From contig PDZX01000018.1 in the NCBI GenBank assembly GCA_002753185.1, positions 1 through 64,000 of the forward strand: a stretch of DNA of 64,000 bases, read 5' to 3'. The notes beneath the pieces are model-generated. The model searched no databases. It had not been told where the DNA came from and was given only the letters and a program-made list of their open reading frames with translations. The position numbers and the translations under genes were made by a program. This DNA is from Magnetococcales bacterium WMHbin3. Its GTDB lineage: Bacteria > Pseudomonadota > Magnetococcia > Magnetococcales > Magnetaquicoccaceae. Numbering within the stretch: position 1 is the first letter of the stretch; each line of letters starts with the position of its first letter. Of this stretch, positions 1-64,000 are shown in pieces.

Positions 1-1028
1 CATCGGCATCGATCAGAAGAAACTGGCGCTGATCTTCGAGGCGTTCCAGCAGGCGGAAGGTGGCACCAGCCGACATCGCTGGTCAACACCCGATCATACA
101 ACGCCCCTTCCAGCCGATCTCCGGCGCGCCCCCGATCCACGCTCCGGTCGGCGCGCAAGGTCGGCACGCCGCCCGAACGACCCACCACGCCAAGATCGAT
201 TTTGCTTATTCCTCCGCTCGAAGCGACATGGGCGTGGAGATGATCGAGGTTCTCCCGCACCCTGGTCAGCACGGCATTGATCCGCGCGACATCGAACCGC
301 AACACGATGAACCCCTCGCCCGACAGCCGTCCCACCAGGAATCCGACCTGCGCGCCCCGCGCCGGATCCCAGGGCGCAAAGTCGGCAATGGCCACGAAAC
401 CGGGGTCGGTATGCTCCATCACCTGACGCAACGCCAGGCCCAACGGGGTTTCGCTCCACGCTCCCCGGCGCGGATTCCGGCCCATCTCGCCATGCTGGCC
501 ATGGGTCAGCAGGATCTCGCCATCCCGGTCCAACAAAAAAAGGTCATCGACATGCAGGTTTTCGACAAGGTCTCGCAGACGAGGCGCAAACCGCCCCGCC
601 TGTTCCCGATACGCATGGGAGTCGCTTTGCCAGCCGGCATTCTCATACGACGTTCGCAATTCGCGCAGCGCGTTCAACAGGATGGGATCGTCGCGCACCA
701 ATCGTATTGAATTATTTAAATCATTAAAATATTCCTCGACCCCCCCCTTCGCGACCCCGACAATCTCCTTCAAATCATCTTTTGTTTTATCGAATATCAA
801 TCCAATGTTACCAGTAACGGTTTCGAGATCCCGGCGACTGCCATGGAAATAGCCTTCGATCCGCGCCTTCTTGATCTCCCGGATCGACTCCAGGTGCGCG
901 AAAGTGGAGGCGAGCAGGGACTCCTCCGCAATCTTCTTGACATACCCCCCCAAGGCCACCAGAGGTACAATCCCAACGACGATGAACAAGATCATCAATC
1001 GAGAGCCAATACGCAGCTTGGCAAACAT
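1..1028 (-). CDS. Membrane sensor with periplasmic Cache-like domain (N-terminal part, cut by window edge)
   Basis: The visible 342 codons begin with one membrane segment at about residues 9-30, followed by a long periplasmic region. A repeated pattern of the type 'REIKKARIEGYF' after the membrane segment is common in Cache-domain chemoreceptors and hybrid kinases. The ATG at 1028-1026 is preceded by GAGGAGCC. The output domain lies outside the window, so chemoreceptor versus kinase cannot be decided. The gene follows cheR after 112 bp on the same strand, which favours a chemoreceptor. Near positions 60-85 the frame turns into Pro/Arg-rich sequence, while the +1 frame reads 'ATFRLLERLEDQRQFLLIDA', which looks like real sensor sequence. 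A frameshift there is possible. Confidence 0.6.
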   Translation of the reverse strand, partial: MFAKLRIGSRLMILFIVVGIVPLVALGGYVKKIAEESLLASTFAHLESIREIKKARIEGYFHGSRRDLETVTGNIGLIFDKTKDDLKEIVGVAKGGVEEYFNDLNNSIRLVRDDPILLNALRELRTSYENAGWQSDSHAYREQAGRFAPRLRDLVENLHVDDLFLLDRDGEILLTHGQHGEMGRNPRRGAWSETPLGLALRQVMEHTDPGFVAIADFAPWDPARGAQVGFLVGRLSGEGFIVLRFDVARINAVLTRVRENLDHLHAHVASSGGISKIDLGVVGRSGGVPTLRADRSVDRGRAGDRLEGALYDRVLTSDVGWCHLPPAGTPRRSAPVSSDRCR

Positions 1029-1140
1029 GATCAAGGCTCCTCATTGTGCGACCACGCGACCCGACCACCATCCCCATCGCGAACCCCAGCCGGTCCCGCG
1101 ATATGCGAATCTTAACATCCCATTCATGCATGGGAAAGGG

Positions 1141-1986
1141 TTACCAGGCCGGCCGTCTGTGTTGAATGCTCTTGCGGCAGATCCGATGCTTCTTGACGAT
1201 CGGGGAGAACTGGTCGTGCAGTTTGCTGAATTCCATGGTCTCATGGGTCCCCAGACAGAGAAACCCGCCGCGCGCCAGACTGTCGGCAAAGAGGGTCAGA
1301 ACCCGCTCCTGCAGGGTGGAGTCGAAATAGATCAATACATTGCGGCACAGAATCAACTGCATCTCGGCGAACACCCCGTCGCCGGCCAGATTGTGATTGG
1401 CGAACAGAACGTTCTTGCGCAAGGCGGGATCCACGCGCAACAGGCCACCCTTGACCGTGGCATAATCCGCGAAGTCGCGCTTGCCGCCGGCCACGCGATA
1501 GTTGCTGGCAAACTCGGTGAGCTTCTCGGCCGGATACACTCCCTCGGCAGCCTTGGCCAACGCCTCGTCGTCCAGGTCCGTGGCAAAGAGCTGGGTACGG
1601 TCGTACAGGCCAACCTCCTTGAGAAGAATGGCCATGGAATAGACCTCTTCCCCGGTGGCGCACCCGGCGTGCCAGATGTTGAGGAACGGATAGGTCGCCA
1701 GGACCGGCATCACCTTCTCCCGCAACGCCAGGAACACCTCCGGATCGCGGAACATGCTGCTGACCGTCACGGTGAGGGTGGAGATGAGCCTCTGGAGAAA
1801 CAACCCCTCGTGCAACAGGCGCGGAATGATCTCCGAAATATGCTTGAAGTCGCAGTGAGTGAGGCAATTCCGGATCCGCCGATTCAGGGAGGCACGATTG
1901 TAACTGCGAAAATCGTAACCATACCGCAGACGAATCGCGTCCAGCAGCAACTGAATCTCAATATCCTCGATCTCCTCGGTTTGCAT
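1141..1986 (-). CDS. cheR: CheR-type chemoreceptor glutamate methyltransferase
   Basis: This 281-residue protein should transfer methyl groups from S-adenosylmethionine to glutamates of chemoreceptors, setting adaptation. It has the usual two parts: a helical CheR_N region (about residues 5-65) and a Rossmann methyltransferase domain (about 75-265). The SAM loop 'WHAGCATGEEVYS' is at 105-117, and 'FRDP' just before it is typical of the family. Length is normal. It starts 3 bp after the stop of the upstream HD-GYP regulator, so the two are probably co-translated. A CheR inside a kinase/FIST operon suggests a pathway-specific methyltransferase rather than the main chemotaxis enzyme; that is inference. 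Confidence 0.92.
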   Translation of the reverse strand: MQTEEIEDIEIQLLLDAIRLRYGYDFRSYNRASLNRRIRNCLTHCDFKHISEIIPRLLHEGLFLQRLISTLTVTVSSMFRDPEVFLALREKVMPVLATYPFLNIWHAGCATGEEVYSMAILLKEVGLYDRTQLFATDLDDEALAKAAEGVYPAEKLTEFASNYRVAGGKRDFADYATVKGGLLRVDPALRKNVLFANHNLAGDGVFAEMQLILCRNVLIYFDSTLQERVLTLFADSLARGGFLCLGTHETMEFSKLHDQFSPIVKKHRICRKSIQHRRPAW

Positions 1987-1989
1987 CGG

Positions 1990-3072
1990 TCAATGCATCT
2001 CCAGGACGTTTGGCGCCACATCCCGCTCCTTCCACTGTTCCCGCACCTCCAGGATGCGTGGCAGGATATTCAGAAAGACCGGCACCAGACCGGGATCGAA
2101 ATGGAACCCGGCATTCTCCCGCAGCAAGGCGACGGCCTTTTCGACCGGCCAAGCCTCCTTGTAGGGACGCCGGGTGGTGAGGGCGTCGAAGACATCGGCG
2201 ATGGCCACGATGCGCGCCTCCACCGGGATGTTCTCCCCCACCAGGCCACGGGGATAACCGGTGCCGTCCCACTTCTCGTGATGGGTCAGGGCAACCAGGC
2301 GCGCCTTCTCCAGCAACGGAGAGGCATGCTCGCCGATGATCCCGGCCCCGATCTCCGGGTGGCGGCGCATCACCTGCCACTCCTCGTCGGAGAGGTGGCC
2401 GGGCTTGAGGAGAATGAGATCGGGGATGCCGATCTTGCCGATATCATGCATGGGCGCGGCCTGGAAGATCAGCTCCACCTCCCGCGCCTCCAGCCCGACG
2501 GCCAGGGCCAGCAGCCGGGAGTAGTGACTCATGCGGATGACGTGCAGACCGGTCTCGTTGTCCTTGTATTCCGCCGCGCGGCCCAGACGACGGATGATCT
2601 CCAGCCTGGTCTCCTCCAGCGCGAGATTCTTTTCATGCAGCTCCTCGGTGCGCTGCCGGACCTTCTGCTCCAGGATCTCGTTGGTGCGGGCCAACTCCCG
2701 CCGCGCATGGGCCAACTGGAGATGGGTGCGCACCCGCGCCTGCACCACCGCCGGACTGAAGGGCTTGGCGATGTAATCCACGGCCCCCAGGCTCAGGCCA
2801 TGGGTCTCGTCCCCGCTCTCCTGCCTGGCGGTGACGAAGATCACCGGAATCTCCCGCGTGGCCGGATCCTGTTTCAGCCGCCGGCACACCTCGTAGCCGT
2901 CCATCACCGGCATCATGACGTCCAACAGGATCAGATCCGGCCTGGCGTCTGGAATGTCCTCCAGGGCGGTGGGACCGTCCAGGGCCACGCTCACCTCGTA
3001 GGTGTCCCCCAGCGTAGCCAACAGGATGTCGATGTTGGTGTCGGTATCGTCCACCACGAAAATCTTGAACAT
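1990..3072 (-). CDS. Response regulator with HD-GYP domain (c-di-GMP phosphodiesterase)
   Basis: A 360-residue two-domain protein. The receiver domain (about 1-120) has the acidic pair D8-D9, the phospho-acceptor in '[14 protein letters not shown]' (D51) and the lysine in 'AKPF'. A coiled linker (about 120-165) leads to an HD-GYP domain with 'MHDIGKIGIP' (HD at 209-210) and 'HHEKWDGTGYP' (GYP at 272-274), so it should hydrolyse c-di-GMP when phosphorylated. An upstream in-frame codon would add ten residues, but the ATG at 3072 has the ribosome site GGAGTAGGGG directly before it and leaves a 4-bp gap to the hybrid kinase, its likely phosphodonor. Confidence 0.92.
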   Translation of the reverse strand: MFKIFVVDDTDTNIDILLATLGDTYEVSVALDGPTALEDIPDARPDLILLDVMMPVMDGYEVCRRLKQDPATREIPVIFVTARQESGDETHGLSLGAVDYIAKPFSPAVVQARVRTHLQLAHARRELARTNEILEQKVRQRTEELHEKNLALEETRLEIIRRLGRAAEYKDNETGLHVIRMSHYSRLLALAVGLEAREVELIFQAAPMHDIGKIGIPDLILLKPGHLSDEEWQVMRRHPEIGAGIIGEHASPLLEKARLVALTHHEKWDGTGYPRGLVGENIPVEARIVAIADVFDALTTRRPYKEAWPVEKAVALLRENAGFHFDPGLVPVFLNILPRILEVREQWKERDVAPNVLEMH

Positions 3073-3076
3073 GCCC

Positions 3077-5710
3077 CTACTCCGTCGATGAAGAATCCTC
3101 ATTCCCGCGCGGCGGGGCCAGCTCGCGCAATGCCCGCAGCGCCTCCTTGAAACGATATTTGCGGATCAGCGCGATCAATCCGCCCACCTCTTCCCGCAAC
3201 CCCTCCGGCAACGCCATGGCCGCCAGGCGATCCACCACGGCCAGCGCCGGCCTGGGCTGCCGGGCATGCAACGGTCTTTCCAATTGCCCAAGCAACGCGT
3301 CCACCTCCTCACGGGAGGCGATCGTGGCGCCCGCCACCTCGGCGCCGGTGAATCGATCCAAGGCACGCAGCAGGGGCCGCATCCCGTGCGCAATTTCCGC
3401 CAACAGACCGGGGACCGCTTCCGCCGTCTCGCGCATGGCCCGCTCCAGCCGCTGGGCGCTCTCCTGCAACCCGACGGCCCCCAGGCTCCCGGCCAAACTT
3501 TTGAGGGTATGGGCCAGGCGCACCGCTTCCCCGTGCTCCCCCCGCGCCCACAGATCCTCCATGCGCGCCACCACCGTCGCCTGATTCGTGGCGAAACGGG
3601 CCAGCAGACGCATCAACAACTTCCGATTGCCGGCACAGCGGAACAGGGCCAGATCCATGTCGATGCCCGGCAGATCATCGGGCAAGGCGACATCGCCATC
3701 CGCCGCCGGGGCAACGTCCACCTCCTGGGGGCCGCTCTCGGCCACCGGCGCGACCCAACGCTTGAGCGTCGCGAAAAGCTGCCGGGGATCGATGGGCTTG
3801 GAGAGATGATCGTTCATCCCCACCCGCAGGCTCTTCTCCCGGTCTCCCACCATGGCGTTGGCGGTCATGGCGATCACCGGCAACGCGTTGCCCAACTCCT
3901 CGCGGATGCGGCGCGTGGCCTCGTAGCCATCCATGACAGGCATCTGGACATCCATCAACACCGCGTCGCAACGATTGCCACGCAGCCACTCCAACGCCTC
4001 CATGCCATCGTTGGCCACCTCCGCCCACACCCCGGCCAGGGCCAGCAAACCCACCGCCACCTCCTGATTGACCACGTTGTCCTCGACCAGCAACACCCGC
4101 CTGCCGGCCAACCCCCGCAATGCCAACGCCGCCCCTGGCTCCGGCGAGGACGACACCACCCCCTCCCCACTCGCCTCCACCACCCCCATCACCACCGTGA
4201 AGGCAAAGGTGCTCCCCTCCCCGACCCGGCTGCGCACCGAGATCCCGCCGCCCATCAACTCCACCAGGCGCCGGCTGATCGCCAGACCCAGCCCGGTGCC
4301 CCCATAGCGGCGCGTGGTGGAACTGTCCGCCTGGGTGAAGGATTCGAACAGATGCCCGGCCTGCTCCGGCCTCACCCCGATCCCGGTATCCCGCACCAGA
4401 AAGCGGAGTTCCACCTGGTCCTCCCGCCGGCTCGCCACCTCCACCCGCAGATCCACCTCGCCGACGGTGGTGAACTTGACCGCGTTTCCAAGCAGATTCA
4501 ACAACACCTGTTGCAGCCGCAACGGGTCGCCGCGCAGCCCCTCCGGAACCCCGTCCCCCACCGCCAGAATCAGCTCCAACCCCTTCTCGCGGGCGCGTCC
4601 GGACATCAGGTTGATGACGTTGTCCAGGACCTCGGCCATGCGAAAGGTGACCGTCTCCAGTTCCAGCCGCCCGGCCTCGATCTTGGAGAAGTCGAGAATG
4701 TCGTTGAGAATCCGCAGCAACGCCTTGGCCGCCCCGTGGATCTTGCCCACGTAGTCACTTTGCCGGAAGGCGTCGTCGCCATGCATGGCCAAGTGGCTCA
4801 TGCCGAGAATGGCGTTCATCGGGGTCCGGATCTCGTGGCTCATGTTGGCCAGGAAATCGCTCTTGGCCCGGCTGGCCGCTTCCGCGTCCTGCATGGCCTG
4901 TTGCAACCGCGCCTCGATCGCCTTCCGGGCAGTCATGTCGGTACGGATGGCGACATACTGCACCGGTTTGCCGGTCTCGTCCAGAAACGGCACCACGGTG
5001 GCGGCCACCCAGTAGTATTCACCGCTTTTGTTGCGGTTGCAAATCTCCCCTTGCCACACCTCGCCGGCGGCCAGGGTTTGCCACAAGTTGGCAAAAAACG
5101 CCTTGGGATGATACCCGGAATTGACGATGCGGTGATCCTGGCCCAACAGCTCGGCGCTGGAAAAACCGCTGATCTGACAAAAACGGTCATTGGCATACAA
5201 AATATGCCCCTGCGTGTCGGTGATGCTGACGATGGCATGCCGGTCCAGGGCGAACTTCTGCCGCTCCAGGGAGACGTTGACCTCGCGCAAACGGGACTGC
5301 GTGGCGAGATAATCGTCCACCAGCGTGGCCATGAGGACCGTCAACTGCTCCAGGCTGGCGTCGTCCTGGCCAAGGACCGGCTGCCCGGAAAGCGACAACA
5401 ACCGGTTGGCCGTGGCCCGCAGGGATTCGATCACCGCCCGCTGCCGATCCGCCTCGGCGCGCAGGCGGTCGTTGGTGAGGGTCAGCTCGTCGGAACTCAT
5501 GCGCAAACTGCGGTTGCGCAATTCCAGGTCCCGTTCGTTCTGGTCGTAGCTCTGCCCGACCCGGCTCAGCAACTCCTCCAGGCCGGCCGCCAGCCTGGCC
5601 GCCCGGCCCTCCGCCGGGACGCCCACCCGCAACTCGGCGCACGCTGCGGCGACCTCCTCCTCGGCGAGACCGCAATAACGCCGCATCTGTCGCGCCAGCA
5701 ACCGGTGCAT
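3077..5710 (-). CDS. FIST-linked hybrid sensor histidine kinase (PAS-HisKA-HATPase-REC-HPt)
   Basis: An 877-residue soluble hybrid kinase with no membrane segment. Order: helical N-terminus with coiled coil (about 40-150), PAS/PAC (about 155-265), HisKA with '[12 protein letters not shown]' (H292), HATPase with 'DTGIGV' and '[10 protein letters not shown]', receiver (about 540-660, '[15 protein letters not shown]'), and HPt with '[13 protein letters not shown]'. The last 70 residues form an extra module containing '[10 protein letters not shown]' that also ends the kinase at 6856-9018. The gene sits 3 bp downstream of the FIST gene, the usual arrangement for FIST sensors with their kinase, so it probably relays FIST ligand binding to the HD-GYP regulator downstream. 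Confidence 0.9.
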
Positions 5711-5713
5711 GGC

Positions 5714-6859
5714 TCACACGACCTCGGTCAGGCAGGTGACGGTCATGGTCTGATTGTGCAGCCGGCAATCGGTGACCGAGGAAAAGGGGCTGATCTCACC
5801 ATAAGAGTAGAAACCGGTGGTCACGGTTCCCTCGGCCAGGGCATCGAGCACCACCTCCACCTCCTCGTCCACCTGGTCGCCCATGACCAGTTTGCGTCCC
5901 ACACAGCTCACCAGCAGCGCCAGACCGGTCCCGCCATCCCTCACCATTTCGCGCGTTTTTTTGGCGGCGCCCTCCGCGCCGGTCACCAGGGCGTCCGTGG
6001 AGGCGTGCATCAGACGCAAGAAACCGTCCGGCAGAATGTCCCCGGCCAGAATCAGGCTGCCGGCCTGCTCGTCGATGCCCAGAATGGTACGGATCAACCC
6101 CACCCGCGCATGATCCCCGCCCAGCATCTCGAAAGGGAACAGCAGGCCGGAGGCGGGCAGATTCCTGGCATAATCCCCCAGGTAGCTCTTGTAGAGATCC
6201 AGCGCCGGCCTGCCGTCCAGTTCGTACAGGATGTTGCCGCTGGAACGGGTGACGCGCCGGGCCGGGCCGAACGGCTCCCACCCCCCCTGCGAGCCATGAC
6301 CGATCCGCACCGCGTCGCCATGAAAACCGATCCCCACCACGCCGGTATCGCTCACCTCCTCGTTGTCCAGCACCAGGGTGCGCGCGAACGCGGCGCCGTC
6401 CCCGGCCAGTCCCCCGGTCACGGGCACCGGACGCCCCAGGCCGGCCATCACCCCCTCGATGACCGCGCTCCCGTTCACCGCCACCCCCTTGCAGAACAAC
6501 ATCACCCCTTGCAGATCCTCTCCGGCCAACGCCCGCCCCAACTGCTCGCCCATGGCATGGGAATCCTCCATGGTGGCGATGCGCGCGGAGCGCACCCGCA
6601 CGCTGCTGCGCTCGAAATGCATGGCGGTGACCACGCACGCCCCATCGTGGACCCGATCCCCGGCGATCTCCCCGGCGGTCGTGCATCCGGCCAACCCTGC
6701 GGCGGGAAAGTGCCGGCGCAGCATGGCATGCATGCCGGGATCGGAAAAACGCTCCCGCGACCCGAACACCAACACCAGGTGCGGGTCGATGGCGGCCAGC
6801 TCCCGCAACCCCTCTTCCCGCAACCGGCCATCCGGAAACACTTTTTGTATCATTTTCAT
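5714..6859 (-). CDS. FIST signal-transduction protein (FIST_N/FIST_C)
   Basis: A 381-residue cytoplasmic sensor protein. FIST_N covers about residues 25-220 ('HLVLVFGS', 'GCTTAGEIAGD', 'GGLAGDGAAF') and FIST_C about 225-370 ('GSLILAGDILPDG', 'SCVGRKLVMGDQ', 'GFYSYGEISPF'). FIST domains are thought to bind small ligands, possibly amino acids, and to feed kinases or chemoreceptors; the ligand here cannot be told. The start is the ATG at 6859, which overlaps the stop of the upstream kinase as ATGA, so translation is coupled. Longer frames reading into the upstream gene are less likely. Its partner kinase begins 3 bp downstream. Confidence 0.92.
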   Translation of the reverse strand: MKMIQKVFPDGRLREEGLRELAAIDPHLVLVFGSRERFSDPGMHAMLRRHFPAAGLAGCTTAGEIAGDRVHDGACVVTAMHFERSSVRVRSARIATMEDSHAMGEQLGRALAGEDLQGVMLFCKGVAVNGSAVIEGVMAGLGRPVPVTGGLAGDGAAFARTLVLDNEEVSDTGVVGIGFHGDAVRIGHGSQGGWEPFGPARRVTRSSGNILYELDGRPALDLYKSYLGDYARNLPASGLLFPFEMLGGDHARVGLIRTILGIDEQAGSLILAGDILPDGFLRLMHASTDALVTGAEGAAKKTREMVRDGGTGLALLVSCVGRKLVMGDQVDEEVEVVLDALAEGTVTTGFYSYGEISPFSSVTDCRLHNQTMTVTCLTEVV

Positions 6860-9018
6860 TGCCTCGCGTCCTCTTCCAAAAGGGTGTGCAACATCGCCTC
6901 CGCATCCCGCATCCGGTAATGGCGCGCCAGATCCGCCAGGGTGGCGATCCGCTCCCGCCACGCATCGTCGAGCCGCAGCCCCTCCAGACGCGCCAACACC
7001 TCCAGACACCCCTTGGGTTGCCGGGCATGCAGCGGGGCGCGCAGTTCACGCAACAGGTCGAACAGTTCGGCGCGCCGCGCGTCTGCGGCCTCCGGGGCAT
7101 CCCGATCCGTGACCGGTTCCGTGCCCCCCCCGTCCGCCGGCCCGGAACCCATGCGCATTCGAATCGTGAACCGGAAACAACTACCTTGTCCCGGTTCGCT
7201 CTCCACGCCCAAAGTTCCCCCCAGTAACGTTACCAGTTCACGACACAAGGCCAGCCCCAGGCCCGTCCCGCCGAACCGCCGGTCGGCGTTCTCCTCGCCC
7301 TGCGTGAACAGCCCGAACAACTCCTCCCGACGCTCGCGGGGCATGCCGATTCCACTATCGCGCACCAGAAACGCCAACAATACGCCTTCCCCCTCCTGTT
7401 CCACAAGTTTCACCTCGACCCGCACCCACCCCCGCACGGTAAACTTGATGGCATTGTCCAGCAGATGAAACAAAACCTGCCGCAAACGCTGAAAATCCCC
7501 CACCAGATGCCCCGGCACCCCGGCGCCACAACGCCAGGTCACCGCCAGCCCCTTCTCCCTGGCCTGACGGCTGCAAAGACCCAAAACCTGACTCCAGACA
7601 TCATCGAGACGGAAATTCTCCTCCACGAGTTCCAGCCGCCGGGACTCCAGACGGGAAAAATCCAACAGATCGTCCACCAGTCGCAGCAGACGGGTGGCCG
7701 CCGCGTGCATTTTTTTCACCAGTTCCATGGCGCGCGCCGGCAACGCCTCCCGCGACAAGAGATCCCCCATACTCAAGACCGCGTGCAAGGGGGTGCGGAT
7801 CTCATGGCTCATGTTGGCCAGAAAGGCACTCTTGGCCCGGTTGGCCACCTCGGCCCGCTCCCTGGCCATCCCCCACTCCCGATAGAGATCGGACAGCCCA
7901 AGACGCATCGCCTCCATGGCCACGGCCAACGCGCCGATCTCGTCGCCGCCCTGCCGATCCACCGGGGTGGTGAAATCCCCCCCGCCGATGCGTTGACTCA
8001 CACGGGTCAACTGCCGCAAGGGGAGCACCACCGTGCGGTTCAGGGAAAAGAGCATGGCGCCGCCCATGACCAGGGTGGCCAGCAGGCCCACCAGCAAGGT
8101 CAGGGTCAGCAGGGTGTCGGTGGCACGGGTGAGGACGTGCAACGGCTCGATGGCCACCACCAGCAGGTCCGGCTCCACGAGCGCCAGGCTCGCCAGATAA
8201 CGCACCCCCCGCAGACGGATCTCCCGCACCCCCTCTTCCCCGCAACGTTGACTGGCGCAGCGCGCCACCTCCTCCTCCAGGGTCAACCCCAACAGGGCGC
8301 GATCATGGGCGAAACGGACCACCCCCTTGCCATCGGCAATCAGAAAGCCCCCTTCCCGGCCCACCGGAGAGCGCTCCGCCAGGCTCCGCAAGAAGGCCGG
8401 TCGCATGGTGACAACCAGATAGCCCGCCAGAGGACCCGCCCGTTTGCCGCCCATGCCGGAGGTCAGCCGCAACCCCTGCCCCCCCAGCACGGCCCACTCC
8501 CCGTTGTCGGGATTGTCGGCCATGGCATGGTGGGGACGATCCCCCCGCCGCGAGAGTTCCCGAAAAAACGCACCGCCCCCCTCCATTTCCGACTGGTTGG
8601 GCAGGTCATGGGAGGTGACGCGGGTGTCCTCCTGGCCATCCGGACGCAACAGACGCACCTCGTAGTAATCGGCAATCGCCTGCTGGAAACCGGTGAACAG
8701 CCGGATCAGGGTGGGTTGCAGCAGACCGTAGCGCTCTCCGTCATCCGCAGCGGCCAGATATTTTTCCAGGATTTCGGAGCGGCTGAAGACCTCCAGATGG
8801 GAATCCATGGCCGCCAGATGACGCTCGATGGCCACCCTGGCCTGCAGCAGGGCATTGCGCACCTCCCCACGGGCGCTGGCCACGCGGGAGTCGCGCAACT
8901 CACCGTAGGCCAGACCTCCCAGGGTCGCCAGGGAGAGCATCAGAATGGGCAACACCAGCAGGGCCAGGCGGAGTTGCAGATTGTGCGTGAAAACGAATCG
9001 ATGCATTGGCAAAATCAT
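6856..9018 (-). CDS. Double-Cache sensor histidine kinase with HAMP
   Basis: A 720-residue transmembrane kinase. The first membrane helix is at about 14-34, then a periplasmic double-Cache region to about 300, a second helix at about 303-326, HAMP, HisKA with '[12 protein letters not shown]' (about residue 405) and HATPase with 'DSGIGMP' and '[10 protein letters not shown]'. There is no receiver domain. The final 65 residues ('LHARQPKGCLEVL') match the end of the hybrid kinase at 3077-5710, suggesting a shared docking or dimer module. The ATG at 9018 is preceded by GAGG at a good distance; a GTG nine bases earlier is the alternative. It is the first gene of the operon that continues through FIST to CheR. 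Confidence 0.9.
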   Translation of the reverse strand: MILPMHRFVFTHNLQLRLALLVLPILMLSLATLGGLAYGELRDSRVASARGEVRNALLQARVAIERHLAAMDSHLEVFSRSEILEKYLAAADDGERYGLLQPTLIRLFTGFQQAIADYYEVRLLRPDGQEDTRVTSHDLPNQSEMEGGGAFFRELSRRGDRPHHAMADNPDNGEWAVLGGQGLRLTSGMGGKRAGPLAGYLVVTMRPAFLRSLAERSPVGREGGFLIADGKGVVRFAHDRALLGLTLEEEVARCASQRCGEEGVREIRLRGVRYLASLALVEPDLLVVAIEPLHVLTRATDTLLTLTLLVGLLATLVMGGAMLFSLNRTVVLPLRQLTRVSQRIGGGDFTTPVDRQGGDEIGALAVAMEAMRLGLSDLYREWGMARERAEVANRAKSAFLANMSHEIRTPLHAVLSMGDLLSREALPARAMELVKKMHAAATRLLRLVDDLLDFSRLESRRLELVEENFRLDDVWSQVLGLCSRQAREKGLAVTWRCGAGVPGHLVGDFQRLRQVLFHLLDNAIKFTVRGWVRVEVKLVEQEGEGVLLAFLVRDSGIGMPRERREELFGLFTQGEENADRRFGGTGLGLALCRELVTLLGGTLGVESEPGQGSCFRFTIRMRMGSGPADGGGTEPVTDRDAPEAADARRAELFDLLRELRAPLHARQPKGCLEVLARLEGLRLDDAWRERIATLADLARHYRMRDAEAMLHTLLEEDARQ

Positions 9019-9093
9019 GGATGCCACCTCGTTGTTTCGGTTATCATGACCACGTCGTCACCACCTGGCAGCGGCTCTTGACCCGGAGGCTCC

Positions 9094-11379
9094 ATGAGCA
9101 CGGAAAAAATTCTTCTCGTCGAGGATTCCAAGGCTTTCGCCACACTGTTGGGCAAAGAGCTGGCAACCCGGCTGCCCTATCTGGAGGTGGTCCTGGCGAC
9201 CACGCGCAAGGATGCGGCCAAGGCGATCGCCCTGGCCAGGGGGGAGTTCCTGCTCGGCATCCTGGATCTGCACCTGCCGGACGCCCCGAACGGTGAGATC
9301 GTGGACACGGTGCTGGCCAAGAAGATCCCGTCCATCATCCTGACCTCCAGCTTCAACGCCGAATGGCAACAACAACTGCTGGCAAGACAGATACTGGATT
9401 ATTTCGTCAAAAGCCACTATGGCGCAATCCATACCGTGATCCATTTCATCGAACGCTATTATCGAAACGCATCGATCCAGGCAATGGTGGTGGACGACTC
9501 GCGCAGTTCCCGCCTGCTGCTGGCCGGGCTGTTGCGGCGCTACCGGCTGCAGGTCCTGGAGGCGGACAACGGCAACGACGCCCTGAAACTCCTCGAACAG
9601 GAGCCGGGGATCCGGCTGCTGTTGACCGACTACCACATGCCGGGCATGGACGGCTTCGAGTTGACCAAAAAGGTCCGCGCCCGCCACTCCGGGGAAGAAC
9701 TAGCGATCATCGGGCTTTCCGCCCAGGGCGACCCGCATCTTTCCGCCAAATTCCTCAAGCACGGGGCCAACGACTTCATCGGCAAACCGTTCCAGATCGA
9801 GGAGCTGTTGTGCCGGGTGTTCCAGAACCTGGACCTGATCGAAAAGATCCGCGCCATATCGGGCGCCGCCGAGACCGCCCGGCGGGCCAGCCAGACCAAG
9901 AGCGCCTTTCTGGCCAACATGAGCCATGAGATCCGCACGCCGATGAACGCCATCATCGGCATGACGGATCTGGTGCTGGCCACCCCGCTGGAAGCGGAAC
10001 AGCAAGCGCGCATCCGGATCGTGCAGACCGCCGCCGATGAACTGCTGGCGCTCATCAACAACGTGCTGGACATCTCCAAGATCGAGGCGGGGCGGATCAC
10101 CCTGGAACGGATCCGCTTCGATCCCCGCGAGCGCATCGCCACCACCATGGCGATTCTGGAGATCAAGACACGGGAGAAGGGGTTGCGGCTGGAGGCGGAA
10201 ATCGCCCCGGAGGTGCCGCCATGGGTGGTGGGGGATCCGCACCGGCTGCATCAGATCATTTTGAACCTGTGCAACAACGCCATCAAGTTCACCGATTCCG
10301 GCGGGATCCGCATCGTGGTCGGGGAGGAGGAGGAGACGCGGGACGACCCGGAACACACGACCCTGCATGTGCGCATCATCGACACCGGGATCGGCATTCC
10401 GGAGGATCGGCTGGAGCTGATCTTCGGTCGTTTCACCCAGGCCGAGGAGTCCACCACGCGGCAGTATGGCGGCACCGGTCTGGGGCTGGCCATCTGCAAG
10501 CATCTGGTGGAGCTGCACCGTGGGCGCGTCTGGGTGGAGAGCCGGGTGGGTCATGGCAGCGTCTTTCATTTCACCATCCGCTACGGCAGGCTTGCGGAAA
10601 GCGAGTTGCAGGAGGCCCTGGCCGATGCCAGAGAGCGACGCCCGGACACGGAGTTGCCGTCGGCGCGGGCCACTTTGCACATCCTCGTGGTGGACGACAA
10701 CCCCATCAACCGGCAGGTGGCCGGCTCGATTCTGAAGACGGCGGGTCATGGGGTGACCACGGCTCAGGACGGCGAGGAGGCCCTGGATGCCTGGGAGAAA
10801 GGGTCTTTCGATGTGATCCTGATGGACTTGAACCTGCCGGACATGTCGGGCTGCGAGGCAACGCAACGTCTGCGTTCCCTGGAGAGCGGGCAGGGCCGGG
10901 AGCGCACCCCGATCGTCGCCCTGACCGCCAATGTTCTGGCCGGGGTCAAGGAGCAATGTCTGGCATGCGGGATGGATGATTTCCTGGGCAAACCCTATCG
11001 GGGGCGGGAGCTGTTGGCGTTGGTGGAACGGATCGGCGGCGAGCCGGAGCCGGAACCCGCGCCCGCCCCCGTCACGCCGCCGCTGTTGGACGACGCCGCC
11101 GGGGACGAGCCGGGACGCGCGGCGTTTCGGGACGAGGCCCCCGGACGGCTGGCATCCCTGCAAGCGCTGTTGACGGGCGCCGACCCGATGGAGGCGCGTC
11201 GCGAGGTGGAGGCGCTCAAACGGCTTGCCGTGGCGGCGGGGGCCGTGTATTTTAAAATGGTGACAATTCGTATCGGTTCCGCGATCCTTGGGGAGGACCG
11301 GGAGAAGAGCGCCCGGCTGATGACCACGCTGGAGGAGTCGCTGGGTCAAACCCTGCGGGCCATTGGGGAGGGGAGGTGA
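9094..11379 (+). CDS. Hybrid histidine kinase REC-REC-HisKA-HATPase-REC with degenerate HPt
   Basis: A 761-residue soluble kinase that starts with two receiver domains (about 4-122 and 131-250; the second has '[15 protein letters not shown]') instead of a sensor domain, so its input is probably phosphorylation by other kinases. HisKA has '[12 protein letters not shown]' (H278), HATPase 'DTGIGIP' and '[10 protein letters not shown]', and a third receiver lies at about 525-645 ('[13 protein letters not shown]'). The end resembles an HPt, but the expected His of 'AHxLK' is Glu in '[13 protein letters not shown]', so it cannot pass phosphate on. The start is preceded by GGAGGCTCC. It diverges from the FIST operon across 75 bp. 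Confidence 0.9.
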
Positions 11380-11383
11380 AGGG

Positions 11384-11779
11384 GTGAACATCCTGATCGT
11401 CGATGACAATCCGATCAACCGCAAGATGCTGTGGGAGTACCTGAAGGGATATGGCGTTTGTGACATGGCGGGTGACGGCATGGAGGCCGTGGAGCAGTTC
11501 GAGGCCGAACTGACCACGGGTCATGCGTATGATCTGGTGCTGTTGGATCTGATGATGCCGCGCATGAACGGGCAGAACGCCCTGCGCCGGATCCGCGCCA
11601 TCGAGAGGCAGTACCGCATCGGTTCGCGGGACCAGGCGGTGGTGATCATCGTCACCGGGGCCGGATCGCCGGAGGAGTTGTTGAAGACCACCGACACCGA
11701 CTTCAAGACCGGCATTCTCAAGAAGCCGGTACGCTTGCCCGAATTGACGGGCATGTTGAAGCGTCACGGCCTGTTGTAA
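11384..11779 (+). CDS. Single-domain response regulator (CheY-like)
   Basis: A 131-residue stand-alone receiver: '[11 protein letters not shown]', phospho-acceptor in 'LVLLDLMMPRMNGQ', and the conserved lysine in 'LKKPVRL'. It has no output domain and so should act as a phosphate shuttle or by binding a partner. The start is a GTG at 11384 with a strong GGAGGTGAAGG site that overlaps the stop of the hybrid kinase, 4 bp upstream; that kinase is the obvious phosphodonor. An earlier in-frame start inside the kinase gene would only add a Gly-rich tag. It converges with umuC, whose stop lies 2 bp away. Confidence 0.88.
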   Translation: MNILIVDDNPINRKMLWEYLKGYGVCDMAGDGMEAVEQFEAELTTGHAYDLVLLDLMMPRMNGQNALRRIRAIERQYRIGSRDQAVVIIVTGAGSPEELLKTTDTDFKTGILKKPVRLPELTGMLKRHGLL

Positions 11780-11781
11780 TC

Positions 11782-13068
11782 TCAACCCGCCCGCGCCGTG
11801 GGCAGGTCGGCCCAGCGGGTGGTATAGCATGGGGAGCGGTTGGAGGCCCGCGTGGACCAGCGCCGTTGTCTGCCTTCCCCGGCCACATGGATGATGTCGG
11901 ATCCGAACCGGTTACGCATGGCATCCAGGGTGGTCATCAACGCCTGGCTCTTGCGTTCGGCCTGCGGATCGGCAAAGAGGTTTCTTGCCAGTGTCCTGGC
12001 GTTTTCCAGTTCCAGGAGCAGCACCCCGGCCCGTCGATAAGCGTAACCAGTACGATAAACAGCTTCCAGTCCACGTTTTGCGGCGTTGGCCAGTTGCAGT
12101 TCGTCTGCGGTTGGTGTCGGCAGTGTCAGGGTGATGCCTTGCCGGTATTGCGGTTCCCCCTCCCGGAAGGGGCTGGTGCGGATGAACAGGTGCAGAGCGC
12201 CGGCCACTGATCCTTGTCGCCGCAGCCGTTGTCCCGCGCGGCGCACGAAGGTGAGGACCGCCTCGGCCAGTTCGTCGAAATCGTATACCGGTTTACCAAA
12301 CGAACGAGTGGACTGAATTTGTTGGTTGGACGCCGCGATCTCTCCCAACTGCAGACAAGAAATGCCGCGCAGTTCCAGCCCGATCCGTTCCATGACCACG
12401 GAGAAGCGCCGTCGCAGCCAGCGCGGATCCGCCTGGCGCAGGGCCAGCACATGGGCGATGCCCACGGCGCGCAACCCTTCCGCCAACCGGGATCCCACCC
12501 CCCACACCTCGCCCACGTCGATGCCGGCCAGCAGGGGGAGCAATTCCGCTTCCGGGACCATGTTGAGGTTGCACACCCCATTGTATTCGGGTCGTTTCTT
12601 GGACAGATGGTTGGCCAGTTTCGCCAAAGTCTTGGTGGAAGCGATGCCGACGCCCACCGGCAACCCCAGGCAACGCGCCACCTCCTGGCGCATGTTGTTT
12701 CCCAATTCGGTCACGTCCGCGCCCGTGCCCAGATCGAGAAAACATTCATCAATGGAATACACCTCCTGCCGCGCCCCGAACCCGGCCAGCAGGCTCATCA
12801 TGCGCCGCGACATATCCACATAGAGGGCGTGATTGCCGGACAACCCGACGATGCCATGCCGCTGGGCCAGGGGTTTCAGCCGGAACCACGGTTCCCCCAT
12901 TTTGACCCCCAACGCCTTGACCTCATTGGATCGCGCCACCGCGCAGCCGTCGTTGTTGGACAAAACCACAACCGGTTTACGATTCAACCCCGGATCGAAC
13001 ACCCGCTCGCAGGAGACGTAGAAGTTGTTGCCGTCGATCAGGGCGATATTTTGTCCATGGCAAGTCAT
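11782..13068 (-). CDS. umuC: UmuC-type Y-family DNA polymerase (error-prone)
   Basis: A 428-residue Y-family polymerase of the UmuC/Pol V type, of normal length. The palm motifs 'IALIDGNNFYVSCERVFDP' and 'YSIDECFLDL' supply the metal-binding acidic residues, followed by a helix-hairpin-helix region ('VWGVGSRLAEGLRAVGI') and the little-finger domain, where 'STRSFGKPV' is typical of UmuC. It would copy past DNA lesions together with a UmuD' dimer. The ATG at 13068 overlaps the stop of the short umuD (ATGA), fixing the start. It is the third gene of a coupled SOS operon driven from the promoter at 14041-14070. Confidence 0.93.
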   Translation of the reverse strand: MTCHGQNIALIDGNNFYVSCERVFDPGLNRKPVVVLSNNDGCAVARSNEVKALGVKMGEPWFRLKPLAQRHGIVGLSGNHALYVDMSRRMMSLLAGFGARQEVYSIDECFLDLGTGADVTELGNNMRQEVARCLGLPVGVGIASTKTLAKLANHLSKKRPEYNGVCNLNMVPEAELLPLLAGIDVGEVWGVGSRLAEGLRAVGIAHVLALRQADPRWLRRRFSVVMERIGLELRGISCLQLGEIAASNQQIQSTRSFGKPVYDFDELAEAVLTFVRRAGQRLRRQGSVAGALHLFIRTSPFREGEPQYRQGITLTLPTPTADELQLANAAKRGLEAVYRTGYAYRRAGVLLLELENARTLARNLFADPQAERKSQALMTTLDAMRNRFGSDIIHVAGEGRQRRWSTRASNRSPCYTTRWADLPTARAG

Positions 13069-13415
13069 ACCACCACCCGATGCACCGACCAGCGCACCAC
13101 CCCCCACACCTCCAGATCCTGACCGGGACGCAGACGGATCTCCGGGTGATCCGGGTGGGCGGAACGCAAGATCACCGCGCCGCCGCGCCGCACCAACTGC
13201 TTGACCACGAAGCCCCCGTCCAATACCGCGATCACCACGCTCCCATTCCCTGGGACCACGGCCCGGTCCACCACCAGCAGGTCCCCGTGGTGAATGCCAA
13301 GGCCATCCATGGCGCTCCCCTCCACGCGCCAGAAAAAGGTCGCTTCGCGATGCTCGATCAGCAATTGCGTCAGGTCCAACCCGTCCACCGCCTCGTCCTG
13401 CAACGGATTCATCAT
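13065..13415 (-). CDS. umuD: Short UmuD homologue, UmuD'-like and lacking the catalytic serine
   Basis: A 116-residue S24-family protein. Aligned by eye with E. coli UmuD it begins just before 'LDLTQLLIEH' (E. coli 'IDLNQLLIQH'), so the N-terminal arm and cleavage site are absent and it corresponds to processed UmuD'. The nucleophile motif GDSM is 'GSAM' at 33-36, with Ala at the serine position; the catalytic lysine remains in 'FVVKQL' (K72). It should therefore be a ready-made UmuC partner needing no RecA-stimulated cleavage. Phage P1 HumD is a known UmuD'-like precedent. The ATG at 13415 overlaps the upstream stop (ATGA), so the short form is real. Confidence 0.85.
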   Translation of the reverse strand: MMNPLQDEAVDGLDLTQLLIEHREATFFWRVEGSAMDGLGIHHGDLLVVDRAVVPGNGSVVIAVLDGGFVVKQLVRRGGAVILRSAHPDHPEIRLRPGQDLEVWGVVRWSVHRVVV

Positions 13416-14005
13416 GGCCGCCGATACCTCCGCACCAGACCGACCACCACCCCGAACAAGGTCAAACTCTCCCTGGGGCGCAACACCGGATAGGCGGGAT
13501 TGGCCGGATGCAAGGCCCAGCCACTCTCCTCCCGTACCAAAGTTTTGAAAGTAAACTCCCCGTCCACCTCGGCCACCACCATCGCCCCGTCGTACGCCTC
13601 CCGCCCCCGCTCCACCACCAGCCAATCCCCGTCATGCACCCCCGCCCCCTGCATGGAATCCCCACGCACCGGCACCAGCACCGTCACCGAAGGGTTCTCC
13701 ACCAGCAAGGAATCGATCAAGACCGGCTGCTCCGACGCATCCAACGCCATCTCCGGCAAGCCGGCCCGCACCGTGGCCTCCGCCAGGGGACGCTCGAAAA
13801 ACCGGTCACACGGCGTCCACTCCCCGTCCGGGGTGCGCCGCACATACCCCGCCGCCTCCAGACGCCGCAACAGCTTGGCCACCGCCGACTTGGCCGTCAC
13901 CCCCACCACCGCCCCCAGCCGCGCATACGACGGCCACGCCCGATGACGGGCATAATAGTCCCGCAAGGCATCCAAATGATCGACGTCACGATTGACAGGC
14001 GCCAT
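13412..14005 (-). CDS. LexA-like repressor with UmuD-type self-cleaving domain
   Basis: A 197-residue protein joining a LexA-like winged helix-turn-helix (about 8-62; 'WPSYARLGAVVGVTAKSAV') to an S24 peptidase domain closer to UmuD than to LexA. The likely cleavage bond is A81-G82 in 'VRAGLPE', matching Cys-Gly in E. coli UmuD. The nucleophile is S117 in 'RGDSM' and the lysine is K154 in 'FTFKTL'. It probably represses its own operon until RecA-stimulated self-cleavage. The nearest known analogue in concept is UmuDAb of Acinetobacter. The ATG at 14005 has AAAGGAG upstream. It is the first gene of the operon with the short umuD and umuC. Confidence 0.85.
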   Translation of the reverse strand: MAPVNRDVDHLDALRDYYARHRAWPSYARLGAVVGVTAKSAVAKLLRRLEAAGYVRRTPDGEWTPCDRFFERPLAEATVRAGLPEMALDASEQPVLIDSLLVENPSVTVLVPVRGDSMQGAGVHDGDWLVVERGREAYDGAMVVAEVDGEFTFKTLVREESGWALHPANPAYPVLRPRESLTLFGVVVGLVRRYRRP

Positions 14006-14040
14006 GGCACGCTCCTTTGGCGAAAATCCACGATGCCATC

Positions 14041-14070
14041 ATTATAGAGTACGATCGTTCTCCATGTCAA
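14041..14070 (-). promoter_or_regulatory. Consensus sigma-70 promoter with palindromic operator in its spacer
   Basis: Read on the minus strand, TTGACA (14070-14065) and TATAAT (14046-14041) are both perfect and 18 bp apart. Nearly all of the spacer, 14062-14047, is the palindrome GAGAACGATCGTACTC, which matches its own reverse complement at 14 of 16 bases. The promoter points into the LexA/UmuD hybrid gene 36 bp downstream. A strong promoter blocked by a dimeric repressor bound between its elements is the expected design of an autorepressed SOS operon. The palindrome resembles GAAC-N4-GTTC LexA boxes. Confidence 0.85.
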
Positions 14071-14145
14071 GCACCACTTGACCCCTCACAACCCACCCTA
14101 TATCCTGACGCCCCACGACAACACCCGACAGGGGGCCAGATCACC

Positions 14146-14535
14146 ATGAATGCCACAATACGCCGGCTGCACGGAACGTTGCCTCTCCTCCTGGCGGGAT
14201 GGACGACCCTGATCGCGGGTTGCGTGCCGGATCACCGCTACTCCGACCGCCATTATGATCCGGTCACCGTCATCGAACCCCACCATGGGGGGGGAGGCAA
14301 ACATGGCAACAAATACGACGACTACCCGGCAGGCGCCACCGCCGACGACCGGGCCTGGATCCGCGAGTGCATCCGCGACAACCGGCACGAGGGACAATCG
14401 AAACGCACGGTGACCATCTACTGCACCTGCATGAACAACCGCATGTCCGATAACGAAACCCGCTCGATCACCCAGTGGGAAAAGAGCCATCCGCGCGCCA
14501 TGGCCGCCTGCGAGGCCGAGGCGGGTTGGCGCTGA
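14146..14535 (+). CDS. Small secreted lipoprotein of unknown function
   Basis: A 129-residue protein with a lipoprotein signal: positively charged start, hydrophobic stretch, and lipobox 'LIAGC' with the modified Cys at about residue 26. The mature part is hydrophilic, with a His/Gly-rich linker ('HHGGGGKHGNKYDD') and then a compact region with four cysteines, including 'IYCTCMNN'. I do not recognise the family. The start has GGGGG about 10 bases upstream. It diverges from the SOS operon, and no partner gene is evident. Confidence 0.7.
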   Translation: MNATIRRLHGTLPLLLAGWTTLIAGCVPDHRYSDRHYDPVTVIEPHHGGGGKHGNKYDDYPAGATADDRAWIRECIRDNRHEGQSKRTVTIYCTCMNNRMSDNETRSITQWEKSHPRAMAACEAEAGWR

Positions 14536-14544
14536 CTCGACGAC

Positions 14545-14703
14545 TCTCCGGCACGACCGCCTCGCAGATGCGCACCACGGAGAAATCCTCGCACACCAGG
14601 GGATAACGTGAGCAGATCCGCTCCCGCAACGCCTGACGCCTTTCGGGGTCACGGGCCAGCGCCACCACGATGGCGACATACTCCTCCGCGCTCCCGGCAA
14701 TCT
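14545..14703 (-). pseudogene. Fragment of a TPR/O-GlcNAc-transferase-like gene (C-terminal end only)
   Basis: On the minus strand this stretch encodes 'LARDPERRQALRERI' followed by 'CSRYPLVCEDFSVVRICEA', very close to the last 50 residues of the glycosyltransferase at 31772-34165 ('LARDPERRKALRERI'). The match begins abruptly at an AT-rich junction with a stop codon (TAG) just upstream, and nothing resembling the rest of the enzyme is present. It is a decayed remnant of a lost paralogue or of a rearrangement. Confidence 0.75.
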
Positions 14704-14902
14704 ATAATATTCATAAATCATTGGCGATCACGGCCTCTTGCAATACTTTAAGTTATCGTAAATTGTATCGGCAACACGGTGATGGTTCAGGAGTTGCAAT
14801 ATCGCCTTGGGAAACGGCAAGGGCAACAAGCCATCGGCCTTGGCCTCCATCTGCCCGACCCCTTGGCGGTCATCTTGGGGGAATCGCAAAAAAAAGTGCG
14901 AC

Positions 14903-14930
14903 ATAGCCCAAATGGGTCATGCGCTCCTGG
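14903..14930 (+). repeat. Dispersed repeat, copy A (coding-like)
   Basis: Twenty-eight bases match 26767-26794 with a single difference. Similarity continues weakly on both sides, including a preceding run of eight A. Read in the same frame both copies give 'IAQMGHA' and, 18 bases on, 'AAEC', with synonymous third-base changes. The core contains the small inverted repeat CCCAAATGGG. Both copies lie upstream of genes for sensors of the same Cache family. Confidence 0.7.
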
Positions 14931-15059
14931 ATGAATATGCGGCAGAGTGTCACTCATTTGTAAGGCAATGCGGTGTATTTTTGTTCAACCAACCGATCCA
15001 CAGACCAGCGAGGAGCCAGCATGTTCATCGGGCCTGGAAGCACCAGAACAACCCTTTCG

Positions 15060-15170
15060 TCCGAGGTATGTTTGCATGCCCTGCGTCTGTCTGGAATGAA
15101 TGATATGCTCGTCAAACCGTTTCGGTTGGAGGGGATACGGCGTATTCTCGACAGATGGCTTGATGCCTGA
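15060..15170 (+). pseudogene. C-terminal fragment of a receiver (REC) domain
   Basis: The frame encodes 'LRLSGMNDMLVKPFRLEG' followed by 'IRRILDRWLDA' and a stop. This is the typical end of a hybrid-kinase receiver domain (GMNDxLxKPF, then xxILxRWL), including the conserved Lys-Pro. The acidic pocket and phospho-acceptor part are missing upstream, so this is a relic rather than a working regulator. Confidence 0.65.
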
Positions 15171-15279
15171 ACAGAGGAATGATCGACCACAACCCACATG
15201 CCGGACCATCCCACCGAGTGCCGCCATTGGGCAAGTATCAGCCATGGTTACGGCCTGATGATCAAGAGGGGTAAACGTT

Positions 15280-16332
15280 ATGCAATCGACAATGGCCGCC
15301 AATAATATCCGCTTGGATGATGACACGATCGCCAGTCAAGGCGGCTCCTTGATTTTTTTCAATATCATATTTTTTGCAATTGTCGTGGCTTCACTTGGGG
15401 CGTTCGTCGTGATCGATTGGCATAATGAAAAAGAAAATCATGAAACAGCCCGGCAGCAATTGCAGCAAATGTTGAAGACAGGACAAATGATGGTTTTCAA
15501 CAAGCTGGAAGGATTTGCGCATATGCTGACTTTGAACGAATCGTTGAAGCTGGCATTCCGGCAACAGGACCGGAAGGGGTTGCTGAAAATGGTGCAGCCA
15601 ACATATTTTAATTTACGCGCCAAACATAATATTACTCATGTATATTTCTTTGGCAAACAGATGGAGACATTTTTGAGAGTGCATCAACCCGATCGTTATG
15701 ATGATATTGTTTTGCGTAAAGTCAACAGCAAGGCGTTGGCGACCATGCAGACATCCCAAGGGATTGAACTTGGGCCGCTTGGCACTTTTACACTGAGAGT
15801 CGTCGTTCCTTGGTATGAGAATAATGGAACTCTGCTGGGCTTTATCGAGCTGGGTGTGGAATTTGGCAAAATTTTGCGTGACATGAAAATCAATCCGTTG
15901 TTTAAGGAGTTGTATCTGTTCTTGGATAAATCATTGTTGCGTCCAGACGAGTGGCAACGAGGACTCAACATGGTCGGCCTGCCGGTAGGCGAGTGGGATC
16001 GCTTCACAAACTGGATCCTGGTCGGAGGAACGGCATTGAAATTACCTGTTGATTTGGATGGCAATCTCTCTTCGGATGTGCCATCGCTGCTTGCTCGCCT
16101 CGGTCGGATGATTTTTGCCACGGAACATTTTTACAATCTTTCAGTCCAGGTGGCCGATGATGAAGGACGTTCAGTCGCGAGTATCTTGGCGGTAACGGAC
16201 GATCTCGCGATCCGTAATACCGCGCAACGCTATCTGTTGGTATGGCTTTTTGGAATCTGTTCGTTCTCCGTTTTGTTGTTTGTGCTCTATTTGCGCATCG
16301 CCAGCAAGACAGAGGAGAGTGTCGAAAAATGA
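15280..16332 (+). CDS. Membrane-anchored Cache sensor without output domain
   Basis: A 350-residue protein with membrane helices at about 24-46 and 314-335 enclosing a large periplasmic double-Cache-like domain. It ends 15 residues after the second helix, so it has no kinase, HAMP or enzymatic part. The periplasmic domain is clearly paralogous to that of the HD-GYP protein at 26976-29639: both have 'FLRVHQPDR', 'ELGPLGTF' and 'GFIELG/GFVELG'. The ATG at 15280 has AGAGGGG upstream. Its likely partner is the REC/HD-GYP protein encoded 145 bp downstream, making a split version of the fused paralogue; this is inference. Confidence 0.8.
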   Translation: MQSTMAANNIRLDDDTIASQGGSLIFFNIIFFAIVVASLGAFVVIDWHNEKENHETARQQLQQMLKTGQMMVFNKLEGFAHMLTLNESLKLAFRQQDRKGLLKMVQPTYFNLRAKHNITHVYFFGKQMETFLRVHQPDRYDDIVLRKVNSKALATMQTSQGIELGPLGTFTLRVVVPWYENNGTLLGFIELGVEFGKILRDMKINPLFKELYLFLDKSLLRPDEWQRGLNMVGLPVGEWDRFTNWILVGGTALKLPVDLDGNLSSDVPSLLARLGRMIFATEHFYNLSVQVADDEGRSVASILAVTDDLAIRNTAQRYLLVWLFGICSFSVLLFVLYLRIASKTEESVEK

Positions 16333-16476
16333 GGTGAACCGCCACGAGGTGTGGTAGAGTACTGGCCAACGGAAAACGAGCGCACGCCGTCCGGGGAAAC
16401 GGCACTCGAAATGCATCCGCAAGGGATGAAATATGGCGCGGGTTGGCGGTCAGAGGATTTGGAGATACGCTTCATT

Positions 16477-17454
16477 ATGAAAAAAATATTATGTGTTGAC
16501 GACGACAGTAACAACCTACGGCTAATCAGACAAATCCTCAAGGATCATTATCAACTCATCTTCGCACCGAACGGACCCAGGGCGCTGGAGGCGGCTGTCC
16601 AACACATGCCCGACATGGCCCTGTTGGACATCATGATGCCGGAAATGAACGGCTATGAGGTGTGCGAACAACTCAAGGCCAACCCCGCCACCAGGCATAT
16701 CCCCGTCATCTTCGTGACCGCCATGGGTGAAGTGGCGGATGAAGCGCGCGGCTTCGACGTTGGCGCGGTGGACTACATCCAAAAGCCCATCTCCGGCCCG
16801 GTGATGCTGCGTCGGGTGCGGACCCATCTCAATCTGGTCCGCGTCCAGGAACTGGAAGAGAGCCAAAAAGCCGCCATCTTCATGCTTGGCGAGGCGGGAC
16901 ACTACAACGACACCGACACCGGCGTCCACATCTGGCGCATGTCGGCCTATGCGCGCGCGCTGGCCGACGCGCTGGGATGGCCAACCCACCTGGCCGAGCG
17001 GCTGGAATTTGCCGCCCCCATGCACGATACCGGCAAGATCGGCATTCCCGACGCCATTCTCAAGGCGCCCCGCAAGTTGACCGCCGAGGAATGGGACGTG
17101 ATGAAGACCCATGCCGAAATCGGCTTTTCCATCCTCAGTATGAGCGAAACTTCAATTTTCATCATGGCGGCCGCAATCGCGCGCTACCATCATGAAAAAT
17201 GGGATGGAAGCGGCTACCCCGCCGGCCTCGCGGGAACCGCGATCCCGGAATCGGCACGCATCGTCGCGATCGCCGACGTGTTCGACGCCCTGACCATGAA
17301 ACGCCCCTACAAGGAACCTTGGGGCTTGGAAGAGGCCGTGGTGGAGATCAGGAGGTGCGCGGGCAGCCATTTTGAACCACGCCTGGTCGATCGGTTTGCG
17401 AGCATCCTGCCCACCATCATCGCCATCAAGGAAAAATGGGATCAGAGTTCGTGA
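16477..17454 (+). CDS. Response regulator with HD-GYP domain (c-di-GMP phosphodiesterase)
   Basis: A 325-residue protein: receiver (about 1-120; 'ILCVDDDSNN', phospho-acceptor in 'MALLDIMMPEMNGYEV', lysine in 'IQKPI') and HD-GYP (about 135-320; 'MHDTGKIGIP' and 'HHEKWDGSGYP'), so active c-di-GMP hydrolysis is expected. It is a close paralogue of the protein at 1990-3072. The ATG at 16477 begins the receiver exactly, with GGAG about a dozen bases upstream; earlier in-frame starts would add an unrelated leader. It follows the output-less Cache sensor, but no kinase lies beside it, so its phosphodonor is unknown. Confidence 0.9.
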   Translation: MKKILCVDDDSNNLRLIRQILKDHYQLIFAPNGPRALEAAVQHMPDMALLDIMMPEMNGYEVCEQLKANPATRHIPVIFVTAMGEVADEARGFDVGAVDYIQKPISGPVMLRRVRTHLNLVRVQELEESQKAAIFMLGEAGHYNDTDTGVHIWRMSAYARALADALGWPTHLAERLEFAAPMHDTGKIGIPDAILKAPRKLTAEEWDVMKTHAEIGFSILSMSETSIFIMAAAIARYHHEKWDGSGYPAGLAGTAIPESARIVAIADVFDALTMKRPYKEPWGLEEAVVEIRRCAGSHFEPRLVDRFASILPTIIAIKEKWDQSS

Positions 17455-17737
17455 GATCCGCACGAATGGTTCCGCGCGCCGTGAAATACTATTAATTTCC
17501 TAACGTTATTGCAAGATTTTGCAAGGCTTATCCCTGCCCGCCCTCTTCGTTTTCCATTGTGCTCACGACGATGTTCGTGTGAGAAATATCTCGTTCATAA
17601 GCTGTTTACATAATATAAATTATTTTTTAATGGCGAACATCCTAACCATGGAAGAGATTGTTGCAATGAAGTAGTCATTATGCTAATGTATGATCGCTTC
17701 ATGGTGTAGTTGGTTTGAAAAGGATGACACGGGTATC
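17455..17737. other. AT-rich intergenic region upstream of the hydrolase-LuxR operon
   Basis: A 283-bp gap, clearly AT-rich between 17480 and 17700. A small hairpin (TTCGTG/CACGAA) overlaps the preceding stop. TTGCAA and TAATGT about 17 bp apart near 17665-17695 could be a weak promoter for the operon. I see no convincing lux box or other operator. Confidence 0.4.
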
Positions 17738-18568
17738 ATGGAACAAAAATCTATCAACATTCACGGCCACAAAATCGCCATTCATCAGGGCCAGTGCCAA
17801 GAGGGTCCGGTCTTGTTCCTGCTGCATGCCAATTCCCAGAACGCCACCCTGTTCTCGCGCCAGATTCAGGGAGAACTCGGCCGCATGTGGCAGGTGGTCG
17901 CCATGGATCTGCCAGGCCATGGCGCATCCGATCCTGCCGGACAACCGGAAGTCGGCTACTCCCTGGCAGGATATCGCGCGATCATCCGCGCGGTCGCGCA
18001 AACCCTGCAACCGAACCCCTTGATCGCCGTGGGGCACAGCCTGGGCGGACACCTGTTGATGCAAGTCGCGGAAGAACTGCCGAACCTGCGCGGTCTGCTG
18101 GCGTTCGGTTCGCCACCCCTGGCGGGTCCGGCCAGCTTTGGCGAGGCCTTTCTGCCCCATCCCGCCGCCGCCCTGATGTTCCAGGAGACCCTGACCGACG
18201 CGGATCTGGATCTGTGGGCACGGGCGCAAACCCATCGCGTTGTCAACCCGGAAATGATGCAATGCATGCGCGAAGCCATGCGGCTCACCGATCCACGCTG
18301 CCGCAGCCATTTGATCGCTTCGCTGGGCGCCGGCGAAATGCGCGATGAAATCGCCATTCTGCGGCGTTTGCCGGTTCCCGTCGCCCTGCTGCTGGGCGAA
18401 CAGGATCCTTTCGTCAATGCCGATTATTGCCGGAATCTCGACCTGCCTGGTCTGTGGCGCGGGGCCATCCAGTTCCTGCCCGATTGCGGCCACTCCCCGC
18501 ATTGTGAGTCCCAGGCGCGCTTCGATGCGCTTCTGTCGGAATTCTCCCGCTTCTGTCTCGCGCCATGA
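17738..18568 (+). CDS. Alpha/beta-fold hydrolase
   Basis: A 276-residue alpha/beta hydrolase. The nucleophile elbow is 'GHSLGGH', the acid is in 'GEQDPF', the base is in 'DCGHSPHCE', and the oxyanion region 'HANSQNATLF' lies near the start. There is no signal peptide, so it acts in the cytoplasm; esters or lactones are plausible substrates but nothing fixes them. The ATG at 17738 starts the domain directly; an earlier in-frame ATG at 17690 would add 16 residues. Its stop overlaps the start of the first LuxR regulator (ATGA), so it belongs to that signalling operon and may make or break the signal it senses. Confidence 0.85.
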   Translation: MEQKSINIHGHKIAIHQGQCQEGPVLFLLHANSQNATLFSRQIQGELGRMWQVVAMDLPGHGASDPAGQPEVGYSLAGYRAIIRAVAQTLQPNPLIAVGHSLGGHLLMQVAEELPNLRGLLAFGSPPLAGPASFGEAFLPHPAAALMFQETLTDADLDLWARAQTHRVVNPEMMQCMREAMRLTDPRCRSHLIASLGAGEMRDEIAILRRLPVPVALLLGEQDPFVNADYCRNLDLPGLWRGAIQFLPDCGHSPHCESQARFDALLSEFSRFCLAP

Positions 18569-19707
18569 ACCCCTGCTCGGAGCAATGGCTCGCCGAGGTG
18601 GTGGGAGAGATCTACCAATCGGCCTTCGATCTGGACCAACTGGCCAAGGTGCTGGATCGGATCAGGCTGGACCTGGACAGCGACGGCTATCTCATGCGCA
18701 TGCAGAATCAGGCGGATGGCGGGGTGGCCTTCGGTCTCGCCTCCGGCCATGAGGAGAGTTGGGTTAAGGCCTACAAGAAGCATTTCCACAAAGTGGATCC
18801 CTATCCGGCACTGATGCGGGATTTTCCGGTAGGAATCACCCTGGGGGACTGCCTGACCACGGATCGGTTCCTGCACTCGGAATACTACAACGATTTTTTG
18901 AAGCCACAACACCGATATTATTGTGTCGGTGGTCATCTCCTCAAGAACAAACACTATTTCGTCATGCTGGCCTTCCAGAGAAACCGGGAACGGCAGGGTT
19001 TCGAGGAACGCGAAGCCCGTCTTTTGAACCACCTGACCCCGCATTTTCAAAAAATCCTCCAACTCAATCAGCAAATGCACGAGTTGAACACCCAGAACCT
19101 GATCGCCGAACAGGTGCTGGGTTGCATGACCCAGGGGGTGATCGTGCTCGGCGAGGGGTTGGAGGTGCTGTTCATGAACCGGGCCGCCGAGGAGATCCTG
19201 GCCGGCGATCATGGCGTGAAGCTCACCTCATTTGGCGTGGTCACCCCCGTGACCGCCGAATCCAGGCAACTCTCCGCCATGATCCGCCAGGCGCTGCAAC
19301 TGGCGGCGGGGAGTGGCGATCTGCCCAAGAACAGCATGCTGATCACCCCCATGCGCGTGGATTTGCATCCCTTGCAGGCCATGGTGATGCCCCTGCGACC
19401 CGAAAGCCGCAAGATCGCCATCTTCCCCGCCCGCCCCAAGGCGTTGCTGGTGTTGAGCACCCTGGATCGCTCAGGGAACTGCAAGGCAAAGATCGAGGTA
19501 TTGAAGAACCTCTACGGCCTGACTGGGACCGAAGCCCATCTGGTCCAGGAACTGGTCGCGGGCCGTGAATTGGAGGAGGCGGCGTTGGACAGGGGGGTCT
19601 CCATGCATACCGTGCGCAATCAATTGAAAGCCGTCTTCGCCAAAACCGGCATCCGCCGTCAGGTGGACCTGATCCGGTTGGTGTTGACCATGCCCGGTCA
19701 TGCATGA
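18565..19707 (+). CDS. LuxR-type regulator with PAS-like region (first of a tandem pair)
   Basis: A 380-residue regulator. An N-terminal sensor-like region (about 1-175) is followed by a PAS-like segment ('GLEVLFMNRAAEEILAGD') and a C-terminal GerE-type helix-turn-helix (about 310-375; 'YGLTGTEAHLVQELVAG', 'VSMHTVRNQLKAVFAKTG'). It lacks an autoinducer-binding domain I can recognise. It is an end-to-end paralogue of the next gene. Starts and stops overlap with both neighbours (ATGA on each side), so the operon is translationally coupled. It probably reports a signal connected with the upstream hydrolase; this is inference. Confidence 0.85.
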   Translation: MNPCSEQWLAEVVGEIYQSAFDLDQLAKVLDRIRLDLDSDGYLMRMQNQADGGVAFGLASGHEESWVKAYKKHFHKVDPYPALMRDFPVGITLGDCLTTDRFLHSEYYNDFLKPQHRYYCVGGHLLKNKHYFVMLAFQRNRERQGFEEREARLLNHLTPHFQKILQLNQQMHELNTQNLIAEQVLGCMTQGVIVLGEGLEVLFMNRAAEEILAGDHGVKLTSFGVVTPVTAESRQLSAMIRQALQLAAGSGDLPKNSMLITPMRVDLHPLQAMVMPLRPESRKIAIFPARPKALLVLSTLDRSGNCKAKIEVLKNLYGLTGTEAHLVQELVAGRELEEAALDRGVSMHTVRNQLKAVFAKTGIRRQVDLIRLVLTMPGHA

Positions 19708-20882
19708 TGGACGGACCCTCCGAAATCCGAACCGCCGAGCGGGTGGGGGAGATCTACCAGGCGCTCTTCGACGAGGCACAGTTGGCTCAGGTGCTCGACC
19801 ACATCAAGTGCGATCTCGCTGGCGATTCCATTCTGTTGCGCATGCAGAACCGGCGGGACAACGCCGTGCGGCTCAATATCGCCTCCGGTTACGACCCCGC
19901 CTGGCTGCGGGCCTACCAGGAGTATTTCTACCAGGTGGATCCCTATCCTCGCCATGTCATGAATGACATGTCCATTGGCGTGGTGGATCTGGGGGATTCC
20001 TTTCTGGCGGAAGAGGTGTTGCGTTCTGAATATTATCATGATTTCTTGCGTCCGCAACATAAATATCATTGCATGGGCGGACCCCTGCTGAAGACCGATC
20101 AGCACATCGTCCTGTTCGGCATCCAGAGAAACCGGGAGGGCCGGGCCTTTCGACCGGAGGAGGCCCGCATCGTGAATCTCCTGGTTGCGCATTTGCAAAA
20201 AATATTGCTGATCAACCAGCAGATGGCCGATTTGAGCCTGCGCAATCACATTGCCGAACAGGCGCTCTCCCACATGGTCCAAGGGGTGATGGTCTTCGAT
20301 GAGACGCTGACGGTCGTCTACATGAACCGGGCGGCGGAGGAGATCCTGGCGGGCGATTCCGGCATCAGACTGACCCGTCGTGGCCTGGAGACCCCGGTTC
20401 TCGCCGAATCCCGCCGTCTGCGCGAGATGCTCCGCAGGGGTCTGCGATTGGCCGCCGGGGTCGGGGAACCCCCCCGCCACACCCTGCCGATCACCCCTGC
20501 GGGGGACGGGATGCGGCCGTTCCAGGCCATGGTCGCGCCGTTGCGACCAGAACATCGGAAAATGGGCATCCTGCCCGATTTTCCGAAAGTGCTGCTGGTG
20601 CTCCACACCCTGGATCGGGCAACGACCAGTCAGGCCACCATCGGGATGCTGCGTGACCTTTACGGCCTGACCGGGGCGGAATGCCATCTGGCCGGGGAGT
20701 TGGCCAACGGTCGCGACCTGGACGAGGTGGCCAGGGCCAGGGGGATCTCCATGCATACCGTGCGCAATCAATTGAAATCCATTTTTTCGAAAACCGGCGT
20801 CAATCGTCAGGTGGACCTGGTGCGGCTGGTGCTGACCCTGCCGGGCGGGCACGGCATGGAGCCTCCCCATGAACAACCCTGA
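19704..20882 (+). CDS. LuxR-type regulator with PAS-like region (second of a tandem pair)
   Basis: A 392-residue protein with the same architecture as its upstream neighbour: conserved N-terminal region ('EIYQALFDEAQLAQVLDHI', 'QVDPYPRHVM', 'SEYYHDFLRPQHKYHC'), PAS-like segment ('VVYMNRAAEEILAGDSG') and GerE helix-turn-helix ('ISMHTVRNQLKSIFSKTG'). The recognition helix differs little from the first copy, so the two may heterodimerise or share sites. Two adjacent ATG codons (19704, 19707) are possible starts. The gene overlaps the large kinase gene by 14 bp. Confidence 0.85.
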   Translation: MMDGPSEIRTAERVGEIYQALFDEAQLAQVLDHIKCDLAGDSILLRMQNRRDNAVRLNIASGYDPAWLRAYQEYFYQVDPYPRHVMNDMSIGVVDLGDSFLAEEVLRSEYYHDFLRPQHKYHCMGGPLLKTDQHIVLFGIQRNREGRAFRPEEARIVNLLVAHLQKILLINQQMADLSLRNHIAEQALSHMVQGVMVFDETLTVVYMNRAAEEILAGDSGIRLTRRGLETPVLAESRRLREMLRRGLRLAAGVGEPPRHTLPITPAGDGMRPFQAMVAPLRPEHRKMGILPDFPKVLLVLHTLDRATTSQATIGMLRDLYGLTGAECHLAGELANGRDLDEVARARGISMHTVRNQLKSIFSKTGVNRQVDLVRLVLTLPGGHGMEPPHEQP

Positions 20883-23800
20883 GGAGGTTCTCTACGCCAG
20901 CCGGCGCAGTCGCGTCATCCGCGTGCGGCGACCGGGCGGCCCCCTCATCCGCAAAATCCTGAATGCCCAGCCGCCCTCGGTCGAGGATCTGGCCCGTTTC
21001 CGGCGGGAACACGCGGTCACTTCCGCGCTGGCGGAGATTCCCGGCGTGATCCGTTGTCACGGCCTCGTCCGTCACGAGGAGGCGCTGGCCCTGGAGTTGG
21101 AGGATATCGGGGGCCTCTCCCTGGATCGCATGCCGACGGCCGCGTTGTTGGGCATGGTGGCATTCCTCGATCTGGCCATCCGCCTGGCCGCCGTGCTCGG
21201 CGGCGTACATGCCACCGGGGTGGTGCATCGGGACATCACTCCCGCCAACATCATCCGCAACCCGCGCAGCGGGGAGGTGCGGCTGATCGATTTCGGCCTG
21301 GCGGATCATCTGCACGAGGAGATGGTGGAACCGTGTCCCCTCTCCCTGCTGGAGGGCACGTTGGCCTATCTCGCCCCGGAACAGAGCGGCAGGATGAACC
21401 GCCCGGTGGATGCCCGTTCCGATTTGTATGCCCTTGGCGCCACGTTTTATGCCCTGTTGACCGGACAGCCACCATTCGTCTCCCGTGACCCCGTGACCCT
21501 GCTGGCCGATCATCTGGCCCACCTGCCGGTGCCGCCGCATCGTCTGCGCCCGGAAGTGCCGGAGATGATTGCCCGGATCGTGCTCAAACTGCTGGCCAAG
21601 GAGCCGGCGGAACGCTACCAGTCCGCACGGGGCCTGGAGGCGGACCTCGACCAATGCCGGTCCGCGCTGGCCGCGTCGGGCGAGATGACGCCATTCCCCC
21701 TGGGGCAGCGGGAACGTTTGACCCGGCTGCGTTTTTCCTCCCGCCTCCATGGCCGGGACAAGGAGGTGAAGCTCTTGCGCGATGCCTTGCGGGAGGGGCG
21801 TGGCCTGGTCCTGGTCGAGGGGTCCCCAGGGGTGGGCAAATCCGCGTTGGCCGGGGAGTTGCGCGGCCCGACGAGCGCCGCGCGCGGACGCTTCGCCACC
21901 GGCAAGTTCGACCAGTTGCGCCGGGAGCGACCCCTGGCGGCCTTGATGGAGGCCATGGCCGAACTCCTGCGTTACCGGCTGGCCGATCCCCCGGAGATCT
22001 TCGAGCCATGGCGAATTCGGGTGGCCGAAATGTTGGGGGATGCCCTGCCGGTGTTGGTCGGGCACCTGCCGGAACTGGCGTCCGTATTCCCCGATCCGCC
22101 CGTTCCGGTCGATCTGCCTCCGGCCCGGGCCGCCAGTCGTTTCCGCCGTGGGGTGATCCGCCTGATGCAGTCGTTGGGTCAGGCCGGCACGCCCATGGTG
22201 CTGCTGCTGGACGATCTGCAATGGAGCGATCCGGCGTTTCTGGAGGTGATGCGGGAGTTGCTGACCGACGCCGGCATGGAACGCCTGCTGGTGGTGGGGG
22301 TCTATCGGGGCAACGAGACGCCACCATCCCATCCCCTGGCCCTGGCCATCGCCGACTGGCGGGAGCAGGGGATCGTGTTGTCGCATCTGGCCTTGCGGCC
22401 GTTGTCCAGACGGGCCACCCTGGCCTTTCTGGCCGAGACCCTCGGCTGCCCGCTGGCGGATGCCGCGCCCCTGGCGGCATTGCTGCACGACAAAAGCGGC
22501 GGCAATCCCTTTCTGTTGCGCACTTTGCTTTTGGAAATCAAGGGCAACGACTGGTTGAGCCATGGGGACGGTCGTTGGCGATGGAACGAGCCGGCCATTC
22601 GCGAGTGGCGCATGCCGGAAAAGGTGGTCACCCTGTTGATGGCGCGCATGGAGCGGTTGCCGAACGTGACCAGGGAGTTGCTGGCCACTGCGGCCTGTCT
22701 GGGGCATGCCTTCGATCTGGCGGTCCTTGCGGCGGCTGCGGGTCATCCGTCCGCCGCTGTCGCCCTGGAAGCGGATCGGTTGCTCAAAACCGGTTTATGG
22801 CTGCCGGCGCGGGGCGAGCATCGGCTGGCGGTCTGGCTGGAAGATCCGGGCGGGTCGGTTCGTTACCGGTTCGCGCATGACCGGGTGCAGGAGGCGGCCA
22901 TGGCGGCGTTGACGCCCGATCTGGAGGTCTCCTTTCGTTTGCGGTTGGGACGCCGCCTGATGGCCGCCTTCGCCCATGACCGGGAGGGGGATCGTCTTTT
23001 CCTGGTGGCCGAGCAGTTCACCCGGATTCCGCCGGAACGGCTGGACGAGGACGAAAGAGCGCCGGTCGCCGGCTGGTTGCTGGCCGCAGGACGCCAGGCC
23101 AAGGGGGCGGCGGCCTTCGCGCCCGCCTTGCGTCTTTTGGAAAGCGCCATGGCGCTGTCGGGAGAGGCGGGATGGCGGCGGGATTTCGCCAAAGCCCTCG
23201 CCTTGCGCCATCTGGCGGCGGAGTGCGCCGCCGCCCTGATGGATCTGGACCGGCTGGAAGGGTTGCGCACCGAGGTGAATGCCCATTGCCCGGATTTCAA
23301 GGATCACCTGCCCATCCTGAGCCATCTGCCGTTTCTCTATGTGGGACGCGGTGCGATGGAGCCGTTGCGGGCCATGGGGATCGACATCCTGCGCCGCATC
23401 GGCCATCCCATGCGTTTGACCTCCGGCGCGGTGGCGCGCCAGGTGAACCGTCTGCGCAAGGAGATGATGGCCGCCTTCGGCCAACGCACCGGCCAGGAAC
23501 TGGCCTGCCTGCCGATGACCGGCAACGCGGAGTTCGCCTTTCTTTCCAGGTGGTTGTTTCCCATGTTCATCGGGATTTATTTCAGTGCCCCGTCCCTGAC
23601 GTTGCATTTTGTCGTCGGCATCGCCAGCCGCATGTTGCGCGAGGGGATGGTGGCGGAGGCGGCCTGGTACTATATCTGGTTGAGCATCAATTTCACTGGC
23701 TGCGACCAGGAAGAGGAGATGGCCTGCGGCATTCAATTGGGCGAGGCGAGCCGTTTGCTGCTGGAGCGCGGGATCGGCATGGAGATCCCCGGCGTGCCGG

Positions 23801-25950
23801 CCAGACACATGTACAACGTGTTCGTGCGCCCCTGGCGCGAGCCGCTGGCCGAGGCCACCCGTCACATTTTCGATCAATATCCGGAGGCCATCGCCAAGGG
23901 GGATCACGCCTATGCCGGCTGGAGCATATGCGCCGGGCTGGTCTATCGTCTGCAACTGGGCATGCCCCTGGAGGAGGGGTTGCGCCTTGGCGAACACTGG
24001 TTGCCGCTGCTGGCGCAAAGCGGTCAGGCGCAGTTGTCACGGTTGATGAACCGTGTCTATCCGGGCATGCTGCGGGAGTTGCGCGACAAGGGGGACGCCT
24101 CCTGGAGGGAGCTGTCCGATCTGCCGCCGGAGATCGCCGGGGACCCGGAAAACATGCCCATCTTCCTGATCCAGGCCGGCATTGTCGCCACTCTGTTTCG
24201 GGAGTACGAACGGGTGGTGATGATGATGCAGATGGCGCGGGAGGTGCAGAAGCGGTCGGCGGGGGGCCATCGGCCCAGCGCCTCCTTTCTGCTGGCCCAT
24301 GAAAGCCTGGCGTTGTTGGCGTTGTCACCTGGCGAGGAGCCGACGCGCCGCCGCCGGATGATGGGGGTGGTACGGCGCAACCATCGCCAGTTGGCGATAT
24401 GGGCCAGGCACAATCCGGCCAATTTCGCCCACCTGGCGCTGCTGGTGCGGGCGACATGGCATCGGGTCGCCGGACACCCGGAACAGGCCGTGCCGCTTTG
24501 CGAGGAGATCGTCGCCATGATCCGCGCCCAGGAGCACGAGGTGTGGCTGCCCTACGAGGCCCTGGCCCTGGAGTTGGCTGGCGAGGCGTTGTTGGAGATG
24601 GGGTGCGCCTCCCAGGCCGGTCACGCGTTGCGGCGGGCCATGCGGGCCTGGATGCGCCAGGGCGCCCTGGCCCCGATGCGGTTGCTGGAGGAGCGCCACG
24701 CCTCCCTGGTGGCGGGGTGGGATCGTCCCGTCGAGGCGGACGATCCGGTTGCCGCGCCCGATCGCACCAGCGACCGGGTTTCGTTGGAGGAACTGATCGA
24801 TTACCCGAGCCTGCTGCGGGCCAGCCAGGCCATTGCCTCGGAACAATCGCATGCCGGGGTGGCGGGCCGGTTGCTCTCGTTGGCCCTGGCCAATGCCGGC
24901 GCAGAGTCGGGACGCCTGTATCTCCCCCTGGGGCCGGAGTGGTTTCAGGCGTGCGCCGCCAGGTACCGCTCACAGGAGGTGGTCTTGCTCGATCACGCGG
25001 AGCACGGCGGGAATGGGAAGGAGCGCCGTCTGGCGCTGGTGCGCTACGTGGCCCGCCGGCAAGAGGCGCTGGTGATCGACGATGTCCGGGCCGACGCCCT
25101 CTGGGCGGATCTGCCCGGCGCTCCCCGTTCCATCCTGTGCGCGCCCTTGCGTCACCTGGGTGCGATCATGGGCGTTTTGCTGCTCGAACACGACAACGTC
25201 ACCGGGGTGTTTTCACGGGAGCGCGTGGAAGTCGTGGCGATTCTCGGCGCCCAGGCCGCCATCGCGCTGTTGCATGCCCAGGCGCTGCGGACCGAGCAGC
25301 GGATGACGGAACGCATCCGCCACCTCTCCGGCCACCTGGATCAGGCCACCGAGGCGGAACGCAAACGCCTCGCCGCCGAGATCCACGACGAGTTGGGCAG
25401 TCATCTGACCGCCATCCGTTTCGGCCTGGCGGAACTGGAGGCGGGTCTGGACACCAGGCGCGCGGCCACCTGCCATCAGCTTGGCGATCTGGCGGGCGAG
25501 ACCCTGCAAACGATGCGGCGGATTGCCGTCTCCCTGCGTCCTCCCGTGCTCGACCGTCTGGGGATCCGTGCCGTTCTCGAATGGTTGGCGCGCGAGACCG
25601 GCAAACATTACGGTTTCGTCTGCCGGGTCACCGACCGCTCCCACGACGGTGAACTGGACGAGGCGCGTCGCACGGCCTTGTTCCGGATCTGTCAGGAGGC
25701 CCTGACGAATGTCGCCCGTCACGCCCGCGCCGGATCGGTCTCCATCGATCTGCTGTGCGCGGAGGGGATGTGGACGCTGACCGTCAGCGACGACGGGCAG
25801 GGTTTCGCCTTGGAGATCCGTGGCGATCCCAGCCGCTGTTTCGGTCTGGGCGGCATGGAGGAGCGGGCCGTTCGCCTTGGGGGGACATTGGTGATAGACT
25901 CCCGGCCAGGCCTGGGCACGCGGGTCATCGCCCGTCTGCCGGCGACCTGA
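20869..25950 (+). CDS. Giant Ser/Thr kinase - STAND ATPase - GAF - histidine kinase fusion
   Basis: A 1693-residue protein. Residues about 5-265 are a Hanks-type Ser/Thr kinase with Lys in 'LIRKIL', catalytic 'VVHRDITPANI', 'DFGLAD' and 'APEQSGR'. About 290-640 is an AAA/STAND ATPase with P-loop 'EGSPGVGKSAL' and Walker B 'VLLLDDLQWSD'. A long helical region follows to about 1290, then GAF (about 1310-1465) and a HisKA_3/HATPase module with 'RLAAEIHDELGSHLTAIR' (His about 1506), 'DDGQGF' and 'GLGGMEERA'. This is the order known from PknK/predicted-ATPase-type multisensor kinases. The NarL regulator 30 bp downstream should be its phospho-partner. Confidence 0.92.
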   Translation: MNNPEEVLYASRRSRVIRVRRPGGPLIRKILNAQPPSVEDLARFRREHAVTSALAEIPGVIRCHGLVRHEEALALELEDIGGLSLDRMPTAALLGMVAFLDLAIRLAAVLGGVHATGVVHRDITPANIIRNPRSGEVRLIDFGLADHLHEEMVEPCPLSLLEGTLAYLAPEQSGRMNRPVDARSDLYALGATFYALLTGQPPFVSRDPVTLLADHLAHLPVPPHRLRPEVPEMIARIVLKLLAKEPAERYQSARGLEADLDQCRSALAASGEMTPFPLGQRERLTRLRFSSRLHGRDKEVKLLRDALREGRGLVLVEGSPGVGKSALAGELRGPTSAARGRFATGKFDQLRRERPLAALMEAMAELLRYRLADPPEIFEPWRIRVAEMLGDALPVLVGHLPELASVFPDPPVPVDLPPARAASRFRRGVIRLMQSLGQAGTPMVLLLDDLQWSDPAFLEVMRELLTDAGMERLLVVGVYRGNETPPSHPLALAIADWREQGIVLSHLALRPLSRRATLAFLAETLGCPLADAAPLAALLHDKSGGNPFLLRTLLLEIKGNDWLSHGDGRWRWNEPAIREWRMPEKVVTLLMARMERLPNVTRELLATAACLGHAFDLAVLAAAAGHPSAAVALEADRLLKTGLWLPARGEHRLAVWLEDPGGSVRYRFAHDRVQEAAMAALTPDLEVSFRLRLGRRLMAAFAHDREGDRLFLVAEQFTRIPPERLDEDERAPVAGWLLAAGRQAKGAAAFAPALRLLESAMALSGEAGWRRDFAKALALRHLAAECAAALMDLDRLEGLRTEVNAHCPDFKDHLPILSHLPFLYVGRGAMEPLRAMGIDILRRIGHPMRLTSGAVARQVNRLRKEMMAAFGQRTGQELACLPMTGNAEFAFLSRWLFPMFIGIYFSAPSLTLHFVVGIASRMLREGMVAEAAWYYIWLSINFTGCDQEEEMACGIQLGEASRLLLERGIGMEIPGVPARHMYNVFVRPWREPLAEATRHIFDQYPEAIAKGDHAYAGWSICAGLVYRLQLGMPLEEGLRLGEHWLPLLAQSGQAQLSRLMNRVYPGMLRELRDKGDASWRELSDLPPEIAGDPENMPIFLIQAGIVATLFREYERVVMMMQMAREVQKRSAGGHRPSASFLLAHESLALLALSPGEEPTRRRRMMGVVRRNHRQLAIWARHNPANFAHLALLVRATWHRVAGHPEQAVPLCEEIVAMIRAQEHEVWLPYEALALELAGEALLEMGCASQAGHALRRAMRAWMRQGALAPMRLLEERHASLVAGWDRPVEADDPVAAPDRTSDRVSLEELIDYPSLLRASQAIASEQSHAGVAGRLLSLALANAGAESGRLYLPLGPEWFQACAARYRSQEVVLLDHAEHGGNGKERRLALVRYVARRQEALVIDDVRADALWADLPGAPRSILCAPLRHLGAIMGVLLLEHDNVTGVFSRERVEVVAILGAQAAIALLHAQALRTEQRMTERIRHLSGHLDQATEAERKRLAAEIHDELGSHLTAIRFGLAELEAGLDTRRAATCHQLGDLAGETLQTMRRIAVSLRPPVLDRLGIRAVLEWLARETGKHYGFVCRVTDRSHDGELDEARRTALFRICQEALTNVARHARAGSVSIDLLCAEGMWTLTVSDDGQGFALEIRGDPSRCFGLGGMEERAVRLGGTLVIDSRPGLGTRVIARLPAT

Positions 25951-25980
25951 CGTTCGAATCTCCATGCGAGGAAGACCATC

Positions 25981-26631
25981 ATGTACCGGGTGTATCTGAC
26001 CGACGACCATGCCATGCTCCGCCAGGGGATCAAATCCCTGCTCCAGCGCGATCCCGAACTGGTCGTGACCGGCGAGAGCGGCAGCGCCAGGGAGACCATG
26101 CGGGAGTTGGCCGCCGGCCCGTTCGACCTGCTGGTGCTGGATCTCTCCCTGCCGGACATGGACGGCATCCGGTTGTTGCAACAGGTCCGGGCCAAACACC
26201 CGCGACTGGCGATCCTGGTGCTGACGTTGCATGCCGATACCGCCCTGGCCGCGCGGGTGCTGAAACTGGGGGCCGCCGGCTATGCCACCAAGGATCAGGA
26301 TCCTGCGCACATCATCGACGCCATGCGGCGGGTGGCGCGGGGCGGCAGGTATCTCGCCCCGGAACTGGCCGCCGAACTGGCGGACAGAATCGCCGTGCAG
26401 GCCGAATCGCCCTTGCACGAACGGCTCTCCGACCGGGAGTACGCCGTGTTCCTCAAACTGGCGGAAGGTCTGCCCGTCGCCCGCATCGCCGAGGAGTTGT
26501 ACATCTCCGCCAGCACGGTTCGCACCCACCGCGCCCATATTTTCGAAAAAATGGGTTTTTCCAACAATGCCCAGATCGTCCGCCACGCCGTCGTCCACCA
26601 TCTGCTCCTCTCGAAACCCGTCTTGAACTGA
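25981..26631 (+). CDS. NarL/FixJ-family response regulator
   Basis: A 216-residue regulator: receiver (about 1-120; 'LTDDHAMLRQG', phospho-acceptor in 'LLVLDLSLPDMDG', lysine in 'YATKDQD') and a LuxR-type DNA-binding domain (about 145-205; 'LSDREYAVFLKLAEGLP', 'ISASTVRTHRAHIFEKMGF'). AGGAAG precedes the ATG. HisKA_3 kinases normally pair with this family, and the last domain of the gene 30 bp upstream is of that type. It is the last gene of the hydrolase-LuxR-LuxR-kinase operon. Confidence 0.93.
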   Translation: MYRVYLTDDHAMLRQGIKSLLQRDPELVVTGESGSARETMRELAAGPFDLLVLDLSLPDMDGIRLLQQVRAKHPRLAILVLTLHADTALAARVLKLGAAGYATKDQDPAHIIDAMRRVARGGRYLAPELAAELADRIAVQAESPLHERLSDREYAVFLKLAEGLPVARIAEELYISASTVRTHRAHIFEKMGFSNNAQIVRHAVVHHLLLSKPVLN

Positions 26632-26637
26632 CATCGG

Positions 26638-26658
26638 CCATCGTCATTTCGACGATGG
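26638..26658 (+). terminator. Hairpin after the NarL-type regulator
   Basis: CCATCGTC and GACGATGG form a perfect 8-bp stem around the loop ATTTC, starting 7 bp after the stop codon. No T-run follows, so it may be a weak terminator or an mRNA-stabilising end of the operon. Confidence 0.5.
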
Positions 26659-26975
26659 GGCAATCAGGATTGTGATGGCATTTTTCGCGTCCTCCGCGAT
26701 GGTCGTCCGCTGTCGATCCATTATCCTTTGGGGAAGACGAGGCCCTCCGAAAAAAAAATGCTCCAGATAGCCCAAATGGGTCATGCGCCCCTGGTCGGGA
26801 TGGCTGCAGAATGCCAGCCAGCTTCGACTTACTGCAACCCAGACATGGCGGATGCGCAATGGAAAGTGTTCTGCACGGGTTTATCAATCAGGCCGGGAGA
26901 TCGGTACACATTCTGATCTCCATGTTGCGCTATTATTATTTCAAGAGCGCGGGGAGTACGTTGGGCCATCCCTTG
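26659..26975. other. Intergenic stretch holding repeat copy B
   Basis: About 320 bp with no intact gene that I can support. It contains a run of nine A, the repeat at 26767-26794, and upstream in-frame start codons of the next gene (26859, 26922), which have poor ribosome sites. Confidence 0.45.
26767..26794 (+). repeat. Dispersed repeat, copy B (coding-like)
   Basis: Second copy of the 28-base element at 14903-14930, with one mismatch. The open frame around it reads 'KKMLQIAQMGHAPLVGM' and then 'AAECQPAS'. The equivalent frame of copy A reads 'KKKCDIAQMGHALLDEY' and 'AAECHS'. Codons of the AAEC part differ only at third positions, as expected for a formerly or presently translated element. 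Confidence 0.7.
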
Positions 26976-29639
26976 ATGGATGAGATCAAGAATAAATTGG
27001 TAAAAAGATATATTATTGTAAATGTGTTAATGGTTTTATGTATCACAGGCGGCCTGCTATGGAATCGGCAGGATCAATACGACCGGCAAATGACCCTGAC
27101 CATCGAGGCTATTAAAGAAGAATTATTAAAACAACAACGACAGCAGATCGGCATGATGCACGCCGCCATCGTCGCCATGCAACACAACCCCGCCCTCCAG
27201 GAAGCCATGATCGCGCAAGACCGGGAGCGGATGCAACGCGACGCACGGGGCATTTTCCAGGAACTGCGTCGGGAGTCGCGTGTCACGCATCTCTATTTTC
27301 ATCGGGCCGAGCGCGACAATTTCCTGCGGGTTCACCAACCCGACCGGCATGATGACCGGATCGACCGGGTCACGTTGCAGGTCGCCGCCGAAACCCTGCA
27401 ACCAGGGACGGGCATGGAGTTGGGACCACTGGGAACCTTCGTGTTGCGGGTGGTGCTGCCCTGGGAGGTCCATGGACGGCTGATCGGATTCGTCGAATTG
27501 GGCAAGGAGATCGATGACAATCTGAATGCATTGAAAATCCGCTTCGGCATCGACCTGTTCCTGTTCGTGCCCAAACAGCGCCTGGATCGGGAATCCTGGC
27601 GGGCCGGCATGCGTTTGCTGGACCGGGAGGATGACTGGGAGCGGTTCGCCGGCCATGTTCTGATCGGTTCCTCCTTCGCCATGCCGCACAACCTGGACCG
27701 GATGATCGGGCCGGAACTGTCTGACCCCACAGCGGACAAGACGCTGCCGTATCGCACCCGGATCGTGGAGGAGAAACGGCTCCATCTGTTTCGCGTCCCG
27801 ATCAAAGGCGCCGACGTCTCTGCGGATCCGGCATCGGAACCCTTCCTGATCATCACGAAGGATGCCCGGCAGGATTATCATGAGTCGTTTCTGCTGATCT
27901 TTCTCGCCGGTGTTTTCGGCATCGTGGCGGGTCTGGTGTTGGTGCTGCTCTTCTTGAGGTTGCAGCGTACCCTGGAAAAGAAGCTGCTCCATGCCAAAAA
28001 GACCGAACGCGCCACCCAGAACGCACTGCGACGCCTGAACGATATCGGCGCGGCCCTGTCGGCCCAACAGGACCCGAACCGCCTGCTGGAAACCATCCTG
28101 CTGGGCGCCAAGGAGCTGACCAATGCCGATGCCGGCACGCTCTACAGCGTCACCGAACGCCAGACCCTCAAATTCGAGTGTCTGCGCACCGACTCCCTGG
28201 GGATCGCCATGGGCGGGACCACCGGCGTCCCGATCCATTTTCCGGAACTGCCGCTCCACAAGGACGGCGAACCCAATCTGCGGATGGTCGCCACCTACGC
28301 GGCCCTGAAAGGCAGCACGGTCAACATTCCCGATGCCTATCAGGCCCAGGGGTTCGATTTTTCCGGCACCCGGAGTTTCGATCAGAGGACCAACTACCGC
28401 TCGCAATCCTTTTTGACCATGCCTTTGAAGAATCACGAAAACGTCATCATCGGGGTCTTGCAACTCATCAACGCCAAGGATCCCGTCAGCGGCGGGATCG
28501 TGGCCTTTACCGACGAGCAGCGGAAACTCGCCGAATCGTTGGCCTCGCAGGCGGCGATTGCCCTGAGCAACCAGCATCTGATCGCCGACCTGAAGCGGCT
28601 GTTCGAATCGTTCATTCAGTCGATCGCCACGGCCATCGACGACAAATCCCCCTATACGGGCGGCCATTGCCATCGGGTTCCCGTGCTCACCGAGATGCTC
28701 GCCAGGGCGGTCCACGAGGCGGATGAAGGGGTTTTCAAGGGGGTGATCCTCTCGGAGGAGGATCGTTACGAGCTGAAGATCGCCTCCTGGCTGCACGACT
28801 GCGGCAAGGTGGTCACCCCCACGGAGGTGGTGGACAAGGGGACCAAGCTGGAGACCCTGTTCGACCGCATTCGTCTGATCGATCTGCGTTTCGAGGTGGT
28901 CAAGCGGGATCTGCGCATCGCGGCCCTGGAGCGCAGGATGGTGGTACTGGCCCCTGCCGAACTGGCGCGGCTCGCTGGCGAGTTGGAGGAGGAGTCGCGG
29001 CGCATCGACGAGGATCGTGAATTCGTGCGGGAGAGCAATATCGGCGGGGAGTTCATGTCCAGTCAGCGCCAGGAGCGGATTCGCGCCATCGCCAGACGCC
29101 GCTGGATCGACGAACAGGGTCGCGAGCAGCCCTTCCTGACCGATAACGAGGTTTATAATCTCAACATTCCCAAAGGCACCATCAACGCCGAGGAACGCGG
29201 CATCATCAACAACCATGTGGTGGCCACGCTGCGGATGTTGGGGGCCATTCCCTTCCCACGGCATCTGGCGCGGGTCCCGGAGATCGCCGGCGCCCATCAC
29301 GAACAGGTGAACGGCAAGGGCTATCCCAGGGGGTTGACCGGCGATCAGGTCTCGATGCAGGCGCGCATGGTGGCCATCGCCGACGTGTTCGAGGCCCTCA
29401 CCGCCCGCGACCGTCCGTACAAGAAGGGCAAATCCCTGTCCGCCTCGCTGCGGATTCTCGGCACGATGATGCGCGAGGGACACATCGATCCGGATTTATT
29501 TAAGCTGTTTATAGATAAGGGGATTTTTGCGAAATACGCACGCGAGTTCATGGATCCGGAGCAGATCGATCCGGTGGATTTGAGTACGATTCCAGGCTAC
29601 GTTCCACAACCGGACGCGATGGAGCGCGCATCGTCATGA
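26976..29639 (+). CDS. Cache-GAF-HD-GYP transmembrane c-di-GMP phosphodiesterase
   Basis: An 887-residue protein from the ATG at 26976. Membrane helices at about 10-27 and 303-328 enclose a double-Cache domain paralogous to that of 15280-16332 ('FLRVHQPDR', 'ELGPLGTF'). A GAF domain (about 360-535) and an HD-GYP domain (about 545-850) follow, with 'WLHDCGK' near 605 and 'HHEQVNGKGYP' near 781. The HD-GYP domain carries a roughly 100-residue charged insert between these motifs. It should sense an external ligand and degrade c-di-GMP directly. Start choice is uncertain: in-frame ATGs at 26859 and 26922 are possible. Its stop overlaps the next start (ATGA). Confidence 0.87.
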   Translation: MDEIKNKLVKRYIIVNVLMVLCITGGLLWNRQDQYDRQMTLTIEAIKEELLKQQRQQIGMMHAAIVAMQHNPALQEAMIAQDRERMQRDARGIFQELRRESRVTHLYFHRAERDNFLRVHQPDRHDDRIDRVTLQVAAETLQPGTGMELGPLGTFVLRVVLPWEVHGRLIGFVELGKEIDDNLNALKIRFGIDLFLFVPKQRLDRESWRAGMRLLDREDDWERFAGHVLIGSSFAMPHNLDRMIGPELSDPTADKTLPYRTRIVEEKRLHLFRVPIKGADVSADPASEPFLIITKDARQDYHESFLLIFLAGVFGIVAGLVLVLLFLRLQRTLEKKLLHAKKTERATQNALRRLNDIGAALSAQQDPNRLLETILLGAKELTNADAGTLYSVTERQTLKFECLRTDSLGIAMGGTTGVPIHFPELPLHKDGEPNLRMVATYAALKGSTVNIPDAYQAQGFDFSGTRSFDQRTNYRSQSFLTMPLKNHENVIIGVLQLINAKDPVSGGIVAFTDEQRKLAESLASQAAIALSNQHLIADLKRLFESFIQSIATAIDDKSPYTGGHCHRVPVLTEMLARAVHEADEGVFKGVILSEEDRYELKIASWLHDCGKVVTPTEVVDKGTKLETLFDRIRLIDLRFEVVKRDLRIAALERRMVVLAPAELARLAGELEEESRRIDEDREFVRESNIGGEFMSSQRQERIRAIARRRWIDEQGREQPFLTDNEVYNLNIPKGTINAEERGIINNHVVATLRMLGAIPFPRHLARVPEIAGAHHEQVNGKGYPRGLTGDQVSMQARMVAIADVFEALTARDRPYKKGKSLSASLRILGTMMREGHIDPDLFKLFIDKGIFAKYAREFMDPEQIDPVDLSTIPGYVPQPDAMERASS

Positions 29640-31612
29640 AGCATTTCTTTCCTTGGCATGGCGTGATGGCGAAAAAAGAGAGCGGCTACAGTTTCGTCGC
29701 CCTCGCCATGGTGCTGGTCGTGGCCGGGGTGTGGTCATCCACATTGATTCTGCTGTTGCCATACATGGAGACGCAGGCGCGCCAGAAATCGGCGGAGATC
29801 CTCAAGCGCAACAAGAATGACATTCTCGGCTACGTGATGACCAACAAGGCGTTGCCGACCAGCCTGACCTACACCACCGATGGCCAGGGCAACGCCATTC
29901 AATACGCCTACGACTCCCGCCTGACCACGGCCAATGCCATCTGCGCCTACCAGTCCACGTATCTCACCGTGGATTCTTTGTCCAATATCGGGTTGGCCAT
30001 CTGGAGTCTGGGGCCGGACGGTGTGGTCAATCCAACTCCCACCCCGACCAAATCTGCCGGCGCCAAGTCGGCTGCGGTTGCTTTCGTCAATTCGGTCTAT
30101 GACAAGACCAACAGCCTGGATGACATTCTGGATTGGTTGACGCTGGATGAATTGAAAAAGGCCGCTGGGTGCGAGGAATTGGAGTCGGTTTCCACGTTGC
30201 GGATTGTCACGGATGGACTGCCGGCTGGTCAGGCAGGTTCTGTTTACAATGACGGCAATCCCGTCACCTTCACTGCTCAGGGTGGCAGTGGAAGTTCGTA
30301 CCAGTGGTGTGTGGAGAGTACCGCGCTTTCCGGTGTGTTGGCGGACAATATGTCATTTCCCGCCGGAACCGTAGTCGGTAGCTGTACAACGCCTTATCCG
30401 ACGAGTAGCTCCACTTTGGCACTGACTCCAACGTCCACTCCGTTTGATAGTAGCGATCAGAGCAGTTCCGGACATCAGATTCGCATGTTTTTGCAAGATG
30501 GAGCGTCTAATGCTGTTAATAGACTTTTTAAGTTGGTTGTAAAATTAATCACATCAATATCTATTGCTAAAGATTTTTCATCGCAGTTTCTGGCTTCCGC
30601 TACCCCCTATGCCGTTGGCGATGACATCTATATCGCGAAGAATCGCGATATCGGCGTGTCGTGGTCGCAAACGACCCGCTTTACCAATAACGGCAATGGC
30701 ACGATCACTGATACCCTCACCGGCTTAACCTGGATGAGAAACGCCAACTGTTGGGGAACGCGCACCTGGGCCAACGCCTTATCCAGAATAACAGGCTTGA
30801 ATGCGGGTACGCAGAGTTGCTCAGGGTATACCACTGGGACGTATGCTGATTGGCGGTTGCCAAATCGTGAGGAATTACACAGTTTGGTGGATTTTGGTCG
30901 CTTCAATCCCGCGTTTCCTTCAGGTCATCCATTCACCGGACTCGCGGCAGGGAGGTACTGGTCCAGTACGACCAATGCGAATGATACCGCAGACGCATGG
31001 AGCGTGGATTTCTATTATGGCGGCCACATAGCGTATGGCAAAACGATTGCGCAAAATGTGTGGCCAGTGCGAGGCGGTCTGGACAGCGCGCCATCTGCGG
31101 TGCGTAAAACCGGGCAAACGACTCAATACGCTGCCGGTGACGACGGGCAACTCGAAAAAGGAGTTGTCTGGCCAGCTCCACGTTTTTCAAATAATGGTAA
31201 TGGTACAGTAACAGATAATTTAACTACGTTAATTTGGATGAGGAATGCAAACTGCTGGGGATCCCAGAGTTGGAGCAACGCCTTGTCCAGAATAACAGGC
31301 TTGAATGCGGGTACGCAGAGCTGCTCTGGGTATGCCAGTGGGACGTATACCGATTGGCGGTTACCCAATTATCGAGAATTATTTTCATTAATTGACTGGA
31401 GCCTCACCAATCCCGCGTTGCCTTCCGGATATCCCTTTTTAAATGTCCAGACATGCGGCATCTCTTGCAGTTACTGGTCAGGAACGACCTACGCCGCCGT
31501 TACCAGTTCCGCATGGGTCGCATTTTTTGGGCCGGGAGGTCTCGCCGGCTTGACGGGCAGTCCTGGCAAAACGAATACACGTCCGGTATGGCCCGTGCGT
31601 GGCGGACAATGA
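29636..31612 (+). CDS. Pilin-like surface protein with two DUF1566 (Lcl_C) domains
   Basis: A 658-residue exported protein. The N-terminus resembles a type IV prepilin: short charged leader 'KKESG', then the hydrophobic 'YSFVALAMVLVVAGVW'; the usual Glu at mature position 5 is absent. A low-complexity Ser/Thr-rich middle follows, then two Lcl_C/DUF1566 repeats (about 345-480 and 505-655), each with 'NNGNGT', 'WMRNANCWG', 'ITGLNAGTQSCSGY', 'DWRLPN' and a 'WPVRGG' end. These lectin-like folds occur in surface and adhesion proteins. GC falls in the second half. The start overlaps the HD-GYP stop, so the c-di-GMP enzyme and this surface protein are co-expressed. Confidence 0.8.
   Translation: MKHFFPWHGVMAKKESGYSFVALAMVLVVAGVWSSTLILLLPYMETQARQKSAEILKRNKNDILGYVMTNKALPTSLTYTTDGQGNAIQYAYDSRLTTANAICAYQSTYLTVDSLSNIGLAIWSLGPDGVVNPTPTPTKSAGAKSAAVAFVNSVYDKTNSLDDILDWLTLDELKKAAGCEELESVSTLRIVTDGLPAGQAGSVYNDGNPVTFTAQGGSGSSYQWCVESTALSGVLADNMSFPAGTVVGSCTTPYPTSSSTLALTPTSTPFDSSDQSSSGHQIRMFLQDGASNAVNRLFKLVVKLITSISIAKDFSSQFLASATPYAVGDDIYIAKNRDIGVSWSQTTRFTNNGNGTITDTLTGLTWMRNANCWGTRTWANALSRITGLNAGTQSCSGYTTGTYADWRLPNREELHSLVDFGRFNPAFPSGHPFTGLAAGRYWSSTTNANDTADAWSVDFYYGGHIAYGKTIAQNVWPVRGGLDSAPSAVRKTGQTTQYAAGDDGQLEKGVVWPAPRFSNNGNGTVTDNLTTLIWMRNANCWGSQSWSNALSRITGLNAGTQSCSGYASGTYTDWRLPNYRELFSLIDWSLTNPALPSGYPFLNVQTCGISCSYWSGTTYAAVTSSAWVAFFGPGGLAGLTGSPGKTNTRPVWPVRGGQ
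30773..30862 (+). repeat. Intragenic DNA repeat, copy 1 (within DUF1566 gene)
   Basis: Matches 31277-31366 closely, with a perfect 35-base identity at 30782-30816 against 31286-31320. The copies are 504 bp apart and encode the core 'ITGLNAGTQSCSGY' segment of each DUF1566 domain. Such long nucleotide identity points to recent duplication or ongoing gene conversion. Confidence 0.85.
31277..31366 (+). repeat. Intragenic DNA repeat, copy 2 (within DUF1566 gene)
   Basis: Second copy of the repeat at 30773-30862. Sequence outside this core has diverged much more between the two domains, so the core alone has been homogenised or is under stronger constraint. Confidence 0.85.
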
Positions 31613-31771
31613 AGTTCAAGGTGTTATAAAATAGATTTGTATGAAGAGTTTGTTTTTTGTCTTGACCAGTGCATGTGTTAGGCGTGGCGCAATCGTCGTG
31701 GCTTCGCTATCATGGCGGGGGCAGTGGGTCCGCGCGACCTCTCAACAACCGATCATGCCGACAGGCAGACC

Positions 31772-34165
31772 ATGACCAGGCACCACCCCGATTCCATGGA
31801 CATCGAGCAGGCGCACCAACAGGCGGTCGAGTGCCATCGGGCCGGCGCGTTGCACGAGGCCGAGGAAGGCTATCGGGCGATTTTGCGTATCGATCCCCGG
31901 CATCCGGATGCCAATCACAATCTGGGGGTCCTGGCCCTGCAAACCGGACACCCCGCGCGCGGCGCGCCCCATTTCCTGGTCGCCCTGGAGGCCGCACCCG
32001 GCGTGCGGCAATACTGGCTGAGCGCCATCGACGCGCTGCTGCGGGCCGGCGCCTTCGACCGGGCCGGGGAGTTGCTGCCGCAGGCACGCTCGATGGATTC
32101 GGTCGCGGATGCGGTCGTGGCCCTGGAAGAGCGCATGAACCGTCTGACCAACGCCACGCACGCCCTGGTCGATCTGTATCGACAGGAGCGCATGCCGGAA
32201 ATGGAGGATCTGGCCAGCGGCATGGTGGCCGTGGAACCCGATTTCGGTTTCGGTTGGAAGGCCCTGGCGCTGGCCCGGCAAAGGCTGGGCCGGGGGGAAG
32301 AGGCATTCGAGGCGATGACCCATGCGACGCGTCTGCTGCCGGAAGACGCCGAGGTGCATGGCAACCTGGGAATCCTGTTGCGGGAACGGCAGAGGCTGGT
32401 GGAGGCCGAGGCCGCCTTGCGTGAGTCCATCCGCCTGAATCCCGATGGCGTGGAGGTCCATTTCGTTCTGGGGTTTCTGCTGCATGACCTGGAACGCCCG
32501 GAAGAGGCAGAGGTCGCCTTTCGGAAGGTCACCCGCCTGGCGCCGGGCCATGCGGAAGCCCATGCCAATCTGGGCGTGCTGCTCAATGGGCGCAAGCGTT
32601 TCGTCGAGGCCGAAGCCTGCTTGCGGGAGGCCATTCGTCTGTCCCCGGACGCCCCGGACGCCCACCTCAATCTGGGGTTGGTGCTGGGGAGCAACTGGCA
32701 GTGCCGGGAGGCATGGGTTCATTTCCAGCGGGCGCTGGAACTGCGCGCGGATTTTCATCTGGCGCGCTGGATTCTGGCCATTGCCCGGTTGCCGGTACAT
32801 TACCTATCGTGCGACGAGATCACCCGGACACGGCGCGCCTATGGCCGGGCATTGGCCGATCTGACGAACCGCTACTCCCCCGGCAGCATGGACCCGGCGC
32901 TCACCTCTCCATTGATCGGCTCCGTTCAGCCATTCCATTTGGCCTATCAATCCCGGAGCGACCGTTTCTTGCAGAAAGGCTATGGCCGTCTGGCATGCGC
33001 CATCATGGCGGCGTGGCTCGAACGGGAGGCGCCCTTGCCTCCGGTCCTCCCTGCCAGACCGGACGGACGGTTGCGCGTCGGCATCGTGTCCGGGCATTTT
33101 CAGCGTCATCCGGTGTGGCTGGTGGTGGTCAAGGGGCTGGTCCGGCATATGGACCGCTCCCGATTTCTCTTGTACGGCTATCATACGACCAGCGAATGCG
33201 ACGACGAAACCCGCAATGCCGAGAGCTGGTTCGACGGCTTTCGCCAGGGACCCTTCCCCCTGGAGCGCTGGGTGCGCACCATCCGGGAGGATCGTCCGGA
33301 TCTGTTGTTCTACCCGGAGATCGGCATGGATCCCATGACCCACAGGCTGGCCTGCCTGCGGTTGGCGCCGGTGCAGGCCACCAGTTGGGGGCATCCGTCC
33401 ACCTCCGGTTTTCCCACCATGGATTTTTTTCTCAGCGGCGAGTTGCTGGAACCGGCCAATGGCGACGACCACTACACCGAGCGGCTGATCCGTCTGCCCA
33501 ATACCGGATGTTGCTGGCTGCCGGACGGGTTGTTCCATCCGCCGTATCCCTTCGATCCGCCGGGCGCGGCGGATGCCGTGCGGCTGATGAGTTGCGGCAA
33601 ATCCTTCAAAAATTTACCCCAATACGATTGGGTCTATCCATCCCTTGCCAGACAATTGAAAAATTGTGTTTTTATCTTTTTTCATCAAGAAAAATTTACA
33701 AATAATCCTTTCCGGGAACGCCTTGGCCGGGCGTTTGCGGCGGAAGGGTTGAATATGGACGATTATTGTCATTTCCTGCCCTGGTTGCCCAAATCGTATT
33801 TTTTGAATTTGCTCGATCGGATGGATGTGTGTCTGGACACCATGCCCTTTTCCGGGTTCACCACGGCGATGGAGATTCTGGAATACGGGGTGCCGCTGGT
33901 GACGCTGGAGGGGAATCTGATGCGCAACCGGCTGGCGGCCGCCGTCCTGCGCCGGATGGGGGTCACCGAGACCATCGCCGGGAGCGCGGAGGAATACGTC
34001 TCCATCGTGCTGGAGTTGGCCCGCGATCCCGAACGGCGCAAGGCGCTCCGGGAGCGGATCCGCTCCCGTTATCCCCTGGTGTGCGGGGATCTCTCCGTGG
34101 TGCGCGCCTTCGAGGCGTTCGTGGAGGGGGCGGCGAAGGCGACGGGAGTGATGATTGAAGAATAA
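31772..34165 (+). CDS. TPR protein with O-GlcNAc-transferase-like (GT41) domain
   Basis: A 797-residue protein: TPR repeats over about 1-330 ('YRAILRIDPRHPDANHNLGVL', 'ALRESIRLNPDGVEVHFVLG') and a GT41-type transferase over about 420-780 ('RVGIVSGHFQRHPVW', 'APVQATSWGHPSTSGFPTMD', 'DTMPFSGFTTAMEILEYGVP'). Bacterial members transfer sugars to proteins such as flagellin or adhesins; the substrate here is unknown. The surface protein encoded just upstream is one candidate. Earlier starts (31712) are possible; the ATG at 31772 fits the beginning of the TPR region better. A fragment of a paralogue lies at 14545-14703. Confidence 0.87.
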   Translation: MTRHHPDSMDIEQAHQQAVECHRAGALHEAEEGYRAILRIDPRHPDANHNLGVLALQTGHPARGAPHFLVALEAAPGVRQYWLSAIDALLRAGAFDRAGELLPQARSMDSVADAVVALEERMNRLTNATHALVDLYRQERMPEMEDLASGMVAVEPDFGFGWKALALARQRLGRGEEAFEAMTHATRLLPEDAEVHGNLGILLRERQRLVEAEAALRESIRLNPDGVEVHFVLGFLLHDLERPEEAEVAFRKVTRLAPGHAEAHANLGVLLNGRKRFVEAEACLREAIRLSPDAPDAHLNLGLVLGSNWQCREAWVHFQRALELRADFHLARWILAIARLPVHYLSCDEITRTRRAYGRALADLTNRYSPGSMDPALTSPLIGSVQPFHLAYQSRSDRFLQKGYGRLACAIMAAWLEREAPLPPVLPARPDGRLRVGIVSGHFQRHPVWLVVVKGLVRHMDRSRFLLYGYHTTSECDDETRNAESWFDGFRQGPFPLERWVRTIREDRPDLLFYPEIGMDPMTHRLACLRLAPVQATSWGHPSTSGFPTMDFFLSGELLEPANGDDHYTERLIRLPNTGCCWLPDGLFHPPYPFDPPGAADAVRLMSCGKSFKNLPQYDWVYPSLARQLKNCVFIFFHQEKFTNNPFRERLGRAFAAEGLNMDDYCHFLPWLPKSYFLNLLDRMDVCLDTMPFSGFTTAMEILEYGVPLVTLEGNLMRNRLAAAVLRRMGVTETIAGSAEEYVSIVLELARDPERRKALRERIRSRYPLVCGDLSVVRAFEAFVEGAAKATGVMIEE

Positions 34166-34172
34166 AAATCAA

Positions 34173-34838
34173 TTACTTCATTAACAAAGTTACAGTAATA
34201 GAAAAAATCGCAACGACAAGGCTGGCTATGGTAGCAATAAGAATCCATATCTGAATTTTGGCACTTTCACGCTCCTGTTTCTCTTTCTTCTGTTTTTCTT
34301 CAAGCAGCTTGTTTAATTCTGTGCGGGCCATTTCTGCTTTAGAAACGATAGGAGCAATAAGATCGCAAATCCGTACTGTTTCGTCCAGGATTAGTATACG
34401 GTTATCAATTTGATCATCGATGTCTTCGCTTCTGACCACTGACTCTAAAAGCAATTTGGCTGCATCGAATTTTTGAGCATCTGTCACATATTCTGACCAG
34501 ACACTGGGAATAGATACGGTTCCGTAATCGTCTTGAAACGACTTGAATATACGTAAATAATACCACAGCAACATCTCTACTGCGTCGTAACGGGACCGTT
34601 GACAATGACGCAAAGCGCGGCGAAATTGTTCTTCTCGAAAGTCATCTTAAGTAAAGGCCAGACCTTTCAGAAGATGATGACCGGAATAGCGAAGTTCGTT
34701 GATGGCAGGGATGTATAGATTCAGGGATACACGTTCGGTTTTCTTGATCTGTTCTTCTGCCTCAGAAAACAAATCTTGCACTAAACGCAAAGTTTCAGAT
34801 ACATTTTGATCGTTGTTAGAAGACACGCGAGTTACCAC
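34173..34838 (-). pseudogene. Coiled-coil membrane-anchored protein split by an in-frame stop
   Basis: One reading frame of about 220 residues is interrupted by TAA at 34649-34647. Before it: GTG start, 'LRLVQDLFSEAEEQIKKTE', 'AINELRYSGHHLLKGLAFT'. After it, in the same frame: 'DDFREEQFRRALRHCQRSRY', 'DAVEMLLWYYL', a charged coiled coil and a C-terminal membrane helix (about the last 25 residues). Sense on both sides joins smoothly, so this is a nonsense mutation, an assembly error or readthrough. GC is far below the neighbours. The GTG overlaps the stop of the 72-residue gene. I do not recognise the family. Confidence 0.6.
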
Positions 34839-35056
34839 TAATCGGTCACAGAAAAACGATGATCGCGCAATGATTCCTTGATGCGTTTGAGGTCATTTTC
34901 TGTAGTGTAATGACCAAATTGTAAATTTAGATTGCCACGGGAAAATATAGACACAAGTTTGCGTACTATTTGATCGGATCTTGAAGCAGGAATAGTCGTG
35001 AGTGGCACACCTAGACGAAGATGGTTTTTGATCTTTGTCATCATAGAATCCAACAT
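34838..35056 (-). CDS. Small protein of unknown function in low-GC cluster
   Basis: A 72-residue, basic, soluble protein with no motif I recognise ('TKIKNHLRLGVPLTTIPAS', 'NLQFGHYTTENDLKRIKE'). The ATG at 35056 has GAGAGG six bases upstream, which supports real translation. Its stop TAG shares a base with the GTG of the next frame, so the small genes look like an operon. Codon use is AT-rich, unlike the chromosome around it. Confidence 0.55.
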   Translation of the reverse strand: MLDSMMTKIKNHLRLGVPLTTIPASRSDQIVRKLVSIFSRGNLNLQFGHYTTENDLKRIKESLRDHRFSVTD

Positions 35057-35080
35057 AATATCCTCTCAAACAGTTCCCCG

Positions 35081-35188
35081 TTATTTGGCGGGATCGTGTG
35101 TAACATGACTTGTATCTCTGGCAACAAGCAGATGCGCTGCATTCTCTCCGCTCGCTTCCTCGCGATATCGGTCATAGGGGGATAACAT
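35081..35188 (-). CDS. Very small ORF with strong ribosome site
   Basis: A 35-residue peptide starting 'MLSPYDRYREEASGENAA'. It is short, but AGGAGGAG lies five bases before its ATG, one of the best ribosome sites in the window. It ends 24 bp before the 72-residue gene. It could be a leader peptide, a small regulator, or the stump of a longer gene; no family is recognised. Confidence 0.4.
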   Translation of the reverse strand: MLSPYDRYREEASGENAAHLLVARDTSHVTHDPAK

Positions 35189-35475
35189 TGTCTCCTCCTG
35201 GTTTGGTTGGTCACTGTCCAAATGTCCGACAACACGACATTCTAACAAAACGATGCCATTGGAAGCAAGGAGAAATTTTATCATTCATATCTGTTAATCT
35301 ATTGCAAAAATATCCGCAAACTATCATTTAATTATAATATTATTTAATTTCAATTGCCGCAATCAAAATAAAAAGAATATAGACGCAATCTCTGAATAAC
35401 CCCTATTCCGGGAGTCCCTGGAAAGAGCGTCCAGGTGCGCTTTTTTTTCGAACCGGGTTACAAGCGTGACCCCAA
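35189..35475. other. AT-rich gap between small-gene cluster and tRNA
   Basis: About 290 bp with no protein gene I can support; 35280-35400 is very AT-rich. TTGCCG (35354-35359) and TATAGA (35378-35383), 18 bp apart on the plus strand, precede a hairpin with a T-run at 35422-35448, so a short plus-strand RNA is conceivable. Confidence 0.4.
35422..35448 (+). terminator. Terminator-like hairpin with T-run
   Basis: AAAGAGCG and CGCTTTTT pair (one G-T) around an 8-base loop, with eight T continuing on the plus strand. No plus-strand gene precedes it, so it either ends an unrecognised small RNA or is a relic. Confidence 0.4.
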
Positions 35476-35502
35476 ACAAAAACAGCCACCTTGCGGGTGG
35501 CT
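35476..35502 (-). terminator. Rho-independent terminator of the tRNA-Arg transcript
   Basis: On the minus strand AGCCACC and GGTGGCT form a 7-bp stem with a 5-base loop, followed by GTTTTTGTTT. It lies 19 bases past the CCA end of the tRNA. Confidence 0.8.
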
Positions 35503-35520
35503 ATCCATGTTTAAATCATT

Positions 35521-35598
35521 TGGCGCGCTCGGAAGGATTCGAACCTCCGGCCTACTGGTTCGTAGCCAGTTGCTCTATCCGGGCTGAGCTACGAGCGC
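35521..35598 (-). tRNA. tRNA-Arg (anticodon ACG)
   Basis: The acceptor stem GCGCTCG pairs with CGAGCGC. The anticodon arm is ACTGG-CTACGAA-CCAGT with anticodon ACG. The T arm carries TTCGAAT, and discriminator G is followed by an encoded CCA at 35523-35521. All four arms fold normally. It has its own promoter and terminator. The low-GC gene cluster begins directly past its 3' end, the usual side for integration at tRNA genes. Confidence 0.95.
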
Positions 35599-35612
35599 AT
35601 GATCTGTGGGAG

Positions 35613-35641
35613 AATTTAACCCGTGACGCGACCCGCGTCAA
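35613..35641 (-). promoter_or_regulatory. Promoter of tRNA-Arg
   Basis: On the minus strand TTGACG (35641-35636) and TAAATT (35618-35613) are 17 bp apart and end 15 bases before the tRNA 5' end, matching sigma-70 spacing. Confidence 0.7.
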
Positions 35642-35707
35642 GATGCAAAATGCATTTTTTTGCAACTGGCACTCCAACGGCTCTCCGCGGTACGACGCAA
35701 ACGGCGT

Positions 35708-38189
35708 GAACGTAACCCTGACCATCGCCATCCAAGGCATCAAAGGCGCCTGGCGCGACTGCGCCTTCTTCTCCCTGGCGCTCTTCCTGGCCGTCGCGGC
35801 CATGACCGGCCTGATCGCCACCGGCAATACCCTCACCCGCGTCATCGACCGCGATGCCCGCGCCATGCTCGGCGCGGACCTCCGCCTGGAGTCCGCCTCC
35901 CCGTTCGACACCTTCATCGATACCCACCTGCGCGCCCCAGGCCGAACCGTGGCCGTCAACCTGGAATTCTCCGCCATGATCCACGTCCCAGGATCCAACC
36001 GCGCCGTCCTCGCCGAAATCCTCGCCGCCGATCCCCAACACCCCCTGCGCGGCTCCGTGGAACTGCGCTCCGGACAACCCCTCCAAACCGCCCTGAACCA
36101 ACACGGCGCCGTGGCCGAAATCGCCCTGGCCAGCCGACTCGACCTCCGCACAGGCGACGCCTTCCGACTGGGCGAGGCCGAATTCCACCTGACCGACCTG
36201 CTGCAACACGAACCCGACCGCATCCTCCGCTTCTTCCGCTGGGGACCCCGCCTCGTCATCCCGAAAAACCGCGCCGCCGCTACCGGCCTGCTCACCTTCG
36301 GCAGCCGCGTCCAATACGTCGCCCTGGTCCGCCTGCGCCCCGACGAAACCCCGGACTCACTGGCCGCCCATCTGCGCCCCCTCACCGCCAACAACGCCAT
36401 CCGCGTCATGACCCCGGCCGAAAGCCAACCCTCGGCCCAACGCTTCATCCAACGCTTCTCGATCTTCCTCGGCGCCATCACCCTCCTCACCATCCTCGCC
36501 ACCGGCACCGCCATGGCCGGCGCCATGACCGCCCACGCCAGGGAACAACGCTCCCACATCGCCATCCTGAAACTCCTGGGCGCCAGCCACGCCCAGATCA
36601 CCCGCATCTTCCTGACGCGCATCCTCCTCATCGCCCTGCCCGCCATCCTGGCCGGAACCGCCATCGGCCTGCTCGCCCCCTACCCCATCACGGGCTGGCA
36701 GGACGGACCCCGGCTCGACCTGGGCAGCGCCTGGCAAGGCGCCCTGCTCGGTGCCGCCGCCGCCCTTTTCTTCTCCCTCGGACCACTCCGGAGCACCCGC
36801 TCCGTCTCCCCGGCCTCCCTGCTGCGCAATGTCCATTGGCGCGGAGGCCTGGAACTCCTCCCCTGGCCCTGGCGCTGGGGTATGCCTTTGCTCGGCGCCT
36901 GCGGCTGCGCCCTCTTCCTCGCCTGGCGCAACGGCTGGCCCGCCCTCCGCCTGTTCGCCGCAGAACTGGTCGCCACCCCTCTCCTCCTCGGCCTGGTCAC
37001 GACCTGCGGACTCCTCCTCCTGCGCCGCTGGAACCCCGCCACGCTTCCCCAACGCATGGCCATCCGCAACCTCACCGCCTCCCGCAACGGCACCGCGAGC
37101 GCCATCGTCACTGTGGCCATCGGCCTGGGCGCGCTATGCGCCATCCTCTTCCTGGAACGCAATCTCGACTGGCAACTCGTCTCACGCCTGCCCAAACGCA
37201 CCCCGAGTTTCTTCCTGATCGACCTGCTCCCCGATCAACTCCCCCTCGCCCGGCAATTGGCCGCCCCCTTCCTCGACCACCCGAACGACTGGCGCGCCAC
37301 CCCGGTGGTACGCGGCCGCATCCGCTCCCTCAACGGCCAACCCGTCACCCCGGACAGCATCGCCGACCACCCCAACGCCTGGCGCTTCACCAGGGATTAC
37401 GTCCTCACCTGGTCTGCGGAACTCCCACCCGGCAACCGCATCCTGGCCGGCCGGTGGTGGTCCGATCCCCTCGCCCACGAGGCCAGCCTGGAAACCGAAA
37501 TGGCCCGCTCCCTTGGCCTGGGCATCGGCGACACGATCGGTTTCGACATCATGGGCATCGAGGTCACCGCGCGCGTCACCACCCTCCGCGAGGTCCACTG
37601 GTCCGACATGGGCATCAATTTTTTCGTGGTTTTCTCCCCGGAGGTCCTGCGCGACGCCCCGCACACCCTGCTCGGCTCCGTGGCCCTCCCCAGGGAACGG
37701 GAGGAGGCCCTGCGCTCGACCCTGACCCAACGCTTCCACAACCTCTCCCTGGTGGCGGTGCGCGATGTCATGGAGGCGGCGGCCAACATGCTGGAACGGT
37801 TGATCCTCTCGGTACGTCTCGCGGGGGGAATGGCGGCGGTGGCGGGCTTGACCGCCCTGGGCGTCAGCGTGGCCGTCACCCGCCGCCGCCGCGCCAGGGA
37901 AGCGGCGCTCCACCGGCTGCTGGGGGCCACGCCGCGCGCACTGCTCCAAAGCGCGGCATGGGAATTTCTGTTCATCGGGGGAATCGCGGCACTGGCCGGA
38001 GTGGCGCTCGGTCAGGCCGTCACCGCCGGCGTGACCGGCATCCTGTTCAACGACACTTGGAATTGGCTCCCGGACTGGACCCTGGCCGCCCTGATCGCCG
38101 CCACCGCCGTCACCGCCTTCATCGGTTACGCGACGGCCCGCAACGACCTGCGGCGCCCGGTCATGGCCGCGCTCCGGGGACACGAATAG
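35708..38189 (+). CDS. FtsX-family ABC-type permease (YbbP-like)
   Basis: A large permease of about 827 residues. A first membrane helix ('FFSLALFLAVAAMTGLI') is followed by a periplasmic MacB/FtsX-type domain, a block of helices with the FtsX signature region ('REQRSHIAILKLLGASHAQI'), a second periplasmic domain, and a final helix block with 'LTALGVSVAVTRRRRAREA' and 'ALHRLLGATPRAL'. The layout is that of YbbP-type exporters, which act with a separate ATPase, but no ATPase gene is beside it. The start is unclear: GTG at 35708 sits near the first helix, ATG at 35643 is an alternative, and neither has a good ribosome site. It converges with cheD. Confidence 0.82.
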
Positions 38190-38199
38190 CCTGGCCGGA

Positions 38200-38673
38200 T
38201 CAGCTCGGCTGGGCCTTCTTCATCAGGATGGTCCCCTCCTGGGTGTTGAAGATGATCTTGCGACTGTAATCCCCGCCGATGTCCGAGGCCACGATCGGGA
38301 TCCCTTCCTTGGCCAGACAGTCCAGGGCGACCTCGATGTTGCGCTCCCCGACGTTGAGCAGACCCGATTCGCTCTTGATGACCGCCCCCCCCCCGAAGAC
38401 CTTGGCCACGATATTGCGTTTCATGCAACCCATCTCGTCCATCCGCTCGATCAGTTTCGTGATGGCGATGTTGCCGAATTTCGGCGACGGGAGTCCATCG
38501 CCGTTCCACAAGGGCAATTTGTAATGATTCATGCCCCCTTCCTTGCGAAAACGGTCCCACAGGCACACGGCGATGCAGGATCCCAGCACCGTGGTGATGA
38601 TGTATACCCCGTTTTGCGCGAACAAGGTCCCGGGCATCAAAAAGGGCTTGGAGGGGTCGGATCCGTTGCTCAT
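38200..38673 (-). CDS. cheD: CheD chemoreceptor glutamine deamidase
   Basis: A 157-residue CheD. The catalytic Cys is in 'TVLGSCIAVCLWD' (C33) and the His in 'MNHYKLPLW' (H50), with a threonine just upstream as in the family. 'NIAITKLIERM' and 'KVFGGGAVI' are also family features. It would deamidate receptor glutamines so that CheR can methylate them. The ATG at 38673 lies 4 bp after the stop of the kinase-like gene; longer starts would overlap that gene. Being paired with a kinase-like protein rather than with cheC is unusual. Confidence 0.92.
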   Translation of the reverse strand: MSNGSDPSKPFLMPGTLFAQNGVYIITTVLGSCIAVCLWDRFRKEGGMNHYKLPLWNGDGLPSPKFGNIAITKLIERMDEMGCMKRNIVAKVFGGGAVIKSESGLLNVGERNIEVALDCLAKEGIPIVASDIGGDYSRKIIFNTQEGTILMKKAQPS

Positions 38674-38677
38674 CGGT

Positions 38678-39616
38678 TCAGAAGGCCTCTCCTCCGTCGT
38701 CATCGCCGAACAGAAAATCGTTGCCATCCACGGAAAAGGCGTCCGCCTCGATATCGGCCTGCAATTCCGGCACCGAGATGGTAAAGGTCGCCCCCTTCTG
38801 ATCCTCGGAATTCACCGAGACGGTCCCCTGCATCAGGTCCAGCACCGCCTGCGTGATGGAAAGGCCCAATCCGTGCCCCTTGTGGCTCTTGCGTCTGCCC
38901 GACTCGCCCTGCATGAAGCGGTCGAACAGGCGATGGACATCCGCCATATCGACGCCGACGCCCGTGTCGGTGATCGACATGACCAGGACATCATCGGAGC
39001 GGTGGGTCGCGATCGTGATCCAGCCCCCTTCGTTGTTGAACTCGATGGCGTTGGAGATGAGGTTGGAGATCACCAGTCCGATCTTTTCCGCGTCGGTCTT
39101 GAACAGGAAACGTTGATCCTCGTCGCCGCTCAGGTCGAATTCGATGGTGAGTTTCTTGTCGTTGATCTGGTGTTGGAACGACTCGACGGTGCTGTGAATC
39201 AGGCCGTTGATATCCAGCATGGAGACATGGATGATGGCGTCTCCGGCTTCCAGTTCTGCGGCCGCGAAGATGTTGCGGAGTTGGAAATCCAGACTGAACG
39301 CCTCGGCATGGATCATCGATGCCACGTTGTTCACCATGTCCGGATCCATGATGCTAGACATTAATTGTTGAGACAACCCTAAAATACAAGATAAAGGATT
39401 ATTAATTTCATTTTTCATATGGGAGACGAAATTGCTCTTCACCTCCTCTGACAACTTAAGTTTTTCATTGACATCTTCCAGCTTTTTACTGATCATCTTG
39501 ACATCATACAGCGCCTGCTTGGTTTGGTCGAACCGTTTCTTCAACTCGACGATGAGTTCATCGTCGCTCAGAATATCCATGATGGAGGTCTCCGACAGGT
39601 TTTTTGTTGAACCCAT
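38678..39616 (-). CDS. Histidine-kinase-like protein lacking the phospho-acceptor histidine
   Basis: A 312-residue soluble protein: coiled coil (about 20-60), HisKA-like helices (about 58-125) and a complete HATPase (about 160-285; N-box 'ISNLISNAIEFN', 'DTGVGVD', 'GHGLGLSI'). The H-box reads 'SHMKNEINNPLS', with Asn at the position of the invariant His before Glu (N69), so autophosphorylation there is impossible while ATP binding looks intact. It may act as an ATP-dependent scaffold or dimer partner. The start at 39616 has a weak ribosome site; the ATG at 39580 with GGAG upstream is a good alternative. It is coupled to cheD. Confidence 0.85.
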   Translation of the reverse strand: MGSTKNLSETSIMDILSDDELIVELKKRFDQTKQALYDVKMISKKLEDVNEKLKLSEEVKSNFVSHMKNEINNPLSCILGLSQQLMSSIMDPDMVNNVASMIHAEAFSLDFQLRNIFAAAELEAGDAIIHVSMLDINGLIHSTVESFQHQINDKKLTIEFDLSGDEDQRFLFKTDAEKIGLVISNLISNAIEFNNEGGWITIATHRSDDVLVMSITDTGVGVDMADVHRLFDRFMQGESGRRKSHKGHGLGLSITQAVLDLMQGTVSVNSEDQKGATFTISVPELQADIEADAFSVDGNDFLFGDDDGGEAF

Positions 39617-39732
39617 TAAAGGGAACCCATCCTACATCAAAAAAACGGATCGTACCAGGGACGGCATGATCACCCAAGCAACGGAAATGACGGAATGCCA
39701 CATCCATTAATGTCGGGAATAGGGGGAGCAAC

Positions 39733-40218
39733 ATGTTTCGCAAAATCGTCTCTGGAGGACAGACAGGCGTGGATCGTGCGGCGTTGGACTTCGCCCAGGC
39801 GCACAACCTCCCGGCGGGTGGCTGGTGTCCCAAGGGCCGCCGCGCCGACGACGGCGCCATCCCCGCCGGTTACCCCCTGCGCGAGACCTCCACGTCGGAT
39901 TATCGCCAGCGCACATTGAAAAATGTCCTGGAAAGCGATGGCACGCTGATCCTCCATCACGGCACGTTGCATGGCGGCACGCTGTTGACCCTGCGGATGG
40001 CGCGCAGTCTGAACAAGCCGCATCGCGCCTTCAATCTGCGCGGCAACGTGGATCTGAGCGCCGTGCGCGATTGGCTGGAGCAGAGCCGAATCGACACCCT
40101 CAACGTGGCGGGTCCGCGCGAGCGCGGCTTTCCGGGCATTCATGACCACGCCAAGGAGTTCCTGGCGGCGCTCTTCCGTGGGGAAGTGGTCTGGATGCGA
40201 CCCGTGACCGACGCCTGA
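39733..40218 (+). CDS. Putative molybdenum-cofactor carrier protein (LOG-like Rossmann fold)
   Basis: A 161-residue protein matching the 'putative molybdenum carrier' family by its opening 'KIVSGGQTGVDRAALDFA' and by 'GGWCPKGRRADDG'. 'LNVAGPRERGFPGIH' near the end is also typical. The fold is shared with lysine-decarboxylase-like nucleotide-binding proteins, and the true role of most members is untested. The ATG has GGGGGAG upstream. It sits between the cheD pair and the Septu-like operon with 115 and 158 bp gaps, so it is probably transcribed alone. Confidence 0.82.
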   Translation: MFRKIVSGGQTGVDRAALDFAQAHNLPAGGWCPKGRRADDGAIPAGYPLRETSTSDYRQRTLKNVLESDGTLILHHGTLHGGTLLTLRMARSLNKPHRAFNLRGNVDLSAVRDWLEQSRIDTLNVAGPRERGFPGIHDHAKEFLAALFRGEVVWMRPVTDA

Positions 40219-40376
40219 GCGGAAGCTGGATTTTCTCCAAAAAGCCCGTGATCGAGGATGTCATTTCGGAAGGGCCGTGGTATCGTTATGAAAAAATGAA
40301 ACGAGCGGGAGCAGGGCGAAAATGACCACCGGCGGATTGGATCTTGCGCATAAACACGGCATGACTGGAGGTCATC

Positions 40377-41708
40377 ATGAGAATTGACCGTCTGACGTTG
40401 CGGAATTTCAAGGGGTTCGACTCCAGGGAGTTTCAATTCCATCCCGAATTCAACCTGATCGTTGGCAGAAATGGCACGGGAAAGACCAGCATCCTCGACG
40501 CCCTGAGCGTGGCGACCGGCAGTTGGTTTCTTGGGGTTCGAGACGTGCTCGCACGGCATATCCGGGCCAACGAAGTGCTCCTCAAACGCCACGAATACAA
40601 AAATACCACCGAAAATGAACAAGACGATTCCAGCATCATCCTATGGGAGTCGTGTTTCCCCTGTGAGATCACCGCGCATGGCAGGGTACAGGAACGGGAT
40701 ATCACCTGGAGCCGTTCGTTGAACTCATCGCGAGGTCGCACCACGCATGGCAATGCGTCGAAGATCAAGGAGCTTGCGTTTCGCTCCGATCAGGCCATTC
40801 GCAATGGCGAGGAGATCCGGTTGCCGCTGATTTCCTATTACGGTACCGGCAGGCTTTGGCCGGAGTCTCGCGAGGCTTATACCGTTTCGGATCCCACAAA
40901 GGTTGCCAGCAAGGAGGAGCTATCCCGTCTTGCCGGGTACTGGGGCAGCACCGATCCCCGGATTTCCGCCAGTCAACTCACCCGCTGGATCGCACAGCAA
41001 TCATGGATCACCTTTCAACAGTACAATCGTGTCCCCCCCATTTTCCTCGCTATCCGTCACGCATTGATCTCTTGTATCGAAAATGCCACCAGTATCGAGT
41101 TCGACGCCAAACTGGGGGAAGTCGTTGTTGAAATTGACGGGGTTTTCCAGCCATTCACAAATTTGAGCGATGGCCAACGCAGCATGCTCGCCATGGTGGG
41201 GGACATCGCCCAAAAAGCCGCCAAACTCAATCCCCACCTTGGCGGCAGGGTTCTCCGGGAAACGCTTGGCGTGGTGTTGATCGATGAACTCGATCTGCAT
41301 TTGCACCCGCGCTGGCAACGGCGCGTCATCGACGATTTGCGCCGGACTTTTCCAAAAATCCAGTTCATTTGCACGACCCATTCCCCATTCCTGATTCAGT
41401 CACTCCGTAGCGGGGAAGAACTGATCATGCTGGATGGTCAGCCCACCGCCGATTTGTGGAATATGTCGCTGGAGGAAATCGCCACGGGTATCCAGCGAGT
41501 GCCTGACCTGCGGGCGAGTCAACGCTATGCCGAAATGAAAGGGGTGGCAAAAGCGTATCTCGAACGCCTCGAAGAAGGCCCCAAAGCACCAGAACAGGAA
41601 CTCGCGGATTTCAAGCAGCGGTTGGCGGAGTCGATTGCTCCCTATGCGGACAATCCAGCATTTCAGGCATTTCTTGAAATGAAGCGCGTGGTTAAGCTTG
41701 GAGAATAG
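40377..41708 (+). CDS. AAA-family ATPase of a Septu-like defence pair (PtuA-like)
   Basis: A 443-residue ABC/SMC-like ATPase: Walker A 'GRNGTGKTS' at 30-38, signature 'NLSDGQRSMLAM', Walker B 'VVLIDELDLHLHPRWQ' near 300, and H-loop 'CTTHSPFLIQS'. Lengths and motifs fit the AAA_21/PtuA group rather than a transporter, as there is no membrane partner. The next gene, 3 bp downstream, encodes an HNH nuclease, which is the Septu (PtuAB) arrangement; the same pair also serves as a retron effector, but no reverse transcriptase is present. GGAGG lies just before the ATG. Confidence 0.85.
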   Translation: MRIDRLTLRNFKGFDSREFQFHPEFNLIVGRNGTGKTSILDALSVATGSWFLGVRDVLARHIRANEVLLKRHEYKNTTENEQDDSSIILWESCFPCEITAHGRVQERDITWSRSLNSSRGRTTHGNASKIKELAFRSDQAIRNGEEIRLPLISYYGTGRLWPESREAYTVSDPTKVASKEELSRLAGYWGSTDPRISASQLTRWIAQQSWITFQQYNRVPPIFLAIRHALISCIENATSIEFDAKLGEVVVEIDGVFQPFTNLSDGQRSMLAMVGDIAQKAAKLNPHLGGRVLRETLGVVLIDELDLHLHPRWQRRVIDDLRRTFPKIQFICTTHSPFLIQSLRSGEELIMLDGQPTADLWNMSLEEIATGIQRVPDLRASQRYAEMKGVAKAYLERLEEGPKAPEQELADFKQRLAESIAPYADNPAFQAFLEMKRVVKLGE

Positions 41709-41711
41709 ATC

Positions 41712-42446
41712 ATGAGGCCAATCCAACGAGGTCCATCGCCACGACCGCATGATTATGAAAATTATCAAGACGCCAAGCCCGATCTCGTGTCTCGGCTAGG
41801 CCCCTATTGCAGCTTCTGCGAAAGGCCGGTTGTCACCCTGTTGGCCGTTGAACATGTTCAACCAAAAGATCTGCCGGCATATGCCACCCTGATCGGTCGC
41901 TGGAATAATTTCCTCCTCGCCTGCGTCAACTGCAATTCAATAAAAGGAATCAAGAATGTTGTCCCGTCAGCCATTCTTTTGCCGGATAGGGATAACACCT
42001 TTGCCGCCTTTGCATACCTTCCGAATGGCACAATCGCACCCTCCGACCTGGCGATTGACAGCGGCCTCCAGACGATCGCCAATCGGACGCTTGCCTTGAC
42101 GGGCCTGGACAAGGCGGCTCTGAGCACCCCGGACGAAAACGGCAGGCAAGTGGCCTTGGATCGCGTATCACAAAGGATGGAGGCTTGGCTTACCGCTGCG
42201 GAGGCCAATAACGATATTCAGTACTCGCCGGATAATGCCAAGCTTCAAGATTACGTTGTTAAACTTGCTGTGGAAAAAGGATTTTTCAGTATTTGGATGA
42301 CGGTGTTCGCAGGCGACCCAAACATGCTTGGTCGTTTCGTGAAGGCGTTCCATGGCACGAGCGGGAGCGGGTGTTTCAACGCCAATGGCGGCAATGTCAC
42401 GCCCGCACCCAATCCCGACGGACTGCCCAACGGAGGAAAAATCTGA
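41712..42446 (+). CDS. HNH endonuclease of a Septu-like defence pair (PtuB-like)
   Basis: A 244-residue protein with an N-terminal HNH domain: zinc cysteines in 'YCSFCERP' (33, 36) and 'CVNCN' (71, 74), the catalytic His in 'VEHVQPK' (48) and the Asn in 'RWNNFLLAC'. The rest is helical and ends in a Gly/Asn-rich tail. Together with the ATPase it should cut nucleic acid when phage infection triggers the complex. It is 3 bp downstream of the ATPase gene and surely co-transcribed. Confidence 0.85.
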   Translation: MRPIQRGPSPRPHDYENYQDAKPDLVSRLGPYCSFCERPVVTLLAVEHVQPKDLPAYATLIGRWNNFLLACVNCNSIKGIKNVVPSAILLPDRDNTFAAFAYLPNGTIAPSDLAIDSGLQTIANRTLALTGLDKAALSTPDENGRQVALDRVSQRMEAWLTAAEANNDIQYSPDNAKLQDYVVKLAVEKGFFSIWMTVFAGDPNMLGRFVKAFHGTSGSGCFNANGGNVTPAPNPDGLPNGGKI

Positions 42447-42522
42447 AACGAACATCCGAACGCCGCTTGCGAATCCGCCATCGAATTGGTCTTATCTTCT
42501 GAATGATTTTTGACCAAGATCC

Positions 42523-42957
42523 TTAATGCAACACCGACGGATTGCCCTGATGCAGGGTGGGTTGACCGTTGGTGGCCACCAGCGTGGTGAAACGGTAATA
42601 GTTGACCCGGCGCGGGTCGGAGTAGTCCACCATGCTCAACATCCCCTGCCCCAGATCCTCGACGAAAAACAGCACGATGATCTTGTTCGGCACCTCGCAC
42701 ACGCCGTGAATCAGCCTCGGGGCCAGCGGGGATTGCCGGAACATGCAGCGCTCCGCACTCAACTCGTATTTGAAATGCTTGATCGAAATGACCTTGATCA
42801 CCTCGAAAAGCCTCTCATTGACGATCTCTTGCGAAGACTTCATAAAATTCAAGTTCTCGCCGAAGTTACTCATGAAGTACTCGAACGGATCGGCGATATC
42901 GCTGGCAGTTTGCAGCAGATTCTTCAATGCCCCGAACTTTTCCGCAAGATTATCCAT
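42523..42957 (-). CDS. Conserved-looking protein of unknown function
   Basis: A 144-residue soluble protein: helical first third ('LKNLLQTASDIADPFEYFM'), then alternating strands ('NKIIVLFFVEDLGQGMLSM') and an end rich in polar residues. I do not recognise it. The start at 42957 has GGGAG ten bases upstream; an ATG nine bases earlier is too close to that site. It is the last gene of the minus-strand series that begins with the ABC ATPase at 47974, 24 bp after the 193-residue gene. Confidence 0.65.
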   Translation of the reverse strand: MDNLAEKFGALKNLLQTASDIADPFEYFMSNFGENLNFMKSSQEIVNERLFEVIKVISIKHFKYELSAERCMFRQSPLAPRLIHGVCEVPNKIIVLFFVEDLGQGMLSMVDYSDPRRVNYYRFTTLVATNGQPTLHQGNPSVLH

Positions 42958-42981
42958 GGCGCGCATCTCCCAAATTCATCG

Positions 42982-43563
42982 TCACTCCTCCAGCGCGTGC
43001 GGCAGGGTTTCGAACAGACGGAAAAAACGATCCAGGAACAGATCCCGAACCTCCTCAACACTCATGGCATAACCAACCCGAATGGCATCCAGCGCCTCCT
43101 GGCGGCGATGAAACTCCTCGGTGGTGATGCGGCCCGCCGCCCATTCGGCCTGATCGGACGCATGCATGGCCTTGAGACGTGCGAAAACCGCCCCATTGGG
43201 TCGAGGAACGGCCCAAAACTCCTCCAGGGCATGAAAAATGGTCTGATAAGCCTCCCGTGGCACCACCTGAGGGGGAGGAGGGGGGGTGAGACGCAATACG
43301 AGCGCCTCCTCCGACACCTGATGCCTCTTGCGCACCCCATGCAGCATGGCCTGCTCCATGGGGACCCAGGTTTCCGGGAAGGTGGTGGCATAACGACGCA
43401 TGGCAAAAGGAGAGATGCGCGTCTTCTCCTTGCGCACCCCATGGTGCATATAATCCACCATGGCAATCCAGGCTTCCTGTTTGGGATGTTTCTTCACGTT
43501 GGCATGCTCCTGGGCGCTGGGACGATCCGATGCACTCTTTTCGTCCACCAACGCCGGAAACAT
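42982..43563 (-). CDS. Unknown protein with a duplicated HGVRK motif
   Basis: A 193-residue soluble protein. Two tandem segments are alike: 'MVDYMHHGVRKEKTRISPFA' and 'MEQAMLHGVRKRHQVSEEAL', about 32 residues apart, each probably a helix-loop-helix. A Pro-rich linker ('TPPPPPQVV') separates them from a helical C-terminal half. No known family comes to mind. The ATG at 43563 lacks a clear ribosome site; a TTG six bases earlier is in frame. It follows the DUF4340 gene after 37 bp, so it may belong to that operon. Confidence 0.65.
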   Translation of the reverse strand: MFPALVDEKSASDRPSAQEHANVKKHPKQEAWIAMVDYMHHGVRKEKTRISPFAMRRYATTFPETWVPMEQAMLHGVRKRHQVSEEALVLRLTPPPPPQVVPREAYQTIFHALEEFWAVPRPNGAVFARLKAMHASDQAEWAAGRITTEEFHRRQEALDAIRVGYAMSVEEVRDLFLDRFFRLFETLPHALEE

Positions 43564-43600
43564 GAGCAAAGCCGAAAAAAAAATTTCCCCGCCGGGTGGC

Positions 43601-44887
43601 TCAGGAACCGCTCGCCGGGGATTTGTCGGAGGCGAACAGGGCCTCCACGGCCTTTTGCGCGCTTTCGAGTTGCATGGGGGTCAACTCCAGGGCCACCGGG
43701 CGTCCCGGCGGTTCCAGGAAGGCGGTTTTGCCCTCCTTGCGCAACGTGAACACCAGCGCCTTCTCGCCCGTGCCGACGGTGATCCGCAGCCAGGGTTCGC
43801 CAGGAGCGGCGCGCGGCGCGCCCCGCAGGGCGTCCTGAATCAGCAGCGCCTCCAGGTCGCCCCATTCGGCGCGAGGCCATTTCTTCTCCTTCTTTTCGGC
43901 GCTCAGGGAGGTCCCGTTGGTCTCCACCCGCAATTCGTTCGCCTCGGCGGCATCCAGTGGACGCAGGGCCACCAGATCCATGGGATCCTTCTCGAACTCC
44001 TCGGTCAGGTACTGGGGCAGCACCATGTAGTCGGCCTCCCCGGGCCGGGCCACCAGCAGATCCCTGGCGGAACGCCAGACGGTCAGGGTTTCCGGGTTGC
44101 CCTTGGCCGGAATCAGCTCCAGGGTCCACTCCCCTGCCCCGTCCGGCCGTTTCGGCACAAACGCCGTGCCGCGCGCGCCGGTCAGGGCGTAGACCCAGGC
44201 GCGTACCCGCTGGGCATGCGCCAGATCGGCCAGAGGTTTTTCCAAAAACCATTTTTCATCCGTGTCGCGCCGGACCCGTATCTCGCCCCCACCCTGCTGG
44301 CGGATGACCAGGCCGGTCATGTCGTGTCCCTCCACGGTGGCCAGGCGCTTGTCGCGCAGGGCATCCCCTTTTTGCAGCAGACCGGCGGCATCGCTCTCCC
44401 CGATCAGCACCACCGGGCCGGACTCGCCCAGGCCCAGATAGCGTTTCTTGCTCGCCGGGGCGGTGGCGCCCGCCGTCAACTGGACCACCTTGCCCCCCGG
44501 ATCCTTCACCGTCAGATGGCTGACCGGGGCGTGCAGGCCGTAGGGCGCGGGGTCCTCGATGACGTCGGCGGCCTTCTGGTCGTAGCTCTTGTCCAGCACG
44601 CCCAGCAGGTTCTTGACTGCGCTCTTGTCGGTGCGCAACGACGCCGGGGCGGTGATGCGCCATTCGCCGTCACTTTTGGTCAGGGTCAGCGGAGTGCCCT
44701 GCCCCTCCCGGAACTCCAGAGAAACCGCGCCATCCGCGCGGATGGCGCTCACGGCGCGGGAGTTCCGATCCGCCAGCGTGCGTTCCTCCTCGCGGGCGTC
44801 CAGATACCACAAGCTCCCGCCCGCCGCCAACGCGGCCAACGCCAACAAAAGATTGTTCCGCCACCCCCTGGCAACACCACCCGCCAT
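43601..44887 (-). CDS. DUF4340-family membrane-anchored protein
   Basis: A 428-residue protein with one N-terminal membrane helix (about 12-28) and a large periplasmic part of repeated DUF4340-type beta domains ('LTLTKSDGEWRITAPASLRT', 'RVRRDTDEKWFLEKPL'). DUF4340 proteins regularly follow GldG-like genes in ABC operons, as here, where it starts 1 bp after the gldG-like stop. Its job is unknown; a link between an ABC machine and the cell envelope is plausible. Confidence 0.85.
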   Translation of the reverse strand: MAGGVARGWRNNLLLALAALAAGGSLWYLDAREEERTLADRNSRAVSAIRADGAVSLEFREGQGTPLTLTKSDGEWRITAPASLRTDKSAVKNLLGVLDKSYDQKAADVIEDPAPYGLHAPVSHLTVKDPGGKVVQLTAGATAPASKKRYLGLGESGPVVLIGESDAAGLLQKGDALRDKRLATVEGHDMTGLVIRQQGGGEIRVRRDTDEKWFLEKPLADLAHAQRVRAWVYALTGARGTAFVPKRPDGAGEWTLELIPAKGNPETLTVWRSARDLLVARPGEADYMVLPQYLTEEFEKDPMDLVALRPLDAAEANELRVETNGTSLSAEKKEKKWPRAEWGDLEALLIQDALRGAPRAAPGEPWLRITVGTGEKALVFTLRKEGKTAFLEPPGRPVALELTPMQLESAQKAVEALFASDKSPASGS

Positions 44888-44888
44888 G

Positions 44889-46250
44889 TCAACCCCGCCT
44901 CCTGCGGTTCCAGATGGCCCCGCCGATGCCCAGCAGCATCAACGGGATGAAGGCCACCAATCCCCAGAAGAGCAGCAGCGCGTCCCCGGCCGGCAGATTG
45001 AGTCCGGCATCCTGGACCTCCCTGGGCTTGATGGCGATGAAATTTTCGTCTTCCGCCAGCCAGCGCGTGATGTTGAGGAACAGATCGGCGTTGCCCAGGG
45101 CATTGACATAGGTGTCGGCCACGAAATTGGAGTTCGCCAGCACCACCAGGCGCTGCTTGCCGGACTCCACTGCCGCGCCGATGAGGATGGGACCCTTGAC
45201 ATCCTTGCCGGCATTGAACTCCACCTGCCCGGAGAGGTCACCGGTCTCCAGCCAGCCCCGTTCCGCCCCTTCCAGCAGCCGCACGCGCTGCTCCTTGGAC
45301 TCCGCCGGGGCCGGTTTCAGTTCGAGCGCCCCGGTATCGGGGAAGATCGAGGCGGCCGACATCCCCTTGGTGATGGGATGGCCCGCCGGATAGCGGCTGA
45401 TCAGGGGCGTGGCCGCCGAGCCGCCGAGCAGTTGGGCGGTGGGATCGAGGGTCACCCCCTTGAGCAGGCCGAGGCCATGGGATTCCAGCAGGCCGGACAG
45501 GCCGGCATCCTGATTGGGATCCAGCATCAGCAGCAGGCGACCGCCGGCCTCCAGCCAGGCTTGCAGCCGTTTCACCTCCACCTCCAGCAGGGGTTTGCGG
45601 GGACCGGACAGGATCAGCACGGCGGTCTCTTCCGGGACCTTCTCCACTTCCGCCAGATTGAAGCTCTCCACCTTGTACCCCTCGCCCTTGAGCAGGGCCG
45701 CTGCCTGGGTATAGGCGAAGCGATCCTTGCCCGTCCCCCCGTCCGGGATCTCGCCGACGGCGTGCTCGCCGTGGCCGGTGACCAGGCGGATGGTCTTGGC
45801 GCTCCCCTTGGCCAGACGGATCAGGGCATTGGTGACCGCCTCTTCGGTGGCCTCGGTGATTTTTTCGGTCTTCTCCCCGGCCCGCAGGATCACGGTGCCG
45901 TACAGGGCCACCTCCGCCTGACGCGCCGCCGCCGGATCCAGGTCCGGATCGACGTAGCGGATGGTCAGGTTGGGGTTGACGACCTGATACTTTTCCATCA
46001 ACTCCTGAAGCTGTTGCCGCTTGTCCCCTTTTTCTTGAATATAGACCGAGCCGGTCACCCCATCCGGAAAGGCCTTGATGGCCTTGACCGACTGCTCGGC
46101 CAGGGTATGGCGGCTCCCGCGTGTCCAGTCCCAGCGGACCTGGTAGCGTTGCGTGGCGTAGGCGGCCAAGCCGATGAGCACCAGCGCGATCACTCCGGTG
46201 ATGAAATTCTGCGACCGGAGATGCAAACGGGTGGAGCGATCCATTTTCAT
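44889..46250 (-). CDS. GldG-like ABC transporter auxiliary protein
   Basis: A 453-residue protein with membrane helices near the start (about 16-35) and end (about 425-447) flanking a large periplasmic domain ('YVDPDLDP', 'LVTGHGEHAVGEIPDGG', 'LILSGPRKPLLEVEVKRL', 'LLLMLDPNQDAG'), the layout of GldG/ABC_transp_aux proteins. These act with a GldA-like ATPase and a GldF-like permease; in gliding bacteria the complex is tied to motility, but homologues are widespread in non-gliders. It lies 18 bp downstream of the permease gene. Confidence 0.87.
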   Translation of the reverse strand: MKMDRSTRLHLRSQNFITGVIALVLIGLAAYATQRYQVRWDWTRGSRHTLAEQSVKAIKAFPDGVTGSVYIQEKGDKRQQLQELMEKYQVVNPNLTIRYVDPDLDPAAARQAEVALYGTVILRAGEKTEKITEATEEAVTNALIRLAKGSAKTIRLVTGHGEHAVGEIPDGGTGKDRFAYTQAAALLKGEGYKVESFNLAEVEKVPEETAVLILSGPRKPLLEVEVKRLQAWLEAGGRLLLMLDPNQDAGLSGLLESHGLGLLKGVTLDPTAQLLGGSAATPLISRYPAGHPITKGMSAASIFPDTGALELKPAPAESKEQRVRLLEGAERGWLETGDLSGQVEFNAGKDVKGPILIGAAVESGKQRLVVLANSNFVADTYVNALGNADLFLNITRWLAEDENFIAIKPREVQDAGLNLPAGDALLLFWGLVAFIPLMLLGIGGAIWNRRRRG

Positions 46251-46268
46251 CGTCGTCTTCCCCTCTTC

Positions 46269-47036
46269 CTAACCTTGAATCCGCTCGGCCAGAAGCCGAT
46301 GCCGGGCAAACAGGAGGCCCGATGCGGAGAGCAACACGAAATAGACCAGATCCGCGCTACTGACCAGCCCGGTGAGAAAATTCTGATAGTGGTTCATCAG
46401 GGAAAAATAGGCCAACGCCTTGTCGAGGGTGCCGCCGCTGGCGTTCCCCATCCAGGAGACGATCCACAACAAAAGCAGCACGCCGAAGGAGGCGACCGCC
46501 GCCACGTTGGGGTTTTCCGTGGCGCTGGATGCGGCCAACCCCACCGACCCGAAGGCGGCCGCCGTCAGGAACAGCCCCACCACTCCGGCCAGGAACTGAC
46601 CGGTGTCCGGGTTGCCGTAGGGGTAGAGGGCCAGGGGGATGATGGCCAGCACCCCGATGGCGATGGCAATGAAGAACAACAGCCCCAGATACTTGCCCAG
46701 GACGATCACCATCGGCGACAAGGGCGAGGAGGCCAACGCCGGCCAGGTTCCCTGCCGCTTCTCCTCGGCGATCAGGCGCATGGAGAGCAGGGGCATGATC
46801 AGCAGCAGCAGCACCGCCGCGTTGCCCAGCATCGGGGCGATGGTGCGTTCCGTCAGCGGCAGGGCGCCGCGCATGCCGTAGGCCTGGTACTCCATCATCT
46901 GAATCTGGTAGTTGAGCAGGCTGGCGTTGAACATGTAAGCGCAGATGGAAAAGAGCACCGCCAGCAGCGTCCAGGCCAGAGGGGAGTGGAACATGCCGCG
47001 CACCTCGCGCACGGCCAGGGTGAGAATGGCATTCAT
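46269..47036 (-). CDS. ABC-2-type permease (GldF-like)
   Basis: A 255-residue permease with six predicted membrane helices, starting 'MNAILTLAVREVRGMFHSPL', the usual opening of GldF-like ABC-2 permeases, and containing 'LLSMRLIAEEKRQGTWPAL', the conserved loop after the third helix. The ATG at 47036 overlaps the ATPase stop (ATGA). It forms the channel of the ABC complex with the ATPase upstream and the GldG-like protein downstream. Confidence 0.88.
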   Translation of the reverse strand: MNAILTLAVREVRGMFHSPLAWTLLAVLFSICAYMFNASLLNYQIQMMEYQAYGMRGALPLTERTIAPMLGNAAVLLLLIMPLLSMRLIAEEKRQGTWPALASSPLSPMVIVLGKYLGLLFFIAIAIGVLAIIPLALYPYGNPDTGQFLAGVVGLFLTAAAFGSVGLAASSATENPNVAAVASFGVLLLLWIVSWMGNASGGTLDKALAYFSLMNHYQNFLTGLVSSADLVYFVLLSASGLLFARHRLLAERIQG

Positions 47037-47974
47037 CAGGCGTTCTCCTTCTCCTCGCGGGTGGTCAATTGCAGGAAGATGTCCTCCAGGTTGCCACCCG
47101 CCGGGGTCAATTCCCGCAGGTTCCACCCCTGGGCGACCGAAAGGCGCAGCAGTTCCGGCACCGGGTCGCTGGCGGGCGCGGAGGTGATCAGCCAGCCGTC
47201 CTCCCTGGCGGTGACGCCAGCCACCCCCGCCACCCGGCGCAACGCGTCGGCATCGGGCAAGGCGCCGAAGCGGACGAAATGAGCAACGCTCCCATGAACG
47301 CGTTTTTCCAGGTTTTCCAGGGCGTCGTCGGCCACGATGCGTCCCTGATGGATCACCGCCACCCGCCCGCAGGTCATACGCACTTCCGGCAGGATGTGGG
47401 TGGAGAGCAGCACCGAGTGTTCCCCGCCCAGTTCGCGGATCAACTCCCGGATCTCGCGGATCTGGATCGGATCGAGGCCCACCGTGGGTTCGTCCAGGAT
47501 CACCACGTCGGGGGCATGCACGATCGCCTGGGCGATCCCGGCGCGCTGCCGGTACCCCTTGGAGAGGTTGCGCAACAACCGGTTGGACACCGCCGTCAGG
47601 CCGCAGCGTTCCATGGCCCGGTCCACCGCCCCGCCCAGTTGTCCCTTCGGCACCCGGCGCAGGCTCGCCAGATAGCCAAGATACTCCTCCACGGTCATCT
47701 CGCCGTAGATCGGCGGGTTCTCCGGCAGAAAACCGATCCTGGCCCGCGCCTCCACCGGATCTTCCAGAACGTCCACCCCGGCCACCGCCACCGAGCCTTC
47801 CGTGGGGGCCAGCAGCCCGGCCAGGATGCGCATAGTGGTGGTCTTCCCCGCGCCGTTGGGACCCAGAAAGCCCATCACCTCCCCGCGTTGAACCTGCAAT
47901 TCAATGTTGTCCAGCGCCTTGACCGAGCCGAACTTCCGGGTGACACCGGACAGATGAATCATGGTTTCCGTCAT
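47036..47974 (-). CDS. ABC transporter ATP-binding protein (GldA-like)
   Basis: A 312-residue ATPase: Walker A 'GPNGAGKTTT', Q-loop region 'GFLPENPPIYGEMT', signature 'NLSKGYRQRAGIAQA', Walker B 'VVILDEPTVGLDP' and H-loop 'LSTHIL'. The C-terminal extension (about 220-312) is typical of the GldA/CcmA-like subfamily. It is the first gene of an operon running through permease, GldG-like and DUF4340 proteins. The promoter should lie in the 260-bp gap it shares with the divergent tail-like genes. Confidence 0.9.
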   Translation of the reverse strand: MTETMIHLSGVTRKFGSVKALDNIELQVQRGEVMGFLGPNGAGKTTTMRILAGLLAPTEGSVAVAGVDVLEDPVEARARIGFLPENPPIYGEMTVEEYLGYLASLRRVPKGQLGGAVDRAMERCGLTAVSNRLLRNLSKGYRQRAGIAQAIVHAPDVVILDEPTVGLDPIQIREIRELIRELGGEHSVLLSTHILPEVRMTCGRVAVIHQGRIVADDALENLEKRVHGSVAHFVRFGALPDADALRRVAGVAGVTAREDGWLITSAPASDPVPELLRLSVAQGWNLRELTPAGGNLEDIFLQLTTREEKENA

Positions 47975-48014
47975 ATCGCGCTTCTCGCCTCTTCAAGCTG
48001 TGCGGTTGAATAGT

Positions 48015-48031
48015 GTCACCGATATGGTGAC
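48015..48031. promoter_or_regulatory. Inverted repeat between divergent operons (possible operator)
   Basis: GTCACC-GATAT-GGTGAC is a perfect 6-bp inverted repeat 41 bp upstream of the ABC ATPase start, in the 260-bp gap shared with the divergent tail-like genes. Position and symmetry suit a regulator site, though no matching regulator is evident. Confidence 0.4.
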
Positions 48032-48233
48032 GCCCGCGCCGAAACGCAAGGGGGGGGAGGGAACAAAAAATTTATCAAGAACCATCAACCTCATTCGTTG
48101 ATTTATCGAAACAAAAACTGATGAACAAATTCATCTTTATCCGCGACCGTCCTCCTGGCAATATCCTGACCGTCGGGAAGGCGTCCGGGATGCCGGACAA
48201 GGGATCATCACCACATGCACACAGAGGAGATCA

Positions 48234-48605
48234 ATGACCACGAACAACAATCTGACCTCGTTCTTTCGCGGGGACACCAAGGCATGGAATCTGGAGTTCA
48301 AGGATGGCGCGGGCAATCCGATCGACATCACCAACCATGTGTTGTGGTTCACCATGAAACGGACCCTGGAGGACCTGGACGAAAACGCCGCGCTGCAAAA
48401 ACGGATCACCTTTCCGCCGGGCGCGGAGTCGGAATCCGGCAAGGGGACCCTGCTGTTGACCTCCGCCGAGACCGGAGCGCTGCGGCCAGGGAGCTATTTT
48501 TACGATCTGCAGAAGGTCATTCCGGAAAACCCGCCCGTCGTCGCCACCATCATGAGCGGCAAGGTCGTGGTGCAGGCGGACATCACCCGCGACAGTGGAC
48601 CCTGA
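48234..48605 (+). CDS. Phage-tail-like protein resembling baseplate BppU N-domain
   Basis: A 123-residue protein with the pattern of BppU-type phage baseplate domains: 'FFRGDTKAWNLEFKDGAGNP' followed by 'IDITNHVLWFTMKRT' and later 'TGALRPGSYFYDLQKV', with an Ig-like beta pattern throughout. The match is by memory of the family, so the label is tentative. GGAG lies four bases before the ATG. It is the first of three tightly spaced plus-strand genes with no other phage gene around. Confidence 0.6.
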   Translation: MTTNNNLTSFFRGDTKAWNLEFKDGAGNPIDITNHVLWFTMKRTLEDLDENAALQKRITFPPGAESESGKGTLLLTSAETGALRPGSYFYDLQKVIPENPPVVATIMSGKVVVQADITRDSGP

Positions 48606-48607
48606 GC

Positions 48608-49135
48608 ATGGCCGACACCACGTTACAGGTCATCCTGGGCGGGGAACCGCTGCACATCTCCTTCGACGAAAGCCGGATTCACGTCAGCACGGTCAACGAG
48701 ACCATCCATGTACGCAATCTCGACGGCGGCATGCGGCTGACCATCAAGGAGGAACGGCTGGAATTCTCCTCACCACTGGTCCTGGCCATGCCCGGTTGGC
48801 CGTTCGGGCCGAATCCGAACCGCGTGGAGGCCTTGGCCAGGGATGTGCCCACGGTGGTGGACCGTCTGGTGATGCCGGCCTATTACCGGGTGGCCAAGTG
48901 GCTCGTGCTGGTCACGGACGAGGCGAACGGCTTGTCCGTCACCAGCGAAATCAAGTGCATGCGCGGCAAGGAGGCGGTGCATTTCCTGGAATACGCCATC
49001 CTGGGGGATGCCGGCCAGCTCCCCTACGAGGTGGATGTGACGGAACAGGGCGAAGTGGTGGAGCTGTGGATCACCAGTCGCCATGCCGACGGACCACTCA
49101 CCGTACGGACAACCAAAATCGGCATTTTCAACTAA
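48608..49135 (+). CDS. Unknown beta-rich protein in tail-like cassette
   Basis: A 175-residue protein without signal peptide or membrane helix, rich in predicted strands ('TTLQVILGGEPLHISFDESR', 'GEVVELWITSRHADGPLTV'). I do not recognise the family. It begins 2 bp after the stop of the BppU-like gene and ends 22 bp before the tail-fibre-like gene, so all three are co-expressed. A tail assembly or fibre-associated role is guilt by association only. Confidence 0.6.
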   Translation: MADTTLQVILGGEPLHISFDESRIHVSTVNETIHVRNLDGGMRLTIKEERLEFSSPLVLAMPGWPFGPNPNRVEALARDVPTVVDRLVMPAYYRVAKWLVLVTDEANGLSVTSEIKCMRGKEAVHFLEYAILGDAGQLPYEVDVTEQGEVVELWITSRHADGPLTVRTTKIGIFN

Positions 49136-49157
49136 CACCAAAACTGGAGAAAACAAC

Positions 49158-50276
49158 ATGGGAATACCAGCGCTTTTCACGGCCCGTGGCGGGCTGGACA
49201 TCGGCATCCACATCATCCCCGGCAACGGCGCGCCGAACGGGGGCCGCGCCGATGAGGCGGTGATCGGTTCGTTCCACGCCGATCAGAGCAATGGCCACCT
49301 CTACATCAAGAAGGCCAGCGGCGCCGGCCTGGAGAAATGGACCCGGCTGCAAAACCAGCAGGACCTCGCCGCCGCCCTGCTGGGGCTTTCCTGGCGCGAG
49401 CCGGTGCTCTGCCTGGACAACACGGCGTATGCCGATGTGGCCGCCGCCGAAACGGCGGCCAATACCGGCATGGTGAACGGCGTGGCGGTGGGGGATGGCA
49501 GCCGCATCCTGTTCACCGGGATCGCCGGGGCGAACAAGAACGTTTTTCTCATCAGTGGCACGCCGGGCAGCGGGGCCACCCTGGTGGAGGACGGCAACGA
49601 CGCCAGCAAGGGCGATACCGTGCAGGTGCAGGACGGGACCTGGGCGGGCCACAAGTTCAATTTCAATGGCGCCATCTGGGTCTCCACCGGCGCCGAGGAT
49701 TGGACCGAAGTGGGCTTCATCCGCACGTTCCTGGGCAAGTCGGGAGTCGGCAACGAGATGCCCTCCTATGCCTCGGTCAATATCGTGGACAACGGCGAAA
49801 GCCTGGAGAGCGGCATCGGCGCCCTGGACGCCGCCATCGGCCCGCAGGTGACCTCCACGCGGCACATTGCCGCCTCGGCCACGATCACGGCCAACCTTTC
49901 GACCCTGGACCGGGTCCTGGCCGACGCCAAGAGCGAAAAGAAGGTGGACAACGTCACCGCCCTGACCGTGCTCGACACGGTGGCGGTGGATCAGGTGCTT
50001 TCCGCCGAATGGACGATCCATTCCCGTTCCGTGGCCACGCCCTCCCAGGTGAACGTCATCAAGGTGATGGCGCTGCACAACGGCACCAGCGCGGCGGACG
50101 CCACCGGGGTCAACCACAACTGGTTCGCCGAAATGCGGCTGGGTGGCGAGATCGCCACGCTCCATTTCGAGGTGGGCTTGAGCGGCAGCGGAGGCGCCCA
50201 GGTGATGCAGCTCAAGGGATCCTGCAATTCGGCGGTACACGTGCGCCTCACCCGTTCCGTGCTCAACGAACAGTGA
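49158..50276 (+). CDS. Tail-fibre-like structural protein
   Basis: A 372-residue protein. The N-terminal part has short repeats seen in tail fibres ('GSFHADQSNGHLYIKKASGA', 'WTRLQNQQDLAAAL'). A central domain around 'QVQDGTWAGHKFNFNGAIWV' resembles fibre attachment modules, and the beta-rich C-terminal half could be a receptor-binding or trimerisation domain. There is no signal peptide. CTGGAG precedes the ATG. The last 14 bp overlap the end of the convergent glycosyltransferase gene. Confidence 0.6.
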   Translation: MGIPALFTARGGLDIGIHIIPGNGAPNGGRADEAVIGSFHADQSNGHLYIKKASGAGLEKWTRLQNQQDLAAALLGLSWREPVLCLDNTAYADVAAAETAANTGMVNGVAVGDGSRILFTGIAGANKNVFLISGTPGSGATLVEDGNDASKGDTVQVQDGTWAGHKFNFNGAIWVSTGAEDWTEVGFIRTFLGKSGVGNEMPSYASVNIVDNGESLESGIGALDAAIGPQVTSTRHIAASATITANLSTLDRVLADAKSEKKVDNVTALTVLDTVAVDQVLSAEWTIHSRSVATPSQVNVIKVMALHNGTSAADATGVNHNWFAEMRLGGEIATLHFEVGLSGSGGAQVMQLKGSCNSAVHVRLTRSVLNEQ

Positions 50277-51615
50277 TTTCCCTCCCGCACGGCGGCCTGG
50301 CCGCCGTGCGGGAAAATTCCGGCAAGGCGTTGCGCATCTCCTCGACCAGCGGGGTCCAGTCACCGGGAGCGCGTTGCCGAAACAGACGCATGACCCCCGG
50401 ATACCAGGGGGAATCTTCCCGTTCCGCCAGCCAGCGCCAATCCGCGCCGACGCACGGCAGCACCACCCAGCACGGTTTTCCCAGTGCCCCGCACAGGTGG
50501 GCGACAGCCGTGTCCACGGTGATCAGCAGGTCCAGTTGCGCAAGCACCGCCGCCGTATCGGCGAAGTCGCGGATCCGGGCGCCCAGATCCACCAGGGGCT
50601 GATCCAAGGGGGGCGATTGGGCCTCCATTGCCCCCGCGCCCTTCTGCACGCTGATCCAGGTCACCCCCGGCACCCCCCAAAGCGACGCCAGAACGGCGAG
50701 ACCGGGCAAGGAACGGTTGGCGTCGTTGACATGATCCGGCCGGCCCTTCCATGCCAGACCGACACGCAGCCCCGCGCCTGGCGGCATGGCATCGCGCCAG
50801 AACGCCATCCGCTCCGGGGAGGCGCTCAAATAGGGCAGAGAGGCCGGAATCGAAGCCTCTTCCGTGCCCATGAGACAGGGGATGGACAGCAAAAAAACCC
50901 AGTAATCATGCCGGGGAATGGCGGAAAGATCCCAGTCCAGCGCCAGATTGCCAACCCCGCGCAACCCGGTGGCAAGCAATGAAATCAGCTGACGGTCGCA
51001 CAGAAACGTGATCCGCGCCGCCCCGCGACCACTCAGGATCGGCAAATAGCGGCAAAACTGAATCGCATCCCCGAACCCCTGCTCCCAGATCACCAACAGG
51101 CTCTTGCCCGCCAGATCCTCCCCTCGCCAGGCTGGAAATGGCAGATCGGGGGGGATTACGGCCCGTCCGGTCAGGCGCGGATGATAACGGAATTCGAACC
51201 GTCGCCACCCCTCCGCGAACCGTCCAGAGCGCAACAACAACTGCGCGAGGTTCAGATTGGCCTCCGGCAACTCCGGCAACTGCCACAACGCCGCTTCGGC
51301 CTCCTCGAAACGGCCAAGGCCCATCAGCAACACCCCCAGATTGGCCAGCGCCTCGCCGTAATCCGGCCGGACCCGCAGCGCCTCCCGATAGGCGGCCTCG
51401 GCCTCGGCGGGGCGTCGCAGATCGTTGAGAATCACCCCCAGATTGTAATGGGCCACGGCCAGATCCGGCAGGCGGCGCGTCAGCTCCCGGTAGGCGGCCA
51501 CCACCGCGTCAGGCCGATTGCGGCGGGTGAGGTGATCGATCAGGGCGGCATGGGCCTCCAGGCTCAGGGGCCGGAGGCGTACCGCCTTGCGCAGGGCAGT
51601 TTCGGCAGCATCCAT
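50263..51615 (-). CDS. TPR protein with GT9-like glycosyltransferase domain
   Basis: A 450-residue protein: three to four TPR units (about 5-140; 'VAHYNLGVILNDLRRPAEAE') and a glycosyltransferase-B-like domain (about 150-435) with 'PFPAWRGEDLAGKSLLVIWE', 'QGFGDAIQF' and the family 9-like end 'LDLLITVDTAVAHLCGALGK'. It is a shorter paralogue of the protein at 54654-56333. Its start lies just past the glnA terminator. The C-terminal codons run through a perfect 14-bp inverted repeat. Confidence 0.82.
   Translation of the reverse strand: MDAAETALRKAVRLRPLSLEAHAALIDHLTRRNRPDAVVAAYRELTRRLPDLAVAHYNLGVILNDLRRPAEAEAAYREALRVRPDYGEALANLGVLLMGLGRFEEAEAALWQLPELPEANLNLAQLLLRSGRFAEGWRRFEFRYHPRLTGRAVIPPDLPFPAWRGEDLAGKSLLVIWEQGFGDAIQFCRYLPILSGRGAARITFLCDRQLISLLATGLRGVGNLALDWDLSAIPRHDYWVFLLSIPCLMGTEEASIPASLPYLSASPERMAFWRDAMPPGAGLRVGLAWKGRPDHVNDANRSLPGLAVLASLWGVPGVTWISVQKGAGAMEAQSPPLDQPLVDLGARIRDFADTAAVLAQLDLLITVDTAVAHLCGALGKPCWVVLPCVGADWRWLAEREDSPWYPGVMRLFRQRAPGDWTPLVEEMRNALPEFSRTAARPPCGREITVR
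50284..50312. terminator. Strong inverted repeat at convergent gene ends
   Basis: CCCGCACGGCGGCC and its exact complement form a 14-bp stem around a single base, 7 bp after the tail-fibre stop. It lies inside the last codons of the convergent glycosyltransferase gene. Without a real T-run it is at best a Rho-assisted, two-way transcript end. Confidence 0.6.
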
Positions 51616-51635
51616 GATCTCGCATTCCCAAAAAA

Positions 51636-51669
51636 CGGCGAAGGCCGCCCCGGAATGGGACGGCCTTCG
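51636..51669 (-). terminator. Rho-independent terminator after glnA
   Basis: On the minus strand CGAAGGCCG and CGGCCTTCG form a 9-bp stem, with further pairing in the loop, followed by CCG and six T. It begins 24 bp after the glnA stop codon. Confidence 0.85.
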
Positions 51670-51693
51670 ATCACGACAACAAACGGTACTGCG

Positions 51694-53115
51694 TCACACG
51701 CTGTAGTAGAGCGTGAACTCCACCGGATGCGGGGTATGCTCGACCTTGTAGACCTCCTCCATCTTGAGCTTGATCCAGGCGTCGATGAGGTCGTCGCTGA
51801 AGACATCGCCCTTCTTGAGGAACTCACGATCCTTGTCGAGGGACTCCAGGGCCTCGCGCAGGGAGCCGCACACCGTGGGAATGCCCTTCAATTCCTCCGG
51901 CGGGAGGTCATAGAGGTTCTTGTCCATGGGGGGACCGGCGTCGATCTTGTTCTCGATGCCGTCCAGACCGGCCATCAACAGGGCGGCGAAGGCCAAGTAG
52001 GGATTGGCGGACGGGTCCGGGAAGCGGATCTCGCAGCGCTTGGCCTTGGGATTGGTGGAGGCCGGGATGCGGATGCTGGCGGAACGGTTGCGGGCGGAGT
52101 GGGCCAACAGCACGGGCGCCTCGAAACCGGGGATCAGACGCTTGTAGGAATTGGTCGAGGAGTTGGTGAAGGCGTTGAGGGCACGGGCGTGCTTCTTGAT
52201 GCCGCCGATGAAGTGCAACGCCATCTCGGAGAGGTCCGCGTACTGATTGCCGGCGAAGAGGGGCTTGCCGTTCTTCCAGATGGACATGTGGACGTGCATG
52301 CCAGAGCCGTTGTCGCCGCTCATGGGCTTGGGCATGAAGGTGACGGTCTTGCCCTGCTGATGCGCCACATTGTGGACGACGTATTTGTATTTCTGGATGT
52401 TGTCCGCCATGCTGAGCAGGTCGGAAAAGCGCATGTCGATTTCGCACTGACCGGCGGTGGCGACCTCGTGATGGTGGAATTCGATGGTGATGCCCATCTC
52501 TTCCATGATCATGCACATTTCGGAGCGCATATCCTGATAGGAGTCCACCGGCTGGACCGGGAAGTAGCCGCCCTTGATGCCGGGACGGTGGCCGGTGTTG
52601 CCTTCCTCGTAATCGGTGTCGGTGTTCCAGGCCCCTTCGATGGAGTCGATTTCGACACTGACCTTGTTGATCCGGGTAGCGAAACGCACGTTGTCGAAGA
52701 TGAAGAACTCGGCTTCCGGCCCCAGATAGGCGGTGTCACCGATGCCGGTGTACTTGAGGTAGGCCTCGGCGCGCCTGGCCACGGCGCGGGGATCGCGGCT
52801 GTAGCCTTCGCCGGTGAAGGGATCCACCACGTCGCAGATGAGGATCATGGTGGGGACGTCGGTGAAGGGGTCCATGGTGGCGGTGGAGGCATCCGGCTTG
52901 TAGACCATGTCCGACTGGTTGATCTCGCACCAGCCGGCGATGGAGGAGCCATCGAAGCCGAAGCCGGTTTCGAACACCTCCTCGGTCACCATCTTGGCTG
53001 GGGTGGAGATGTGTTGCCATTTCCCGTGAAAGTCGGTGAAGCGGAAATCCACGAAGCGGACATCGTTGGATTCCATCATGGCCAGGGCATTACGAATCGC
53101 ATCTTGGTCGGACAT
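51694..53115 (-). CDS. glnA: Glutamine synthetase type I
   Basis: A 473-residue GSI, full length. It makes glutamine from glutamate, ammonia and ATP. Visible features: '[11 protein letters not shown]', '[11 protein letters not shown]', '[18 protein letters not shown]' (metal and substrate site), '[10 protein letters not shown]', and the adenylylation tyrosine in 'NLYDLPPEE', so control by GlnE is expected. The ATG at 53115 begins '[14 protein letters not shown]'; a TTG nine bases earlier is less likely. It lies 64 bp downstream of amt on the same strand and has its own terminator. No glnB/glnK is found between them. Confidence 0.95.
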
Positions 53116-53179
53116 ATTGTGCAAACCTTTTCAAATTGAGGTGAGATGGAAAAAGCCGAATAAACGTATCACGCAGTGA

Positions 53180-54484
53180 TCAATCCAAAGTATAGCCCCT
53201 TTCGTCGTGGAGCGCCAGGTCCAAACCTTCGGTCTCCTCGTCGCGGGAGACCCGCAGGCCGACCATCCGATCGATCCCCTTGAGGATGACGACGGTCCAG
53301 ACGCCGCTCCAGGCCAGGGTAGCGCAAGCGCCGATGCCTTGCACCCAGACCTGCCCGGCCATGGTGACGCCCTCGGCGTAGCCCACGCCACCCAGGGAGG
53401 GGGCGGCGAAGACGCCGGTGAGGAGGGTGCCCATAATCCCGCCCACCCCGTGGACAGGGGAGACATCCAGGGAGTCGTCGATCTGGAATTTTCTTTTCAC
53501 CAGTTGGGTAGCAAAGTAGCAGACGACACCGGCCAGCAGTCCGATCAGCAGGCCGCCCAAGGGGCCGATATAGCCGGAGGCCGGGGTGACGGTACCCAAT
53601 CCCGCCACCATGCCGGTGACGATGCCCAGCACGCTGGCCTTGCCGTGGCGGATCCACTCCACCATCATCCAGGCGAGGGAACCGCCCGCCGCGCCCAGGT
53701 GGGTGGCCAGCATGGTCATGCCCGCCGAGCCGTTCGCCCCCAGGGCGCTGCCCGCGTTGAAGCCGAACCATCCCACCCAGAGCATGGCCGCGCCAATGAA
53801 GACCATGGTCATGTTGTGCGGGAGCATCATCGTGGTGGGAAAGCCGCGCCGCTTGCCCAGCATCAGGGCCGCCACCAAGGCCGCGATGCCCGCGTTGATG
53901 TGGACCACCGAGCCGCCCGCGTAGTCCAGGAAACCCATTTCGGCCAGCCAGCCGCCCCCCCAGACCCAGTGGCAAAGAGGCACATAGACCAGGGTGAACC
54001 ACAGCACGGTAAACCACAGCACTGCGGAAAAACGCATCCGTTCCGCGAAGCCGCCGATCACCAGGGCCGGGGTGATGATGGCGAAGGTGAGCTGAAACAT
54101 CACGAAGACCGTTTCCGGGACATCCCCCCGCAAGGTGTCGGGGCGGATCATGGCCAGAAAGCCGTTCCCCAGACCGCCGATCCATTTTTGCAACGCACCG
54201 CCGTCGCCGAAGGAGAGGGTATAGCCGTAGGCCAGCCACAGCACCGAGACCAGACAGGCGATTGCGAAGCACTGCATAAAGATGGAGAGGACGTTCTTGG
54301 TGCGCACCAGCCCGCCATAGAAGAGCGCCAGTCCGGGCAGGGTCATGAAGAGCACCAGGGTGGTGGCGGTCAGCAGCCAGGCGGTATTGGCCGGGTTGAG
54401 GGTGGTGGCGGCGGTGTCGGCCCAGGCGGAGCCGGGAACCAGGAGCAGGGCACATGCGAGTCGGGAAGCCTTTGTCATCTTCAT
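53180..54484 (-). CDS. amtB: Ammonium transporter AmtB
   Basis: A 434-residue Amt protein with a signal peptide ('LACALLLVPGSAWAD') and eleven membrane helices. Family motifs include 'LPGLALFYGGLVRTKNVLS', 'CHWVWGGGWLAEMGFLDYAGG' with 'VVHINAGIAA', and 'DDSLDVSPVHGVGGIMG', which holds one of the two pore histidines. It imports ammonium under nitrogen limitation for glnA downstream. Regulation by sigma-54/NtrC is suggested by the promoter at 54529-54542. A glnK gene, often coupled to amtB, is absent here. Confidence 0.95.
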   Translation of the reverse strand: MKMTKASRLACALLLVPGSAWADTAATTLNPANTAWLLTATTLVLFMTLPGLALFYGGLVRTKNVLSIFMQCFAIACLVSVLWLAYGYTLSFGDGGALQKWIGGLGNGFLAMIRPDTLRGDVPETVFVMFQLTFAIITPALVIGGFAERMRFSAVLWFTVLWFTLVYVPLCHWVWGGGWLAEMGFLDYAGGSVVHINAGIAALVAALMLGKRRGFPTTMMLPHNMTMVFIGAAMLWVGWFGFNAGSALGANGSAGMTMLATHLGAAGGSLAWMMVEWIRHGKASVLGIVTGMVAGLGTVTPASGYIGPLGGLLIGLLAGVVCYFATQLVKRKFQIDDSLDVSPVHGVGGIMGTLLTGVFAAPSLGGVGYAEGVTMAGQVWVQGIGACATLAWSGVWTVVILKGIDRMVGLRVSRDEETEGLDLALHDERGYTLD

Positions 54485-54528
54485 GCCTTGATCGAAGTGG
54501 AAAGAGAAACGACCTCGGCGATGATTAC

Positions 54529-54542
54529 CGCAACATGCATGC
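54529..54542 (-). promoter_or_regulatory. Sigma-54 promoter upstream of amtB
   Basis: On the minus strand GGCATGCATGTTGC has the -24 GG and -12 GC elements with the exact 10-bp separation and matches GGCAYR-N4-TTGC fully. It ends 44 bp before the amtB start. I could not see a convincing NtrC enhancer site upstream. Confidence 0.75.
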
Positions 54543-54653
54543 CTATTTTTAATCGTTTGAAATCATTAAAAAAGACTACAAAATCCCCTGCCTATTTTTT
54601 GAGCAAATCGCACAACAAATAAGCAGCCCGCCCCACACTTGCCCATAAAGTGG

Positions 54654-56333
54654 TCACCAACGCCGCAGCGCTTCGCACACCCGCTCCACCACCCCGGACC
54701 AATCCCCCTGACAGGTCTGACGGAACAGACGCATCCCCTGCGGATACCAGGGGGAGGCCTCGCCATCACTCATCCAGCGGGGATCGGCGCCCCGCAACGG
54801 CAGCAGCACCCAGCAGGGCCGACCCAGGGATCCGGCCAGGTGCGCCGGCGCGGAATCGACGGTGATCAACAGATCCAGGCAGGAGAGAATGGCGGCGGTG
54901 TCCGCGCAATCACGGAGCATGCCCCCCGCGTGCCACAGCGGCTGACCCGGCGGGGGACGCAACGCCTCCCCCTCCCCCGCCCCCTTCTGCAACCCGATGA
55001 ATACCACGCCGGGCACTCGCCACAACGGCGCCAGCACCGCCAGACCGGGCAGGGAACGCCAGAAATCGCGCGGATGAGCCGGATTGCCACGCCAGACCAG
55101 ACCCACCCGCATGGCCCCGACCGGCAGACGCACCTCCCATTCGGCCCGGCGGCCCTCCGGTACCCCCAGATAGGGAATGGCCGCCGTCACCCCCACGCCC
55201 AACCGCCCCGGCAGGGAGAGCATGAACACCCAGAAATCGTGCCCGACATGGGCCACCCGCTCGAAGCCGGAATCCAGGACCTGGTCCACCCCCTCCAGGG
55301 TGGCGAACAACGGAGCCAGAGGGGCCGGACAGACCACGGTCACCCGCCGCGCCCCCCGCGCCTCGAGCAGGGCAACGAACCGCCAATAGTGCAACAGATC
55401 CCCCAACCCCTGCTCCGGGAGCACCAGCACCGCCTTGCCCGCCAGATCCTCGCCGCGCCACATGGGAAACGGCAGATCGGGGGGAACGGTGCGCATCCCC
55501 TCCCGGTCGCTCTTGGCCGGATGCATGCGCGCCTCGCACCAGGGCCAGGATTCGGCGAACCGGCCCAGCCGTTGATACAACAACGCCAGATTGTACGCCG
55601 CGTCGGCATGATCCGGATTGACCCGCACGGCCTCCCGATAGGCCGCCTCGGCCTCTGCGCTCCGCTCCTCCGGCCATTCGGCCAGCAGGATGCCCAACCG
55701 GTTCCAGGCATCCCCGCACGCCGGATCCAACGCCAATGCCCGCCGCAAGGCCGCCTCCGCCTCGATCCAGCGCTCCGCCTCCTTGAACAACACTCCCAGG
55801 TTGATCCATGTCACGACATCCTCCGGAGCAAACCGCAAGGCCTCCCGGTAACAGGCCTCGGCCTCGGCGCAACGCCCCTGTTCCGCCAGCGTCAAACCCA
55901 GATTGCACCACGGATCCGGCTCACCGGGGGCCAGGCGCAACCCCTCCCGGTAGCAGGCCTCGGCCTCGCCGGGACGCCCCCGCTCCCGCAGCAGGTTGCC
56001 CAAATGGAAGCGAACCGATGCCGCGCCCGGATCCAGATCCATGGCCTGGCGCAACAGGGTTTCCGCCTCGTCGTGACGGTTTTTGGCCAGCAACGACGCG
56101 GCCAGATGGATCCAATTCTGCTCCTCTCCCGGATGCAGTTCCACGGCGCGCGACAACACGGCGATGGCCTCCTCGTGCCGCCCCAGCATCCGCAAGGCGG
56201 CCCCCAGCGCGGTGCGAAAAAAGCCGTGTCCGGGATGCAAAGCCACCAGCCGTCCGGCCTCGACCGCCAGCGTGGCCCAATCCCCCTGGGCGAACAGGGC
56301 CACCAACCCCTCCTCGGCCTGACGGATCACCAT
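54654..56333 (-). CDS. TPR protein with GT9-like glycosyltransferase domain
   Basis: A 559-residue protein with about seven TPR units (about 1-240; 'GLRLAPGEPDPWCNLGLTL', 'AYREAVRVNPDHADAAYNLA') and a glycosyltransferase-like domain (about 265-555; 'PFPMWRGEDLAGKAVLVLPE', 'QGLGDLLHYWRF', 'LDLLITVDSAPAHLAGSLGR'). It is a paralogue of 50263-51615. The ATG at 56333 overlaps the last 7 bp of the SafE-like gene, fixing the start and making the two co-translated. The acceptor substrate is unknown. Confidence 0.83.
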   Translation of the reverse strand: MVIRQAEEGLVALFAQGDWATLAVEAGRLVALHPGHGFFRTALGAALRMLGRHEEAIAVLSRAVELHPGEEQNWIHLAASLLAKNRHDEAETLLRQAMDLDPGAASVRFHLGNLLRERGRPGEAEACYREGLRLAPGEPDPWCNLGLTLAEQGRCAEAEACYREALRFAPEDVVTWINLGVLFKEAERWIEAEAALRRALALDPACGDAWNRLGILLAEWPEERSAEAEAAYREAVRVNPDHADAAYNLALLYQRLGRFAESWPWCEARMHPAKSDREGMRTVPPDLPFPMWRGEDLAGKAVLVLPEQGLGDLLHYWRFVALLEARGARRVTVVCPAPLAPLFATLEGVDQVLDSGFERVAHVGHDFWVFMLSLPGRLGVGVTAAIPYLGVPEGRRAEWEVRLPVGAMRVGLVWRGNPAHPRDFWRSLPGLAVLAPLWRVPGVVFIGLQKGAGEGEALRPPPGQPLWHAGGMLRDCADTAAILSCLDLLITVDSAPAHLAGSLGRPCWVLLPLRGADPRWMSDGEASPWYPQGMRLFRQTCQGDWSGVVERVCEALRRW

Positions 56334-57001
56334 GGCATGAGCGCCATCCCGCGCCGCAGACTGATGACCCCCATCAGGATGATCAGCATCCCGGCCACGA
56401 AGAGAATCCGCCCGCGCGCCCGCTGGTCCAGCCAGGTGGCCAGCATGCCGAACCCCAACATGGCAGGCAATGTCCCCAATCCGAAGGCGGTCAGCACCGC
56501 GACCCCGCCGAGCGCGGAACCGGTCTCGAAGGCCTTGGCCTGAAACGCCCAGTGCATCCCGCACGGCAGGAATCCGGTCAAAATCCCCATGCCCAGGACG
56601 CGCCGGGTTCGGGAGGCCCCGGCGGCCAGGCGCAGACGACGCGCCAGCCAGCCATCCGCAACCGCCGGACGCAGGGCGAACAGACCACAACTCTCCAGCC
56701 CCATGACGATCATGATCACCCCCACCACCAAATGGGGGATGCCAAACCACGCGGAAGGACGTATGATGGTGACGAGCAGCGATCCGAGCCAGCCGCTCGC
56801 CGCCCCCAGGGTCAGATAGGTCCCCAGGCGTCCCATGGAGTAGAACAGCGGCAGACGGAACCGGCGCCACGCCCCGGCGGCCTCCGGGTCATTGTCCAGG
56901 GAACAGGCCAGGGCCAGCCCGCCGCACATCCCGACGCAATGGACGCTGGCCAAAAGCGTGGTGAAAAACACCATCCATAACTCAAACCCATTCGGAACCA
57001 T
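56327..57001 (-). CDS. Sulfite exporter TauE/SafE-family protein of cbb3 clusters
   Basis: A 224-residue membrane protein with about six helices and the opening 'LLASVHCVGMCGGLALACS'; Cys/Met-rich 'HCVGMCGG' and 'GFLPCGMHWA' are typical of the group found beside ccoGHIS genes and thought to handle copper or assembly of cbb3 oxidase. The ATG at 57001 has GGGAGAGACC upstream. It is head-to-head with ccoI: their start codons share the CCATGG at 56998-57003, leaving no intergenic DNA. An internal start at 56974 is possible. Confidence 0.82.
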   Translation of the reverse strand: MVPNGFELWMVFFTTLLASVHCVGMCGGLALACSLDNDPEAAGAWRRFRLPLFYSMGRLGTYLTLGAASGWLGSLLVTIIRPSAWFGIPHLVVGVIMIVMGLESCGLFALRPAVADGWLARRLRLAAGASRTRRVLGMGILTGFLPCGMHWAFQAKAFETGSALGGVAVLTAFGLGTLPAMLGFGMLATWLDQRARGRILFVAGMLIILMGVISLRRGMALMPW

Positions 57002-59426
57002 GGTCTCTCCCACTTGTCATCATTGCGGCCTGCCCGCGTCCGCGCCGGGCGCCATCACCGAGGCGGATCGCCTTTTCTGCTGCGCGGGGTGCCAGGGGGC
57101 CTGGCGACTGATCCAGGGCCTGGGGCTGGAGGATTACTACCGCCACCGAACCCCCGACGCCATGGGCATGCAACCCGTCACGCCCGACCCGGCGGCGCTG
57201 GCGGCCTTCGACGATCCGCTCTATCAGAACCGCCTGGTGCGCGTCGTGGCCGACGAACGGGAGGCGAACCTGATCCTGGACGGCCTGCACTGCGCGGCCT
57301 GCGTCTGGCTGAACGAACAGGTGCTGCGCCGGGTGCCGGGGGTCACCGATGCGCGCATCCATTTTGCCACACATCGGGCCAAGGTGCGATGGAAACCGGA
57401 AGAGGCCTCCCTGTCCGGCATCATCCAGGCGGTGCGCAACATCGGCTACCGGGCCGAACCTTACGATCCGTCGCAGGGCGAGGAACTGCGCGCCCGCCAG
57501 GATCGGGAGATGCTCAGCCGCCTGGGGGTGGCAGGGTTCGGAGCGGCCAACGTCATGTTCATCGCCATCGCGCTCTACGCGGGCTATTTCCAGGGCATGG
57601 ACGCGGACGCCAAAAGCTATTTTCATTGGGTCTCCGGACTGCTGGCCACCCCGGTGATCACCTACAGCGGGGCGCATTTCACCAGAGGGGCGTGGAACGG
57701 TCTGCGGGCCGGACGCCTGGCCATGGACCTGCCCATCGCACTGGGGGCCTGGGTGACTTTTCTCTATAGTGTCGTTGTCACGATACGGGGGGTGGGAGAG
57801 GTCTATTTCGATTCGGTGACCATGTTCCTGTTCGTTTTGCTGGCGGGACGCTACCTGGAGGCGGGAGCGCGCGCCAAGGCGGCCGGGGCCATGGAACGGC
57901 TGCTCAACCTGGAGCCGCGCTCCGCCGTGGTGATCGAGGATGGCCAACCCCGCTGTGTCCCGGTGCGCGAGGTGCGGGTGGGAGACTGCGTGCTGATCAA
58001 GCCCGGCGAACGGATCCCGGTGGACGGGATCATCGTGAGCGGCAAGACCAGCGTGGACGAATCGATGCTCACCGGCGAAGGGCTGCCGGTGAGCCGTGGT
58101 CCCGGAGAGACGCTGGCGGGAGGAACCCAGAACCTGGACGGGGGCGTGACCATCCAGGCCACACGGGTGGGCGAGGATACGGCCCTGGCGCGGATTCTGC
58201 GGATGGTGGAACGGGCACAGTCGGAACGGCCACCCATCCAGGGGGTGGCCGACCGGATGGCGGCACGCTTCGTGGGAAGCGTGCTGGTCCTGGCCGCCAT
58301 CACCCTGGTGTACTGGTTGTGGCGTGGCGATCCGGGCGTGGCGGTGGAGAACAGCGTGGCGGTCCTGATCATCACCTGCGCCTGCGCCCTGGGTCTGGGC
58401 GCGCCCTCGGCGATGGTGGTGGCCATGGGGAGCGCCGCGCGCATGGGGATCCTGCTCAAAAACGGCGAGACCGTCGAACGGTTGGCGCGGGTGACACGGG
58501 TGACGATGGACAAGACCGGCGTGGTGACCCTGGGCGCCCCGCGGGTGGAACGACTGGTCCCCCTCCCCGGCGTGACGGAAACCACCCTGCTGGAACGGGC
58601 AGTGGTGGTGGAACGGCACTCCGAACACCCCCTGGGCAAGGCGATCACGCGGGCCTGGCAAGAACGCTGCGCGGGACCGACCGAGGAGGCGGAACAGGTG
58701 ACCAACTCCCCCGGCATGGGTCTGGAAGCCATTGCCTCCGGGCGGCGCATCCGGGTGGGCAGGGCGGAGTACGTGCTGGAGGGATCGGCAATCCCACCCC
58801 TTCCGGAGGATGGTCCCATGCCGGTGACCTGGAGCGCCTGCGCCGAAGAGGGCCGGTTGCTGGGTTGGATCGGCTGCGCGGACGCCATCAAACCCGAAGC
58901 CGAAGAGGTGGTCGGAAAACTGCACGCCATGGGGCTGCAAGTGATGCTGCTCTCCGGGGATCGCCAGGCGGTGGTGGAGGCGGTGGGTCTGGCCCTCGGC
59001 GTGGACCGGATGGTGGGCGGCGTGCTGCCGGAAGGCAAGGAACAAATGATCGGCCAGTTGCAACAAGAAGGCGCAGTGACGGCCATGGTGGGGGACGGGG
59101 TGAACGACGCCCCCGCCCTGGCGCGGGCGGACGTGGCCCTGGTGGTGGCGAATGCCGCAGACCTGGCGGTGGCGGCGGCGGACGTGGCCCTGCTCAACCG
59201 GGATTTCCGCTCCGTGGCGCGGACGTTCGCCCTGGCGCGCCGGACAATGCGCACCATCCGGCAGAATTATCTGTTTTCCATGAGCTACAACCTGATCGCC
59301 ATCCCGCTGGCCATGAGCGGTCACGTCTCGCCCATCGCCGCCGCCATCTCGATGCCCCTGTCGAGCCTCGTGGTGGTGGGCAACTCCTTGCGCTTGCGCC
59401 ACGGATCATGGGAGGATCCCTCATGA
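57000..59426 (+). CDS. ccoI: CcoI-type copper-exporting P-type ATPase for cbb3 oxidase
   Basis: An 808-residue P1B-ATPase. The N-terminus has the CcoI cysteine cluster ('CHHCGLP', 'FCCAGCQGAW') and a heavy-metal domain with 'LHCAACVWL'. The catalytic core has 'TGEGLPV', 'MDKTGVVT' (phosphorylated Asp), 'SEHPLGKA' and 'GDGVNDAPAL'. The membrane metal motif, normally CPC, reads CAC in 'IITCACALGLGAPS'. It delivers copper for the CcoN active site. The ATG at 57000 cannot be moved downstream without losing the first Cys motif. The stop overlaps ccoS (ATGA). Confidence 0.92.
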   Translation: MVSPTCHHCGLPASAPGAITEADRLFCCAGCQGAWRLIQGLGLEDYYRHRTPDAMGMQPVTPDPAALAAFDDPLYQNRLVRVVADEREANLILDGLHCAACVWLNEQVLRRVPGVTDARIHFATHRAKVRWKPEEASLSGIIQAVRNIGYRAEPYDPSQGEELRARQDREMLSRLGVAGFGAANVMFIAIALYAGYFQGMDADAKSYFHWVSGLLATPVITYSGAHFTRGAWNGLRAGRLAMDLPIALGAWVTFLYSVVVTIRGVGEVYFDSVTMFLFVLLAGRYLEAGARAKAAGAMERLLNLEPRSAVVIEDGQPRCVPVREVRVGDCVLIKPGERIPVDGIIVSGKTSVDESMLTGEGLPVSRGPGETLAGGTQNLDGGVTIQATRVGEDTALARILRMVERAQSERPPIQGVADRMAARFVGSVLVLAAITLVYWLWRGDPGVAVENSVAVLIITCACALGLGAPSAMVVAMGSAARMGILLKNGETVERLARVTRVTMDKTGVVTLGAPRVERLVPLPGVTETTLLERAVVVERHSEHPLGKAITRAWQERCAGPTEEAEQVTNSPGMGLEAIASGRRIRVGRAEYVLEGSAIPPLPEDGPMPVTWSACAEEGRLLGWIGCADAIKPEAEEVVGKLHAMGLQVMLLSGDRQAVVEAVGLALGVDRMVGGVLPEGKEQMIGQLQQEGAVTAMVGDGVNDAPALARADVALVVANAADLAVAAADVALLNRDFRSVARTFALARRTMRTIRQNYLFSMSYNLIAIPLAMSGHVSPIAAAISMPLSSLVVVGNSLRLRHGSWEDPS

Positions 59427-59620
59427 ACACGATCTTTCTGTTGCTGCCGCTGGCCCTGCTGCTGAGCCTGACCGCCCTGGGACTGCTGATATGGGCGATC
59501 CGACGCGGCCAGTTCGAGGACCTGGAAGGCCCCGCCCACCGCATCCTGTTCGAGGACGACCGCCATCTGCAGCCCACGGATCCACCCAAAGGCAACGAGG
59601 AATCATCACGGGATCAATGA
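59423..59620 (+). CDS. ccoS: CcoS cbb3 oxidase maturation protein
   Basis: A 65-residue protein with one N-terminal membrane helix (about 3-26) and the family signature 'AIRRGQFEDLEGPAHRILFE'. CcoS is needed for cofactor insertion in cbb3 oxidase. Its ATG overlaps the ccoI stop (ATGA). Its last 7 bp overlap the end of the convergent ccoQ-like gene. Confidence 0.9.
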   Translation: MNTIFLLLPLALLLSLTALGLLIWAIRRGQFEDLEGPAHRILFEDDRHLQPTDPPKGNEESSRDQ

Positions 59621-59802
59621 CGATCCCGCTCCTCGTCCTCCAGAATGCGACGCCCCTCGTCCTCGAACCGCTTCTTGTTGCCCGGCCAGAAGGCCCACAC
59701 CAGAATCGCGACGAAAAGCAGAAAAAACCACACCAGCCCAAACTGTTTACTGAAATTCACAAGCTCATTAAACCCCAACTCGCCCTCCTCCTCCCAAGCC
59801 AT
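59614..59802 (-). CDS. ccoQ: CcoQ-like small cbb3 oxidase subunit
   Basis: A 62-residue protein with one membrane helix (about 20-40; 'FGLVWFFLLFVAILVWAF') and the CcoQ end 'WPGNKKRFEDEGRRILEDEE'. It normally lies between ccoO and ccoP, but here it follows ccoH on the opposite strand. The ATG at 59802 overlaps ccoH by 35 bp. A TTG at 59778 right after GGGAGGAGGAGGG may be the true start and would still keep the helix. Confidence 0.8.
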   Translation of the reverse strand: MAWEEEGELGFNELVNFSKQFGLVWFFLLFVAILVWAFWPGNKKRFEDEGRRILEDEERDRH

Positions 59803-60310
59803 CCGACAGCCGGATGCGCTGAACGTAACGGTACCGGGAGCCGTTGGCCTCGATGCGCAAACGAACCTCCCACCAGCCAGGCAAAGGAACCGTCAACTCT
59901 GCCCGGTACCCCCCCTCCTCCGCCGCGCTCATGAAGAACGCCTGGTCCATCCCCTGGGCGACCGGACGGATCAACTCTCCATCGATCCTGGCGCCGGACA
60001 AGGGGTTCCCCTCCCGGTCACGCACAGCGACACTCAACCGACCGGCCTCCCCGACCCGCAATCCCGCGTCGCTCAACGTCACCCGCCACCCCAGGGCATC
60101 CTGGCTCTTCTGGTCGTCCAGGATCCGATTGAAGGCCAACCCCTTGTCGTAGGCCTGCTCCGTGACCACGCCAGTCCAGGTGCTCCGACCCAGCCAGACG
60201 AACAGGATATTGACTCCCACCACCACCACGAAAAACAACACGATGGCGGTCGGCCAGGTCTCGAAGGGCCACCAATTTTTTTTGACCTGCGTTTTGTCGA
60301 AAATTTCCAT
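59768..60310 (-). CDS. ccoH: FixH/CcoH cbb3 oxidase assembly protein
   Basis: A 180-residue protein with one N-terminal membrane helix (about 20-42) and a periplasmic beta-domain, the FixH layout. The signature 'EQAYDKGLAFNRILDDQKSQ' near residue 52-71 and 'LPGWWEVRLRIE' near the end are typical. CcoH stabilises assembly intermediates of the oxidase. It begins 1 bp after the ccoG stop. Confidence 0.9.
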   Translation of the reverse strand: MEIFDKTQVKKNWWPFETWPTAIVLFFVVVVGVNILFVWLGRSTWTGVVTEQAYDKGLAFNRILDDQKSQDALGWRVTLSDAGLRVGEAGRLSVAVRDREGNPLSGARIDGELIRPVAQGMDQAFFMSAAEEGGYRAELTVPLPGWWEVRLRIEANGSRYRYVQRIRLSDGLGGGGRVGV

Positions 60311-60311
60311 C

Positions 60312-61736
60312 TCATGGCCTCATAAAGACAGTCTTGTAACTGGCCACGCCCCCCTCCGGGGCACGGGCCAGCAAGTGAAATACCACCTCCAGCCTGCCGG
60401 TGGTCACCTCGCGGGCCGGCTGTTTCAAATAGAGCGTGAAGGCATTCACCGAACCCGGCTCCACCCGCAACACCGGGTCCCCCCGTTCGTCGCGCTCGGC
60501 AACCGCCGCCACCGCCAACTCCGCCCCTGCCATTCCGGCAACACGCAACCGGTACTGCTGCGCGTTCGCGGTCATGTTGAGGACCCGCAAGGTGTAGTTG
60601 TTCTGAATTCCCCCATCCGACTGCACGATGTACAACGGCTGGCGATGGCCGATCACGGTCATCTCCAGCGGGACGTGCCAGAGCAGATAATAGACGATGC
60701 CACCCAGAAACAGGGCCAGCAACAGGGCATACACCACCACCCTGCCCCGCAGCATATGGATTTTCTCCCCCTTCATCTCCCGCATCGAGGTGTAGCGGAT
60801 CAACCGCGCGTCGAATCCCGCCTTGCGGCGCACCTCGTCGCAAGCGTCGATGCAGGCCGCACAGGTGATGCACTCGTATTGCTGGCCGTCGCGAATGTCG
60901 ATCCCCATGGGGCAGACCGTCACGCAGGTATTGCAGTCGATACAGACCCCCACCCCCTCGCCCATGGCGGTTCGCTTGCGGCGGTTGGACTCGCGGGGTT
61001 CGCCCAACTCCGGATGATAGGCGACGATCAAGGTATCCTCGTCGAACATCACCCCCTGAAACCGGGCATAGGGACACATGTAGATACAGACCTGCTCCCG
61101 CGCGTACCCAGCCATGACAAATGTAGTCAAAGTCAAGAATCCCAACGTGAACCAGGCGGGATAAGGCGCGCTGCCATCCAGGAACTGACGCGCCATGGTC
61201 GGGGCATCGGCGAAGTAAAACACGAAGGCCGCGCCGGTCAAAAGACTCACCAACAGCCACGCCAACATCTTGCCCGTTTTGACCAGCAGCTTACGCAACG
61301 TCCATGGCGAACGGTCGAATTTCAGCCGCCGCTTGCGATCCCCCTCGAAGAGCCGTTCCAGCAGCAAGAACAGATCCGTCCAGACCGTCTGGATGCACAT
61401 GAACCCGCAAAAAACCCGCCCTGCCAGGGCCGTCATGAAGAACAGCCCAAGGGCCGCCGCGATCAGCAGAAACGCCAGGAGGAAAATGTCCTGAGGCCAG
61501 ATGGTGAGGTCAAACAGATAAAATTTCCGCTCCGGCAGATCGAACAACACCGCCTGACTTGGCAAGCCCTCCGGCCGTTCCCAGCGCACTAACGGCAAAA
61601 GAAAGAAAATACCGAGTTCGATGGCGTAAACCACCCAGCGCAGATTGCGAAAGAAGCCAGGCTGGTGACTTGGGTAAATTTTTTTCCAATTTTCATAAAG
61701 AGATTTGTCGCCATCCGACGTCATGTCCGTGCTCAT
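60312..61736 (-). CDS. ccoG: CcoG/FixG polyferredoxin, cbb3 oxidase maturation
   Basis: A 474-residue membrane protein with about five helices and two 4Fe-4S motifs ('CIDCNTCVTVCPMGIDI', 'CITCAACIDACDEV'), preceded by 'CGFMCIQTVWTD' and 'CIYMCPYARFQ'. CcoG is a copper(II) reductase in oxidase assembly. The C-terminal third is a periplasmic immunoglobulin-like domain. The ATG at 61736 has AGGAG eight bases upstream; longer in-frame starts would only add unrelated sequence. It diverges from ccoN. Confidence 0.93.
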   Translation of the reverse strand: MSTDMTSDGDKSLYENWKKIYPSHQPGFFRNLRWVVYAIELGIFFLLPLVRWERPEGLPSQAVLFDLPERKFYLFDLTIWPQDIFLLAFLLIAAALGLFFMTALAGRVFCGFMCIQTVWTDLFLLLERLFEGDRKRRLKFDRSPWTLRKLLVKTGKMLAWLLVSLLTGAAFVFYFADAPTMARQFLDGSAPYPAWFTLGFLTLTTFVMAGYAREQVCIYMCPYARFQGVMFDEDTLIVAYHPELGEPRESNRRKRTAMGEGVGVCIDCNTCVTVCPMGIDIRDGQQYECITCAACIDACDEVRRKAGFDARLIRYTSMREMKGEKIHMLRGRVVVYALLLALFLGGIVYYLLWHVPLEMTVIGHRQPLYIVQSDGGIQNNYTLRVLNMTANAQQYRLRVAGMAGAELAVAAVAERDERGDPVLRVEPGSVNAFTLYLKQPAREVTTGRLEVVFHLLARAPEGGVASYKTVFMRP

Positions 61737-61984
61737 TTTTGCTTCTCCTGATGACAGGGCTTCTGCACACGCCGCCACCTGTCTTGCTTGCGGAATTGCC
61801 ATCGATTGCCGTTTCCAAAGACCATCTTACTGCCAACCACTCGGCCTGTCACGGACCCCACACACCACTCCATCACCAACGATCGTTCATACCACGTTTT
61901 AATGTTAAATAGCAAATCTTGCATTACTAGACAAACCTGCTATAAAATCGTTCCTGCTTTTATTCACACCAAATACCGCAAAAT

Positions 61985-61998
61985 TTGAGATTCGTCAA
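61985..61998 (+). promoter_or_regulatory. FNR/ANR-like box upstream of ccoN
   Basis: TTGAG-ATTC-GTCAA keeps both TTGA/TCAA half-sites of the FNR consensus TTGAT-N4-ATCAA. Its centre is about 50 bp before the expected transcription start of the promoter at 62007-62035. Low-oxygen activation of cbb3 genes by FNR-type regulators is well known. Confidence 0.65.
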
Positions 61999-62006
61999 AT
62001 TTACGA

Positions 62007-62035
62007 TTGACTCGCCGCCCATGCCAAGGTATAAT
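62007..62035 (+). promoter_or_regulatory. Sigma-70 promoter of ccoN
   Basis: TTGACT (62007-62012) and a perfect TATAAT (62030-62035) are 17 bp apart, 48 bp before the ccoN start. Confidence 0.75.
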
Positions 62036-62083
62036 ATCGAGCCAGTATGAAGCATAAACAATATGCCCAAGAGGAGACACCCC

Positions 62084-63484
62084 GTGCACCAGACATCAAT
62101 CCAAAAACCAGTCTACGATTATGATATTGTTAAATACTTTACCATCGGATCCGTCATTTACGCCATAGTCGGCTTTCTGGTCGGGGTCATCCTCGCCCTG
62201 GAACTGACCTTTCCCGGCTTGAACGGCGACATCCCGTACATCACCTTCGGCAGATTGCGTCCCCTGCATACCTCGGCGGTGATCTTCGCTTTTGGCGGAT
62301 CCGTGCTGTTCGCCACCAGCTATTATGTGGTGCAGCGCACCTGCCGGGTACGGCTCTTTTCGGACTTCCTCTCCCGATTCACCTTCTGGGGCTGGAACCT
62401 GGTGGTGGTGCTGGTAGTGATCACCTATCCCCTGGGATTGAGCCAGGGCAAGGAATACGCAGAGCCGATCTGGCCGATCGACCTGCTGATCACCGTGGTC
62501 TGGGTGGCGTATTTCATCAACTATGTCGGCACTCTGGCGCGTCGGCAGGAGCCGCACATCTATGTCGCCAACTGGTTCTACCTGGCCTTCATCATCACGG
62601 TGGCGCTGCTGCATATCGTCAACAACCTGGCGATCCCGGTCAATCTGACCGACTCCTACCCGATCTTCTCCGGGGTGCAGGATGCCATGATCCAGTGGTG
62701 GTACGGTCACAATGCCGTGGGCTTTTTCCTGACGGCGGCGTTTCTCGGCTTGATGTACTACTTCGTGCCCAAGCAGGCGGAACGACCGGTTTACTCGTAC
62801 CGTCTCTCCATCGTGCATTTCTGGGCACTGGCCTTCATGTACATCTGGGCCGGGCCGCATCACCTGCACTACACGGCACTGCCGGACTGGGCGGGCACCC
62901 TGGGGGCCACCTTCTCCATCATGCTGCTGCTGCCCTCGTGGGGCGGCATGATCAACGGCATCATGACCCTCTCCGGGGCCTGGCACAAACTGAGAACCGA
63001 CCCCATCCTGCGCTTCTTCATCGCCTCGCTGTCGTTCTACGGCATGTCCACCTTCGAGGGACCGATGATGTCGCTCAAATCGGTCAACGCCCTCTCCCAC
63101 TACACCGACTGGACCATTGGCCATGTCCACTCCGGCGCGTTGGGTTGGGTGGCGATGGTTTCATTCGGCGCCATTTATCACATGGTACCCCGGCTGTGGG
63201 GGGTGGCCATCCACTCCACGACTCTCATCAATCTCCACTTCTGGCTGGCGACCATCGGGGTGGTCATCTACATCGTGGCCATGTGGATTTCCGGGATCAT
63301 GCAGGGACTGATGTGGCGTGCTTATGACTCGTTCGGCAACCTGAGCTACTCGTTTGCCGAGACGGTGGCCGCCATGCACCCCTATTACCTGATCCGCGCC
63401 ATTGGTGGCGTCGTCTTTCTGGCCGGCGCCCTGGTGATGGCCTACAACGTCTACATGACCATTCGCGGCGCGAACAGAGGCTAA
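62084..63484 (+). CDS. ccoN: cbb3-type cytochrome c oxidase subunit I
   Basis: A 466-residue haem-copper oxidase subunit with about twelve membrane helices. Haem and copper ligands are visible: '[16 protein letters not shown]', '[15 protein letters not shown]' (copper His; the Tyr characteristic of cbb3 lies later), '[13 protein letters not shown]', and '[17 protein letters not shown]'. It reduces oxygen at low concentrations. GAGGAG lies nine bases before the GTG at 62084; an ATG at 62063 upstream of this site is in frame but less likely. ccoO follows after 14 bp. Confidence 0.94.
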
Positions 63485-63498
63485 TAGAGGAGACCCCC

Positions 63499-64000
63499 AT
63501 GCAACACGCCACCATTGAAAAAAGCATCCCCCTGATGGCCATTCTGACCCTGGTGCTGGTCTCGATCGGCGGTCTGGTGGAAATCGTCCCCCTCTTTTTC
63601 ATCAAGGGGACCATCGAGAAGGTCGATGGCATGCGACCTTACACCCCGCTGGAACTCAAGGGACGGGACATCTACATCCGTGAAGGATGCTACAACTGCC
63701 ATTCCCAAATGATCCGTCCCTTCCGCGACGAGGCGGAACGGTACGGCCACTACTCCCTGGCCGCCGAAAGCATGTACGATCACCCGTTTCAGTGGGGATC
63801 CAAACGCACCGGACCCGACCTGGCGCGCATCGGCGGGAAATATTCCAACCAATGGCATCATGCGCACATGATGCGTCCGCAAAACGTGGTGCCGGAATCC
63901 GTGATGCCCGCCTACCCCTGGCTGGCCAAGAATGCGCTCGACTACGGCGATATCGACAAACGGCTGCGCGCTTTGTCCAAGGTGGGCGTCCCCTACACCG
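63499..64000 (+). CDS. ccoO: cbb3-type cytochrome c oxidase subunit II (partial, cut by window edge)
   Basis: The first 167 residues of CcoO. An N-terminal membrane helix ('[20 protein letters not shown]') anchors a periplasmic cytochrome c domain with the haem motif 'CYNCHS', followed by '[20 protein letters not shown]' and 'MPAYPWLA'; the last contains the axial Met. It passes electrons to CcoN. GAGGAG precedes the ATG. The rest of the gene, and probably ccoP, lies beyond the window. Confidence 0.93.

Follow-up and report, generated by a model that had tools for sequence, protein, structure and literature searches.

A candidate LexA-independent, autorepressed DNA polymerase V operon with a LexA/UmuD hybrid repressor and a pre-shortened UmuD in Magnetococcales

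When an operon carries a repressor-like gene of its own in front of umuD and umuC, and its umuD seems to be already shortened, the question arises of which protein keeps the mutagenic polymerase silent, and of how many proteolytic events are needed to switch it on. We addressed this question at a locus of Magnetococcales bacterium WMHbin3, found in a stretch of 64,000 nucleotides (analysed as a whole and called here “the window”) of a draft genome of 157 contigs that is about 93% complete. We consider it probable, on grounds taken from the sequence, that this locus is a LexA-independent, autorepressed DNA polymerase V operon, the sole proteolytic control point of which would be the repressor itself.

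The three coupled genes

The earlier note on this DNA had described coupled wHTH-S24, short S24 and UmuC genes, and this arrangement is borne out by the positions of the open reading frames, the two ATGA overlaps and the domain matches (Table 1). The operon promoter agrees with the sigma-70 consensus at 12 of 12 positions, most of the spacer between its -35 and -10 elements is taken up by the palindrome GAGAACGATCGTACTC, and a GGAGG ribosome-binding site lies immediately 5' of the gene 2 ATG. On the opposite strand, the 3' neighbour of the operon is a response regulator; response regulators, including a response-regulator/histidine-kinase hybrid, surround the operon (window 9094-11779 and 16351-17454).

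Table 1. Coordinates of the operon features in the window
Feature	Position	Strand	Detail or basis
Gene 3, UmuC, Y-family polymerase, 428 aa	11782..13068	-	IMS, IMS_C, DUF4113
Gene 2 stop/umuC start overlap, 4 bases	13065..13068	-	ATGA
Gene 2, short S24, putative pre-shortened UmuD, 116 aa	13065..13415	-	ORF + Pfam/NCBIfam
Gene 2 Lys72, kept	13200-13202	-	
Gene 2 Ala35 at the catalytic Ser position	13311-13313	-	GSAM vs GxSM
Gene 1 stop/gene 2 start overlap, 4 bases	13412..13415	-	ATGA
Gene 1, wHTH-S24 hybrid, 197 aa	13412..14005	-	ORF + Pfam/NCBIfam
Gene 1 catalytic Lys154	13544-13546	-	
Gene 1 catalytic Ser117	13655-13657	-	
Gene 1 predicted cleavage bond Ala81-Gly82	13760-13765	-	codons of both residues
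Promoter	14041..14070	-	-35 TTGACA 14070-14065, 18-base spacer, -10 TATAAT 14046-14041
Predicted operator, 16-base palindrome	14047..14062		GAGTACGATCGTTCTC on the forward strand, GAGAACGATCGTACTC on the minus strand

The product of gene 1 is fairly named a LexA/UmuD hybrid because its S24 half is nearest to UmuD and the profile of its family matches LexA over the full length. Pfam recognizes Peptidase_S24 in it (E 1e-24), and its N-terminus scores 22.8 bits against LexA_DNA_bind, just below the curated cut-off of 23.7, with the whole protein reaching 90.5 bits against the NCBIfam LexA model TIGR00498, below the family cut-off of 110.95. A profile built from 17 homologues aligns end to end with solved LexA, DNA-binding domain included (3k2z, E 9e-25; 3jso, 2e-22), its best score being to UmuD (4e-28), and PDB sequence searches place the S24 half nearest to UmuD (1.8e-18, vs 6.7e-12 for full-length LexA). 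No CI/XRE-type HTH was matched by Pfam in the N-terminus, where the match is LexA-like, and the protein has the LexA architecture, namely a LexA-type wHTH joined to an S24 domain with Ala-Gly, Ser and Lys. The wHTH assignment rests on sequence profiles, given that the structure prediction, made from an alignment of 3 sequences, is of low confidence (mean pLDDT 47). A81, G82, S117 and K154 are invariant in 65 of 65 hybrid homologues, which fits a repressor that would cleave itself. The homologue of the sister species, located on a Magnetococcales contig, is 92% identical, with a dN/dS of 0.23.

Gene 3 contains IMS, IMS_C and DUF4113, all above the Pfam cut-offs, and scores 409.8 bits against the NCBIfam UmuC model, slightly below 431; its dN/dS relative to the sister is 0.17. 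The sister operon (genome G001) has an insertion that separates the shortened umuD from umuC (L107:9978-12432), namely a Septu-type defence pair made up of a PtuA ATPase and a PtuB HNH protein. This pair, which also has promoter-like sequence of its own, is possibly under SOS control there. In another genome, G014, umuC is split by two tandem IS3-like transposase gene pairs (L105, reverse strand 7881-10832), beyond which the remainder of the umuC end is found.

Gene 2 carries Peptidase_S24 (Pfam, E 6e-20) and scores 113.1 bits against the NCBIfam UmuD model NF007621, above its cut-off of 110, and 40.5 bits against the HumD model NF051876, below its cut-off of 120. The other Magnetococcales operons encode at this place, in 11 of 11 cases, a full UmuD that has both the AGFPSPA cleavage segment and the GxSM serine, so that among the 13 members of the order the AGFPS segment is absent only from the window genome and its sister, in both of which about 11 codons after the gene 2 start are deleted and the position of the start codon is unchanged. 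The window protein begins MMNPLQDEA, at the place where UmuD' would start GFPSPAQDEA, and the catalytic serine has given way to alanine (Table 1); in the sister, the catalytic lysine has also changed, to arginine. Because both proteins nest inside the clade of cleavable UmuD in the tree, the shortened form is the derived state. Between the two species gene 2 has a dN/dS of 0.10, lower than that of either other gene, with about 94% identity, the same start and an open frame in both, and this ratio argues that the gene has been kept working. Gene 2 can be read as a genetically made UmuD' under purifying selection. A recent duplication of gene 1 was ruled out as its origin by the separate clades of the two in the tree, and an upstream in-frame start is unlikely, as the ATG and the GGAGG stand at the same position as in relatives. 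No close relative of gene 2 was found on viral contigs. The pre-shortened UmuD that had been claimed for this operon is thus strengthened, its shortening being derived, common to two species and coupled to the loss of the catalytic serine; the gene order wHTH-S24/S24/UmuC recurs in 13 of 13 Magnetococcales operons, but the short S24 is confined to two of them, the other 11 having a cleavable UmuD.

The promoter palindrome and the canonical LexA

At the hybrid's own promoter, the palindrome is present in the same place in 13 of 13 Magnetococcales operons, and it is also found, mostly as a variant, at hybrid promoters in a second bacterial family. GAGAACGATCGTACTC is the sole exact copy in its own genome, where 16 sites lie at 3 mismatches from it vs 13 for the reversed control; none of the four of these sites that were inspected has an evident promoter, and the eight better-looking extra sites in relatives proved to be coding, terminator-like or of low complexity, again with no evident promoter. 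As to control of a LexA-type regulon by gene 1, the operon palindrome was found at no other promoter among the sites inspected. When the upstream regions of hybrids from all groups were scored for GWACGNNCGTWC, 32 of the 43 reached at least 9 out of 10, against a mean of 0.5 and a maximum of 3 for shuffled sequences; this result, together with conservation in 13 of 13 operons, makes the palindrome and the gene order more than chance.

The operator also changes along with the recognition helix of the hybrid, a co-variation that was judged by eye: helices of the type [SA]K[SA][AG]V are paired with GAACGNNCGTTC, SKQGAV is paired with GTACGNNCGTAC, and SKRGAA is paired with GTATCCG-type sites. Genome G363 has its umuDC at a different locus from the hybrid, and one and the same operator pair, with a spacing of 24 bases, is found at both. 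Helix co-variation and these operator pairs are the strongest computational reasons for proposing that the hybrid itself would read the palindrome and control umuDC.

The host genome does encode a canonical LexA (170.5 bits, TIGR00498), and from the promoters of canonical lexA genes we inferred CCTAATN4ATTAGG as the LexA box of the order, which is common to many lexA promoters wherever lexA is present. This box was not found within 250 bases upstream of any of the 13 operons, nor at the recA promoters of the order that were examined, and conversely, the operon palindrome was not found at lexA or recA promoters of the order. Five hybrid-bearing genomes that are at least 95% complete have no LexA above the family cut-off. 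Canonical LexA is patchy in Magnetococcales, and many near-complete genomes have none above the cut-off. Two suppositions of the earlier note gain from these data: that the first protein would bind DNA, considering that its homologues keep the LexA-like wHTH and the promoter palindrome varies with the recognition helix, and that no separate LexA box governs the operon, the host having a canonical LexA with a different inferred box that is absent from 13 of 13 operon promoters.

Relatives of the hybrid in other bacteria and on viral contigs

Hybrids that are 41-47% identical were also found in most of the genomes sampled from one other family (f18), and in the genomes examined there the hybrid is followed by a Y-family polymerase, scoring higher with DinB models than with UmuC models, without a separate UmuD between them. 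The full hybrid-UmuD-UmuC operon was found in one genome outside the order (G269), and a few further genomes outside Magnetococcales have the hybrid alone. Near-full-length hybrids, at 35-55% identity, are also encoded on 20 IMG/VR viral contigs (L194-L213), with the palindrome at the hybrid promoter in 18 of the 20, in 17 of them of the GAAC type and in one of the GTAC type; no umuDC was found near the hybrid on any of the 20. The hybrid repressors of L194-L212 have in most cases a GAGAACG-type operator. Where the viral contigs were read in detail, the hybrid and a serine integrase cassette are divergently oriented. Two genes of unknown family usually come after the hybrid on these contigs, in several of them a pair of about 412 and 321 aa, the pair of L201 being without a Pfam family. 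The combination of a hybrid with a Y-family polymerase is thus a wider theme, and the hybrid is present on phages too.

Mobile settings were also found in bacterial genomes. In G014 and G015 (L105 and L106), the whole operon adjoins a serine recombinase cassette, a second recA and phage-like replication genes, and in G017 it adjoins the same integrase type. Two genes of unknown family, of 387 and 314 aa, also belong to the setting of G014 and G015. Around the operon in the window and at the other Magnetococcales loci, no phage genes of the type seen in G014, G015 and the viral contigs were found. Beyond the window end, on the same contig and about 55 kb from the operon, there is an open reading frame (L122:4906-5277) that is 37.5% identical to a gene of the integrase cassette. 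A phage link for the hybrid family is likely. Among the plasmid hits, those from Rhodanobacter (L147 and L149) have an S24 repressor in a cassette together with imuA, a Y-family polymerase and the error-prone DnaE2.

Proposed switch, alternatives and meaning

We propose that a dimer of the gene 1 product would occupy the palindrome between the -35 and -10 elements of its own promoter, silencing the whole operon, and that after DNA damage RecA filaments would stimulate its self-cleavage at Ala81-Gly82, lifting repression and allowing the translation-coupled production of UmuD' from gene 2 and UmuC from gene 3. UmuD'2C could then assemble without a second cleavage step, because gene 2 starts almost exactly at the UmuD' start and would have no working protease. 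The other Magnetococcales would run the same operon with two cleavage steps, that of the repressor and then that of UmuD, whereas in the window species and its sister the second checkpoint would have been deleted, so that control would rest on repressor cleavage and on the customary activation of UmuD'2C by RecA. From gene order, coupling, promoter, operator, helix co-variation, the protease residues of gene 1, the losses of gene 2 and purifying selection, all of them seen in the sequence, we infer the binding, the repression, the RecA-dependent cleavage and the polymerase activity of this scheme.

The canonical LexA of the host invites another explanation, in which LexA controls the operon and gene 1 amounts to no more than an additional UmuD whose DNA-binding domain is vestigial; LexA is the regulator of many umuDC operons, and the operator core GAACN4GTTC resembles the Gram-positive LexA box. 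Nevertheless, the inferred box of the order is missing from all 13 operons, the operon palindrome is missing from the lexA promoters, several near-complete genomes carry the operon with no LexA above the cut-off, and the operator changes together with the hybrid's recognition helix, all of which make LexA control very improbable. Gene 2 could also be seen as a decaying pseudogene in an operon that is losing its pol V function, since its arm, cleavage site and catalytic serine are gone, and in the sister the lysine has additionally become arginine and the Septu pair separates gene 2 from gene 3. We regard this as highly unlikely, and rejected it on dN/dS, since the low ratio accompanies a frame that is open from the same start at about 94% identity in both species, and the deletion left intact the UmuD' part, the start codon and the ribosome-binding site.

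Two further alternatives deserve more weight, although neither is favoured. The operon may be a cassette belonging to a phage or mobile element, its repressor serving mainly as a prophage induction switch, as the homologues on viral contigs (divergent from serine integrases in those read in detail) and the operons beside integrases, second recA and phage-like genes would suggest; yet such phage genes are absent around the operon in the window and at the other Magnetococcales loci, where the nearest related open frame on the window's contig is about 55 kb off, and we hold this reading as tentative, noting that a phage cassette as the origin is compatible with an autorepressed pol V operon. It is also possible, if rather doubtful, that gene 1 is both a repressor and, after cleavage, a UmuD' subunit formed by its C-terminal fragment, alone or with gene 2. 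Its S24 half scores best against UmuD and not LexA, a UmuD'-like arm would remain after the cut (GLPEMALDASEQ), and the f18 hybrid directly precedes a Y-family polymerase with no separate UmuD; on the other hand, the S24 domains of the hybrids form their own clade apart from UmuD, and the f18 polymerase is by score closer to DinB models than to UmuC, while the dedicated UmuD kept by the Magnetococcales operons and the phage copies without a polymerase nearby argue that a UmuD role is unnecessary for retention of the hybrid. On a broader and equally speculative view, an undescribed family of LexA/UmuD hybrid repressors, spread over phages and two bacterial groups, would be a portable one-operon SOS switch repeatedly joined to error-prone polymerases, its own fragment serving as UmuD' where a separate UmuD is missing, and the window lineage would have hard-wired its separate UmuD as active. 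If so, where there is no separate UmuD, one cut would both open the operon and make the polymerase subunit.

Compared with known systems, the autorepressed pol V operon proposed here shares the UmuD-UmuC order and domain content with umuDC (pol V) of E. coli, a LexA-controlled operon with a cleavable UmuD, but has the repressor inside the operon and a putatively pre-shortened UmuD. HumD of phage P1 is naturally short and UmuD'-like and needs no cleavage; gene 2 is likewise short and UmuD'-like, although it groups with the UmuD of its own order and arose by deletion inside a umuDC operon. UmuDAb of Acinetobacter, with a UmuD-type S24 domain and a DNA-binding N-terminus, represses itself and umuDC genes independently of LexA, in a genus without LexA and with DdrR as a partner, repression being relieved by self-cleavage; its gene lies divergently to ddrR, and several umuDC loci are under its control (PMC4807011, PMC11332147, PMC7273328). 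The hybrid agrees with it in domain content, having a UmuD domain with an added N-terminus that is predicted to bind DNA, and may agree with it in targets, given the predicted operator at the hybrid's own umuDC promoter and at the unlinked umuDC of G363. In contrast, the HTH of UmuDAb escapes Pfam and gene 1 has a LexA-like wHTH, the UmuDAb operator spans 21 bases, with TTGA/TCAA arms around a GTnAC core (PMC11332147), unlike the simple palindrome GAGAACGNNCGTTCTC in the promoter spacer, and the present hybrid is cis-linked to UmuD' and UmuC in a genome that also encodes LexA. HdiR of Streptococcaceae is described as an S24 repressor acting on its own gene and on a umuC gene, with only the mutagenic cassette as its target in S. 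uberis (PMC8565304); it is placed there in a cluster with phage CI-like repressors, whereas the present hybrid matches LexA over its full length. The LexA2-imuA-imuB-imuC cassette of Pseudomonas putida and the lexA-imuB-C-polY operon of Geobacter (PMC3901139, PMC6511836) are similar in having a second LexA-type repressor gene at the head of the mutagenic operon that it controls, but they encode ImuA/ImuB/DnaE2 or ImuB-C, and no imuA, imuB or dnaE2 was found 3' of gene 1, where UmuD and UmuC stand. UmuDAb, HdiR, the LexA2 cassettes and HumD may each be seen as showing one part of the operon's proposed design, and no description of the full combination was found in open-licence papers.

In this species, one cleavage event, and not two, would be enough to switch the mutagenic polymerase on. 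The operon would show pol V mutagenesis run, apart from the LexA network, by a portable repressor that has an operator of its own, even in cells that carry LexA, and a source of such switches is suggested by the phage copies, which share the operator. The deletion in two sister species would amount to a natural test of the purpose of UmuD cleavage: because the second checkpoint is gone and the gene 2 protease is dead, repressor cleavage and RecA activation must there be sufficient control, and the matched operons, with two checkpoints in the relatives and one here, would permit a direct comparison.

Follow-up and report, generated by a model that had tools for sequence, protein, structure and literature searches.

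A described protein close to P1, the first gene product of the locus analysed here, is the collar protein p132 of phage T5. In the cited part of PMC10038345, p132 is a dodecameric Ig-fold collar, related by DALI to the N-terminal domain of BppU and regarded as a landmark of the T5-like group; it carries three grafted side fibres, probably through about 50 residues at the N-terminus of the fibre. The protein is 140 residues long, and BppU is an anchor of receptor-binding proteins, according to the section of PMC7291167 used here. In phage R4C an Ig-like attachment domain is located at the neck, and its authors, in the section cited, doubt that it has a role in adsorption (PMC10276861). With p132 at the tip and the R4C domain at the neck, such folds occur at both places.

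The window, a stretch of 64,000 nucleotides (64 kb) in contig C122 of a Magnetococcales genome (4.6 Mb in 157 contigs, 93% complete), contains three co-directional ORFs on the plus strand, all with ATG starts and separated by gaps of only 2 and 22 bp: P1 (48234..48605, 123 aa), P2 (48608..49135, 175 aa) and P3 (49158..50276, 372 aa). Directly 3' of P3, within the 3' end of a convergent TPR-glycosyltransferase ORF, lies a GC-rich inverted repeat (50284..50312), detected as a self-match on the other strand and found in similar form, with the loop changed, in the sister species G032. The repeat has no T-run, and a terminator scan of the sequence gave no call there. Homologues of P1 and P2 were found in 22 and 18, respectively, of the 48 Magnetococcales genomes, with the gene order kept in most stretches. 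Hence, the frames are genes and chance ORFs are ruled out, and the three tightly linked genes claimed by the first-pass annotation are real, with homologous trios across the order. An assembly artefact is ruled out as well, since the independent assembly of G032 shows the three genes arranged and joined to their neighbour in the same way.

The three-gene block in Magnetococcales phages

The same genome holds two further copies of the P1-P2-P3 block. One of them, on contig C36, is part of a lambda-type siphoprophage in which the genes for terminase GpA, portal, S49 protease, decoration D, capsid E and FII-type head closure are followed by P1, P2, P3, two small genes, a 1270-aa fibre and the tail terminator, and these by a tail protein with an Ig-like domain, Rha and the tape measure. 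The other copy, on the 4.4-kb contig C156, is also located directly after FII, and P3 homologues are carried at two other loci of the genome. The large C36 fibre (L009:11908-15720, minus strand) has collagen repeats and a C-terminal beta-propeller-like part (YNCE/NHL matches). In the C156 copy (L023:2850-4369) the match to P3 is divided between two frames, the first of which contains a stop; the gene may be broken or wrongly assembled.

Stretches around all 30 other P1 places in the order were fetched. By their equal lengths, L027 and L109 are probably one contig, and likewise L026 and part of the G032 contig. At least one core virion gene was present in 23 of the 30 stretches, and four had only small prophage genes (x110 or x118). 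Three were without any of these: L082, which is the orphan copy of the sister species; L105, where a contig end leaves a fragment of P1; and L107, in which P1 sits between gpJ-like and collagen-fibre genes. All three genes were detected in 25 of the 30 places, with FII just upstream in 18 of those 25, and the order FII-P1-P2-P3 recurs in two IMG/VR contigs (L132, L133). When IMG/VR viral contigs were searched, P2 as query gave two contigs and P1 none; by tblastn against phages, the window P1 gave one record, the P1 of L086 a different one, and P2 and P3 nothing. The P1 of a public record named Magnetococcales is 96% identical to that of the window. Fragments of P1 fused to unrelated frames were seen at L105:5318-6205 (at a contig end) and L109:3180-3368, either relic fusions or assembly chimeras. 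Upstream of the block in L089 (1-2124) there are ORFs that, judged by eye, we take to resemble radical-SAM and PAPS-reductase proteins.

Homology of all three genes, together with their shared order and strand, strongly indicates that the trio is an orphan copy of a three-gene siphophage/prophage fibre module of Magnetococcales. The placement between FII and the tail terminator is not shared by the orphans of the window and of G032, which have no such virion genes around them. Literature on Magnetococcales prophages contained nothing on this cassette, as judged by title, and none joining BppU and Magnetococcus was found.

A recent copy of the resident prophages is ruled out, as the P1 sequences of C36 and C156 form a group (97/90) that excludes the orphan pair, in a tree that comprised the window and 26 of the 30 other places (L105, L108, L109 and L110, fragments or not extracted, were left out). 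By path length the orphan is nearest to a prophage of genome G041, and the two are grouped in the P2 tree (88/68) and not resolved in the P1 tree; the P2 tree was made without L100 and L102, which had misplaced start points, and some of its rows begin upstream of a sure start codon. The loci in the alignments (A1, 24 rows; A2, 16; A3, 21) were chosen by hand.

Predicted folds of P1, P2 and P3

Family searches with P1-P3 in Pfam gave nothing at E ≤ 1, and in NCBIfam P1 and P2 gave nothing and P3 a single row at E=0.045, far under the cut-off. In PHROGs, P1 matched phrog_1084 (3.6e-16, unknown function) and phrog_3304, 'L-shaped tail fiber protein assembly' (3.9e-4). In hhalign comparisons the P1 profile did not match BppU of TP901-1 (probability 0.3%), and NPS was aligned with P=0.034 and a probability of 1.5%. 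Sequence searches of solved structures gave nothing significant, the best E for P1 being 0.11. Regarding a sequence relation to BppU, the phrog_3304 match is the sole hint.

The P1 model, built from 24 sequences, has a pLDDT of 86.5 and a pTM of 0.77. Its best matches among solved structures are the tail-tip chains of T5 (7qg9) and DT57C (8hqz), with Z 10.6, rmsd 2.7 and 114 aligned. The structure row of the T5 chain carries no name, and the chain is read as p132 because its 140 residues are the length of that protein. The next matches, the R4C portal-adaptor chain (9.2), the Bas63 connector chain (8.9) and the P74-26 neck chain (8.6), hardly exceed an unrelated row at 8.3, and BppU of TP901-1 (4v96) appears at Z 7.4, amid unrelated Ig folds. 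In a viral structure library the model had 142 matches at E ≤ 0.001; among the best 50 of these most are unnamed, with one named as a BppU N-terminal domain and a few as minor tail proteins. P1 is thus predicted to consist of a single Ig-type domain with the p132 fold, and both phrog_1084 and the fold point to an Ig-fold fibre anchor of the T5 p132/BppU-N class. The label 'BppU-like', given to it in the first-pass annotation, agrees with the predicted fold, p132 being the better match within the class, and finds no counterpart in sequence, where BppU was not matched. Moreover, P1 directly precedes a collagen-type fibre gene in L094, within the slot between FII and the terminator, and in L103 and L107, downstream of tail-tip genes; this arrangement supports P1 as a fibre anchor.

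The model of P3 (16 sequences) has a mean pLDDT of 75.2 and a pTM of 0.36, with a C-domain at about 90 and low confidence outside it. Residues 250-372 match gp9 of T4 (1qex) with Z 12.5, rmsd 2.5 and 111 aligned, the KP1 baseplate chain with Z 10.4, and phage tailspikes and a fibre with Z 8.4-9.5, and from rank 9 on the rows are other proteins at Z ≤ 5.3. This segment would therefore fold as a gp9/tailspike-type C-terminal beta-sandwich, predicted here on a single chain, and the description of the protein as fibre-like is borne out for these residues. Structure prediction had been proposed beforehand as a check on the cassette, and the models of P1 and of the P3 C-domain do match phage tail proteins.

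For P2, the family search (Pfam, PHROGs, NCBIfam) gave no match. Its profile aligned with the C-terminal domain of P3 with P=0.006 and a probability of 6%, only a hint of a likeness, and its N-terminus reached about 3 bits at best against fibre N-termini. Judged by its sequence, P2 is probably a beta-rich protein, and it can be considered a candidate fibre; in the complete module it is always accompanied by P1 and P3.

The orphan site and signs of selection

To the left of the trio lies a divergent ABC-transporter set (ABC_tran, ABC2_membrane_2, ABC_transp_aux, DUF4340), and to the right the convergent TPR-glycosyltransferase ORF, which overlaps P3 by 14 bp, followed by glutamine synthetase and the ammonium transporter. 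The window has TPR-glycosyltransferase genes at 50263-51615 and 54654-56870; the family is repeated across the genome, and 36 of the 39 DNA matches obtained fall on the end of the TPR-glycosyltransferase gene. The absence of capsid and terminase genes nearby, claimed from the start, is confirmed: a tblastn search of the 64-kb window with 18 non-trio proteins of the C36 prophage gave nothing better than E=0.028, so that no terminase, portal, capsid or tail gene of the C36 type was found at the locus. Integrase and lysis genes were not found among the neighbouring proteins scanned.

The glycosyltransferase next door, and a P3 C-domain of a kind that phage proteins binding to surfaces also have, would be compatible with a cell-surface adhesin or appendage made of phage fibre proteins, but that neighbour belongs to a genome-repeated family and runs in the opposite direction, and no signal-peptide-like start was seen by eye in the three proteins. 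We consider this reading very improbable, and no evidence was found for the novel surface structure that the first-pass annotation had mentioned.

At 40377-42446, about 6 kb from the trio, the window contains a type I Septu-like pair, PtuA (PADLOC E=1.9e-134) and PtuB with HNH (4.1e-74). In G032, a HepT-like gene (L082:9779-10198; PF01934, 1e-25) is located between the ABC genes and P1, and a low-GC3 insert (L082:477-6028) adjoins the glycosyltransferase and encodes a metallophosphatase-like protein similar to a PADLOC 'Effector' (1.1e-11). The trio locus fits an accessory region, which says nothing direct on the trio.

The orphan block of G032 (L082) is found at this very site and shares the convergent junction. 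In nine of nine other congeners the site is without the trio, and the next tested gene after the ABC genes is the ammonium transporter; in the two carriers the ammonium transporter and glutamine synthetase are turned round, beyond the trio and the glycosyltransferase. Since the site is shared by two species, the insertion or rearrangement is older than their split.

Between the window and G032, dN/dS was 0.15 for P1, 0.26 for P2 and 0.37 for P3 (upper bounds 0.46, 0.51 and 0.61), and 0.10-0.27 for four flanking genes. For the whole trio the value was 0.30 (0.20-0.42), at or above the range of six phage pairs (0.11-0.28), which were hand-chosen and share loci, and its dS (0.16) was lower than that of the flanking genes (0.20-0.29). 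All three frames are intact in both species, without indels, and a neutral substitution simulation introduced 3.2 stops on average, with zero stops in 4% of runs. The lack of any broken frame and the trio dN/dS of 0.30 disfavour passive decay, and purifying selection outside a prophage, as in domesticated phage genes, is observed in one species pair by a simple pairwise method. Hence, the trio is probably kept by selection, on evidence that is good but not final.

The main rival is an inert prophage relic, in which a deletion would have left three structural genes beside the ABC-transporter operon, unbroken by chance; the first-pass annotation had itself named the remnant of a recent deletion as the outcome that would speak against its proposal. 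The prophage origin is clear, only two species carry the trio, no promoter-like site was found for it, and among the seven genes compared dN/dS is highest in P3. Against decay stand the upper bounds given above, the intact frames and the fact that what stayed is the exact functional unit P1-P2-P3. We regard the relic as quite possible, if somewhat doubtful.

Tailocin fibre sets can lie away from the core genes, and the trio might accordingly belong to a tailocin or gene-transfer particle whose other genes are at another locus, an idea close to the 'spare fibre set for a tailocin' suggested earlier. A contractile (R-type) tailocin is ruled against by Phage_sheath_1 (PF04984), which had no match in this genome and was positive in 3 of 14 control genomes; with a genome 93% complete and in 157 contigs, this absence is not final. 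Three tape-measure matches above the cut-off are confined to C36, the complete prophage, and to C145 and C154, short contigs with siphoprophage tail genes. Terminase_6N was not found in the genome either, which tells little, as the C36 prophage terminase is of the GpA type. The spare fibre set for a tailocin is not supported, and we hold the idea of a tailocin or transfer particle to be highly unlikely, though a tailocin of the non-contractile kind may exist.

Possible action of the host copy and relation to described systems

We tentatively favour, at somewhat less than even chances, an orphan siphophage fibre module that the host has retained, with a putative P1 ring bearing P2/P3 fibres, and whose host copy perhaps acts in trans. 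In the parent virion, the ring would sit at the neck or tail and grip the N-terminal tails of the P2 and P3 fibres, whose outer domains would contact the host surface. The slot between FII and the terminator suggests, from gene order, a neck position for the three-gene form. The 'domesticated tail tip' of the first-pass annotation is therefore sustained in part: the prophage trios, the folds, the shared site and a dN/dS below 1 indicate that the cassette is phage-tail-like and probably domesticated, but most of its relatives are placed after the head-closure gene and ahead of the tail terminator, a position that would rather suit fibres of a neck or collar.

As the host copy comes without head or tube, a virion is its obvious docking partner. 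Docking on a virion, and the frequency in the order of prophages that have this slot, make an effect in trans the first choice, with the inert relic as a strong rival. More weakly, the host-made products might be built into the particles of related phages or prophages with a matching slot, and this incorporation might alter or spoil the adsorption of those particles. The two further copies of the module in the genome mean that possible target virions exist; the orphan P1 is 51-53% identical to the resident prophage copy, and mixing may fail at such a distance. A different outcome, which we consider improbable, is that the orphan trio replaces the phage's own set altogether, so that the progeny get host-supplied fibres and are either misdirected, as a defence, or, in the case of a useful prophage, redirected.

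The module is common in Magnetococcales phages and has no named function in the libraries used; it places a T5-collar-type predicted fold near the head-tail junction in lambda-type phages, and the orphan is a case of such a fibre module standing alone and kept in a host. Apparently, a virus part has here been retained by its host, a modest case but one open to testing, and, if the action in trans were true, it would amount to host-made control over phage adsorption.

Compared with T5 p132, P1 is alike in predicted fold and in being an anchor beside fibre genes, with 17-18% identity; p132 is placed at the tail tip around p140, whereas the P1 gene belongs to the head-tail junction region of lambda-type phages. 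An Ig-type fold is common to P1 and the N-terminal domain of BppU from TP901-1, but P1 has neither the linker nor the C-terminal domain of BppU. The C-domain of P3 resembles those of gp9, tailspikes and fibres (1qex, 9f4a, 6e1r, 7xy1 and 6c72, with Z of 12.5, 10.4, 9.5, 8.8 and 8.4, respectively) at 7-12% identity. The siphoprophage block (C36; L083-L086; L132, L133) is the nearest counterpart, alike in its three genes, their order and strand, with P1 about 40-63% identical in most places. There the block is flanked by virion genes, whereas the copy in the window stands alone among host genes.
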